In this document: one piece after another, positions 1 through 40,058 of the stretch
Numbering within the stretch: position 1 is the stretch's first letter
Layout of the letters: each line of letters starts with the position of its first letter
Source: Limisphaerales bacterium
Lineage (GTDB): Bacteria; Verrucomicrobiota; Verrucomicrobiia; Limisphaerales; UBA11358
Length of the DNA: 40,058 nucleotides
Assembly: GCA_003139955.1 (NCBI GenBank)
Contig: PLHK01000139.1
Location: 67,258-107,315, forward strand
Direction: 5' to 3'
Made by a program: the position numbers and the translations under genes
Notes under the pieces: generated by a model
Databases searched by the model: none
The model's input: only the letters and a program-made list of their open reading frames with translations
Told to the model about the DNA's origin: nothing

Positions 1-24
1 CATTTTTCATCAAGTCAAAACCAA

Positions 25-534
25 TCAGCCCCGATAAACAATCAGCACGCCGTAGTCCGTCATGATTTTCTGCACGCCGACATCAAACATTTCGTAACTG
101 ATCGTGTGGATGCCGACGAGGTTCGGCTCGCCGATCTCGTGCAGCGCCGCCGAAACTTTCTCATCAAACCGGTCGTGACCGGACTCGATGCATGCGGCGC
201 GGCGGATGGTCAGGATGCGCAGTCGTTTGCCCGCGCCTTTCTGGACGACCTCCAGCGGCGGCTTGGGTTTGTCAATCAGCGATTCGCTCGGCTTGTCGCG
301 CACCGGCACTTTCAAATGCAGCGGCACCTTGGCGGCGGCAGAAGCGGCGATGGGGCTGACGAATGCCGCCGATGCTGGAGGCGTAACTACCGGCAAAGAA
401 CCCGTGGTCACTTTGCCGCTTGCCGGGATGGTGATGGGTTCGCCGCAGGACGGGCAGTCAATCTGTGAACCGGCACCGGATTCATCCACGGCCATTTCCT
501 GGTCGCAGTTCGGGCAGTTGAAGACGATGTCCAT
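25..534 (-). CDS. Zinc-ribbon protein of unknown function
   Basis: 169 aa, starting at ATG. The N-terminus (about residues 5-40) is a zinc ribbon with two CxxC pairs, CPNC and CPSC, followed by GEPITIP, a form common at the N-terminus of proteins from Verrucomicrobiota and relatives. A Pro/Ala/Lys-rich linker (about 40-100) leads to a C-terminal domain of about 70 residues that ends in MTDYGVLIVYRG and contains no motif I recognise. There is no signal peptide or membrane segment, so it is probably cytoplasmic. No Shine-Dalgarno is visible before the ATG; the upstream stretch is A/T-rich. The gene stands alone, with the next gene divergent. The zinc binding is supported by the Cys spacing; the function is unknown. 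Confidence 0.75.
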   Translation of the reverse strand: MDIVFNCPNCDQEMAVDESGAGSQIDCPSCGEPITIPASGKVTTGSLPVVTPPASAAFVSPIAASAAAKVPLHLKVPVRDKPSESLIDKPKPPLEVVQKGAGKRLRILTIRRAACIESGHDRFDEKVSAALHEIGEPNLVGIHTISYEMFDVGVQKIMTDYGVLIVYRG

Positions 535-733
535 AATTTTTGATTTTTTTTAAAGATTTTTGCCAGCCTACGTCCGCGTCGGCGGTCAAACCAGAAAAAA
601 ATCACCGACTCTGCCGCCGCCAATTCATACACGAAGCAAACATTTTACTTTTATTGAAGGAGAATAATCGCTAGAAAATCTCCGCCGGTTAAATTAAGCG
701 GTCTAAATCATCGGGAAAGCAAAACTTAAACAC

Positions 734-1906
734 ATGGCATCTGTCTTCCAGCATCAGCGATTGATAAATTTTTTGGCCGCCGAAAGTTCCGGTCGGCAGT
801 CCGCGCCGGTTTCCCGGCAAATTATTGGCGTGCTTGAAGGGACGGGCGTTGGCCCGGCGGTCATTGCCTCGGCGTTGCAGGTATTGAAATCCGTGGAACA
901 AGTCTTGAATCTGAAATTCGAGGTGCGGTTTGGCGGGCTGATCGGCGAAGATGCCATCAAGGAACACGGCCAGTGGCTGCCGGAGGATACGATGGAATTT
1001 TGCGCGGATGTTTTCCAGCTCGGCGGTGCGATCCTCAACGGCCCCGGCGGCGGGCGCTACGTGTACGATCTGCGGCGGCGTTTTGATCTGTTCTGCAAAT
1101 TCGTTCCCGTCGTGCCGTCACCGGAACTCGCGCGCGCCGGAAAAATTTCCCCGCAGTTTTTGAAGGACGTGGACATGCTCATCGTGCGCGACAACACCGG
1201 CGGCGTTTATCAAGGTCAGTGGGGCGATCGCGCCACGGACAAAGGCCGCGTCGCTGAACACTCGTTCAGCTACAGCGAAGGCGAAGTGCATCGCCTCATC
1301 GAAGTCGCGGCGCGCGCGGCGGCCAGTCGGCGCGGCAATCTTTATGTCATCGTCAAGGACGGCGGCGTCCCGACCGTGACGGCACTGTGGCGCGACATGA
1401 GCATGGCCGTCGCCCGCAAGCACGGCCTCGAGGCAAAGTTCATGAATATTGACCTCGCCGCCTACGAACTGATCCAGAATCCCACGCGCTTTGATGTCAT
1501 CGTAGCGCCCAACCTCTTTGGCGACATCATCGCGGATATCTGCGGTGTTTTGGTGTCGTCGCGCGGCGTGACTTTCTCCGGCAATTTTACTCCGCGCGGA
1601 CATGGTGTTTATCAGACCAATCATGGTTGCGCCCACGATCTTGCGGGGGCGGACATCGCCAATCCTGCCGGTCAAATCCTCTCGCTGGCCATGCTGCTGC
1701 GCGAAAGTTTCGCGTTGGATGAAGCCGCCACGCTCATCGAAAAAGCCCTCGCCGAAACTTGGCACGCGGGCTGGCGCACCGCCGACCTCGCCGAAGATGG
1801 CTGCAAAATTCTCGGCACGAAAGCCATGGCCGACAAGGTCGCGGAACAAATCCTCCGCTCGGCAGAAAATAAATCGCTGCATGAAACCCGCGTTGCTGTT
1901 GATTGA
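734..1906 (+). CDS. Isocitrate/isopropylmalate dehydrogenase family protein
   Basis: 390 aa beta-decarboxylating dehydrogenase. Visible family marks are the N-terminal GVLEGTGVGP (32-41), the substrate loop RDNTGGVYQG (152-161; the family norm is RENTGG.YFG), a catalytic-type Lys208 in VKDGGVP, the metal-binding Asp region APNLFGDIIADI (258-269), and the C-terminal NHGCAHDLAGADIANP (296-311), which corresponds to the HGSAPDIAGKGIANP block. Such enzymes oxidise and decarboxylate 2-hydroxy acids with NAD(P) and a divalent metal. The loop residues differ from canonical LeuB and Icd, so the substrate is open (isocitrate, isopropylmalate, homoisocitrate or a malate/tartrate analogue). The first ~28 residues precede the Rossmann start and may be partly untranslated. 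Its 3' end overlaps the next gene by 26 bp, implying coupled expression. Confidence 0.88.
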   Translation: MASVFQHQRLINFLAAESSGRQSAPVSRQIIGVLEGTGVGPAVIASALQVLKSVEQVLNLKFEVRFGGLIGEDAIKEHGQWLPEDTMEFCADVFQLGGAILNGPGGGRYVYDLRRRFDLFCKFVPVVPSPELARAGKISPQFLKDVDMLIVRDNTGGVYQGQWGDRATDKGRVAEHSFSYSEGEVHRLIEVAARAAASRRGNLYVIVKDGGVPTVTALWRDMSMAVARKHGLEAKFMNIDLAAYELIQNPTRFDVIVAPNLFGDIIADICGVLVSSRGVTFSGNFTPRGHGVYQTNHGCAHDLAGADIANPAGQILSLAMLLRESFALDEAATLIEKALAETWHAGWRTADLAEDGCKILGTKAMADKVAEQILRSAENKSLHETRVAVD

Positions 1907-3827
1907 TCTTCAGAACGATTATCTTACGGTGGCCGGGATGCAACCTGCGGCGGACAGTTTGATTTCCCGCGCGGCGGCATTGCTCAACGGCGGCCGCACG
2001 CGGCAAATTCCCATCATTCACATCTGGACGACGGTTCATCGCGACGACGACCGGCGGCTGCCGCATTGGAAAAAATTAAATCGCTGGCAATGCGTCGCTG
2101 GAACCGACGGACACAAAACGCCCGAGCCGCTGCAAACGCGCGCAAACGAAACTATCATCCACAAAGGCGGCTTCAACGGATTTGCTGGCGGCGAATTGGA
2201 CGCGGCGCTAAAAAAAATAAAGTGCGACGCCGTCATTCTCGCCGGGGTTCATCTGCACACTTGCGTTCGCACGATCGCCGCCGAAAGTTTGGAACGCGGC
2301 CTGCAAGTTTTGATCACCGAAGATGCCGTCGCCAGCAACGACCCAATTTACGCTGCCGCCACGCGCCGCTGGCTGGCCGAACGTGGCGTCGAATTTATTT
2401 CCGTGAATGATATCCTGTCGCGGCTGGAAGGAAACGCGCCAGCAAAATTAATTCACCGCTCGCCGCGCGAAACGGGGAAAATCCTGTTTGAGATTTCTGT
2501 CGCTGGCGCGGATGAAATTGCCGCCGCAACGTTGTCCGCGCAAAGCGCGTGGAAAATCTGGCGGCGGACAGATTTAAGTCCGCGTTGTGAAATCCTAGAA
2601 AAGTTCGTCGCGCGATTGGAGGCCGCCGGGCCGGATTTGGCGCGGCAAATGGCGGTCGAAATCGGCAAGCCCGTTTCGCATGGTATCGAAGAAGTCCGGC
2701 GCGCCGCTGCAAACGTCCGCGACGTAATCCGACGCGCCGACGCGTTTGAATTTCAAAAACTCGAGCTGGCTGGACTTGTCCGCCATGAGCCGCTTGGCGT
2801 TGTCGCGCTCATTTCACCGTGGAACAATCCGGTCGCGATTCCCGTCGGCAAAATTGCGCCCGCACTGATTTACGGAAACACCGTCGTCTGGAAACCCGCG
2901 CCCGCGGCTGCAAAAATTTCAGAGGTGCTTTTGAAATTATTGCGCGAATCCGGCGTGCCGGCGGGCACAGTTCAAATTTTGAGCGGCGATCACACGACGG
3001 CGCAAAAATTGGTGGCGGACGAAAATGTCAGCGCCGTTACCATTACGAGTTCGGCGCATGCGGGTTTTGCAATTCAGGAAATTTGCGCGCGACAATTTTT
3101 GCCGTTGCAGGCTGAATTGAGCGGTAACAACGCCGCAATTGTCTGGGATGACGCGGATTTGAAAATCGCAGCGACACAAGTCGCGTGGGGCGCGTTTGGT
3201 TTTGCCGGACAGCGTTGCACGGCAAATCGCCGCGTGATTGTGAGCGTGACGGAGTTTGAAAATTTCTGGCGCGAGTTGAAAATCGCCGCCGAAAAATTAA
3301 ACTGGGGCGATCCGTTGGAAAATTCCACGGACATCGGCCCGGTGATTCACGCCGACAAACGTGACGAGCAACTGAAGTTAATTTTGTCCGCGCAAAAATC
3401 TGGCGCGGCGCGGCGCGTGGAATTTCTTTTCGCGGATCGTGCCAAAGAAACGTGGGTTAAAAGCGGCGCTTACGTGCAGCCGGTCATCGTCAACTGCGAT
3501 GAGTCCAACCATCCGCTCGTGCAGGAAGAGACGATGAGTCCGCTGCTGGTGGTGCAGCGCGCAGAAAATTTTGAGCACGCGCTGGAATTGTGCAACGGTG
3601 TCCGGCACGGTCTGGTGGCCGCGCTGTTCAGCGATTCAATTGAGCAACAGGAAAAGTTTCTGGCCGAAGCGCAGGCGGGTATGTTGAAAATCAATTCCGC
3701 GACGGCGGGCGTCGATGTGTCGCTGCCGTTCGGCGGCTGGAAAATGTCGGGGCTGGGCCTGCCGGAACACGGCGAGGGCGACCGGCTTTTTTACACGCGG
3801 ATGCAGGCGGTCTATGGCGCGCGTTGA
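1881..3827 (+). CDS. Isochorismatase-like hydrolase fused to aldehyde dehydrogenase
   Basis: 648 aa. I start at the ATG giving MKPALLLIDLQNDY, the normal opening of the isochorismatase/nicotinamidase family; any longer reading would run inside the upstream gene. Residues 1 to about 185 carry the Asp-Lys-Cys triad (Asp9, Lys95, Cys128 in GVHLHTCVRT). Residues from about 205 on are an NAD(P)-dependent aldehyde dehydrogenase: SPWNNP (Asn315/316), VWKPAPAA (Lys338), general base Glu412 in AELSGNN, and catalytic Cys446 in GQRCTANRR, a form close to the AstD/succinylglutamic-semialdehyde group. All catalytic residues of both halves are present, so the fusion looks functional. A plausible logic is hydrolysis of an amide or enol ether followed by oxidation of the aldehyde released; the substrate is unknown. 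It overlaps the dehydrogenase gene upstream by 26 bp and converges with the next gene. Confidence 0.9.
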   Translation: MKPALLLIDLQNDYLTVAGMQPAADSLISRAAALLNGGRTRQIPIIHIWTTVHRDDDRRLPHWKKLNRWQCVAGTDGHKTPEPLQTRANETIIHKGGFNGFAGGELDAALKKIKCDAVILAGVHLHTCVRTIAAESLERGLQVLITEDAVASNDPIYAAATRRWLAERGVEFISVNDILSRLEGNAPAKLIHRSPRETGKILFEISVAGADEIAAATLSAQSAWKIWRRTDLSPRCEILEKFVARLEAAGPDLARQMAVEIGKPVSHGIEEVRRAAANVRDVIRRADAFEFQKLELAGLVRHEPLGVVALISPWNNPVAIPVGKIAPALIYGNTVVWKPAPAAAKISEVLLKLLRESGVPAGTVQILSGDHTTAQKLVADENVSAVTITSSAHAGFAIQEICARQFLPLQAELSGNNAAIVWDDADLKIAATQVAWGAFGFAGQRCTANRRVIVSVTEFENFWRELKIAAEKLNWGDPLENSTDIGPVIHADKRDEQLKLILSAQKSGAARRVEFLFADRAKETWVKSGAYVQPVIVNCDESNHPLVQEETMSPLLVVQRAENFEHALELCNGVRHGLVAALFSDSIEQQEKFLAEAQAGMLKINSATAGVDVSLPFGGWKMSGLGLPEHGEGDRLFYTRMQAVYGAR

Positions 3828-3833
3828 GCGGCC

Positions 3834-4649
3834 TCAAAGCTTGGCGTCGGCGAGCGTTTTGATTTCCGGAAAAAAGCGGCGCATCAACGGGCGGCAGTGC
3901 TGTTTGATTTTTTGCTCCAAAAAATCCGGGTCAATTTCCGTTATGATCTGTCGCTGCACTGGATTCCGGTATTCATGGGTGCGATCCAGCCGGACAGTGT
4001 GGCGCGGCAGGCCGGCGAACTCCGCGACCTCAAACGCGCGTGGCCGGATCTGGTCGGTGCGGACGACGAGCAGACGCTCTGACGGAATGGTGGCGAGCAC
4101 TTTTTCATTGTGCGCCGTCCACCGGGCGAGATAGCCGGCGAGCGGGTAAAGCCCGGTTTCTTTCAAAACCTGTTCTTCCGGTGAATGCGGAGCGCTGGTG
4201 CGTGCATATAAAAATTCCCGCAGCTTCACCCGTATCGACTCTTGGCTGGGGCGGTGAAGGACGCGCCGAAATTCCGAGTTCGCCCATGAGTAACAATCGC
4301 GGATTGTCAGCAAAAAGCGGGCGCGCGGAAATTCACTGGCTAGAAAATCGAGGATCAACCCATTGAACCATGAGGAATCCACTTCCAAGGCCAGTTCGCG
4401 GTCGCGCGTGCGAATCCAGTTGCGCAACTCGGCGTCGTGGATGCGACGTTCGTGCCAGTCAAAAAACATTTCAATCACTTTTGTGGCTTGCGGTTCATGG
4501 CGGGCGGCGACATTCGGCGAAAACATCGAGCAGATGGAATGGGTTCCACTCTTGGCGAGGCTCACACAGTAAAGCTGCGTCCGGCGAACGGCGGGCCGGC
4601 CGAGAATCAGGCGCTGGAATCGGAAGCCGTAGTCGGCGGTCAGACTCAT
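3834..4649 (-). CDS. PAPS-dependent sulfotransferase family protein
   Basis: 271 aa from the ATG giving MSLTADYGF; a GTG two codons upstream (position 4655) is also possible. The 5'-phosphosulfate loop is seen near residue 31 as LAKSGTHSI (family PKSGTT.L), and the 3'-phosphate motif as RFLLTIRDCYSWANS (family ..RNP.D...S). These indicate transfer of sulfate from PAPS to a hydroxyl or amine of an unknown acceptor. There is no signal peptide or membrane helix, so it is expected to be cytosolic. It is divergent from the Rieske/NRPS-like operon and converges with the fusion dehydrogenase, leaving only 6 bp between stops. A -35/-10 pair (TTGACG, 18 bp, TAGAGT) ends 9 bp before the ATG. It may tailor a product of the neighbouring enzymes, but this is inference. 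Confidence 0.82.
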   Translation of the reverse strand: MSLTADYGFRFQRLILGRPAVRRTQLYCVSLAKSGTHSICSMFSPNVAARHEPQATKVIEMFFDWHERRIHDAELRNWIRTRDRELALEVDSSWFNGLILDFLASEFPRARFLLTIRDCYSWANSEFRRVLHRPSQESIRVKLREFLYARTSAPHSPEEQVLKETGLYPLAGYLARWTAHNEKVLATIPSERLLVVRTDQIRPRAFEVAEFAGLPRHTVRLDRTHEYRNPVQRQIITEIDPDFLEQKIKQHCRPLMRRFFPEIKTLADAKL

Positions 4650-4658
4650 ATGCACCAG

Positions 4659-4722
4659 ACTCTAACCATCCCGCCAACGCGCCGTCAACGCCGCTCGACT
4701 TTTTCTGCGGGTTGCGTAAAAA
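4659..4722. promoter_or_regulatory. Divergent promoter pair, sulfotransferase and Rieske genes
   Basis: Minus strand: TTGACG at 4688-4683, 18-bp spacer, TAGAGT at 4664-4659, 9 bp to the sulfotransferase ATG. Plus strand: TCGACT at 4695-4700, 16-bp spacer, TAAAAA at 4717-4722, 8 bp to the Rieske ATG. The two -35 boxes are 6 bp apart back to back, so one regulator bound here could control both directions. No Shine-Dalgarno follows either promoter, so both mRNAs would be leaderless or nearly so. Confidence 0.5.
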
Positions 4723-4730
4723 TCGCGCGC

Positions 4731-6044
4731 ATGACTGAATCCGAAAACCAACTGCTCACCCGCGTCGGCCCCGGAACGTTAATGGGCAAACTGATGCGGC
4801 AATATTGGATCCCCGTTTTACAATCCTCCGATTTGCCGGAGCCGGACGGCGCGCCGCGGCGCGTGCGGCTGTTGTGCGAAAACTTGGTCGCGTTCCGAAA
4901 TTCCGCCGGCAAGATCGGTTTGGTTGACCAGGTTTGTCCGCATCGCTGCGCGTCGCTTTTTTTTGGACGCAACGAGGAGAACGGTTTGCGCTGTCTTTAT
5001 CACGGCTGGAAATTTGATGTGGATGGCAAGTGCGTGGATGTTCCAAACGAACCGCCGGGCAGCAAGTTCAACGAGCAAATTAAAATCACGGCCTATCCAT
5101 GTGTGGAAAAAAACGGCATCGTGTGGACTTACCTGGGGCCGCAGCGCGACAATCCGCCGCCGTTGCCAGAACTCGGCTGGGCGCTGGTGGCACCGCAGCG
5201 GCGTGGGGCGTTGCGCTACCAGCGCGCGTGCAACTGGCTGCAGGCGATGGAGGGCGATTTCGATTCGTCGCATTTGAGTTTTTTGCATCTGGCGGTTGAT
5301 CCAAAATCGCAGGACACCGCCGCCGAAAAAAAGGCGGGCATTGATTATTATCGCAACATCGCGCGCATGGACAAGCAGCCGCTGCTCGAAGTGCAGGACA
5401 CGGACGTGGGCGTGATGTATGGTGCGCGGCGGGACGCGGCGGACGGGAAATTTTACTGGCGCGTCACGCAATTCCTGCTGCCGTTTTACACGAGCGTGCC
5501 GAGTTACGGCGGAAAAAACCGTGACAAAATCTGGGTGCCGCTCGACGATGAACACACGATGGTCTGGGAACCGCATTGGTCTTCGACGCGCGAATTGTCC
5601 GAGGACGAGCAAAAAGGCTGGAAGGATCGCGTCGCGCCCAGCGGTTTTCTGCCGGACACCGAGGATGCGCTGGGCAAACATCGTTTTGCCGCGAACGCGG
5701 AGAATGATTATCTGCTGGATCGCGCGCGGCAGAAAAATTTCAATTTCAGCGGCTTGGAAAACACCACGCCCATCCAGGACGGCGCGATGCAGGAAAGCAT
5801 GGGTGCGATTTGCGACCGCACGCAGGAACATCTTGGCGCGTCGGACGCGGCCATCGTGCGGATGCGCCGACGGTTGATCAACGCGGCGAAGGAACTGTAC
5901 AAAAATCAGGTGCCGCCGGGCGTGGAAAATCCTGCACTCTATCACAAGCACGGCGATCAATTTTTGCTCGGAGAAAAAGATTCGTGGGCCGAGCATTACG
6001 CGGCGAAGATGAAACTGGATTACGCCGCGCTCGTTTCCCGCTGA
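4731..6044 (+). CDS. Rieske non-heme iron oxygenase, phthalate-dioxygenase type
   Basis: 437 aa from the ATG giving MTESENQLLT; an in-frame extension upstream lies over the divergent promoter and lacks family similarity. The Rieske [2Fe-2S] site is CPHRC...CLYHGW (Cys69, His71, Cys88, His91). The mononuclear iron site follows in EGDFDSSHLSFLH, with His181 and His186 as ligands and Asp176/178 nearby. Opening and length resemble alpha subunits of the phthalate 4,5-dioxygenase/phenoxybenzoate dioxygenase group (single-component oxygenases using a separate reductase). Such enzymes hydroxylate or demethylate aromatic and other ring substrates. No ferredoxin or reductase gene is next to it, so electrons must come from elsewhere. 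It lies 18 bp upstream of the NRPS-like gene, forming an evident two-gene operon. Confidence 0.92.
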   Translation: MTESENQLLTRVGPGTLMGKLMRQYWIPVLQSSDLPEPDGAPRRVRLLCENLVAFRNSAGKIGLVDQVCPHRCASLFFGRNEENGLRCLYHGWKFDVDGKCVDVPNEPPGSKFNEQIKITAYPCVEKNGIVWTYLGPQRDNPPPLPELGWALVAPQRRGALRYQRACNWLQAMEGDFDSSHLSFLHLAVDPKSQDTAAEKKAGIDYYRNIARMDKQPLLEVQDTDVGVMYGARRDAADGKFYWRVTQFLLPFYTSVPSYGGKNRDKIWVPLDDEHTMVWEPHWSSTRELSEDEQKGWKDRVAPSGFLPDTEDALGKHRFAANAENDYLLDRARQKNFNFSGLENTTPIQDGAMQESMGAICDRTQEHLGASDAAIVRMRRRLINAAKELYKNQVPPGVENPALYHKHGDQFLLGEKDSWAEHYAAKMKLDYAALVSR

Positions 6045-6062
6045 AAATTTCTACTGAATCCG

Positions 6063-8636
6063 TTGAGCGCACCCCTGTCATCCGAATCTATCACCGGCCG
6101 GTTTGCGCAGGCGGCCGCGCGGTTCGCGGCGCGCATCGCTGTCAGCGCGCCCGCCGGGCAATGGACTTATGCGGAACTTGACCGGCATGCCAATTTCATC
6201 GCGGCGGAAATTTTTGCGCAACTCGGCGAAATTTCCGAGCCGGTCGCGCTGCTGATGGAACATGACGCGCCGCTGATCGCCGCCATCCTTGGCACGCTCA
6301 AGGCGAACAAAATTTATCTCGCGCTCGACCCGAATCACCCGCCAGAACAACTCGCCGCGATGCTCACGAGTTCCGGCGTGAAATTGTTGCTCGCCGATAA
6401 AAAAAATCTGGCGCTGGCGAATTCATTGGCGTCTGAAAAATTAAAAATCCGCGAACTTGATAAAATTTTTCCCAGCGATTTGCCGTGTGCAAATTTCCCG
6501 GAAATTTCTCCCGATGCTGGCGCGTGGCTGATGTTCACTTCCGGCTCGACCAGCGCGCCCAAGGGTTTGTGGCAAAATCATCGCGGCATTGTGCATGAGG
6601 CGGAGATTTACGCGGAACTGATCGGCCTCACGCCGGACGACCGCGTTTCGCTGCTGACTTCGTGCGGTCTGGCGGCGTCGGGCGCAACGCTCTTCGCCAC
6701 GCTGCTCAATGGCGCAGCGCTCGGAATGTTTCACGTTCGCTCGCAGGGTGTCGAGCGGCTGGCGGACTGGCTGCCGCGCGAACGCATCACGATTTTTCAT
6801 TCCGTGCCGACGGTTTTCCGGCATCTGGCGCGCGCGGCGGACGGAAAAAATTCTTTCGGGACTTTGCGGCTCATCCGGCTCGGCGGCGAACCGGTTTTGC
6901 GCGGCGACGTGGAAATGTTCCGGCGGCGATGCCCGGGCAATTGCCGGCTCGTGCAATCATTAAGCTCCACCGAAACGGGCATGATCAGCACGTTTACAAT
7001 AGACAAGCAGACGGTGCTGAATAATCCACGCGTGTCGTCCGGCCATGCTGTGCGCGGCGTGCAGATTTTTCTGCTGGACGAAAAAAACGAGCCGGTCAAA
7101 AACGGCGGCGAAGGAATAATCGCCGTCCGCAGCGCGCGTCTGCGGCAGGGTTACTGGCGGCAGCCGGAATTGACGGCGGAAAAATTTCTGACTGACGGAA
7201 GCAATCCGAATCTCCGCATTTTCATCTCGAACGACCTTGGAAAATTTCTTCCGGACGGTTCGCTCGAACATCTGGGTCGCGTGGATCAGCTCGTGAAAAT
7301 CCGCGGTCAGCGCGTGGATTTGGGCGAAGTGGAGTCGGCGTTGCTGGCGACGGAACTGGCGCAGGAAGCCGTCGTGATCGCGCGTGAAGATGCGGCGGGC
7401 GAGAAACGGTTGGCCGCCTACATCGTCCCGCGCGCGGGCGCGGACGTGTCGCCGCAGAATTTCCGGCGCGGGCTCCGCGCGCAATTGCCGGAATACATGA
7501 TCCCGAACGATTTTGTGGCGCTGGAAAAATTGCCGCAAACGGCAGGCGGAAAAATTGACCGCCGCGCGCTGCCGTTGCCAGCACCGGCAAAAAAAAATGG
7601 TTTGAGCCGGAGCAAACGCCCCCGTGACGTGGTGGAAATACGGTTGACGCGAATCTGGGAATCCGTCTTGCACGTTTCATCAATCGCGCGCAACGATGAT
7701 TTTTTTGAACTGGGCGGATCGTCTCTGAAATCGGTCGAGGTGTTGCTGCGCATCGAGGAATTATTTCATGTCCCGCTGCCGCCCTCGACTTTGGTGGAAT
7801 ACAGCACCGTGGAAAAACTTGCGGCGTTGCTGGTGGATCACGCGGTCATTCCGTCGCCCAGCCCGCTGGTGAAACTGCGCGCTGGCGGTGGCGGAAGACC
7901 GCTATTTTTGATTCACAACGGGCAAGGCGATGTGGCTTCTTACGGACTGTTGACGCGGCGCTTGCCGGGACGTCCGATTTACGGCCTGCAATCGGTCGGA
8001 CTACAGGGTGAAAGCTGGCCGTTGATGAGCGTTTCTGCGATGGCCCGCCGTTATCTGCCGGAAATCATCGCCAAAGATCCCACCGGGCCTTACTTGCTGG
8101 CGGGCGCGTGCATGGGCGGACTGGTCGCCCTGGAAATCGCACAACTGCTGGTGCAACAAAACCGGTCAGTCGGCTTGCTGGTTTTCCTCGACACGTCCCA
8201 TCCGATCCAGCGCTGGCGGCAGCCCGGCTGGAAGGAAAAATTATATTGTCCGGCGCGCGACACCGTGCGCGACGCCGTCCGCATTTTGCGGTGGGGAATT
8301 CTTCGCGCCAGCGGACTTGGCCGTGGCGCACGCTGGCGGCTGGGGTATCGGCGTTTTGTAGCAAACATGAATTTTTTCGCCAACCGCTTCTATCAGCCGA
8401 AGCCCTATCCGGGGACCATCACGTTGTTCATCAGCGCCGAAAACAAATCTGCCGGCGAAGACCGGCGGCTTTCGTTGCGCCGCTATGCGAAAGATTCCAG
8501 CGTCATCACCATTCCTACCAACCATGTCGGACTTTATGCCAAGCCCGCCGTGGACGAACTGGCGCAACAGCTCCAAAACGAGCTGGAACTTGTCGAAGCG
8601 CAAACCGGCAAACTGATTTCCAACGGGGGAAATTAA
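6063..8636 (+). CDS. NRPS-like A-T-TE synthetase with cysteine thioesterase
   Basis: 857 aa from a TTG start; the family's N-terminal region begins within a few residues, and no ATG fits. The adenylation domain (about 10-500) has core A3 LMFTSGSTSAPKG (156-168), GRVDQLVKIRGQRVDLGEVE, and the A10 lysine in QTAGGKIDRRALP. The position of the amino-group-anchoring Asp (FDxS in amino-acid-activating domains) reads LAAS (203-206), so the substrate is probably not a normal alpha-amino acid. The carrier domain has FFELGGSSLKS with the phosphopantetheine Ser554. The C-terminal thioesterase (about 610-850) has G-A-C-M-G with Cys683 in place of the usual Ser, Asp710 in FLDTSHP and His821 in NHVGLY. Cys-type thioesterases are known in some NRPS systems. 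It is cotranscribed with the Rieske oxygenase; the product is unknown. Confidence 0.9.
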   Translation: MSAPLSSESITGRFAQAAARFAARIAVSAPAGQWTYAELDRHANFIAAEIFAQLGEISEPVALLMEHDAPLIAAILGTLKANKIYLALDPNHPPEQLAAMLTSSGVKLLLADKKNLALANSLASEKLKIRELDKIFPSDLPCANFPEISPDAGAWLMFTSGSTSAPKGLWQNHRGIVHEAEIYAELIGLTPDDRVSLLTSCGLAASGATLFATLLNGAALGMFHVRSQGVERLADWLPRERITIFHSVPTVFRHLARAADGKNSFGTLRLIRLGGEPVLRGDVEMFRRRCPGNCRLVQSLSSTETGMISTFTIDKQTVLNNPRVSSGHAVRGVQIFLLDEKNEPVKNGGEGIIAVRSARLRQGYWRQPELTAEKFLTDGSNPNLRIFISNDLGKFLPDGSLEHLGRVDQLVKIRGQRVDLGEVESALLATELAQEAVVIAREDAAGEKRLAAYIVPRAGADVSPQNFRRGLRAQLPEYMIPNDFVALEKLPQTAGGKIDRRALPLPAPAKKNGLSRSKRPRDVVEIRLTRIWESVLHVSSIARNDDFFELGGSSLKSVEVLLRIEELFHVPLPPSTLVEYSTVEKLAALLVDHAVIPSPSPLVKLRAGGGGRPLFLIHNGQGDVASYGLLTRRLPGRPIYGLQSVGLQGESWPLMSVSAMARRYLPEIIAKDPTGPYLLAGACMGGLVALEIAQLLVQQNRSVGLLVFLDTSHPIQRWRQPGWKEKLYCPARDTVRDAVRILRWGILRASGLGRGARWRLGYRRFVANMNFFANRFYQPKPYPGTITLFISAENKSAGEDRRLSLRRYAKDSSVITIPTNHVGLYAKPAVDELAQQLQNELELVEAQTGKLISNGGN

Positions 8637-8642
8637 TTATCC

Positions 8643-9881
8643 TTAATGCGCCGTAGCCGCTTTCGGTTTGACTGCCGGAGCGGCTGTGGAAGCGGCGACC
8701 GGAGTCGTGGATGAATCGGCGGCCGGAACGACCATCATGGAGACCGCGTCAATCGGTTTGGCTGTGCGGCGGCGGCTGTTGGAGATGTCCAGTCGCTGGC
8801 GCATCGTCGGTTTGTTGACACAGTAAAGCAGGGCGGTCTCCTCGGTGACCAAATCTTCCTCGTAAGCTTTGAGCAGGGACTGTTCAAAACTGTGCCAGCC
8901 GCTGCTTGAGCCGGCCTCGATGATGTCGTGCAGGCGGCGGTTGTCGTTTTCACCCTGTTGAATGACTTCCCGCGTGCGTAGGCTGCTGCCCATCAATTCC
9001 GTGACGAGCAGGCGGCCACCCTGCTTTTTTGGCACAAGTCGCTGGCCGACAATGTAGCGCAACGTGCCTTCCAAGCGTTCGCGCACCTGCTGTTCTTCAT
9101 CCTTGGTGAACATACCGAGAATGCGGTTGATTGTCTGGCCGGCGCTGATGGTGTGCAGCGTGCTGAAAACGAGATGGCCGGTTTCGCCGGCGGTCAGCGC
9201 GATCTCCATCGTCTCGCGGTCGCGGATTTCGCCGACGAGAATCACTTTCGGCGCCTGCCGCAGCGCGGCGCGCAGGCCGTCGGGAAAATTAAAAAAATCG
9301 CGGCCCAGTTCGCGCTGGCTGAACGTGGACTTGAGCGGCGGGTGCAGAAATTCAACCGGATCTTCCAGCGTAACGACGTGGACTTTTTCGGTGGCATTGA
9401 TTTCATTCAGCAGTGCGGCCAGCGTGGTGGTCTTGCCATTGCCCGAGCCACCGGTGACGAAGATGAGCCCGGTTTTTTCCTTGACGATTTCATGGAACAC
9501 CGGGGCTAGGCCGAGCATATCCAAGGAGGGAACCAGCGGCTGGAGTCGGCGCAGCACCATCGCAAAACTTCCGCTTTGCCGGTAAATGTTGACGCGGAAC
9601 CGGCAGAAATTTTTCAGTTCGTAGCTGCAATCGCAGGAACCATGCTCCTGCAGGTCGCGCAACAGCTTGGGATTTTCATTGAGGATTGTGCGCGCGAGGC
9701 TTTCGGTGCGTTCAGCAGACAGCACTTTTTCGGGGAATTCAATCGCCGAGGTCTCCAGCGCACCATGCACTTCAATCTGCGGCGGCTTGCCGGCGACAAA
9801 CAGCAGGTCGGAAATCCCCTCGGCACTTTTCACCATGGCCAGCAGCAGCCGATCCAGTTCTTCATTGGATACTTTTTCCAT
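8643..9881 (-). CDS. PilT/PilU-type pilus retraction ATPase
   Basis: 412 aa from the ATG giving MEKVSNEELD; a TTG 13 codons earlier would overlap the upstream gene. The PilT N-domain signature is near residue 24 (SDLLFVAGKPPQI). Walker A is GGSGNGKT (144-151), the Asp box is TLEDPVEF (171-178), Walker B is VILVGEIRDRETM (213-225), and the His box is HLVFSTLHT. These define the secretion-superfamily hexameric ATPase that powers type IV pilus retraction on the cytoplasmic side of the inner membrane. An Ala/Pro/Thr-rich tail of about 40 residues follows the conserved core. It is the last gene of the MglA block, 35 bp after the MglB-like gene. No pilin or other pilus assembly gene is nearby. Confidence 0.9.
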   Translation of the reverse strand: MEKVSNEELDRLLLAMVKSAEGISDLLFVAGKPPQIEVHGALETSAIEFPEKVLSAERTESLARTILNENPKLLRDLQEHGSCDCSYELKNFCRFRVNIYRQSGSFAMVLRRLQPLVPSLDMLGLAPVFHEIVKEKTGLIFVTGGSGNGKTTTLAALLNEINATEKVHVVTLEDPVEFLHPPLKSTFSQRELGRDFFNFPDGLRAALRQAPKVILVGEIRDRETMEIALTAGETGHLVFSTLHTISAGQTINRILGMFTKDEEQQVRERLEGTLRYIVGQRLVPKKQGGRLLVTELMGSSLRTREVIQQGENDNRRLHDIIEAGSSSGWHSFEQSLLKAYEEDLVTEETALLYCVNKPTMRQRLDISNSRRRTAKPIDAVSMMVVPAADSSTTPVAASTAAPAVKPKAATAH

Positions 9882-9916
9882 GTCCACCCATTGTAGACCT
9901 TCCCACCCCCAGACAT

Positions 9917-10399
9917 TCAAGCTGTTTTTTTACGGAAAAAATCCTGCGGGTTCGTGGCGTTCAATTCGGACAGGTCGAGTCCCGCGTCCGGACTGCGTTC
10001 CTGCGCGAGGGCGAGCTGCCGGGCGATCTGTTTGACGGCGAAACCGGCGTAAAATTTCACCACGCCCACGCCGGATTGCGACTGGAAGATGACGGCCAGC
10101 AGGCAATGTTCATCCACGTTGATGACGAACATGGAAAACGTTTCGCCCTGCTGGTAGATGCTGTCGAATTTTTTTTCATTCACCAACCCCGCGATCGTCT
10201 GGTTGGCCATGAACGCGCCGGACGCCAGCGCGCCGATGGTCGTGAGGTCGAACTGCCGGTCGTCACCGTGGTGTGCGATAAGGAAGCCGCCCTTGTCTAT
10301 GACCAGTGACGTGGTCGCGTCGGTCTGCGCGTTGAAGTCCCGCAGCGTCTCGTCGAGCCGCTGAATATCCTCCTCGATGAGTTGTGGCAGCGTGGCCAT
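9917..10399 (-). CDS. MglB-like roadblock/LC7 protein, probable GAP partner of MglA
   Basis: 160 aa. After an N-terminal helix the protein follows the roadblock/LC7 pattern: a strand with a glycine turn (SLVIDKGGFLIAHHG), a helix with small residues (LASGAFMANQTIAGL), a strand FSMFVINVDEHCLLAVIF, and a C-terminal helix. In Myxococcus and Thermus, MglB of this fold is the GTPase-activating partner of MglA and marks one cell pole. Here the gene begins 1 bp after the MglA stop, the usual mglBA partnership but in reversed gene order. The C-terminal extension after about residue 125 (LALAQERSPDAGLDLSEL) has no recognised domain. The MglB role is inferred from fold and position. Confidence 0.8.
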   Translation of the reverse strand: MATLPQLIEEDIQRLDETLRDFNAQTDATTSLVIDKGGFLIAHHGDDRQFDLTTIGALASGAFMANQTIAGLVNEKKFDSIYQQGETFSMFVINVDEHCLLAVIFQSQSGVGVVKFYAGFAVKQIARQLALAQERSPDAGLDLSELNATNPQDFFRKKTA

Positions 10400-10400
10400 G

Positions 10401-11015
10401 TCAGACAGTCTGCGGCGTGCCCTGGTTGATGTATTTCTGGAGCAGCATCCGCGTGATCATGTTCAACGTCTCGAAGACGCCCTCGCATTTGTGCGCCGTG
10501 CCCGGAAAGGACGGCACCTGCACGTCGCGATTGTTGAGCAGATAATCCAAATATTCCGTCGGTGCGGCGTTCGGCAGGTCGCGCTTGTTGTATTGCAGGA
10601 CGTAGGGAATCTCCGCGAGGTTCAGTTTGAGCGAATTCAAATTATCCACGAGGTTTTGAAAGCTCTCGACGTTCTCCGGCATTTTTTCGTATTGCGAATC
10701 CGCCACAAAAACAATTCCGTCCACGCCGCGCAAAACCAGTTGCCGCGTCGTGTTGTAAATCACCTGGCCGGGCACGGTGTAAAGTTGGAACTTCGTTTTG
10801 AACCCCTTGATCGTCATCGCCTCGATCGGCAGGAAATCAAAAAACAGCGTGCGGTCGGAACTCGTCGCGAGCGAAACCAGCTTGCCCTTGTTGCCCATCG
10901 TTGTCTGGACGTGGTCGTGGACTTGCACAAGGTTCGTCGTCTTGCCGCCCATCGCCGGGCCGTAATATACGATTTTTACCTGCAACTCCTTGGTCGCTTG
11001 ATTGATGATGGCCAT
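10401..11015 (-). CDS. mglA: MglA-family polarity GTPase
   Basis: 204 aa from the ATG giving MAIINQATKEL; a longer reading lies over the upstream gene's end. The P-loop is GPAMGGKTTN (19-28), followed by the family hallmark SDRTLFFDFLP, switch II as LYTVPGQV with T-V-P-G-Q replacing the usual DxxGQ of Ras, FVADSQ, and the guanine-specificity motif YNKRDLPN. These features match MglA of Myxococcus xanthus closely. MglA-GTP defines the leading pole and recruits type IV pilus or gliding machinery. The gene sits 7 bp after a proline-rich roadblock gene and 1 bp before an MglB-like gene, then a PilT-like ATPase, which supports a role in polarised surface motility. Confidence 0.92.
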   Translation of the reverse strand: MAIINQATKELQVKIVYYGPAMGGKTTNLVQVHDHVQTTMGNKGKLVSLATSSDRTLFFDFLPIEAMTIKGFKTKFQLYTVPGQVIYNTTRQLVLRGVDGIVFVADSQYEKMPENVESFQNLVDNLNSLKLNLAEIPYVLQYNKRDLPNAAPTEYLDYLLNNRDVQVPSFPGTAHKCEGVFETLNMITRMLLQKYINQGTPQTV

Positions 11016-11022
11016 AAATTTA

Positions 11023-12702
11023 TTAAGTTTTTTTCCGGTCCAGTTCGCCTGCGAGCGCGGCGAGCTGCGCCGCCGGCAACGATTCGCCCGCGCAGCCAAA
11101 CGCCGCCAGATACACCGAGTTCACGCGGATGATCCGCCAGGGCACGTTGCCCACCGTGAAACTGACATTGTTCAGCGCGCCCATCCGCAGCTCACGCGCG
11201 CTCTGGTTCATGCGTTCAAACATCTGCGGGATGAACGCGGCGAGCGTGTCCGCGTTGAACTCTGCCGGCACTTCGCCCGCCACCCGCAAGCCATCCGGCA
11301 GCGTCACCAGCGCGCCAGCCACGCCGGGCAGCGCGACCGCGCGTGCCACCACCTCCTTGGGCGGTGTCTGGCGGCTCATGAAATCCGTCTGCGGCACCGG
11401 CGGCGGTGCAAAAATGTTTTCCTCCGCCTTCGGCGTCCCGCCGTTTTTTTCCCAGACAAAAAAATTCGAGTCGCCGGATTTTTTCTCGGCGGGCTTGGGC
11501 GCGCTGGCTGGCGGCTCCGGCGCGGCCTGCGGAAAACCAAAAAACAAATCCGGGATTTCCGCCGACACGGTGGACTTCGTCTGCGACCGCTGCGCATTTT
11601 TCTGCGCCGCAAAAAACATCGGCGCGATGATCTTCAACGGCAGGTTCAATTCCAAAGTGTCATTCGGCGACACGGGTGAACTCGGTTTGGCCAGCGTGCG
11701 TAATTGTTTCCACGTCATCGTCACGCGACCGCGTTTCAGTCCCGCGGCAACGAGTTCGCCCGCGAGCGGCACGCTGAGATTCGCGAGCGCGGAATGGGAA
11801 ATTTCATTCTTCAACTCCTCCGGCCAGTGTTCCGCCAGATCCCACAGCGAGGCAAAAATCGTCGGGGGTTCCGGTTCCGGACGTGGCACCACCGGCGTGG
11901 ATGTGGAAATGGGCGCAACGAAAATCGGAGGAATCACCGGAGTCGGTGCTGTCGGGCGAACGCCTTGTGTTGCCGGTGCCGGAGTGACGGAACGCTGAAA
12001 ATTTGGCGGCGGCGTAAAGGCGACCGGCGCGTTGCGCGCGGGCGGAACCACTGGCTGATTTATGCGCAAAGGCGGGGGCGTCGGCTTTGGGGTTGGCGGA
12101 GCGGCCAGCGGAATCTGCGCCGCAGTGGGCGTGGGCGCCTTGAGCGGTTGGGTGGTGAAGGCGACGCCGTTGCCGCGGCCGCCGAACGGCCCGTTGATGT
12201 CCTCGGCCACCTGCACTTTTGGGCCGGAGCGGCGTGCGAGCAGTGCGGGATTGAGGCGCGGCAAAATTTCGCCGAGCGGCAGGCTGATCATTTTGTTGTC
12301 AAGTTCGCCGCCGGAATTGGCAAAAATTCCGGGGGCAAGCTGGCGGAGTTCGCCGAAGGTGATTTTGACCGCACCGAACGCGAGTTGCGTCGTCACGGTT
12401 TCGACCGGAAGATTGATGGTCATGCCCGGCGGCGGGACGGTCATGGTCTTTCCGCGCAAATCCATGGGCAGGCTGGTGATGATGGGCGCGAGCGGCACGG
12501 CAATCTCATTTGCGTTCGGCGGCGGGTTTGCTGCGAGGAACGGCGGCGGCGCGGATACGGTGGCCGTCGGGGCGGCGTTGGCAACGGGCGCGCCGGCGGC
12601 GACCGGGCGCGCGGCGGGTGCGTGAACCGCCTCCGGCGGATCCATCCGCCGCAGGATGCCGCGGAGCAGCCCGGCAAATCTGGATTTGACCATGTTCGAC
12701 AT
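11023..12702 (-). CDS. Proline-rich protein with two internal repeats and a C-terminal roadblock domain
   Basis: 559 aa from the ATG giving MSNMVKSRFA. The layout is a short basic N-terminus, a Pro/Ala-rich stretch (25-65), a first ~60-residue repeat (about 94-157), a long Pro-rich linker (190-285), a second repeat (about 306-370), another linker, and a C-terminal roadblock/LC7-like domain (about 455-555). Both repeats read: a strand, a GxVxxT element, LRxLAP/LAKP, a spacer, then LPLxxIxP (ISLPLGEILPRLN and ELNLPLKIIAPMF). No signal peptide is present. As first gene of the operon with MglA, MglB and PilT homologues it may be an adaptor linking the GTPase to a partner; the linkers suggest a flexible scaffold. 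Its role is inference. Confidence 0.8.
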   Translation of the reverse strand: MSNMVKSRFAGLLRGILRRMDPPEAVHAPAARPVAAGAPVANAAPTATVSAPPPFLAANPPPNANEIAVPLAPIITSLPMDLRGKTMTVPPPGMTINLPVETVTTQLAFGAVKITFGELRQLAPGIFANSGGELDNKMISLPLGEILPRLNPALLARRSGPKVQVAEDINGPFGGRGNGVAFTTQPLKAPTPTAAQIPLAAPPTPKPTPPPLRINQPVVPPARNAPVAFTPPPNFQRSVTPAPATQGVRPTAPTPVIPPIFVAPISTSTPVVPRPEPEPPTIFASLWDLAEHWPEELKNEISHSALANLSVPLAGELVAAGLKRGRVTMTWKQLRTLAKPSSPVSPNDTLELNLPLKIIAPMFFAAQKNAQRSQTKSTVSAEIPDLFFGFPQAAPEPPASAPKPAEKKSGDSNFFVWEKNGGTPKAEENIFAPPPVPQTDFMSRQTPPKEVVARAVALPGVAGALVTLPDGLRVAGEVPAEFNADTLAAFIPQMFERMNQSARELRMGALNNVSFTVGNVPWRIIRVNSVYLAAFGCAGESLPAAQLAALAGELDRKKT

Positions 12703-12955
12703 GACGTTCGTTTTTCGAGTTGTGCCGTCAACCTGTGACGGACAGGAAACCATTCAGCAGAATCCACGCCATGGTGATTGAGTAAGATTTTTTTCTGTTT
12801 TTGTCCCACGACGGGACTGCGGGCGATTTTGTTTGTCCAGATTTGCGGCCAAAAATCATCTCGTGGCGCGGAACGCGGCTTGCTTACATTGGGCAACCGG
12901 ATTTTTAACACTTGAGTTTCGCCCGTTATGAGGTTAGCCGTAACGCGGGCCGGCC
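12703..12955. other. Divergent intergenic region of the MglA block
   Basis: Roughly 250 bp separate the minus-strand motility operon from the plus-strand response-regulator operon. A TTGACG lies about 30 bp before the roadblock gene start, but I cannot place a convincing -10 box with it. TTGAGT at 12913-12918 followed 16 bp later by TTAGCC is a weak candidate for the other direction. No gene or clear repeat was found. Confidence 0.3.
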
Positions 12956-14023
12956 ATGGAAAAACGACATAAAATTTTAATTCTCGACGATGACAATGAC
13001 TGGCTCGACTTGAGCCGGGAGATGCTGTCCGCCCTGCCCAGCCGTCCGGAAATCCTCACCGCCAACACCGGCAAACGCGCGTTGTCACTGCTGGAATCCG
13101 AGCCGGTGCGCCTGTTGATCTGCGATCTGAAGATGCCGCGCATTGACGGTTTGCAAATCCTTTCCATCGTCCGCCGCCGCTATCCCGAACTGCGCACCGT
13201 CGTGCTGAGCGCGCTGGAGGACGAGGAGTTTCGCTCGCGCGCCTACGCGCTGGGCGTGGATTTGTTCTGGATCAAAATGGAGATGCAGCGCAACTCAAAA
13301 TTGTTCATCGAGTGTCTCGAATCGCTGCTCGGCCGCGACGACGAACCCGGTTTTCGCGGCATCCAGAGCAAAAGTTTGATGGACATCATCCAGATGGAAT
13401 GTCTTTCGCGCAGTTCGTCCGTGCTGCGCATCACACGCGGGCCGCTGGTGTCGAAATTGTGGATTCAAGATGGCGAATTGATAGACGCCGAGGCCGAGGG
13501 CGTGCGCGGCGAGGCGGCGTTCCGCCGGATTCTCTCCTGGAAATCCGGCACGTTTGAAAATCTTCCCGCCGAGCCGGATCGCGAGCGCACCATCACCAAA
13601 CCGGTCAACGCCCTGCTCCTAGAAACCGCGCAGGACATTGATGAATACGCCAGTGTCGCGACGCCCGAATCCATCGAGCAGTCTGCCCATCGCAAGACGG
13701 TGTGGAAGCTGGCGTTGCTCACGCGCGAGGGCGCGGAGTTTGTCATTTCCATTCCGCCCGAGGGCCTGGGCGAGCCGGAAGCCATCGGCACGCAGATCGT
13801 AACGCCGCTCGTCCAGTGGACGCGCCAGGCCGCCGCCACCGCCCGCCGTCTGGGTGAGCGCCTCGAAGCCGGCCCGGTCTTGCAGGTCAACGGCCAGAAC
13901 ATGGAACGTCAAGTGCTGGTGTTAAGCCACGAGGAACGATTGTTTCTCGTCGGCTGGCCGGCGGAGGTCACTGGCAATTTATTGGAAAAAAGCCGAAAGC
14001 TGGTTGCGTCATGGGATTCTTAA
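12956..14023 (+). CDS. Response regulator with PATAN (DUF4388) domain
   Basis: 355 aa. Residues 1 to about 125 form a receiver domain: acidic pocket DDD near 11-13, phospho-acceptor Asp57 in LLICDLKMPRIDG, and a conserved Ser in VVLSALED. The usual K-P pair near the end is replaced by WIKMEM. Residues about 135-200 match the PATAN/DUF4388 fold (LMDIIQMECLSRSSSVLRI, then LWIQDGELIDAEA and WKSGTFE), found in two-component proteins that act by protein contacts, not DNA binding. The C-terminal ~130 residues (ALLTREGAEFVISIPPEG, later LVLSHEERLFLVGWP) look roadblock-like, though weakly. There is no DNA-binding domain. It overlaps the next gene by 13 bp and is divergent from the MglA operon, so it probably feeds a signal into it. 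Confidence 0.85.
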   Translation: MEKRHKILILDDDNDWLDLSREMLSALPSRPEILTANTGKRALSLLESEPVRLLICDLKMPRIDGLQILSIVRRRYPELRTVVLSALEDEEFRSRAYALGVDLFWIKMEMQRNSKLFIECLESLLGRDDEPGFRGIQSKSLMDIIQMECLSRSSSVLRITRGPLVSKLWIQDGELIDAEAEGVRGEAAFRRILSWKSGTFENLPAEPDRERTITKPVNALLLETAQDIDEYASVATPESIEQSAHRKTVWKLALLTREGAEFVISIPPEGLGEPEAIGTQIVTPLVQWTRQAAATARRLGERLEAGPVLQVNGQNMERQVLVLSHEERLFLVGWPAEVTGNLLEKSRKLVASWDS

Positions 14024-14328
14024 AACGATTTTTTCGCGGCCGCGCAGGCGTGCAGCAGTTGCCCACCGGCACCATCACGGTGGACCGCAACGGCTGCATC
14101 ATCACCTCGACGGTGTCCTCGGCGTATCCGCAAAAACTCCTGCGCGACATCGGCCGTGACGTGCTCGGCTTGTTCCGCGAGGCGCGCACCGCGCAGATGC
14201 CGCTGGCCGAGATCAGCCTGCAATTTGGCAGCCTGCACATCACCGCCCGCGAACTGCGCGGCGGCGCCGTCATTTTTCTGTTCCCGCAAACCGCGTTGCT
14301 GCCGACGCCAACCCGTTCACGCCCATGA
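14011..14328 (+). CDS. Small roadblock/LC7-like protein
   Basis: 105 aa, starting inside the last codons of the response regulator (13 bp overlap). After a basic N-terminus (MGFLKRFFRGR) comes a roadblock-like pattern: a strand with a glycine turn (GTITVDRNGCIITS), a helix LLRDIGRDVLGLFREA, a strand EISLQFGSLHITAREL, and GGAVIFLFP. The assignment rests on the secondary-structure pattern and the neighbours, because no strict motif exists for this fold. It would be a third or fourth roadblock-type protein in one 6-kb block, consistent with hetero-oligomers around an MglA-type GTPase. Its stop overlaps the next start by 4 bp (ATGA). Confidence 0.65.
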   Translation: MGFLKRFFRGRAGVQQLPTGTITVDRNGCIITSTVSSAYPQKLLRDIGRDVLGLFREARTAQMPLAEISLQFGSLHITARELRGGAVIFLFPQTALLPTPTRSRP

Positions 14329-14717
14329 CCTCCAAGGAAATCAACCAGCTCGTCACCCAGATCGAGACGCACATCGAATGCTGGAAACAATTCAACCACT
14401 TCATCTCGCTCGCCCGCGCCAAAAAATTCGGCCCGGCGGACGACAACCATTTTCTGGAGATCAAGAGCATCATCGTGCAGGAGCTGGAATTGATCTTTGC
14501 CGCCATTGACGTCCAGTCGCCCACGCGCGAGGAGATCCACGGCCTCATCACCAACGCCCCGTCGCTCCGCTATTTGAGCGAGATGAGCGAAGGCGCGCTG
14601 CGCGGCCTCGAGACGCAGTGGCACAAGATTTACATCGGCTGGCACGCGATTCTGGGCCAGCTCAAAGTCAAGCAGCGGTCGGAAGAGGCGAAATCCTTCT
14701 GGGGCGCGAACAAATGA
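14325..14717 (+). CDS. Conserved-looking protein of unknown function in the motility block
   Basis: 130 aa; the start ATG overlaps the preceding stop by 4 bp, so translation is coupled. The protein is predicted mostly helical and rich in charged residues, with no signal peptide, membrane segment, Cys pairs or recognised motif (for example IQLETHIECW-type helices near the N-terminus and LETQWHKIYIGWHAIL near the C-terminus). As third gene of the operon behind a receiver-PATAN protein and a roadblock-like protein it is likely part of the same signalling assembly. I do not recognise a family and give no function. Confidence 0.65.
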   Translation: MTSKEINQLVTQIETHIECWKQFNHFISLARAKKFGPADDNHFLEIKSIIVQELELIFAAIDVQSPTREEIHGLITNAPSLRYLSEMSEGALRGLETQWHKIYIGWHAILGQLKVKQRSEEAKSFWGANK

Positions 14718-14738
14718 TTTTCCGGCGGGTCGCCGGCA

Positions 14739-14767
14739 TTGTGTTGCGGGAAGCCTTCGGGCAAAAT
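14739..14767 (+). promoter_or_regulatory. Probable uppP promoter, near-leaderless
   Basis: TTGTGT, a 17-bp spacer and CAAAAT, ending 8 bp before the uppP ATG. With normal -10 to start-site spacing, transcription would begin one or two bases before the ATG. No Shine-Dalgarno is present. Confidence 0.4.
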
Positions 14768-14775
14768 CCAAAAAT

Positions 14776-15636
14776 ATGTTGAGCTATTTTCAAATCCTGA
14801 TCCTCGCGCTGATCCAGGGCACGGCCGAACTGCTGCCCGTCTCCAGTTCCGCCCACGTCATCGTCGCGGAAAAAATTATGGGACTGAACCCGTCCAGCCC
14901 GGAAATGACGATGCTGCTCGTCATGCTCCACACCGGCACGATGTTCGCCGTGATCGTCTATTTTTGGAAAGGCTGGCGGCGCGATTACTTTGCCTCGAAG
15001 GCGCAGCTCCAGTGGTTCGTCATCCAAATTATTCTCGCAACAATCTGTACCGCCATCGTCGGCTTGGGACTGAAAGTGCTCATCGAAAAAGTTTTCATGC
15101 GCGGCACGCCGCATGCCGAGGTGGAAAATTTGTTTAACAACCTCCCGCTCATCGCCGGCGCGCTGGCGGCGGTCGGAGTTTTAATCATCTACGCCGGCCT
15201 GCGCGAAAACAAATCGCCACGCCACGCGGAAATCCAGCCGCAACATTCCTTCTGGATCGGCCTTGTGCAGGGACTTTGCCTGCCGTTCCGCGGATTCTCG
15301 CGTTCCGGCGCGACCATTTCCACCGGGTTGATCCTAGGTTTGCCGAAACAGAAACTGGAGGAGTTCAGCTTCGCGCTCGCCGTGGTTTTGACGCCGCCGA
15401 TCATCGCCAAGGAAGCGAAGCGCCTGCTGCAAGACCACGTCTTGAGCGATCATCAATCCGCACTGCACCTTTTTTTGCCGGGACTGGTTGGGATGATTTT
15501 CAGTTTTGCCGCCGGCTTGCTCGCGTTGAAATGGCTGTCGCGCTGGCTGGAAGGCGGACGCTGGAAATTTTTTGGCTTCTACTGTCTCATCGCCGCTGCG
15601 GGCGTGCTGTTCATCCACTGGAAACTGCCAAATTAA
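14776..15636 (+). CDS. uppP: Undecaprenyl-diphosphatase UppP (BacA family)
   Basis: 286 aa polytopic inner-membrane protein with about 7-8 hydrophobic segments. The first conserved motif is QGTAELLPVSSSAH (14-27), matching the family's (E/Q)GxTE.LPVSS.GH with Glu18. The second is LPFRGFSRSGATIS, matching the PG.SRSG.T motif except that the Pro is Arg. These line the active site that dephosphorylates undecaprenyl pyrophosphate to recycle the lipid carrier for peptidoglycan and surface polysaccharides; the family gives low-level bacitracin resistance. The gene is transcribed alone, with a likely promoter directly before the ATG. Identification is secure; the Arg substitution is worth noting. 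Confidence 0.93.
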   Translation: MLSYFQILILALIQGTAELLPVSSSAHVIVAEKIMGLNPSSPEMTMLLVMLHTGTMFAVIVYFWKGWRRDYFASKAQLQWFVIQIILATICTAIVGLGLKVLIEKVFMRGTPHAEVENLFNNLPLIAGALAAVGVLIIYAGLRENKSPRHAEIQPQHSFWIGLVQGLCLPFRGFSRSGATISTGLILGLPKQKLEEFSFALAVVLTPPIIAKEAKRLLQDHVLSDHQSALHLFLPGLVGMIFSFAAGLLALKWLSRWLEGGRWKFFGFYCLIAAAGVLFIHWKLPN

Positions 15637-15674
15637 AAATCTGCATTGCAGCCGGCGCGTGGCACTGGCGACTT

Positions 15675-15681
15675 GTTAGAA
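15675..15681 (-). other. Possible degenerate boundary motif downstream of the ankyrin gene
   Basis: The plus-strand GTTAGAA (minus TTCTAAC followed by AAG) lies just beyond the ankyrin gene's stop. It resembles the GCCTAAC/GCCCAAC motif found at the 3' end of the islands at 20.4, 25.2 and 29.0 kb, but the wider sequence does not match. Tentative. Confidence 0.2.
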
Positions 15682-15704
15682 AACATGGAATAATTTTTTA
15701 TAAC

Positions 15705-16292
15705 TCATTCTTTGCCATCCTTCTGGCGAAGTAAATCCGCTACGGCTTTATCGCCCGGCGCAGCAGTGACAACCAAATATCTTGGCAGCGAGTTCGTATT
15801 TAATGCTGCCGCCAATGGCGTTTGACCATTGTTATCCTTTGCGTTTACATCGGCTCTGTTGGCTATCAACAAGGCTGCGATGTCCTTGAAGCCATATAAT
15901 GCGGCCATGTGCAGGGGTGTCTTGCCGCTGTTATCTTTGGCATTAACATCCGCCTTATTAACCAATAACAAATCCACCATATTCGTGTCGCCAAAACAAA
16001 ATGCTACCGCATAATGCAAGGGCGTCTGTCCGCTGTTACTCTTGGCATTGACATCGGCCTTGTCGGCTATAAGCAAAGTCACAATTTCCTTTTGCCTGCT
16101 ACTCACAGCCCAATGCAAAGCAGTCTGTCCACAACTGTCTCTGTCGGAAACCAAATCAGGCGTCTTCTTCAGCAACGCCTCCACCTTTTCAATATCACCA
16201 TTTTGAGCTGCGTCTTGAATCTCGCCGCAGAAGGCGAGGCTGCTCCAAATGACTGTGCCTGTCGCGAACAGAACCATAATCAATGTTTTCAT
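15705..16292 (-). CDS. Secreted ankyrin-repeat protein
   Basis: 195 aa from the ATG giving MKTLIMVLFATG (an ATG two codons earlier is possible). A typical signal peptide ends around SSLAFCG, so the protein is exported, probably to the periplasm. Four ankyrin units follow: CGQTALHWAV, SGQTPLHYAV, SGKTPLHMAA and NGQTPLAAAL, with the LLI.KADVNAK ends conserved. Ankyrin repeats mediate protein contacts; no enzymatic domain is present. The base composition is visibly more AT-rich than the flanking uppP and LysM genes, and it lies with a DUF3592 gene on the minus strand between them. This pair belongs to the set of small minus-strand islands discussed in the findings. Confidence 0.85.
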   Translation of the reverse strand: MKTLIMVLFATGTVIWSSLAFCGEIQDAAQNGDIEKVEALLKKTPDLVSDRDSCGQTALHWAVSSRQKEIVTLLIADKADVNAKSNSGQTPLHYAVAFCFGDTNMVDLLLVNKADVNAKDNSGKTPLHMAALYGFKDIAALLIANRADVNAKDNNGQTPLAAALNTNSLPRYLVVTAAPGDKAVADLLRQKDGKE

Positions 16293-16362
16293 AGTCATGT
16301 AATGTTTGAGGATACGCGTTGTTGGCTATCATCATAATTTTTGTCGCACTTTGAAGTTAAAG

Positions 16363-16845
16363 CTACACGGCATTTACGTCCTCAACAGGTTTGGATTTTC
16401 GTGTGACGAAAAAATACTGGAAAAAAATATGAAAGCCGGCAAAAAGCAAGCCGAAGCCTATCGCTATCAGTGGGCCAAGCCAAATAGTCTGGAACGAATC
16501 TATCTCCGAGCGCGTCGGCTCTGAGACATAATAAAGCACCGTCACCTTGTCACCGACCTGAAATGTGTGGCTGGAAGAACCAGCAAATGTGCGCTGGGTG
16601 TGAATAATACCGGAATCATCTGAAAACGTAAAAATCGGATGGTATGTAAAACCACCTTTTGATGTGGTGATGTGCCCCATCACATTAATCGTGGCGGGAG
16701 TAGTAGTGTTGCGCTCCATCTCAATAATCGTTCCTTGAGTTTTGGTGGCATACATGACGAAAGTGATCGTCCTGACTAGCCAAATCAATCCGGCAATGGC
16801 AATCAAACTACCAATGACCATAGATATTCCGCCCGGTCTATTCAT
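16363..16845 (-). CDS. DUF3592 membrane protein
   Basis: 160 aa with two hydrophobic helices, one near the N-terminus (VIGSLIAIAGLIWLV) and one near the C-terminus (IWLGPLIAIGFGLLFAGF). The region between is a beta-rich extracytoplasmic domain with YHPIFTFSDDSG and VGDKVTVLYYVSEPTRSEID, the pattern of DUF3592 (P.V.F...DG....F......Y..GD.V.V.Y.P..P..A.I). The function of the family is unknown. AT-richer than its neighbours; 70 bp upstream of the ankyrin gene and in the same direction. A TTAGGAGGCAT sequence precedes the start by about 20 bp and is similar to one before the gene at 29.4 kb. Confidence 0.8.
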   Translation of the reverse strand: MNRPGGISMVIGSLIAIAGLIWLVRTITFVMYATKTQGTIIEMERNTTTPATINVMGHITTSKGGFTYHPIFTFSDDSGIIHTQRTFAGSSSHTFQVGDKVTVLYYVSEPTRSEIDSFQTIWLGPLIAIGFGLLFAGFHIFFQYFFVTRKSKPVEDVNAV

Positions 16846-16861
16846 ATTCGCACGGTATGCC

Positions 16862-16868
16862 TCCTAAC
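16862..16868 (-). other. GTTAGGA boundary motif upstream of the DUF3592 gene
   Basis: On the minus strand GTTAGGAGGCATACCG lies about 20 bp before the DUF3592 ATG, preceded by GCGGCTTAATGCGAT. The gene at 29.4 kb has TTAGGCGGCATTACG in the same place. The combination resembles the 3' half (L'-R', GTTRRRY) of an integron attC site. It may mark the 5' edge of an inserted cassette. The embedded AGGAGG is too far from the ATG to be an ideal ribosome-binding site. Confidence 0.3.
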
Positions 16869-16887
16869 ATCGCATTAAGCCGCATTT

Positions 16888-17487
16888 TTATTTCGCATTC
16901 GCATCGGGAATAAAAATTTTCTTTCCGACAATCAGCGCGTTCGGATTTATTTTGGGATTGGCCGCGATGATTTGCGCCGTCGACACCTTCACGCCTTGCG
17001 CGTGATACGCCTTGGCGATGGCCGAGATCGTGTCGCCGGGCGCAATCGTGTAATCATAACCTTTCTGCGGCACCGCCGGCGCGGAATCGTCTCCGCTGCT
17101 CGTCGTCGCTGTCGTGTCCACGACCGGCTTGGCCTTGTGACCCGTCGGCGCGCCGCCGCTCAACTTGGCCAGATTTTCAATCTGCTTCAAAATCAGGTCG
17201 CGGTCGTCCTGACGTTTCTTGTCAATCTCCTGCACCTGCGCGGCGAGCGTCTTCAGATCATCCGCGCTGGCGCTGTTGTTGACGGCGGGCGTGCTGACCT
17301 TGTCGCTCAAGTCGCTGATCTGCTTGGCCAGGTCGTCCAGCCGTTTGCCCTGCTGCGCCTGGGCGTCGAGCAAATCCTGGATCTGGCCGGACAATTTATC
17401 AATCTGCTGCTGCGTGCCCGCGTCCTGCGCGTGCGCGAGTGAAACGGTGAAAATCAAAATAAACAGCCAAAGCGAAATCTTTCTCAT
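16888..17487 (-). CDS. Periplasmic coiled-coil protein with C-terminal LysM domain
   Basis: 199 aa. A signal peptide (MRKISLWLFILIFTVSLAHA) is followed by a long helical region (about 22-110) with heptad spacing typical of a coiled coil (IDKLSGQIQDLLDAQ, LDDLAKQISDLSDKV, AAQVQEIDKKRQD). A Thr/Ser-rich linker leads to a LysM domain (about 145-195): YTIAPGDTISAIAKAY, then IIAANPKINPNALIVGKKIFIP. LysM binds N-acetylglucosamine-containing glycans such as peptidoglycan. The protein probably oligomerises through its coiled coil while attached to the wall. A clean promoter lies directly before the ATG, so the mRNA is predicted leaderless. Confidence 0.88.
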   Translation of the reverse strand: MRKISLWLFILIFTVSLAHAQDAGTQQQIDKLSGQIQDLLDAQAQQGKRLDDLAKQISDLSDKVSTPAVNNSASADDLKTLAAQVQEIDKKRQDDRDLILKQIENLAKLSGGAPTGHKAKPVVDTTATTSSGDDSAPAVPQKGYDYTIAPGDTISAIAKAYHAQGVKVSTAQIIAANPKINPNALIVGKKIFIPDANAK

Positions 17488-17493
17488 GCCCCG

Positions 17494-17521
17494 AAAATAA
17501 ACTTATGTCCGTTCCCGTCAA
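17494..17521 (-). promoter_or_regulatory. Probable promoter of the LysM gene
   Basis: On the minus strand: TTGACG (17521-17516), a 16-bp spacer, TATTTT (17499-17494), then 6 bp to the ATG. The start site would fall on or next to the ATG. This is one of the clearest promoters of the window. Confidence 0.55.
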
Positions 17522-17579
17522 GATGAAGTGGTTCACGGCGCGGCGCAGTGAAGCCCGCAAAAATGCGCCGCCAGCGGGT

Positions 17580-18434
17580 TCAGAGTCTTTTTATGGGGTG
17601 ATACAATTTGTCCGCCTGCGGCCCGGCTTCCGCATGGCACGGGCAAGGCCGCATGGTTCCGTCCGCTCCCTCGGTGTAAAATTTATTTTTTCGGTCGGGC
17701 GCGACCAAACTTCCCTGGCCGCCGAAATCGGCCAGCTTGAAACCCTGTTGCTCGAGCAGAGTCGGAATTAATACTTCAAAGTGCCCGACCCAGCCGTCGC
17801 GATGGCTTTCGCTTAGGTGCTTGAGGGCGGCGTTGGAAATCCGGTAGATGGGATTGAACGAGCCGAGCCGCTTCGTTTCCGGAATGAATTTTTTCGGATG
17901 GCTCAAGCTCGGCCACCAGCACCAGTCCGGCTCGTCGGCATGACGGCGAATGCAGGAGGTCAGGAAGTCCGCCTCAACCGTGCGGAACGATTCAAAAAAC
18001 CGCCGCCAGTCGCCGGAAAACCGCACGTCGAACTCGATGAGCCAGTACTGTTCATAGTGGTTTTGATCCGCAAAAAAGTGCAGCAACGGAAAATGCGCGC
18101 TGCCCGGAACAAACGAATCCACCCACGGCCCGTAGCGCATCGCCCGCAAAATTTTATCCGTGAACGGATAGACCTCGCCCGCCAGCCGCGCATCGAACGG
18201 CGTGTCCGGCCGGACGTGCAGCAGAAAATGCGGCCGGGCAAACTCCTTCACCGCCCCGGAAATTTTTTGGTATTCGGCGATGACGTCATCGTTCACCACA
18301 TGAGACAGGAAAAGGACGGCGGTCTTTCTGGCATCCGGCTGGCGACCAGGTCGCGGGCGGGCGGTTGACCAGCCCCGGCTGCCGCCCAACAGCCTTCCCA
18401 GCAATCCACGGAAACCCTTTTGAAAAGCGGTCAT
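17580..18434 (-). CDS. Glycosyltransferase-like protein, possibly DUF3405-related
   Basis: 284 aa from the ATG giving MTAFQKGFRGLLG. After a basic N-terminus the protein has an alpha/beta start (AVLFLSHVVNDDVIAEYQ), then YWLIEFDVRFSGDWRRFF, which is similar in form to the E-x-D-V-R-x-x-G-x-W stretch of DUF3405 proteins and to the DxD region of retaining glycosyltransferases. Further on are WCWWPSLSHP and FNPIYRISNAALKHL. There is no signal peptide. A nucleotide-sugar transferase acting on a surface polymer is plausible, and uppP and the LysM gene are close by, but the family is only tentatively recognised. It stands alone on the minus strand. Confidence 0.6.
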   Translation of the reverse strand: MTAFQKGFRGLLGRLLGGSRGWSTARPRPGRQPDARKTAVLFLSHVVNDDVIAEYQKISGAVKEFARPHFLLHVRPDTPFDARLAGEVYPFTDKILRAMRYGPWVDSFVPGSAHFPLLHFFADQNHYEQYWLIEFDVRFSGDWRRFFESFRTVEADFLTSCIRRHADEPDWCWWPSLSHPKKFIPETKRLGSFNPIYRISNAALKHLSESHRDGWVGHFEVLIPTLLEQQGFKLADFGGQGSLVAPDRKNKFYTEGADGTMRPCPCHAEAGPQADKLYHPIKRL

Positions 18435-18561
18435 GCTGGCTGGTCGTGAAATTGTTTTGCGGCCATGTGGTTCAACGGGCAAAATTGAGTCACGTCCGAA
18501 TCGCGAAGTCAACCGGAAAGCCGGAAGCCGTGTAATCGCGCAGGCAATCTTGGGAATGTGT

Positions 18562-19209
18562 TTATCGCGTTATGGATGGTGGCATCATTGGAGCCCATTC
18601 AACTTTGTTGCTTTCCACTCGAAATGTAACATTTGCTAGACTGGGAAGTTTGCATTTGAAATTGGCGTAAAAAAATATGCCATTAAAATCTATCGTTGTA
18701 TAATTGGTTCCCAAAATGGCCACCGTATTCGAAAACGATGTCCCTTTCGGCACATTGGCGGAAACCCATAAATTCTTTTCGTTCTGTTCTTCGTAAGTTT
18801 CTGATGAATTTGGAAAGAGATAGTATCCATCGGGCATAAACTGAACCTCGCTTTCTGTTCCTCGGTCATTTATTTGCTCATCTACCCGGAATGCAATACT
18901 AGATGAATTTGTCCTGCCCGGAAGTGTGTATTTGAAATTAGCAAAATATAACCTGTAGCAGTTTGTAAAAGTTATAAAATTTGTTCCCAAAATTGCTATG
19001 GCATTTGAGAATGCCGATCCGTTCGTGACTATAGCACCAACTTGCGCTTCTTCCTTTCTCCATTTCTCATACTGTTCCGGTGGATACGGACGAAGATTGT
19101 TGATACAAACATATTGTGGTTTTGGACGCGACGTTACGAACGCAACGGCAGCAGCAGCCAAGACAATAACAATGGCTGTGACAACAAAAGCAAAGCCATT
19201 TCGTTTCAT
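18562..19209 (-). CDS. Membrane-anchored protein with an internal tandem duplication, unknown function
   Basis: 215 aa. A single N-terminal membrane anchor (about 8-27) is followed by two homologous units, residues about 57-113 and 149-201. Each contains FSN.(I/V)AILGTN(F/Y), then YFANFKYTLP or YANFKCKLP, then FRV(D/E). Each unit is preceded by a similar Glu/Tyr-rich stretch, so the duplicated block may be about 70-90 residues. No known family was recognised; the domain is predicted beta-rich and extracytoplasmic. The gene is clearly AT-rich compared with dprA and the glycosyltransferase-like gene beside it, and it is one of the small minus-strand islands. GTTGGGA lies about 20 bp before its start. 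Confidence 0.7.
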   Translation of the reverse strand: MKRNGFAFVVTAIVIVLAAAAVAFVTSRPKPQYVCINNLRPYPPEQYEKWRKEEAQVGAIVTNGSAFSNAIAILGTNFITFTNCYRLYFANFKYTLPGRTNSSSIAFRVDEQINDRGTESEVQFMPDGYYLFPNSSETYEEQNEKNLWVSANVPKGTSFSNTVAILGTNYTTIDFNGIFFYANFKCKLPSLANVTFRVESNKVEWAPMMPPSITR

Positions 19210-19259
19210 GTTGAAACACTATTCCCAACGCAAATTTGAGTCCAGCGCGAAACAAATTC

Positions 19260-19288
19260 TTGCCGCCCCGCGCCGCAGCCGCTAAAAA
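19260..19288 (+). promoter_or_regulatory. Probable dprA promoter, leaderless
   Basis: TTGCCG, a 17-bp spacer and TAAAAA, with 5 bp to the dprA ATG. Normal spacing would put the transcription start on the A of ATG. Confidence 0.45.
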
Positions 19289-19293
19289 ATCGC

Positions 19294-20403
19294 ATGGACT
19301 CCCGTGAAGCATTCATTGCGCTCAATCTCATCGAAGGCGTCGGGCCGGTACGCGCCCGCTCGCTGCTGGAACATTTCGGCGACGCGCCCAAAATCCTTGC
19401 CGCTTCAAAATCACAGTTGCTGCGCGTCCCGAACATCGGCGACGACACGGCGGAAAAAATTTCCGGCTGGGAAAAATCCATTGACCTCGCGGGCGAATTG
19501 AAGCGCATTTCCGATTTCGGCTGTCACGTCTTGATTTCGTCCGATGAACATTATCCGGCGTCGCTGCGGGAGATTTACGATCCGCCGCTCGTGCTGTACG
19601 TCAAGGGTGGGCTGACGGCGAAGGATAAAAACGCCGTGGCGATGGTCGGTTCGCGCATGACCACGCATTACGGCATCGAGACCGCGCGCAAGCTGGCGTA
19701 TCAACTCGCCTACACCGGCGTCACCGTGGTCAGCGGCGGGGCGCGCGGCATTGATACCGCAGCTCATCAGGGCGCGTTGAGCGGCAAGGGCCGGACGATT
19801 GCCGTTTTGGGAACCGGCATCAATCTGGTTTTCCCAACGGAAAACGCGGAATTATTCGAGCGCATCGCGGCGAACGGCGCGGTCATCACGCAATTTCCCT
19901 TCAACCGGCCGGCGGACAAGCAAACTTTTCCCATTCGCAACCGCATCGTCGCGGGCATGACGCTCGGCACGGTCGTGGTCGAGGCAAATCTGTCCAGCGG
20001 CGCGCTCATCACGGCGAATTTTGCGACGGAATATGGTCGGCAGATTTTTGCGGTGCCGGGCCGGATTGATTCGCCGCGCAGCAAAGGATGTCACGATCTG
20101 ATCAAAAAAGGCGCGAAGCTCTGCGAAGGCGTGGAAGATATTTTGAGCGAGTTCGAGTATCTGTTTCCCGCGAGCAATCAGCCGGCGACCGCGAGTGCGA
20201 CGGGCGTTTTGCCCGCGCTGGAGTTGAACGCGAACGAGCAGAAAATTTTCGCGGCGATTCCGGCGGGCGACGAGGCAAGCATTGACGAAATCATCCGCGC
20301 GAGCGGCCTGCCCAGCTCGACGGTGAGCGTGGCGCTGTTTGGTTTGGAGATGAAGCGGCTGGTGAAACAGTTGCCGGGAAAAATGTTCGTGCGGAATGTG
20401 TGA
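19294..20403 (+). CDS. dprA: DNA-processing protein DprA
   Basis: 369 aa. An N-terminal helix-hairpin-helix region (ALNLIEGVGPVRARSLLE) is followed by the DprA Rossmann domain: AMVGSRMTTHYG, VVSGGARGIDTAAHQGAL, LGTGINLVFPTEN, FPIRNRIVAGMTLGTVVVEA and FAVPGRIDSPRSKGCHDLIKKGA. A C-terminal winged-helix domain (about 305-369) ends the protein. DprA binds incoming single-stranded DNA and loads RecA during natural transformation; it is also widespread in bacteria not known to be competent. The length is normal. The gene stands alone, with a likely leaderless promoter. A small AT-rich gene sits immediately downstream on the other strand. Confidence 0.95.
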   Translation: MDSREAFIALNLIEGVGPVRARSLLEHFGDAPKILAASKSQLLRVPNIGDDTAEKISGWEKSIDLAGELKRISDFGCHVLISSDEHYPASLREIYDPPLVLYVKGGLTAKDKNAVAMVGSRMTTHYGIETARKLAYQLAYTGVTVVSGGARGIDTAAHQGALSGKGRTIAVLGTGINLVFPTENAELFERIAANGAVITQFPFNRPADKQTFPIRNRIVAGMTLGTVVVEANLSSGALITANFATEYGRQIFAVPGRIDSPRSKGCHDLIKKGAKLCEGVEDILSEFEYLFPASNQPATASATGVLPALELNANEQKIFAAIPAGDEASIDEIIRASGLPSSTVSVALFGLEMKRLVKQLPGKMFVRNV

Positions 20404-20416
20404 GCGAAAATCAGCG

Positions 20417-20450
20417 TGAAGAAATTTTTCGGTCTATCAAGCTGTTAGGC
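20417..20450 (-). repeat. Boundary motif shared with the islands at 25.2 and 29.0 kb (copy A)
   Basis: Reading the minus strand, GCCTAACAGCTTGATAGACC is followed by AAAAATTTCTTCACG. Copies B and C read GCCTAACAATTAGACAG and GCCCAACAGCTAGACGG, each followed by TGCAAATTT.CTTCGC. The alignment runs over about 35 bp with the same order of blocks. In all three cases the motif lies at the 3' end of a small AT-rich minus-strand gene. RYYYAAC followed by an imperfect palindrome resembles the R''-L'' half of an attC site. Confidence 0.45.
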
Positions 20451-20454
20451 CAAT

Positions 20455-20772
20455 TCATATCAAATAACACAATATCTCGATTGCTACCAAAGTGAAAGCG
20501 GCGACAGGGAAAAATGCTACGAACAAAGCCCACCACTCGAACGACGAAAACTTTGATCGCTTACGGATAATCACCAAAGCGGCACCGATAACAATGCAAA
20601 GCAAAGGAGTTACCGTAAGTATCATCATCCAAAATAAAGGTGTCGAAGACCATCCATCTTTGGAACCGCTAGTAAACATCTCACAAACACCGACAAGCCA
20701 AAGAGCCGAACAAATAAGTAGAGCAACCGCCAGTGCCGCGGGAGAAACTTGCTTGTGTTTGAAGGCGTACAT
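20455..20772 (-). CDS. Small three-helix membrane protein, unknown
   Basis: 105 aa. Three hydrophobic segments are visible: AALAVALLICSALWLVGV, FWMMILTVTPLLCIVIGAAL and WWALFVAFFPVAAFTLVAI. The short polar loop IRKRSKFSSFEW lies between the second and third and probably faces the cytoplasm. No family was recognised. AT-rich compared with dprA and the GYF gene around it, and opposite in strand to both. The stop codon lies 5 bp from the conserved boundary motif, as in the other islands. It is probably real because the hydrophobic pattern is coherent and the adjacent sequence is cassette-like, but function is unknown. Confidence 0.6.
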   Translation of the reverse strand: MYAFKHKQVSPAALAVALLICSALWLVGVCEMFTSGSKDGWSSTPLFWMMILTVTPLLCIVIGAALVIIRKRSKFSSFEWWALFVAFFPVAAFTLVAIEILCYLI

Positions 20773-21010
20773 ATCGGACTAAAAATTATTAGACCGCAGT
20801 TTTTGTGGCCTGTCGTGTTTAATAAAATAAAGCTATTGTGGACGTAATTTGTTATCAAACATATTTTCAACCGAAATGACGGATGATTTGTTCCCGGCAA
20901 CGGCGGCAAAGTTCCTTCGCCCACTGCTCGTGACGCTTTGGTGTTGGCGGCAAAGCAGCTTGCTTCAGCGCAAGCAATGAATTAGAAACAGCAGCAACAG
21001 AATCATCTTT

Positions 21011-21994
21011 ATGGCGAACTACCTCATCATCGGCGGCGACGGCAAGGAATACGGCCCGGTCACGGACGCGGATGTGCGCCTCTGGCTCGCCGAGGGCCGG
21101 CTCAACGCGCAGTCGCAGGCGAAGGCGGAAAGCGACGCGGAGTTCCGCGCGCTGGCGCAGTTCCCGGAATTTGCGTCGGCGTTCGCGCCATCGTCCGCGC
21201 CCGCGACGATTGCGCCGCCAAAATCCACCGCCGAATTTTTGGAAAACGATTACGAACTCGACCTGGGCGGCTGCATCACGCGGGGCTGGGAACTGGTGAA
21301 AAATAACATGGGCGTGCTGTTTGTCGGCACGCTGCTTTACCTTTTGATTGAAGGCGTGGTGGGCGGACTGGCCAACATTCCGGTGATCGGACCGCTGATT
21401 TCCATCGCAAACTTCGTTTGCTCCGGTCCGCTGATGGGCGGCGTGTATTATCTTTTCATCCGGGTGAATCGCGGCGAGCGGGCGGAGGCCGGCGAAATCT
21501 TTTCCGGTTTCCGGCGCGCCTTCGGCCAGTTGTTTCTCGGCGTGCTGGTGACCGGCCTGCTGGTGGGATTGTGCATGATTCCGTTCGTCATTTTGTTGGT
21601 CATAAAATTCATCCCGCTCGCGGGGCAGTTCCAAAATTGGCATCCCGGCACGGTGCCGGATCAGGCGACGATTGACGCCATCAAGTCACTGGTGTTCGCG
21701 ACGCTGCCGGTAGCCCTCGTTTGCGCAATCCCGGCAACCTATCTCTCGGTCTGCTGGAAATTCACTTTGCCGTTGATCATCGACAAGCAACTGGATTTTG
21801 GCGCGGCCATGAAGGCGAGCTGGAAAATGGTCAACCAGCATTGGTGGCTCGTTTTTGGGCTGGTCATCCTGATTTCGCTGGTGAATCTGGCGGGTTTCTG
21901 CGCGTGCTGCATCGGCATGCTGTTCACCATTCCCATCGGCTTCGCCGCGTTGATGATTGCTTATGAAACCATCTTCTGCGCCAAAAAAAATTAG
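21011..21994 (+). CDS. GYF_2-domain membrane protein
   Basis: 327 aa. The N-terminal 50 residues match the GYF_2 (DUF4339) pattern: YLIIGGDGKEYGPVTDADVRLWLAEGRL. A linker rich in Ala/Pro follows, then a membrane domain with about six helices (for example MGVLFVGTLLYLLIEGVVGG, LGVLVTGLLVGLCMIPFVILLV and WWLVFGLVILISLVNLAGFCACCIGM). This layout, a cytoplasmic GYF_2 sensor on a DUF975-like multi-pass membrane protein, is frequent in Verrucomicrobiota and Planctomycetes; its function is not known. The 3' end overlaps the next gene by 32 bp, indicating a coupled operon. Confidence 0.85.
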   Translation: MANYLIIGGDGKEYGPVTDADVRLWLAEGRLNAQSQAKAESDAEFRALAQFPEFASAFAPSSAPATIAPPKSTAEFLENDYELDLGGCITRGWELVKNNMGVLFVGTLLYLLIEGVVGGLANIPVIGPLISIANFVCSGPLMGGVYYLFIRVNRGERAEAGEIFSGFRRAFGQLFLGVLVTGLLVGLCMIPFVILLVIKFIPLAGQFQNWHPGTVPDQATIDAIKSLVFATLPVALVCAIPATYLSVCWKFTLPLIIDKQLDFGAAMKASWKMVNQHWWLVFGLVILISLVNLAGFCACCIGMLFTIPIGFAALMIAYETIFCAKKN

Positions 21995-22628
21995 CCGCGC
22001 GCAGGCCCGCAATGCCGTTTTGCTGAACCAGTTTGCCACGCCCGGCCTCGGTTCCCTGCTGGCCGGCCGGAAGCTGGCCGGCTCGGGACAGTTGGTGCTT
22101 TCTGTCGTCGGCTTTGCCTTGGTCACGCTCTGGTTTGTTCAGATGATGATGCGGTATTACGGACAGATGTTCGGCGACACGACGGTGCATAATCCGGTGG
22201 TCTTGGGCAATCTTTTGATCGGTGGCGGATTATTTGCGCTGGCTTGGGTCTGGTCGCTGCAAACGGGTTTTAGCCTGCTGCGCGAGGCGTCGAAGGTCAG
22301 CCTGGACTCGCTGGAAACTTTTGCCGCCGGCCAGGTCAAAATGGAGCCGGCCAAAATCATCCTCGCGCTCTCGACGCTGCCGCAATGGGCGCGCCACGGC
22401 GAAATCATTTCGCGCACGTTTGCGTTCAAGGATTTTCCCGCCGCGATGAAATTCGTCAACGCCGTCGCCGAACTCGCCGAGCAGGCGCAGCATCACCCGG
22501 ACGTGGACATCCGCTGGAACAAAGTCACGCTCGCGCTCACCACGCACGACGCGGGCGGGCTGACGGAAAAAGATTTCGAGCTGGCGCGGCAGCTTGACCG
22601 GGAAGGAAAATCGCAGCCGGCGGTGTGA
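21963..22628 (+). CDS. Membrane-anchored pterin-4a-carbinolamine dehydratase-like fusion
   Basis: 221 aa from the ATG giving MKPSSAPKKISR, inside the previous gene. The first half has two membrane helices (about 42-60 and 82-100), preceded by NQFATPGLGSLLAGRKLAG, similar to TM2-type segments. Residues about 130-213 match pterin-4a-carbinolamine dehydratase: RTFAFKDFPAAMKFVNAVAELAE, then the catalytic QHHPDVDIRW (His177, His178), VTLALTTHDAGGLT (His195) and DFELARQLD. The signature HHP.....W.........H.......D is intact. Free enzymes of this type are about 100 aa, soluble, and recycle oxidised tetrahydrobiopterin. Fusion to membrane helices is unusual. It is coupled to the GYF_2 gene; no aromatic amino acid hydroxylase gene is in the window. 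Confidence 0.85.
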   Translation: MKPSSAPKKISRAQARNAVLLNQFATPGLGSLLAGRKLAGSGQLVLSVVGFALVTLWFVQMMMRYYGQMFGDTTVHNPVVLGNLLIGGGLFALAWVWSLQTGFSLLREASKVSLDSLETFAAGQVKMEPAKIILALSTLPQWARHGEIISRTFAFKDFPAAMKFVNAVAELAEQAQHHPDVDIRWNKVTLALTTHDAGGLTEKDFELARQLDREGKSQPAV

Positions 22629-22662
22629 AGCAAATTTTCAGACTCGCCGGTTTCCGCCTGCT

Positions 22663-24132
22663 TCATTCTCCATTCTGCATTTGTGTTCTTGGCGTGCGCC
22701 CGATCCAGATGCCGCTCACGCCGTAATCCCATTCGAGCTGCGGCAGGTTCGGACGTTCGTTGCCGTTGCCGTGGATGACAAGGCGGTCCGCCGCTTTCAT
22801 TTTGTTCACCCACGGCGCGTAGGCCTTGGCGTCGCCGTTGTTCCAGATGATGCTCTTATACGTTTCAAAATCCTCCGCCGGCATCAGCGCCGGTTCATAG
22901 CCGAGGATGTAGCGCCAGTCGGCGGTCGGATTTTTGTAGAAGGTCTGGTAAAAAATGCCCATGTCGGGCGAATACAAAATGCCGCCTTTTTCCGGCATCC
23001 AGCCGGCGAGTTCGGGATGCTCGGCCACCGAGAGAAATTGCCACGTCAGATTTTTCGTGTAGCGGCCACCCAGATCGCTCGTCACGGCCAGAAAGGTTGT
23101 GAGCGCAAGAATAATTGTTAGCAGCAATCGCCGCGAGGAATCGGCGGCGAATTTTGCGACGAATAAAAATTCCACCTCCGTCACGATCAACACCATCAGC
23201 GCCGGCCAGCCCCAGTCTTCCCAAAACCGGCTCACGCGAAAAGCGAGAATCCAGCAGCCGCACATCAGCCAGAACGCCGGGTTGCGCGTGAGTGAAACGG
23301 GGTTCGCCTTCGTGAACAAACGCAGCGCCACCAGCGCGCCGACGATGAGGACGGCCAGGATGTCGCCCGCGAACGGCTGGAGTTCCGTCACCTGCGTGAC
23401 GTTGGTCAGGTGCTGGCCGACGCCATTGACCGCCATCATCAGCGCGTGCGAAACGTAATCCGCCGGATGTCCCGTCAGCAGCGCGGAAAGCGCCGTTCCC
23501 GCCAGCCATGCACCCGCGACGAGCAGCGCCCAGCGGAATTCACCCGCAAAGAAAAACGCCGCCACCGGCAGCAGCCAGAGATACCACACGCCGTGGATAA
23601 AAGTGCAGGCGGTGATCATGCCCGCGAACGCCAGAAAAAATTTCAGCGCCGGTTTATTTTTTTGCGTGACGAACAGAATGATCATCAGCGCGGCGATGGT
23701 CACGTTGAACGGACGGCCGAGCAGGAAACGCTGCGGCAGGTCGGAGACGATCATCGCCGCCAGCAGCGCGACCAGCCACGCCTCCGGTCGCTTGAGCCAC
23801 GGCAGCAGCGCCGCGTTCACCGCGATGAACAGCGCGACGACGGAAAAAATGACCAGCGCTTCCGCGTCCCAGCCGGTCGCCTGATGCACCGCGCCGAGAA
23901 TGCCATGCCAGCCGATGCTCTGGTCAATCTTGAACGTCGGCCCCAGCACCAGGATTTCCGGCCACGACTTGCCGCTGACGGCCTTCGCGCAATGCCGCAG
24001 CGCGTCGTCGCCGGGCAGATAGCCGTATTCGATGATTTTTAACGGAATGAAAATGATGACGAGCGCGACGACCAGCCAAACGGCGAGCGGAACGAAGCGG
24101 CGGAATTTTTCGGGCAGTTCAAATTCAAACAT
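22663..24132 (-). CDS. Polytopic membrane protein, possible GT-C-type transferase
   Basis: 489 aa with about ten hydrophobic helices between residues 15 and 350 and a soluble C-terminal domain of about 130 residues. The first extracytoplasmic loop contains GYLPGDDALRH, an acidic pair placed as in GT-C glycosyltransferases, which use lipid-linked sugars. The C-terminal part (MGIFYQTFYKNPTADWRYILGYEPALMP, later WVNKMKAADRLVIHG) has the look of the periplasmic domain of such enzymes. I do not recognise the family, and the GT-C idea is inference from topology. It follows the metallo-hydrolase gene by 19 bp on the same strand and is probably cotranscribed. Confidence 0.6.
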   Translation of the reverse strand: MFEFELPEKFRRFVPLAVWLVVALVIIFIPLKIIEYGYLPGDDALRHCAKAVSGKSWPEILVLGPTFKIDQSIGWHGILGAVHQATGWDAEALVIFSVVALFIAVNAALLPWLKRPEAWLVALLAAMIVSDLPQRFLLGRPFNVTIAALMIILFVTQKNKPALKFFLAFAGMITACTFIHGVWYLWLLPVAAFFFAGEFRWALLVAGAWLAGTALSALLTGHPADYVSHALMMAVNGVGQHLTNVTQVTELQPFAGDILAVLIVGALVALRLFTKANPVSLTRNPAFWLMCGCWILAFRVSRFWEDWGWPALMVLIVTEVEFLFVAKFAADSSRRLLLTIILALTTFLAVTSDLGGRYTKNLTWQFLSVAEHPELAGWMPEKGGILYSPDMGIFYQTFYKNPTADWRYILGYEPALMPAEDFETYKSIIWNNGDAKAYAPWVNKMKAADRLVIHGNGNERPNLPQLEWDYGVSGIWIGRTPRTQMQNGE

Positions 24133-24151
24133 GGCGCTTTAATTTTGCCAA

Positions 24152-25078
24152 TCAGAACACCATCGGCACGCCCTCGTCGAGAATTTTTATCTGCCGCGTC
24201 AGGTTTTCTTCCGCCGCGATTTCCATCAGCCAGCGCGGCGGCTCGGACAAATCCTCGAACGACAGTTTGAAAGTGCCGTAGTGCATCGGCACAAACCATT
24301 TCGCACCTAAATCCTTGAACGCCTGCACCGCCTGATCCGGCCCCATGTGGACTTTGCGGAAACTTTCCGGGTGATACGCGCCGATCGGCAGCAGCGCGAT
24401 TTCCGGCGCGAGCTTGCGGCCGATTTCCTTGAAGCCGTGGAAATACGCGCTGTCGCCCGCGTGATAGATTTTCCGGCCCTGATGCTCCAGCACAAATCCG
24501 CCGTAGCCGCGATGGCTGTCGTAAAGCGTCCGCGCGCCCCAATGCTTGCTCGGCGTGAACGTCACCTTCCAGTCGCCCGGCGAAAAACTTTCCCACTGCT
24601 CCAGCTCCACGACGCGCGTGAAGCCGAGGTTGTGCGCCAGGTCGCCGACGCCGCGCGGCATGATGCCGATCTTCGGATGCGGCAATCTGCGCAATGTCGG
24701 CTTGTGAAAATGATCGAAGTGCGCGTGCGTCAGCAGCACGAGGTCAATCGGCGGCAAATCTTTGATCTTCAGGCCGGCGCGCTTGATGCGTTTGAGCCAG
24801 AACAGCCAGTTCGCAAAATTCGGGTCGATCAGCACGTTCAAGTCTGTGAATTGAATTAAAAATGACGCGTGGCCGATCCAGGTGATGGCGACCTCGCCGT
24901 GCTTGAGTTTTGGGAAGACCGGGCGGCGCGGCTGGCCGTGGCGCGGCGTGAACCAGCCCTTCAAGATCATCTCGCGGAAAAATGTGGCGGGGTTGAAATG
25001 CTTCGCCGGCGTCAAGTCCTTGAACGAGCGCGGCAGTTTCCGGCGCGGCGCGGGGCGGCTGGATTTTTCTTTCGTCAT
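24152..25078 (-). CDS. MBL-fold metal-dependent hydrolase, NAPE-PLD/UlaG-like
   Basis: 308 aa. The metal-binding motif LLTHAHFDHF (HxHxDH, 118-123) is preceded by WIGHASFLIQF and LIDPNF. Downstream ligands are visible in SKHWGAR, IYHAGDSAYF and PMHYGTFKLSFE. ALLPIGAYHPESFRKVHMGP is typical of N-acyl-phosphatidylethanolamine phospholipase D-like enzymes, although the bacterial members have varied or unknown substrates. The N-terminal 50 residues are basic with no signal peptide. The ATG overlaps the outermost bases of the R1 repeat: the bases around the start codon (CCGATGACG) also occur in the other repeat copy. The next gene downstream follows after 19 bp. Confidence 0.88.
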   Translation of the reverse strand: MTKEKSSRPAPRRKLPRSFKDLTPAKHFNPATFFREMILKGWFTPRHGQPRRPVFPKLKHGEVAITWIGHASFLIQFTDLNVLIDPNFANWLFWLKRIKRAGLKIKDLPPIDLVLLTHAHFDHFHKPTLRRLPHPKIGIMPRGVGDLAHNLGFTRVVELEQWESFSPGDWKVTFTPSKHWGARTLYDSHRGYGGFVLEHQGRKIYHAGDSAYFHGFKEIGRKLAPEIALLPIGAYHPESFRKVHMGPDQAVQAFKDLGAKWFVPMHYGTFKLSFEDLSEPPRWLMEIAAEENLTRQIKILDEGVPMVF

Positions 25079-25182
25079 CGGCGATTAGACTTTAGCACCC
25101 GCCGCGCGTTCGACCAGTTTGAAAATTAAAATCCCGCGCAAATGGAGCGAAGGAAATTTGCAAAGCTGTCTAATTGTTAGGC
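25074..25182. repeat. R1 repeat, copy B, 3' flank of a small minus-strand gene
   Basis: About 109 bp similar (roughly four fifths of positions by eye) to 28900-29007. Shared landmarks in order are CATCGGCGATT, GCACCCGCCGCGCGTTCGAC, TTTGAAAATTAA, GCGAAG, AAATTTGCA, then GTCTA..TGTT.GGC. Its inner end covers the stop codon of the gene at 25177. The inner 35 bp also match 20417-20450. The minus-strand inner edge GCCTAACAATTAGACAG resembles the start of an attC site. Confidence 0.75.
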
Positions 25183-25632
25183 TGCGGCTTTTCGGCACTC
25201 GCGATAGGCATAAATAATCGCATAAATTAAAAATGGCAACTCCAGCACTAAATCAAACCAATACTCAATACTCGCACCTCGGAACAAATAAATAAGTGAA
25301 CGATGGCAAATGATATAAGCCGCAGCCATCACCGCAATGCCGCCCAAAGCAAGTGTGGCCGAAAGTCGCCGCCGCATCAAATACCAGCCGAGAATGCAAA
25401 GTGCCGCAACCGAGGCGTCCGCAAACGCGCCGCGCAGAAACCACCGCGCCGCATGTTGAGTGTCACCAATCAAGGCAAGCGTCGGTGCATAAAATGAATC
25501 AGTGTAACCGTGTGCAGCCTGCCTCGCATCCAACAGACATACGACGGCGGCAATTGCAAAAATCACGCCGAATGCCCACAACACAATTGCAGTTGGCATC
25601 CAACTAAAAAATGATCGTGTTTGCTGTTTCAC
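25177..25632 (-). CDS. Small membrane protein in a repeat-flanked island, unknown
   Basis: 151 aa from the GTG giving VKQQTRSFFSWMPT. An ATG at 25689 is also in frame, but the residues it adds are translated R2 repeat, so the shorter start is preferred. Four hydrophobic segments are visible: TAIVLWAFGVIFAIAAVVCLL, ASVAALCILGWYLM, ATLALGGIAVMAAAYIIC and LVLELPFLIYAIIYAY. No family was recognised. The stop codon lies within the conserved GTTAGGC boundary. AT-rich compared with both neighbours, and flanked by R1 (3' side) and R2 (5' side), exactly as the unrelated gene at 28995-29420 is. It is most simply cargo of a cassette-like element. Confidence 0.65.
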   Translation of the reverse strand: MKQQTRSFFSWMPTAIVLWAFGVIFAIAAVVCLLDARQAAHGYTDSFYAPTLALIGDTQHAARWFLRGAFADASVAALCILGWYLMRRRLSATLALGGIAVMAAAYIICHRSLIYLFRGASIEYWFDLVLELPFLIYAIIYAYRECRKAAA

Positions 25633-25634
25633 GG

Positions 25635-25683
25635 TTTTGACTTTGCTCCCGGCAAAATAATTTTTCAAGCGTTTTCGCTCCGC
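25635..25683. repeat. R2 repeat, copy 1, 49 bp identical to 29559-29607
   Basis: The two 49-bp copies are identical. They begin TTTTGACTTTGCTCCCGG and end AAGCGTTTTCGCTCCGC. A further ten or so bases to the left are similar but not identical (TGCTGTTTCAC against TCTGCTTCAC). Both copies lie at the 5' side of a small minus-strand gene whose 3' side carries R1. Reading the minus strand it opens with GGAGCGAA, which also occurs in R1-B in the opposite orientation. Confidence 0.85.
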
Positions 25684-25737
25684 ACTCATTTTCTTTCAAT
25701 TTGTGCCGCCAAGTCGTATCGTCCGCTCAAGCAAAAT

Positions 25738-28700
25738 ATGGAAATGATGCCCGTCATTATCTTGGTTGTTCTGGGAATTCCAATTGCTCTGGCCGGGTGG
25801 CTGATTGCACGCTCCGTCAGTGTCAGGGATCGTCTCGAGGAATTTTCCCGCCGGCTCGCCGAACTTGAACTTGAACTTTCCCGGCTCAAAAAGGAAAAGG
25901 AATCGGCAAAACCGGTTGCGCCAGCGCCAGCGCCACAACCGGAAATCTTCACTCCGGCTCCAGTTGCGCCACCGCAGCCGATCGTCACCGCGCCGCCGCC
26001 CGTCAGTTCGCTGCAACATCCGCCCGTCGCCACGCCGCCGCCGGTTTTCGTCGCACCCATCCGGTCAACGCCGACTCCGCCGGCCAAAACCAAGCCGCCT
26101 ATCAACTGGGAACAATTCATGGGTGTGAAAATGTTTGCCTACGTCGGCGGCCTTGCCGCTTTCATTGGCGTGGCGCTGGCGGTGAAGTATTCGTTCGACC
26201 ACAACCTCGTCTCGCCCGAAGTCCGCATGACGGCGGGTTTTCTCACCGGCATTTTTCTGCTCGTTGCCGGGACGATCATTCACCGCCGCCAGCAATATGC
26301 CGTGGGCGCACAAACGCTGTGTGCGACGGGCGTCGTCATTCTTTACGCGGTCACGTTCGCCTGCCATTCGATCTACAAATTCCCGTTCTTCGCGCCGGTT
26401 CAAACTTTTTTGGTGATGATTTTCGTCACGGCGGTGGCGTTCACCCTGGCCGTCCGGCTCAATGCCCTGGTCGTCGCCGTTCTTGGAATGTTGGGCGGAT
26501 TTCTGACGCCGATGCTGATTTCCACGGGCGAGGATAACCCGCTCGGTCTTTTCGGCTACATCGCCATTCTTGACGCCGGACTGATTTTTGTCGCGCTCCA
26601 TCGCCGCTGGTATTTTCTCACCGCGCTGGCCGCCCTTGGCACGGCCTGGATGCAAATCGGCTGGGCGGGTGATTTTTTCACCGTCGGAAAATATTTTGAA
26701 GGTGATAAAATTTTCGTCGCGCTGGGCGTGCTGTTTGGATTCAACGTGCTGTTTCTGGGCGCGGCCCTCGGCGCAAAATCCTGCCAACGGTCGAACCGAT
26801 GGTTCACCGGGGCATTGCTCGGACTCGCCGCCGTCGCCATTCTATTCACCGGTTGGTTTCTCACCTTCGCGTCGCTGGCGCAACAACCGTGGCTCATGTT
26901 CGGCTTCGTATTCCTGATTGATCTGGTCGTCGCCGCGCTCGCGTGGCTGGATGACGAGGCGGCCAACGCGCAGCCGGTGGCCGGACTCGGAGTGTTTGGA
27001 TTGCTCTTGTTCTGGACGGAGCAATCTCTTGACAGTGGCATGCTCAAGGCCGCGCTCGCGTTCTATTTCATCTTTGCGGTCTTTCATTCCGTGTTCCCGG
27101 TGGTGCTGCAACGCCAGCGCAGCCTGGCCGCGCCGCTCTGGGGTAGCCGGATGTTTCCTGCGCTTTCGCTCGCGCTGGTGCTGTTCCCGATTTTCCAGCT
27201 CGCGGACATTTCATTGGTCGTCTGGCCTTTCGTGCTGCTAGTGGACGTTCTGGCCTTCGTGATGGCCCTGGCGACGCTTTCACTTTGGCCGGTGCTGATC
27301 GTGCTCGGCCTGACACTCGCCGCGCTGGGCGAATTTATCTGGAAAATTCCGGCGGATTTGACCGGCCTGCCCGATTCGCTTTTGCTGCTCGGCACGTTTT
27401 CAATCATCTTCGTCGCCGTCGGAATCTGGCTGGCGCACAAGTTCAGCCCGAAAATTTTTGCCCCGGGAAGCAGATTTGGTGGCGGCTTTTCCGCGCCCGC
27501 CGACGTGGCGGCGCAACTTCCTGCGTTCGCCGTCGTCCTGCCGTTTCTACTGCTCATCATGGCCACGCTGCGGTTGCCGCTGGAAAATCCCTCGCCCATC
27601 TTCGGCCTAGCGCTGCTGCTGGTCGGGCTGCTGTTCGGGGTGGCAAAATTATTTTCACTCGACGGGCTGCCCGCCGTCGGACTCATCTGCGTGGCCGCGC
27701 TGGAATCCGCGTGGCACTTCAATCATTTCAACCCCGCCACCGCCACCGTGCCGCTGGGTTGGTATCTGGGTTTCTTCACGGCGTTCGCCCTGTTCCCGTT
27801 TTTATTTCTGAAACACTTTTCCGGCAAGGTTGTTCCGTGGGCGGCGGCGGCGCTGGCCGGCCTGCCGCAATTTTTCCTCATCCACCGGCTGGTGAAAGCC
27901 GCTTATCCGAACGACATCATGGGTCTGTTGGCCGCCGCGTTTGCGATTCCCCCGATGGTGAGCCTGGCAATCGTCCTGAAAAAAATCCCGGTTGAGAACC
28001 GGGCGCGACTGGCGCAACTCGCGTGGTTCGGCGGTGTCGCGCTGTTTTTCATCACGCTGATTTGTCCGGTTCAATTTAAGCATCAGTGGATCACCCTTGG
28101 CTGGGCGCTCGAAGGCGCGGCCCTGCTATGGCTGTTCCATCGCGTGCCGCATCCGGGATTGCCGGTTACGGGCGTCGGCCTGCTCGTCGTTGCGTTCGTC
28201 CGGCTCGCGTTCAATCCCGCCGTGCTCGCATATCACCAGCGCAGCGCCGCGCCCATCTTCAACTGGTATCTCTACACTTATGGCATCGTGACCGTCTGCC
28301 TGTTCGTCGGGGCAAAATTTCTCGCGCCGCCGCGCAACCTGGTTTTGAATTCCAACACGCCGCCGATTCTCGCCGCGCTCGGCACCGTGCTGGCGTTCCT
28401 GCTTTTGAACATCGAAATTGCCGATTACTTCAGTGAACCCGGCTCGACGCTGACGTTTCAGTTCAACGGCAACTTCGCGCGCGACATGAGCTATTCCATC
28501 GCGTGGGCGTTGTTCGCGCTCGTGCTGCTGGTCGTCGGCATCATGCGAAAAATTCCCGCGACCCGCTACGCCGCGATGGGTCTGCTCTGCGTGACCATCC
28601 TCAAACTTTTCTTCCACGACCTCGCGCGGCTCAACCAGCTTTACCGCATCGGCGCGTTCATCGGCGTGGCTGTCATCGCCATGCTCGCGTCGTTCGCGTA

Positions 28701-28761
28701 TCAAAAATTTTTCGCCGCCAGTCTGGCGGAAGATGAATCCAATGGTAAACCGCCGCCGTAA
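25738..28761 (+). CDS. DUF2339 giant membrane protein
   Basis: 1007 aa from the ATG giving MEMMPVIILVVLG; an in-frame extension upstream is translated R2 repeat and is excluded. An N-terminal helix is followed by a short coiled coil (LEEFSRRLAELELELSRLKKE), a Pro-rich linker (about 58-125), then the DUF2339 opening NWEQFMGVKMFAYVGGLAAFIGVAL, and more than twenty predicted membrane helices to the end. DUF2339 proteins are widespread and of unknown function; some are linked to envelope or motility phenotypes. The length is normal for the family. The C-terminus (ATRYAAMGLLCVTILKLFFHDL) matches the conserved end of the family. It stands alone on the plus strand. Confidence 0.9.
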   Translation: MEMMPVIILVVLGIPIALAGWLIARSVSVRDRLEEFSRRLAELELELSRLKKEKESAKPVAPAPAPQPEIFTPAPVAPPQPIVTAPPPVSSLQHPPVATPPPVFVAPIRSTPTPPAKTKPPINWEQFMGVKMFAYVGGLAAFIGVALAVKYSFDHNLVSPEVRMTAGFLTGIFLLVAGTIIHRRQQYAVGAQTLCATGVVILYAVTFACHSIYKFPFFAPVQTFLVMIFVTAVAFTLAVRLNALVVAVLGMLGGFLTPMLISTGEDNPLGLFGYIAILDAGLIFVALHRRWYFLTALAALGTAWMQIGWAGDFFTVGKYFEGDKIFVALGVLFGFNVLFLGAALGAKSCQRSNRWFTGALLGLAAVAILFTGWFLTFASLAQQPWLMFGFVFLIDLVVAALAWLDDEAANAQPVAGLGVFGLLLFWTEQSLDSGMLKAALAFYFIFAVFHSVFPVVLQRQRSLAAPLWGSRMFPALSLALVLFPIFQLADISLVVWPFVLLVDVLAFVMALATLSLWPVLIVLGLTLAALGEFIWKIPADLTGLPDSLLLLGTFSIIFVAVGIWLAHKFSPKIFAPGSRFGGGFSAPADVAAQLPAFAVVLPFLLLIMATLRLPLENPSPIFGLALLLVGLLFGVAKLFSLDGLPAVGLICVAALESAWHFNHFNPATATVPLGWYLGFFTAFALFPFLFLKHFSGKVVPWAAAALAGLPQFFLIHRLVKAAYPNDIMGLLAAAFAIPPMVSLAIVLKKIPVENRARLAQLAWFGGVALFFITLICPVQFKHQWITLGWALEGAALLWLFHRVPHPGLPVTGVGLLVVAFVRLAFNPAVLAYHQRSAAPIFNWYLYTYGIVTVCLFVGAKFLAPPRNLVLNSNTPPILAALGTVLAFLLLNIEIADYFSEPGSTLTFQFNGNFARDMSYSIAWALFALVLLVVGIMRKIPATRYAAMGLLCVTILKLFFHDLARLNQLYRIGAFIGVAVIAMLASFAYQKFFAASLAEDESNGKPPP

Positions 28762-28811
28762 TCAGTTTTTTTGTTTTTCATATCCAGCAAGTCTGCGGGT
28801 AAATTCCCCGC

Positions 28812-28910
28812 GTGAACAAACTGGCAGGGCAGCTTGGCAGATTTCTCCGCAAAAAAACCGGCGCTCGGCAAAAATGTCTTCATCGCCAAAAACGCCACCG
28901 TCATCGGCGA
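28812..28910 (+). pseudogene. Truncated duplicate of the gamma-carbonic anhydrase 5' end
   Basis: The GTG start and about 99 bp match the start of the intact gene at 29720 with about seven differences. Upstream, the TAAATT box and the 6-bp spacing to GTG also correspond to TAAAAT plus 6 bp at the intact gene. A seventh A in the run after CTCCGC (six in the intact gene) shifts the frame, and similarity ends at CATCGGCGA, where the R1 repeat begins. It cannot encode a working enzyme. The arrangement shows that the island between the two copies arose together with a partial duplication of its target. Confidence 0.85.
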
Positions 28911-29007
28911 TTTTACTCTGGCACCCGCCGCGCGTTCGACCCATTTGAAAATTAATATCGTGCGCGCTCGTCGCGAAGAAAATTTGCAGCCCGTCTAGCT
29001 GTTGGGC
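28900..29007. repeat. R1 repeat, copy C, 3' flank of a small minus-strand gene
   Basis: Homologous to 25074-25182 over its whole length (see copy B). Its outer edge is fused to the truncated gamma-carbonic anhydrase fragment at CGTCATCGGCGA. Its inner edge, minus strand GCCCAACAGCTAGACGG, lies next to the stop codon of the gene at 28995. Confidence 0.75.
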
Positions 29008-29420
29008 GGCGTTGATTGTGTTTTGAATCTCTGATCTTTTTCCACCATCTTCAAAACAGGTTCATCAACCAGTGATTCCATCTTCTCTTTCTCGGCTTCA
29101 TACCCATCAACACCGCCGGTGGAAAACAGCCCGCAGGAGGTATCAATTTTACCAAGGTAATTTGTGCCCTGATAAAATCGCACTTCATTAAGCAACATAA
29201 TGCCGATGGGTTCGCGTCGTCCTGCCGTATCAGTAATGCGCCTGGCTGTTGTTATGAGATGGACAATTTCGCTCACCTTGTCACCAGTGACTGTAATTTC
29301 AGGGTTAGATTGCCAACCCAAGACAACCCGATCGGCATTGGCGAATTGTGGAAGAACATGAGGATGTGCTGCTAATTGCCAGCGCTTAACAGCCAGCCAA
29401 CTCACCAATAATGCCAGCAA
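28995..29420 (-). CDS. Membrane-anchored small protein, start disrupted by an A6 tract; unknown
   Basis: 141 aa if translation begins at TTG 29420. The hydrophobic anchor, however, reads back in frame through TGLILIAG to a point one base out of phase with an ATG at 29452: ATG is followed by six A residues, and a seventh would give MKKTGLILIAGLLALL, a perfect N-terminal anchor. The gene therefore has a frameshift, slips during expression, or the sequence has an indel. The rest is a soluble domain (PEITVTGDKVSEIVHLI, LLNEVRFYQGTNYLGKID) with no recognised family. AT-rich, on the minus strand, flanked by R1 on its 3' side and by a TTAGGCGGCATTACG motif and R2 on its 5' side. Confidence 0.6.
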   Translation of the reverse strand: MLALLVSWLAVKRWQLAAHPHVLPQFANADRVVLGWQSNPEITVTGDKVSEIVHLITTARRITDTAGRREPIGIMLLNEVRFYQGTNYLGKIDTSCGLFSTGGVDGYEAEKEKMESLVDEPVLKMVEKDQRFKTQSTPPNS

Positions 29421-29719
29421 ACCGGCTATTAAAATGAGGCCTGTTTTTTCATGTCAATTAATAGACACCGAGAAGTCCGAATTTGTATATTTTTTCATAA
29501 TCGTAATGCCGCCTAATATTTTTTAAGCATTATATTTGTGGCCAATTCTGCTTCACTATTTTGACTTTGCTCCCGGCAAAATAATTTTTCAAGCGTTTTC
29601 GCTCCGCGCCAAAAACAGTTGCCGCGAAAAGTCGCAAAAATCACAAAAGAAATTTATTTTGCGCGTTTTGTGCTTTTTTGCGGCTGATTTTCACCGCCGC
29701 TTCGTGTTAAAATGTTCGC
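29421..29719. other. Intergenic region between island gene and gamma-carbonic anhydrase
   Basis: This stretch holds the disrupted start of the island gene (ATG at 29452), the minus-strand boundary motif ATTAGGCGGCATTACG (29517-29502), the R2 repeat (29559-29607), an A/T-rich run, and the -10 box TAAAAT (29708-29713) of the carbonic anhydrase gene, 6 bp before its GTG. No further gene was seen. Confidence 0.6.
29559..29607. repeat. R2 repeat, copy 2, 49 bp identical to 25635-25683
   Basis: Identical over 49 bp to copy 1 and in the same orientation relative to the enclosed minus-strand gene. After the repeat the two loci diverge completely, one leading to DUF2339 and the other to the carbonic anhydrase gene. 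Confidence 0.85.
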
Positions 29720-30274
29720 GTGAACAAACTGGCAAAGCAGCTTGATACATTTCTCCGCAAAAAACCGGCGCTCGGCAAAAATGTCTTCATCGCCAAAACC
29801 GCCACCGTCATCGGCGACGTGACGCTTGGCGCGCATTCCAGCGTGTGGTATGGCGCGGTGTTGCGCGGCGACATCAACCGCATCGTCGTCGGCCACCACT
29901 CGAACATCCAGGACAACGCCGTGCTGCACCTCGCGGACGATTTTCCGTGCCTCGTCGGCAACTGGGTCACCGTCGGCCACGGCGCGATCGTCCACGCCTG
30001 CACCGTCGGCGACGAAACGCTCGTCGGCATGGGCGCGGTGATTTTGGACGGCGCGATTATCGGCAAACAATCGCTCATCGGCGCGAAGGCGCTCGTGACG
30101 CAGGGAACAAAAATCCCGCCCGGCTCGCTCGTCCTCGGCGCACCGGCGAAAGTCGTCCGCAAATTGTCCAAGCAAGAACGCGCCGGACTGAAATGGTGGG
30201 CGGAAAAATACGTGGATAACGGGGCTTACTGTTTGAAGCACAAGATAAATGTCAGCGAAATCCTCTGTTCTTGA
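29720..30274 (+). CDS. Gamma-carbonic anhydrase family hexapeptide-repeat protein
   Basis: 184 aa from a GTG; the TAAAAT box 6 bp upstream suggests a leaderless mRNA. The protein is a left-handed beta-helix with hexapeptide units (VFIAKTATVIGDVTLGAHSSVWYGAVLRGDI is the typical opening, here split by turns). Candidate zinc ligands are His70, His87 and His92 in VGHGAIVHACTVG, the spacing seen in CamH/YrdA-type proteins. A C-terminal helix (RAGLKWWAEKYVDNGAYCL) matches the family. Such proteins hydrate CO2 or act as acyltransferase-like scaffolds; activity is uncertain without test. A truncated copy of its 5' end lies 0.9 kb upstream. Confidence 0.88.
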   Translation: MNKLAKQLDTFLRKKPALGKNVFIAKTATVIGDVTLGAHSSVWYGAVLRGDINRIVVGHHSNIQDNAVLHLADDFPCLVGNWVTVGHGAIVHACTVGDETLVGMGAVILDGAIIGKQSLIGAKALVTQGTKIPPGSLVLGAPAKVVRKLSKQERAGLKWWAEKYVDNGAYCLKHKINVSEILCS

Positions 30275-30307
30275 CATTTCCCATGTTGTCATACATGATG
30301 TATGACA
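30271..30307 (+). promoter_or_regulatory. vapBC promoter with overlapping palindromic operator
   Basis: TTGACA (30271-30276, perfect consensus), a 17-bp spacer, CATGAT (30294-30299), and 7 bp to the antitoxin ATG. A palindrome of two 10-bp arms, TGTCATACAT and ATGTATGACA, with one central base covers 30287-30307, spanning the -10 box and the start codon. This is the expected layout for autorepression by an antitoxin or antitoxin-toxin complex, and the mRNA would be leaderless. Confidence 0.6.
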
Positions 30308-30525
30308 TGGACGTAATTACACGGGATTTCATCAAGCGGTTTTCCCATTACAAACGCCAGGCCATGACCGGCTCGCCCGTCAAACTGGTGGACCGGAACG
30401 GTAGACGGTTTGTTTTCAAGATGGAAAAGCCTGCCGGGCATTTTGGCGCAGGCAAACATTTATCAAAGGGCATTCCACTCTCTCCCGAACCAATAGACAA
30501 ATCTGAATGGAAAGGCCTGGTTTGA
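30307..30525 (+). CDS. Antitoxin of a VapBC-type module
   Basis: 72 aa from the ATG giving MDVITRDFIKRFSHY; longer readings cover the promoter. It is small and basic at the N-terminus (FIKRFSHYKRQAM), followed by VKLVDRNGRRFVFKMEK, a short beta-rich segment, and an acidic Pro-rich tail. The position directly before a PIN-domain gene, the 4-bp overlap with it, and the palindrome over the promoter identify it as the antitoxin. It fits no standard VapB DNA-binding class that I can name (AbrB, RHH or Phd) with certainty. It would neutralise the toxin and repress its own promoter. Confidence 0.75.
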   Translation: MDVITRDFIKRFSHYKRQAMTGSPVKLVDRNGRRFVFKMEKPAGHFGAGKHLSKGIPLSPEPIDKSEWKGLV

Positions 30526-30938
30526 AGTATCTGCTGGATACCGCGCCGTGGGCCAACGATGTTCTGACTCCTGAAATTGTTCCAGCAAGGATTGAAAATC
30601 TCTTGGATAACTTGGAACATAAAGGGCTTTGCTCCATCAGTCTTCTCGAATGTGCCATTCTTCATCGGCGCGGACGTCTGCTAGTCAACGCCGCGTTGGA
30701 AGATTTTTTCAAACGCGGATTGGCGGCGGACATTGAAGTGTTGGAACTGACGCCGGAAATCGCGGCCGTGAGCAATGATTTGCCGGAGGATTTTTCCGGC
30801 GATCCGTTTGACCGGGTCATCGCCGCGACGGCGAAGGTGATGAATCTGACATTGATCACCTGCGATGCGGCAATTCGTGACGCCCGTTTTTGTAAAGTGG
30901 AATTTTATCCGTTCAAGCCTTCGCGGCTCAAAGCTTGA
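30522..30938 (+). CDS. vapC: PIN-domain toxin, VapC type
   Basis: 138 aa from the TTG giving LKYLLDTAPWAND, which overlaps the antitoxin stop as TTGA; an ATG 15 bp upstream is an alternative. The PIN acidic residues are visible: Asp in YLLDTAPW, Glu in SISLLECAIL, Asp in DPFDRVIAATA and Asp in LTLITCDAAIRDA. All four positions of the metal site are present, so it should be an active endoribonuclease; relatives cut tRNA or rRNA. The length is usual for VapC. The coupled translation ensures that the antitoxin is made first. Confidence 0.85.
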   Translation: MKYLLDTAPWANDVLTPEIVPARIENLLDNLEHKGLCSISLLECAILHRRGRLLVNAALEDFFKRGLAADIEVLELTPEIAAVSNDLPEDFSGDPFDRVIAATAKVMNLTLITCDAAIRDARFCKVEFYPFKPSRLKA

Positions 30939-30972
30939 CCGGCTGGAATTTCTTTTGCCCGTTCAACGCCGC

Positions 30973-31001
30973 TCGACAAAACATTTTTCCCGCGCCAGAC
31001 T
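30973..31001 (+). promoter_or_regulatory. Possible promoter of the 202-aa zinc-ribbon gene
   Basis: TCGACA, a 17-bp spacer and CAGACT, with 6 bp to the ATG. The -10 box is weak (three matches), but the spacing is the same as at other genes of the window. Confidence 0.3.
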
Positions 31002-31007
31002 GCCTGC

Positions 31008-31616
31008 ATGGAAATGGCTTCCAATTCGCCGCTCGATTCGTTGTGGACGGAATACGGTCGCGCGTTCGTGTCGTGGGACGACCTCACGCTGGCGCGCTGG
31101 CTCGCGCAGACGCTCGGCCAGCTCGAAGGCCGCGCCTGGCGGCTGTCGCATCCGCTCGTCGGCGCGTATCGCCTCGCCGCGCAGGTCGCGCATGGCCGGC
31201 AAATCTGGCACAAGCGCCTCGCCACCGCGCCCGCCGCCTACGCGACTTCGCCGTGCTGCCGCGCGCCGTTCCTGCCGTTGCTCACGCGCGATGTGCGCAC
31301 GGAGGGTTTGATCTGCCAGCATTGCAACGAAATCCTGGTGCCGTTCGACGAACTGCCCGCTGAGCTGCGCGAAGTTCTCGAACCGTGGGCGAAAAATTAC
31401 GAGCCGGTCCACGCCGTCGCGCACTGGGACGACCGCCAGCGCAAGCGCACGGGCAATTACGATGCGGCCTACGAAAACGCGGCGCAGTCGGCGGAAAAAC
31501 TTTTGTCCATCGCCGGTGCTGAACTCGCGCCGAAGTTGCTGGACAATTACGCGGCGGTGATCTGGGAAGATCAGGACGAATGTCTCGAAGTGCGACCGGA
31601 GGATGTGGCGGTTTGA
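31008..31616 (+). CDS. Protein with a C-terminal-half zinc ribbon, unknown
   Basis: 202 aa from the first ATG (a second ATG two codons later is possible). The N-terminal half is helical and Trp/Leu-rich (TLARWLAQTLGQLEGRAW). The middle has CC...CxxC: SPCCRAPFLPL followed by GLICQHCNEILVPFDELP, which looks like a zinc ribbon. The C-terminal part is helical and acidic (WEDQDECLEVRPEDVAV). No signal peptide is present, so it is cytoplasmic. I do not recognise a named family; it reads like a lineage-specific conserved protein. It is followed by a palindromic element that fills the space to the next gene. Confidence 0.7.
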   Translation: MEMASNSPLDSLWTEYGRAFVSWDDLTLARWLAQTLGQLEGRAWRLSHPLVGAYRLAAQVAHGRQIWHKRLATAPAAYATSPCCRAPFLPLLTRDVRTEGLICQHCNEILVPFDELPAELREVLEPWAKNYEPVHAVAHWDDRQRKRTGNYDAAYENAAQSAEKLLSIAGAELAPKLLDNYAAVIWEDQDECLEVRPEDVAV

Positions 31617-31698
31617 ATTTACGATTTTGGAATTACGATTTACGAGCCGCTCCCAACATGGACATGGCGCGTAAATCGTATATCGTGAATCGAAAATT
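31616..31698. repeat. 83-bp palindromic element, 29-bp arms
   Basis: Two 29-bp arms (31616-31644 and 31670-31698) match in 22 of 29 positions as inverted repeats, with the inner 10 bp (ACGATTTACG / CGTAAATCGT) perfect, around a 25-bp GC-rich loop. The arms are built from ATTTACG/ATTTTGG-like heptads. It occupies almost the whole gap between two genes. It could fold as a hairpin in RNA or DNA; there is no U-tract, so it is not a standard terminator. A non-autonomous repeat element is likely. Confidence 0.6.
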
Positions 31699-31701
31699 CT
31701 G

Positions 31702-32397
31702 ATGAAGAAGATTTTGAAATGGTTTTTCGGCGCGGTGCTGCTGGTCGTGGTGCTGGCGGTGGTTTTGCTGTTGTCGCTGGACACGATTCTGCGCGTCATC
31801 GCGGAAAACCGCATCCGCGCGCAGACCGGCATGGACGCGGAGATCGGGAAATTTCATGTCGGCCTGCTGGAGCCGGTGGTGAGCATCGAAAACCTGCGGC
31901 TCTACAATCCGCCGGCCTTCGGCGGCACGCCGTTTCTGGACATTCGCGAAATCCATGTCGAATACGACCGCGCCGCGCTGGTGAAAAACCAGATTCACAT
32001 CACGCTCATGCGCTTCAATCTCGGCGAACTCGACATCGTGCGGAACGAAGCCGGCCAGACAAATCTATTTTCGCTCGGCGTCGCGCTGCCCGCCAAAAAC
32101 GCGCCGGGTGGCAACATCGGGCTAAAGGAATTCAAGCAGCGGACGGGTCTGGATTTTCGGGGCGTGGATGTGCTAAACGTGTCCGTCGGCACGGCGCGGT
32201 TCATTGACCTGAAAGACCCCAGCCATGATCGCGCGCAGAACATCGGCATTGATAATCTCGTCATGAAAAATGTGAAGACGGAAGCAGATTTGGCTGGCCT
32301 GGCCGCGCTCGTGGCGCTGCGCGGCAGCGAAGTTTTCGGCGTTTTGGTTGACCAGAAGAATTCGGGCGCGGAAGTCCAAAAGCTGCTGGGCTTTTGA
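31702..32397 (+). CDS. AsmA-like protein, N-terminal anchored
   Basis: 231 aa. An N-terminal membrane anchor (MKKILKWFFGAVLLVVVLAV) is followed by AENRIRAQTGMDAEIGKFHVGLLEPVVSIENLRLYNP, the usual opening of AsmA/DUF748 proteins (N.LR.TG..V.I....). Then FLDIREIHVEYDRAALVKNQIHI continues the pattern of a beta-rich groove. Larger AsmA-family members carry phospholipids across the periplasm; this one is short, so it covers only the start of such a fold. It would lie in the periplasm, anchored to the inner membrane. It ends just before the proA promoter. Confidence 0.65.
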   Translation: MKKILKWFFGAVLLVVVLAVVLLLSLDTILRVIAENRIRAQTGMDAEIGKFHVGLLEPVVSIENLRLYNPPAFGGTPFLDIREIHVEYDRAALVKNQIHITLMRFNLGELDIVRNEAGQTNLFSLGVALPAKNAPGGNIGLKEFKQRTGLDFRGVDVLNVSVGTARFIDLKDPSHDRAQNIGIDNLVMKNVKTEADLAGLAALVALRGSEVFGVLVDQKNSGAEVQKLLGF

Positions 32398-32445
32398 TGC
32401 GGTTTTCGGCGCAGAACTTTTTCCCCGGCGTTTTGGCTCCGGCTT

Positions 32446-32473
32446 TTGACTTCCCGCGCAATTCGGTTAATTT
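32446..32473 (+). promoter_or_regulatory. Probable proA promoter, leaderless
   Basis: TTGACT, a 16-bp spacer and TAATTT, with 7 bp to the ATG. This is one of the best-formed promoters in the window; the start site should coincide with the ATG. No Shine-Dalgarno is present. Confidence 0.55.
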
Positions 32474-32480
32474 GGCTGCC

Positions 32481-33767
32481 ATGCATTTGACGGAACAGAT
32501 GACGCGACTGGCGAAACAAGCCAAGGCCGCGTCGCGCGAACTTGCCCAACTGACGACGGCGGAGAAAAATTCCTGCCTGCTCGCGATGGCCGCTGCGTCG
32601 GAGAAAAATGCCGACGCCATCAAGCAAGCGAACGCGCTGGATCTGGAAGTCGGCGCGAAATTAAATCTGTCCGCCGCGATGCTCGACCGGCTCAAGCTCG
32701 ACGACCAAAGAATTTCCGCGATGGCCAAAGGTTTGCGCGAAGTCGCGGCACTGCCCGATCCCGTCGGAAAAATTCTCGACGAGCGCGTCCGCCCGAACGG
32801 TCTCAAGCTGCAAAAAATTTCCACGCCCATCGGCGTCGTCGTCATCATTTACGAATCGCGCCCGAACGTGACGGCGGACGCGGCGAGCCTGTGCTTCAAA
32901 TCCGGCAACACCACGATTCTGCGCGGCGGCAAGGAGGCGTTGAACTCCAATCTGCTCATCGCGCAGACGATGATTGACGCCGGCAAAAAAACGCTCCCGA
33001 ATTTTCCCGAGCACGCGATCCAAGTCGTGCCGACAACCGACCGCGAGGCCGTTCCCATTTTGCTTTCGCTCACGCAATACGTTGATCTGTGCATGCCGCG
33101 CGGCGGCGAAAGCTTGATCCGCGCCGTCGCGGACTGCTCGAAAGTTCCCGTGATCAAACATTACAAAGGCGTCTGCCACGTTTTTGTGGACGCCGACGCC
33201 GATTTGAAAATGGCCGAAGAAATCGCGCTGAACGCGAAAGTGCAGCGCCCCGCCGTTTGCAACGCGATGGAGACGCTGCTCGTGGACAAAGCCATCGCGG
33301 AAAACTTTTTGCCGGTCATCGGCGGAAAACTTTTTGAGAAGCACGTCGAGATTCGCGCCGACGGTCCGAGCCGCGACATTTTGAATTCACAATTAAAAAT
33401 TAAAAATTCAAAACTGAAGGCCGTTGCTGAGCAGGATTATTTCACCGAATACGGCGATTACATCTTGAACGTGCGCATCGTGGACGGCGTGCGCGCGGCG
33501 ATTGACCACATCAATTTTTACGGCTCGGCGCACTCGGACAGCATCATTACGAAGAACGAGGCGCACGCGAAACAATTTCTCGCCGAGGTGGATTCGGCGA
33601 CGGTTTATTGGAACGCCTCGACGCGCTTCACCGACGGCGGCGAGTTCGGCATGGGCGCGGAGATCGGCATCAGCACCGACAAAATCGGCGCGCGCGGCCC
33701 GATGGGTTTGGACGAATTGACCAGCTACAAATGGCTCGGTATCGGCAATGGGCAAATCCGGACTTAA
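32481..33767 (+). CDS. proA: Gamma-glutamyl phosphate reductase ProA
   Basis: 428 aa from the ATG giving MHLTEQMTRLAK; a longer in-frame reading covers the promoter and is excluded. Visible marks are IGVVVIIYESRPNVTADAA, ILRGGKEALNSN, LCMPRGGESLI, the catalytic Cys in RPAVCNAMETLL, and FTDGGEFGMGAEIGISTDK near the C-terminus. ProA reduces gamma-glutamyl phosphate with NADPH in proline synthesis, in the cytosol. The segment near residues 300-315 (DILNSQLKIKNSKLKA) is encoded by an A/T-rich heptad-type palindrome and looks like an inserted repeat within the gene. proB is not adjacent. Confidence 0.95.
   Translation: MHLTEQMTRLAKQAKAASRELAQLTTAEKNSCLLAMAAASEKNADAIKQANALDLEVGAKLNLSAAMLDRLKLDDQRISAMAKGLREVAALPDPVGKILDERVRPNGLKLQKISTPIGVVVIIYESRPNVTADAASLCFKSGNTTILRGGKEALNSNLLIAQTMIDAGKKTLPNFPEHAIQVVPTTDREAVPILLSLTQYVDLCMPRGGESLIRAVADCSKVPVIKHYKGVCHVFVDADADLKMAEEIALNAKVQRPAVCNAMETLLVDKAIAENFLPVIGGKLFEKHVEIRADGPSRDILNSQLKIKNSKLKAVAEQDYFTEYGDYILNVRIVDGVRAAIDHINFYGSAHSDSIITKNEAHAKQFLAEVDSATVYWNASTRFTDGGEFGMGAEIGISTDKIGARGPMGLDELTSYKWLGIGNGQIRT
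33379..33413. repeat. AT-rich palindromic heptad element inside proA
   Basis: TTTTGAATT at the left edge and AATTCAAAA at the right edge are perfect 9-bp inverted arms around a core of AATTAAA units spaced by 7 bp. The base composition contrasts sharply with the rest of proA. It is read in frame as a short basic/Asn-rich insertion located between the catalytic region and the VDGVRAAIDHINFYG segment. Confidence 0.6.
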
Positions 33768-33786
33768 TCAGCCACAGATTTACACA

Positions 33787-33839
33787 GATGAAACACAGAT
33801 TTCCGAATTAAAATTATTTGTGTTTCATCCGTGGTTAAA
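33787..33839. repeat. Hairpin with 14-bp arms between proA and the next gene
   Basis: GATGAAACACAGAT (33787-33800) and ATTTGTGTTTCATC (33826-33839) pair with one mismatch around a 25-bp AT-rich loop. To the left are further copies of the heptad CACAGAT (33773, 33784 and 33794). The CACAGAT/ATCTGTG theme is known to me as a dispersed intergenic repeat in several Planctomycetes, Verrucomicrobiota and cyanobacteria. It might also serve as a transcription terminator for proA, though no T-tract follows directly. Confidence 0.55.
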
Positions 33840-33844
33840 AAATC

Positions 33845-35167
33845 ATGAGTCCTGCCGAACAAGCCAAATTCATCCGCGACGCGATTCCGTCTGGCGGACT
33901 TTTTGCCGGGTTGGAATGGAAAATTTCGCCGACGCCGTTTCCGCTCGGTGAAAATCTAGCGAAGGAAATCGAATCGCTCGGCCGCGTGCTGCTGCAATTC
34001 TACCGCGCGACCAATCTGCTTTACCGCAAAAGCGTTGAAGGCAAACAGCCGGAATGGGTCGCGCGCTGGCTGGACTTGGGCAAGCCGCGCGAACTGATTG
34101 AGCTTCAGCGTTCAGTCGCTTTCAAAAACGAAATCCCGCGCGTGATCCGTCCCGATATTTTGCTGACGGAAAATGGTTTCAGCATCACGGAACTGGATTC
34201 CGTTCCCGGCGGCATCGGATTGACCGGTTGGTTAAATCAAACCTATGCGGCTATCAACTATCAACCATCAACCATCAACTTGCTTGGCGGCGCGGACGGG
34301 ATGATACGCGGATTTGAAAGTATCTTTGGCGATGCCAAACAAGTGCAGATTATCGTTTCCGAAGAGGCGAAAACGTATCGGCCGGAAATGGAATGGCTTG
34401 CCGAACAGATGAAGAATTCAGAATTCAGAATTCAGAATTCAGAATTTATGGACTTCAAAGATGGCGATTCGGTTTATCGGTTTTTTGAATTGTTCGATTT
34501 GCCGAATGTTCCCAACGCCAAAAGAATTTTTGAACTCGCGCGCGACAAGAAAATTCGCGTCACGCCGCCGCCGAAACCGATGTTCGAGGAAAAAATGTTG
34601 TTCGCGCTTTTGTGGAACCGGAACCTGCATAATTTCTGGCGGCAGGAACTCGGCGAAAGTTTTCTGGCGCGGCTGAAAAAAATCATTCCCTGCACCTGGC
34701 TCGTTGACCCGACGCCGCTGCCGCCGCACGCGGCGATTCCTGAGTTGAACCTGACGGACTGGCAGCAACTCAAAACGCTTTCGCAAAAGGAGCGCGATTT
34801 GATTTTGAAAGTTTCGGGCTTTTCGGAAAATGCGTGGGGGGCGCGCGGCGTTTTTCTCGGCAGCGATCTGTCGCAGGCGGACTGGAGCGCGGCGGTGGAT
34901 GCGGCGCTGAAAAATTTTGAGACGTCGCCGAGCGTGTTGCAGCGTTTTGAAAAGCCGAAGACGGTCGAAGCCGGCTGGTTTGATTTTGCCAAGAATGAAA
35001 TTGTGCCGATGAAGGGCCGCGTGCGGCTGTGTCCGTATTATTTTGTCGCCGGCGACGGCGATGCCGCGCGTCCCCAGCTCGGCGGAATTCTGGCGACGAT
35101 TGTTCCCGCCGATAAAAAAATCGTCCACGGCATGGCCGACGCGGTGCTCGCACCGTGTTCGGTTTGA
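33845..35167 (+). CDS. Unknown 440-aa protein, possibly ATP-grasp-like, carrying heptad repeats
   Basis: 440 aa, no signal peptide. The segment RPDILLTENGFSITELDSVPGG (about 101-122, split here as RPDILLTENG and FSITELDSVPGG) resembles the metal/phosphate-binding strand of circularly permuted ATP-grasp proteins (RPD...TEDG....E.N..PGG), and WGARGVFLGSDLSQADW further on could supply the other lobe. This is tentative. Two stretches, YQPSTIN around residue 140 and NSEFRIQNSEF around 190-200, are translated heptad repeats, inserted in frame. Despite this the frame is open throughout, so the protein is probably made. Function is unknown. Confidence 0.6.
   Translation: MSPAEQAKFIRDAIPSGGLFAGLEWKISPTPFPLGENLAKEIESLGRVLLQFYRATNLLYRKSVEGKQPEWVARWLDLGKPRELIELQRSVAFKNEIPRVIRPDILLTENGFSITELDSVPGGIGLTGWLNQTYAAINYQPSTINLLGGADGMIRGFESIFGDAKQVQIIVSEEAKTYRPEMEWLAEQMKNSEFRIQNSEFMDFKDGDSVYRFFELFDLPNVPNAKRIFELARDKKIRVTPPPKPMFEEKMLFALLWNRNLHNFWRQELGESFLARLKKIIPCTWLVDPTPLPPHAAIPELNLTDWQQLKTLSQKERDLILKVSGFSENAWGARGVFLGSDLSQADWSAAVDAALKNFETSPSVLQRFEKPKTVEAGWFDFAKNEIVPMKGRVRLCPYYFVAGDGDAARPQLGGILATIVPADKKIVHGMADAVLAPCSV
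34251..34278. repeat. Four tandem heptads CTATCAA/CCATCAA inside a coding sequence
   Basis: CTATCAA twice, then CCATCAA twice, directly in tandem. They are translated within the 440-aa protein without breaking its frame. Confidence 0.8.
34413..34447. repeat. Five tandem heptads AGAATTC inside a coding sequence
   Basis: Four perfect AGAATTC units and a fifth, AGAATTT, total 35 bp. They are translated as KNSEFRIQNSEF-type sequence in the same 440-aa protein. Confidence 0.85.
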
Positions 35168-35187
35168 AGCCGAATGAACCGATTTTT

Positions 35188-35223
35188 CATGGGAGCCTTT
35201 TGTTTCTGAAGCGTGAACCCTTC
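35188..35223. repeat. Short dispersed repeat, copy 1
   Basis: The core TTCTGAAGCGTGAACC and the flanking CATGG..CTTTTG and TTC are shared with 39924-39955, with a 3-base gap. Too short to classify; it lies in a gap between genes here and over the end of a small reading frame in the other copy. Confidence 0.5.
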
Positions 35224-35283
35224 ATCGGCTTGGGAGCAACTATTTATTTGCTGGAATTCCCTTCATGCAGATAAATTGTGCGG

Positions 35284-37419
35284 ATGGTTGCTCAAGAAAA
35301 CGCGGCCGGAGAAAACTCTGCCATATCCGCAAAAAGCCGTGCGCGCAACGGAACTTTCCCTGACTGGACAACCGCCTGTGCTTTTGACGAGAGTTTCAAG
35401 CCGTCCAACGGGGCGCAAATCACCTATCTATTGATTGACAACCAGATCCATGCTGAACGGCATGAGTTGTTTGTCCGTCAGGTTATCCGGCTCGAGACGA
35501 TGGAGGCGGTCCAACATTGGTCGCAATGGCGTCTGCAATTCGAACCCAAGCGGCAGTTGATCACACTTCACTCCCTGAAAATCAGACGCGGCCAAAATGA
35601 AATTGACCAGTCAAATCTGGAGAAGGCGCATTTTTTACAGCGCGAGGAAGGGCTGGACCGTTTCATCATCCACGGCTGGGTCACCTTATTGATGATTTTG
35701 GAAGACGTGCGTCCAGGTGACATTTTGGAGTATGCCTACACCATTGAGAGTTTTTCTGAATTGTTTCCGAATCACGGCGGCCATTTCTTTACCCTGCCCC
35801 AAGGCATGCCGGTCGGCCAATACCACTTTGCCGTCCAATTTGCGGATGCGCGGCAGCGAAAATGGAAATCCTCCGCCGTCGCATTGGCACCCGTTGCAAG
35901 ACACGAAAACGGCATGACCTATTGGCGATGGTCCGGTGAAAAATTTATCGCGCCGAAATTTGAGGCGAATACCCCGTCGTGGCATATCGGCTATCTTTGG
36001 ATTCAGGTCTCGGATTTTGCCGACTGGCAGACCGTCGCGGCGGGAATTTCCAAAATGTGGGTCGGGGAAACCGATGACTCCACCATTTCCGAACTGGCAA
36101 AAGAAATCGCAAGCCAGGAGTCCAGCCTGCCGCGCCGCATTGAGCGTGCCATTCGACTGGTTCAGGACGAATGCCGCTACTTGAGCGTCAATCTGGAATT
36201 CGGTGGCCAGGTTCCAACGCCGCCGGGCACAGTGGCGCGCCGCCGTTATGGCGATTGCAAAGATCTTTGCTTTCTGCTGGTGAACCTGTTGGCCAAGCTT
36301 GGCGTCCGTGCCCAACCGCTGCTGGTAAATACATTTTTGCGGCAATCCATCTTAAATTTTCTGCCGATGCCATCATTGTTCAACCACGTCATCGTGGAAT
36401 TGGAAGTGGACGGCAAACGGCGCTGGATTGACGCTACTTTTAAACAGCAAGGCGGCGGTGTTTTCAATCGCTATGTTCCCGCTTACGATTGCGGTCTGCC
36501 GGTGGATGCGGCGGCGACCAGTCTGGTGGCATCGCCCAAACTGGAGATTTCCAACCTGTTTGATCTGCATGAGCATGTTTTGCTCGACGCGAAAAATGGT
36601 GCTTCCCTGATGGCTGTCACACTGCAAATCGAGGGCAATCAAGCCGACCTGCACCGGATCCAATTGAATAAGCTGGGGCTGGAAGAATGGGGCAAGCAAC
36701 GGTTGGATGCGATGTGCCATCGCTATCACAGTGCCCAGCGCGTCGGTACGCTCAAATGTCAAGATGACCGTGATGCCAATGTTTTTGTCCTGACCGAAGT
36801 TTTTGAGATTGAATTCAAGCTGGGCAAACATGCCAATCCCAAACTGCGCGTTTTTCATCTGCCCGGCAGTTGGCTCAAGACGGTTCTGCCGATGCCACCC
36901 AAGGGTGAACGTCACAATCCGTTTTTGCTACCATATCCCTGCGCCATCAATTACGTCGCGGATGTGGACAATCGCGGCATCAACCTCCTGAAGTTAAACC
37001 AGCCGCGCGCCGACATCAGCACCGATTTCGCCGTCATCAGCCGCACCGATAGGATTGGCTTTGGCCATTTCACCATGCGCCTCGCCTTGCAAACGAAGGC
37101 CGACTCCGTGACCTCCGGGTTGATTGAAAAACACATGGATTTCTTGGAAAAGGTGGCAAACACTTGCAATCGTGTATTGAACTTTGCACCCGGTCAGCCA
37201 CGTCCCGCCACGCCCGCCGGTTTTGGTGAGCTGCCGCCAATTATTCAACCCAAACCACCATTTGCACCTGAAAGTAAAAACGCTTCCGAGTCCATTTCAC
37301 CCGTTATCCGCAAATATGGTTTCATGGATAAAATCCGGCGGCATCAGAGAAAAATTTGGATTTTTTCCATCATTCTTTTGTGGATTATCGCTTCAACTTT
37401 GAAGGGTTGTTCGCATTGA
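35284..37419 (+). CDS. Transglutaminase-like protein with N-terminal DUF3857 and C-terminal anchor
   Basis: 711 aa from the ATG giving MVAQENAAGE (a GTG two codons earlier is possible). Residues about 30-240 have the beta-rich DUF3857 pattern (YLLIDNQIHAERHELFVRQV, then DVRPGDILEYAYTIE). The transglutaminase core follows with the catalytic triad visible: Cys325 in RYGDCKDLCFLL, His368 in FNHVIVEL and Asp383 in RWIDATF. The region before it (RAIRLVQDECRYLSVNLEFGG) is typical. A single C-terminal helix (IWIFSIILLWIIASTL) would anchor the protein with the enzyme on one side. No signal peptide is present, so the orientation is unclear. Family members occur across Bacteroidota and Verrucomicrobiota; substrates are unknown. 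Confidence 0.85.
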   Translation: MVAQENAAGENSAISAKSRARNGTFPDWTTACAFDESFKPSNGAQITYLLIDNQIHAERHELFVRQVIRLETMEAVQHWSQWRLQFEPKRQLITLHSLKIRRGQNEIDQSNLEKAHFLQREEGLDRFIIHGWVTLLMILEDVRPGDILEYAYTIESFSELFPNHGGHFFTLPQGMPVGQYHFAVQFADARQRKWKSSAVALAPVARHENGMTYWRWSGEKFIAPKFEANTPSWHIGYLWIQVSDFADWQTVAAGISKMWVGETDDSTISELAKEIASQESSLPRRIERAIRLVQDECRYLSVNLEFGGQVPTPPGTVARRRYGDCKDLCFLLVNLLAKLGVRAQPLLVNTFLRQSILNFLPMPSLFNHVIVELEVDGKRRWIDATFKQQGGGVFNRYVPAYDCGLPVDAAATSLVASPKLEISNLFDLHEHVLLDAKNGASLMAVTLQIEGNQADLHRIQLNKLGLEEWGKQRLDAMCHRYHSAQRVGTLKCQDDRDANVFVLTEVFEIEFKLGKHANPKLRVFHLPGSWLKTVLPMPPKGERHNPFLLPYPCAINYVADVDNRGINLLKLNQPRADISTDFAVISRTDRIGFGHFTMRLALQTKADSVTSGLIEKHMDFLEKVANTCNRVLNFAPGQPRPATPAGFGELPPIIQPKPPFAPESKNASESISPVIRKYGFMDKIRRHQRKIWIFSIILLWIIASTLKGCSH

Positions 37420-37625
37420 GCGCCTCGATTTCTGTGAAGCGGTTGGTTCTTGGCTGGGCGAAGCCGGGCGACAGTCCTTCATTGCATAGCCGCATGTCCG
37501 TTCCGCTGTCGCGGTTCCCATCGCGAGTCGGCATTGGCTCAGCTTTCTACGTTGCGCGTGGCGGGAGCATTTTTGCGTATATTTCGTCTAATAATATGGA
37601 CAGTTCAGTGTCATAGATTTTGAAT

Positions 37626-37706
37626 ATGAAAACTCGAATCATATTACTTGTTCTGCTGGTTTGCACCGGCGCGTTGCTTGCACGAAATATCGCCTATGGA
37701 GAATAA
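37626..37706 (+). CDS. 26-aa orphan signal-peptide-like reading frame
   Basis: ATG to TAA, 26 aa: basic start MKTRI, a hydrophobic core ILLVLLVCTGALL and an ending ARNIAYGE. It ends 11 bp inside the following gene, whose ATG lies within its last codons. It could be a leader peptide coupling translation of the downstream lipoprotein, a remnant of an exported protein, or chance. The hydrophobic pattern is too regular to dismiss. Confidence 0.35.
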   Translation: MKTRIILLVLLVCTGALLARNIAYGE

Positions 37707-38265
37707 TAAACCCAAACTCATTCTCTGCCTCGCGCTCGTTTTGAGCGGCGGTTGGTTTGGTTGTTCCACGGCAAAGCCGCCGGCCCAGCCAATCCCTGCG
37801 TCCGGTGTCAACTGGATGGGCTTGACGGGTTATATCGGACCCGTTTTTTCACACGAGAAGCCGATCTTGTGTCTCTTGTCTCCGGGCACGCCGCCAGTAG
37901 ACGAACACGAAGCGGCCTTAATCATTGGCTTCGCCGGGCCGATGAATGAGGCCATGATGAAGTGGTTTCGGGAACATCGCAAGGCCGTGGTCGTGACCAT
38001 CGCCCACCTTGACACCAGTGGAACCAAGGTCGCGGCATTGAAATATGGCTATAATTATGTCTGGGTGGTTGCGGGCGATCAGAACCTCAATCTGGAACTC
38101 GTGCGCCAGGGATTCATCGCGTCAAACACCCAAACCGGCGTCAATCCCCAGGATCTAAAAATCCCCCGAGCCGACTACGACGCTTTCGTCCAAAAGGCAT
38201 TGCAAGCCGGCAAGGCGGCCAAGGAAAAGAAGGTGGGAATGTGGATGGACGGACTCCCAAATTGA
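37696..38265 (+). CDS. Lipoprotein-like protein with degenerate SNase-like domain
   Basis: 189 aa from the ATG giving MENNKPKLILCLALVLSGG. The hydrophobic N-terminus ends in WFGCSTAKPP, an imperfect lipobox, so a lipoprotein is likely. The rest follows the staphylococcal-nuclease fold pattern: YVWVVAGDQNLNLELVRQGFI, then YDAFVQKALQAGKAAKEKKVGMW matches its C-terminal end (here in two parts). The catalytic positions seem lost: the RLxGIDxPE segment reads LLSPGTPPVDEHE and the second Arg (DxxGR) reads DTSGTK. It is therefore probably a non-catalytic binding protein. It overlaps an upstream 26-aa frame by 11 bp. Confidence 0.65.
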   Translation: MENNKPKLILCLALVLSGGWFGCSTAKPPAQPIPASGVNWMGLTGYIGPVFSHEKPILCLLSPGTPPVDEHEAALIIGFAGPMNEAMMKWFREHRKAVVVTIAHLDTSGTKVAALKYGYNYVWVVAGDQNLNLELVRQGFIASNTQTGVNPQDLKIPRADYDAFVQKALQAGKAAKEKKVGMWMDGLPN

Positions 38266-38319
38266 ACAAAACTCCTTTGAAAATCTCTTACCGGCGCAAC
38301 TTCAAGTAAATGAACCCGT

Positions 38320-39774
38320 ATGAAAAGCAATTTCCTATCAGTTAACTATCGAACACTACTTCTAAGCGCGTCCCTATTTTTTGGCGGGGTCCTTCTGACG
38401 CTCCCGGGCGGGGCGGCGTCCTGGTCGGCTCAGCCGCTGGTGGTGCATGAATGGGGGGTTCAGGTGTTTGACTGGAGCAAGCCGACGCCCACTTCGCCGC
38501 CATTGCCGGATTTTATTCACACTGATGCCCACCCCGGCACGCCTGTCGTTTCCACGCAGAAACGCGTGAAGGATCTTCCGCCGGACAGCGGCATACGGTT
38601 CAAGCCGGTCCTTTATTTTTATCCGCCGGCGAATCAGCTTGGGGAGAATCTGGTGGGTGTTGAGATGCGTTTTGCCTATGGCCACGCCAATGCCTGGTAC
38701 CCGCAGGCCAGTGTGTATCGCACGCCGGGAATGACCGCCAACGCCAAGGAGCCGGATTGGGACGCGTGGCGCAAGGCTAATGGCCCACGGATGTTTGCTG
38801 ACCCCAAGAAGCTGGCGGTGCCGGTTCCGGACGATGAGCGCATGGAGCTTGTCTGGTCGCGATTGACGTTGAGCAAGGATGTGCCGGCCGGGGTGAAACT
38901 GCCGGAGGTGGACAAGGGGCACTGGATCAGCATCGCCCGGCAGGTGCAAAGTGCGTACGTCAGCAACGGGACGGAGGCGGAGAAATTTCTATTTTACGAG
39001 GGGGCCACGCACGAACGTCCGGCCGTCACGCTTATCGCCGATGCCGATGGATTCATGAGCCGCCCGAGCAAGATGACGCACATCGTGAACGTCACGGATT
39101 TGCCGCTGTACAATGTTTTTGCAATTTACCATCACGACCATCACACATGGATCGGCTATGCGACAGTGCTGGAACCCATCAAGCCGGCCAGCCAGCAGGG
39201 TGGCGCGGGCAGCACGATCACTTCCCTGGCGGTGCCGGACTTTGCGGCTTTCAACGATTGGACTGACGACAAGACCATCGTCGCGCTGACGATTGATCGC
39301 CTGCGGGCGACGCTGACCGAGGGCGGCGGGCTTTCCATCAATCATGACCTGCGCGATCCGGCCGATCCGCAGGGGCCCACGCAATGCGCGGAACTTTTTC
39401 CGGATGAGGCCCAGGCGCTGGAAACCATCTGGCACGATGATTTCTTCAACAATGACGGGCTTACCATTTTGTATCGCGAATCGCCAGCGGCGCTGGACAG
39501 GGCCATGCCGTTGAATCTTTACACGGACATGTACCATTACATCAAGTTTTCGCGCTGCGGGCTGGTGGTCAACAAGAACATCGATCCCGCGCAGGTGATG
39601 GCGACTTATTTCGGCGTGGCCGCTCTCTCCTATGGCAGCAAGATGCCGGCGGCGACGCTGGCTGCGCTGAAGGCCAATCGGTTTCTCACTGAGGGGAACA
39701 TCGCCTATTTTGAGCGCCTGGGGCGCGATCCCAAGCAGATCGCGGAAATGCGTGCCGCACTGGATAAGAACTAA
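38320..39774 (+). CDS. Secreted VHEWG-family protein of unknown function
   Basis: 484 aa. A signal peptide (hydrophobic core LLLSASLFFGGVLLTL, ending near GGAASWSA) is followed by PLVVHEWGVQVFDW, the hallmark opening VHEWGTFT-type of a family of exported proteins in Planctomycetes and Verrucomicrobiota. Other blocks are RFKPVLYFYPPA and KFLFYEGATHERP. Near the middle, YHHDHHTWIGYA has several His and could bind metal. The function of the family is unknown. The short gap from the previous gene (54 bp) is compatible with an operon. The reading frame is complete. Confidence 0.8.
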   Translation: MKSNFLSVNYRTLLLSASLFFGGVLLTLPGGAASWSAQPLVVHEWGVQVFDWSKPTPTSPPLPDFIHTDAHPGTPVVSTQKRVKDLPPDSGIRFKPVLYFYPPANQLGENLVGVEMRFAYGHANAWYPQASVYRTPGMTANAKEPDWDAWRKANGPRMFADPKKLAVPVPDDERMELVWSRLTLSKDVPAGVKLPEVDKGHWISIARQVQSAYVSNGTEAEKFLFYEGATHERPAVTLIADADGFMSRPSKMTHIVNVTDLPLYNVFAIYHHDHHTWIGYATVLEPIKPASQQGGAGSTITSLAVPDFAAFNDWTDDKTIVALTIDRLRATLTEGGGLSINHDLRDPADPQGPTQCAELFPDEAQALETIWHDDFFNNDGLTILYRESPAALDRAMPLNLYTDMYHYIKFSRCGLVVNKNIDPAQVMATYFGVAALSYGSKMPAATLAALKANRFLTEGNIAYFERLGRDPKQIAEMRAALDKN

Positions 39775-39783
39775 TCAATCCCC

Positions 39784-39948
39784 ATGAAATCACAAGCCCT
39801 CAAACCATTAGCTATTATTCGATTCGCAGCCGGTTGCGTCCCGGTTGGCTTTCTGGCGGCAGGTGTCTATTTACTGTTCGGACAGATTTCAGACGTTCGT
39901 GGTGCGACGGCTGGTGTTGGGATCATGGCTTTTGGTTCTGAAGCGTGA
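39784..39948 (+). CDS. Small membrane protein, 54 aa, unknown
   Basis: ATG to TGA, starting 9 bp after the VHEWG gene's stop. One membrane helix is visible (CVPVGFLAAGVYLLFGQI). The last codons lie inside the short dispersed repeat also found at 35188, which suggests that the 3' end was altered by the repeat. It might be the truncated start of a larger protein. No family was recognised. The rest of the window after it, about 110 bp, holds nothing I can identify. Confidence 0.35.
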   Translation: MKSQALKPLAIIRFAAGCVPVGFLAAGVYLLFGQISDVRGATAGVGIMAFGSEA

Positions 39949-39955
39949 ACCATTC
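39924..39955. repeat. Short dispersed repeat, copy 2
   Basis: See copy 1 at 35188. The core TTCTGAAGCGTGAACC is identical; the flanks differ at a few positions and by a 3-base gap. Confidence 0.5.
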
Positions 39956-40058
39956 AGGCATCATCGTGTTAGCGGTTAGTCGGCGGGTATTGGTGAAGTT
40001 CGGCCGGATTGTGGCCGGTGGTTAAATCACACGCGGCTTTACTGACAGTTTCACTGAC

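Follow-up and report, generated by a model that had tools for sequence, protein, structure and literature searches.

Heptanucleotide Repeats and Related Short Elements in Bacteria

A survey of heptanucleotide simple sequence repeats in prokaryotes was published in 2007, reportedly by Mrazek and colleagues, and two further kinds of short sequence serve for comparison. In cyanobacteria, short tandemly repeated heptanucleotides, called STRR, are intergenic; the Rickettsia palindromic elements form sequence families that occur as short in-frame inserts in many unrelated genes. As related in the available parts of two later papers, the 2007 survey found period 7 to be a favoured unit length with a scattered phylogenetic distribution, and the over-abundance of heptanucleotides in bacteria has long been noted, those parts offering no agreed explanation of why it is seven (PMC4679880, PMC4692102). 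The first of them adds that units whose length is a multiple of three are likeliest inside genes, and that DNA polymerase may, on the suggestion of the earlier survey, contact a stretch of seven bases (PMC4679880). Lineage-specific cases come from excerpts of the same two sources: the marine Beggiatoaceae carry a single unit, TAACTGA, mainly in intergenic DNA upstream of start codons, which gives a stop when translated (PMC4679880), and Xanthomonas GGGAATC and related Nostoc repeats are heptameric, G-quadruplex-forming and in some cases intragenic, with three tandem heptanucleotides reported from Calothrix (PMC4692102). In the open-licence literature, no account was found of heptads that stand in frame at orthologous gene sites and turn over their unit, and among the matches listed for 7-bp repeats in Planctomycetes or Verrucomicrobia, repeat terms were absent.

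The Locus, Its Host and the Two Arrays

The window, i.e., the whole stretch of 40,058 nucleotides that was analysed, belongs to a 91.7% complete genome (G000) of Verrucomicrobia subdivision 3 (Limisphaerales), from a group of environmental bacteria that are uncultured. A sequence-only reading of it had pointed to two different period-7 arrays inside the gene of a 440-aa protein, with the frame staying open. Both arrays are borne out by the sequence and by TRF, and the ORF runs uninterrupted across them, the distance alone needing correction, since the coordinates leave 132 bases between the arrays and not 134 (Table 1). The gene was matched in 56 of 59 genomes, its own included, and 68 loci with named relatives lie mostly in MAGs of Verrucomicrobia subdivision 3/Limisphaerales. 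One of these genomes (G007) has two copies, on contigs C104 and C188 (L013 and L087), the former being a duplicate of the copy in G028, and contamination of that MAG is possible.

No Pfam or NCBIfam family matches the protein at E <= 0.001. An AlphaFold2 model built on 42 aligned homologues (pLDDT 87.7) has human glutathione synthetase as its best Foldseek match (8fbz_A; E 2.7e-13, 12% identity, probability 1.00, TM 0.66 by query), and the other matches are glutathione synthetases and glutathionylspermidine-synthase-like ligases. The protein is thus predicted to have a glutathione-synthetase-like ATP-grasp fold, with a putative ligase function. In this model, array 1 encodes residues ~136-146, mostly in a loop that joins helix 124-136 to helix 152-159; residue 145 forms an isolated bridge. 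Array 2 encodes KNSEFRIQNSEF (190-201), across the beta-strand 193-198, F194 and F201 being nearly invariant across the 42 homologues.

Both arrays are beyond chance. The lag-7 score of array 2 (27) is reached by none of 2000 within-gene synonymous-codon shuffles, whose maximum is 21, and that of array 1 (19) is reached anywhere in the gene by seven of 2000, while codon-order shuffles of the gene (n=2000) do not exceed 10.

Table 1. Features of the window bearing on the heptad arrays (positions count from the first base of the window).
Feature	Position	Strand	Basis
Intergenic heptad array, ATTTACG	31617..31645	+	TRF, 72% matches, score 37
Intergenic heptad array, CGTAAAT	31670..31697	+	TRF, 76% matches, score 35
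proA (glutamate-5-semialdehyde dehydrogenase)	32484..33767	+	NCBIfam NF001221 equivalog, E 6.3e-174
Imperfect in-frame heptad array in proA, AATTCAA/AATTAAA type	33384..33413	+	Lag-7 score 14
440-aa protein gene	33845..35167	+	ORF, conserved throughout the order; predicted glutathione-synthetase-like ATP-grasp fold
Heptad array 1, CTATCAA/CCATCAA, CTATCAACTATCAACCATCAACCATCAACT	34251..34280	+	TRF: period 7, 4.3 copies, 91% matches
Heptad array 2, AGAATTC, perfect	34413..34446	+	TRF: period 7, 4.9 copies, 100%

Three further arrays lie upstream in the window. The one in proA falls within the peptide LNSQLKIKNSK. The ATTTACG array follows the stop codon that closes the ORF 31008-31616 without a gap, and CGTAAAT, its inverted partner, ends just before the ORF at 31702; the imperfect pair thus fills the gap between two ORFs, with a hairpin possible. 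An inverted pair of the same units recurs in L068, at 14840-14869 and 14895-14922. As judged by eye, a heptad-like array is likewise succeeded in the same coding segment by its inverted partner in six orthologues (L319, L322, L328, L281, L290, L269), where a hairpin could form.

Period 7 in the Host Genome

The count of heptads in coding and non-coding DNA that the sequence-only reading had proposed for the whole genome is available for 533,712 bases of the host genome, some of them N, including all of L151 (2,833 bases). In this sample, TRF reports 24 arrays of period 7, against one in all for periods 2-6 and two for period 8, and a third-order Markov copy of the sample yields no period-7 array. 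Longer periods are also present, with 7, 10 and 20 arrays at periods 10, 11 and 12 (2, 4 and 6 in the Markov copy). A lag scan, with runs made of N excluded, gives a similar picture at scores of at least 12, there being 24 arrays at lag 7 and 0, 5, 3 and 2 at lags 5, 6, 8 and 9, respectively. Tandem 7-base units are therefore above chance, which places these arrays among the heptanucleotide simple sequence repeats; a class of short period-7 arrays exists in this genome, and period 7 stands out among the short periods. The class is not built on one sequence, as the 24 TRF arrays fall into 17 unit classes.

Heptads inside genes, presented at first as unusual, turn out to be ordinary here: 17 of the 24 lag-scan arrays lie inside predicted ORFs and seven outside, in a sample of which 83.5% is predicted to be coding by a home-made codon score. 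When only exact arrays of at least three units are considered, six of seven at lag 7 are inside predicted ORFs, and exact runs of the same kind at lag 8 (two) and lag 10 (five) are all outside. Nor is the 440-aa gene alone in holding more than one array, since a predicted ORF of L154 (10787-12481, minus strand) contains three different heptad arrays, at 10929-10959, 11897-11924 and 12047-12072. In a TRF sample of relatives, made up of twenty 20-kb stretches from twenty of them (400 kb), the excess of period 7 is much weaker: only four period-7 arrays are present, all within the genus, while periods 8 and 12 have three and 11.

The arrays are also restricted in size. In the host genome they span 19-37 bp, only three of the 24 being 19-24 bp, and among 143 pooled distinct lag-7 arrays, a set weighted by many orthologues of seven ascertained sites, most measure 25-34 bp, 57 being 31-33 bp and eight exceeding 34 bp. 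A stepwise slippage ladder should leave many intermediates of about two units. At scores of 8-11, corresponding to about 2-2.6 exact units, the host sample has 21 arrays at lag 7 and 28, 85, 20 and 47 at lags 5, 6, 8 and 9; arrays of about two units are thus not in excess at lag 7.

Unit Turnover at Orthologous Sites

Seven sites in six genes (the 440-aa gene, proA and four others), picked for having an array in the host genome, were compared across 33 genomes. A period-7 array is present in 65 of 195 regions, or in 58 of 188 when the ascertained host genome is set aside, and the same regions have no array at lags 4-6 or 8-12. This count covers genomes inside the tree (thus leaving out G016, G023, G035 and G037), and only in-frame, collinear pieces were joined for it. 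Another comparison leaves out the loci L189, L241, L265 and L272, whose joined matches are not a multiple of 3, and some of its regions are short of flanks. Cutting the regions from protein alignments makes every region length a multiple of 3. G024 occupies an odd position in the genome tree.

At the seven sites, 7, 8, 9, 4, 5, 6 and 5 different units are found, some calls resting on weak arrays (score 10). Where both genomes of a pair 85-95% identical have an array at a site, they share the unit in 33 cases and differ in it in 138, the pairs not being independent; an array in just one genome of the pair accounts for another 411 cases. The same gene positions thus carry different units across species, often with unchanged length, and regular as well as degenerate arrays are present.

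The proA site illustrates this pattern. Its orthologues have eight other units, mostly with the region length unchanged, and 75 bp is the length of 11 of the 14 regions with an array. Four units in six genomes, TCGGCAA (G001), TCCGCAA (G005, G009), TCAAAAC (G003, G017) and TCGAAAA (G031), share boundaries equal to within one base (18-50/51), and in G026, G032, G021, G000 and G024 one or both boundaries deviate at equal region length.

In the 440-aa gene, relatives have at site 1 no insert, different heptads or palindromic inserts, and at site 2 different heptads in the same register as array 2. The site-2 units include AATTCAG, AATTCAA, CTTCAAC, GTTCAAG and TTCACGA-like sequences, with AAGTGCG in L096; the total of 18 site-2 arrays includes one duplicate, because the L013 copy of G007 is counted, and the other copy of that genome (L087) has the same site-2 unit. 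Non-heptad, partly palindromic-looking in-frame inserts were seen at site 1 of L026, L033, L096, L029 and L113, and in a tolerant segment of L227, peptide examples being SEGGVPRRPNQDG and GQASSLSS...DGQDARPT.

Dispersal of the arrays, sometimes as inverted pairs, by a transposase such as Y1/RAYT would liken them to REP elements or Rickettsia palindromic elements. The inverted heptad pairs at 31617/31670 of the window and 14840/14895 of L068 speak for such copying, as do the other palindromic-looking inserts that occupy the same loops and the recurrence of AATCCGC arrays in some genomes. Exact arrays of this unit occur in about seven places in G001, in eight in G027 and in none in the host genome; they are found in 15 of 35 genomes of the genus (reversed control, 0) and in three of 288 across the phylum (reversed control, 1/288). 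Some units are therefore favoured or have spread. Against this stands the absence of any Y1_Tnp (PF01797) match in the 91.7% complete host genome, where a REP/RAYT system would have its transposase, although 31 of the 35 genus genomes have one. The units are moreover local. Within one genome, units at different sites agree in only two of 90 pairs; between genomes, they agree in 22 of 1814 pairs at different sites and in 40 of 374 at the same site. The diversity of unit classes in the host points the same way, and so does the site-2 unit of L096, which as three exact units occurs in a single place of its 4.3-Mb genome, at coordinates fitting site 2. Instead of one sequence family at many gene sites, as for the Rickettsia elements, each site has four to nine units. 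Transposase-driven dispersal was thus rejected as the general account and is unlikely to be the source of the arrays, even if the recurrence of AATCCGC keeps it alive.

Reading Frame and Protein Constraint

A seven-base unit changes the frame with copy number, and the sequence-only reading had proposed that gain or loss of units could switch the protein. The first half of this proposal is correct: a change of -2, -1, +1 or +2 units in silico alters the reading frame and truncates the product to 150-281 aa, while the loss or gain of three units keeps the frame, giving 433 or 447 aa, respectively. The switch itself is another matter. Between species, no internal stop is found among the listed matches of the 440-aa gene (56 of 59 genomes), and none of the compared site regions has a stop inside. 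Stops or frame breaks do exist elsewhere: L153g has them at residues 14, ~47-77 and ~213, L064g at ~330 and proA at 123; these breaks in a few orthologues are not at the arrays, since the latter correspond to residues 265-275, 126-137 and 301-311, respectively. The same array pattern is also shared by proA and four other genes, and the predicted fold of the 440-aa protein is of a metabolic ligase type. Phase variation, in which unit gain and loss would turn this protein on and off, was accordingly rejected as the main reading of the gene, on the missing stops at the sites between species, and is very improbable.

The sequence-only reading had named, as what would refute it, homologues that lack the repeats and show the same residues by conservation. 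This holds for one of the two sites: at site 2, F-x-[VIL]-x4-F is present in most homologues with and without repeats; at site 1, the segment is simply shorter in several relatives. The site-2 residues also speak for a further account, in which a peptide pattern seven residues long is selected and the DNA repeat is a by-product. Against protein selection as the sole cause, the DNA period is hardly ever restored when these peptides are recoded with synonymous codons: the observed score is reached in 0 of 200 recodings for 64 of 68 array regions, and in at most two of 200 for the other four. Furthermore, seven of the 24 period-7 arrays of the host sample lie outside predicted genes, and the L096 unit has no TTC core. 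The synonymous-codon test thus refutes selection on the protein alone, which hardly any weight can be given, and supports a process acting at the DNA level.

How the Arrays May Arise

Taken together, the arrays look like the rewriting of tolerant protein segments rather than an on/off switch. The reading preferred here, at a probability of roughly 0.55, is that heptad arrays of ~4-5 units (~30 bp) are occasionally created or rewritten locally in such segments, are selected for frame and then decay. We infer the generating step: misaligned replication or repair synthesis would copy a 7-base step several times, producing a small patch. Selection would then retain those products in which the reading frame and the local structure are intact, which at site 2 would mean keeping the F-x-[VIL]-x4-F strand, and point mutation would erode the array up to its loss or its next rewriting. 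The protein would thereby have a block of about 10 residues changed at once, with no on/off switch. The several AATCCGC places in G001 and G027 count against rewriting, as this unit could have spread within the genome.

The main rival is the concerted change of old arrays. Each site would then have an ancestral array of constant length, in which single-base changes come to affect every unit, through slippage events paired in opposite directions (forward and backward) or through out-of-register conversion, so that the unit drifts and the array is not remade. The proA site fits, with its equal boundaries and length and with units one or few substitutions apart, and units are related in register more often than by chance, the in-phase alignment being the best in 9.75 of 21 unit pairs in proA (chance 3) and in seven of seven at site 2 across three length classes (chance 1). 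Selection on the protein for the site-2 strand can, however, also bring units in phase. On visual inspection, L004, L005 and L012 also look similar in register in their site-1 segments. In contrast, the 81-bp regions of site 1 have none of three unit pairs best in phase (1.33 of three for those of 111 bp), and degenerate TTCACGA-like arrays persist at site 2 in several species (G031, G032, G022 and others). Since these stay degenerate, homogenisation is not continuous at this site. Single-unit slips would break the frame en route, and in many relatives these sites are free of arrays. Concerted evolution can thus be held as a tentative explanation, with the balance of probability against it.

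A narrower form of rewriting deserves mention, namely that patches of ~30 bp, also within genes, are overwritten in a single step by ~four and a half 7-base copies, through a dedicated or an intrinsic DNA-synthesis event operating in the genus and repeatedly at the same tolerant positions. We regard this as possible but rather doubtful; if true, it would amount to a built-in replacement of ten or so residues without a frame break.

Meaning and Comparison with Known Systems

Local creation and rewriting of arrays, as preferred above, suggests that proteins may change by the exchange of residue blocks while the frame, and often the length, stays fixed. With its many orthologous arrays, limited array size, fast unit turnover and preference for period 7, the genus allows the origin of this period to be put to the test. 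There is a warning as well, in that such segments in predicted proteins are products of lineage-specific repeats and not of conserved function.

When set beside the described systems, the arrays share with the cyanobacterial heptads, to which the sequence-only reading had compared them, the tandem heptanucleotide structure, yet the host is verrucomicrobial and the comparison holds as an analogy only. The cyanobacterial units are few and mainly intergenic, whereas here the 24 TRF arrays comprise 17 unit classes, and predicted ORFs contain 17 of the 24 arrays of the lag scan. The single TAACTGA unit of the Beggiatoaceae differs in that many units occur here and give no stops in the frame used. 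The Xanthomonas and Nostoc repeats are alike in being heptameric and in part located in genes, but they are made of G-quadruplex units, and the available part of their account contains no unit turnover at orthologous gene sites (PMC4692102). The present arrays resemble the Rickettsia palindromic elements as short in-frame inserts in unrelated genes, although they vary in sequence from site to site and have only the period in common. Finally, they agree with the repeats of the 2007 survey in period 7 and in a scattered phylogeny, and depart from them in that a unit whose length is no multiple of three stands in frame, at fixed gene positions and with turnover of the unit between species.
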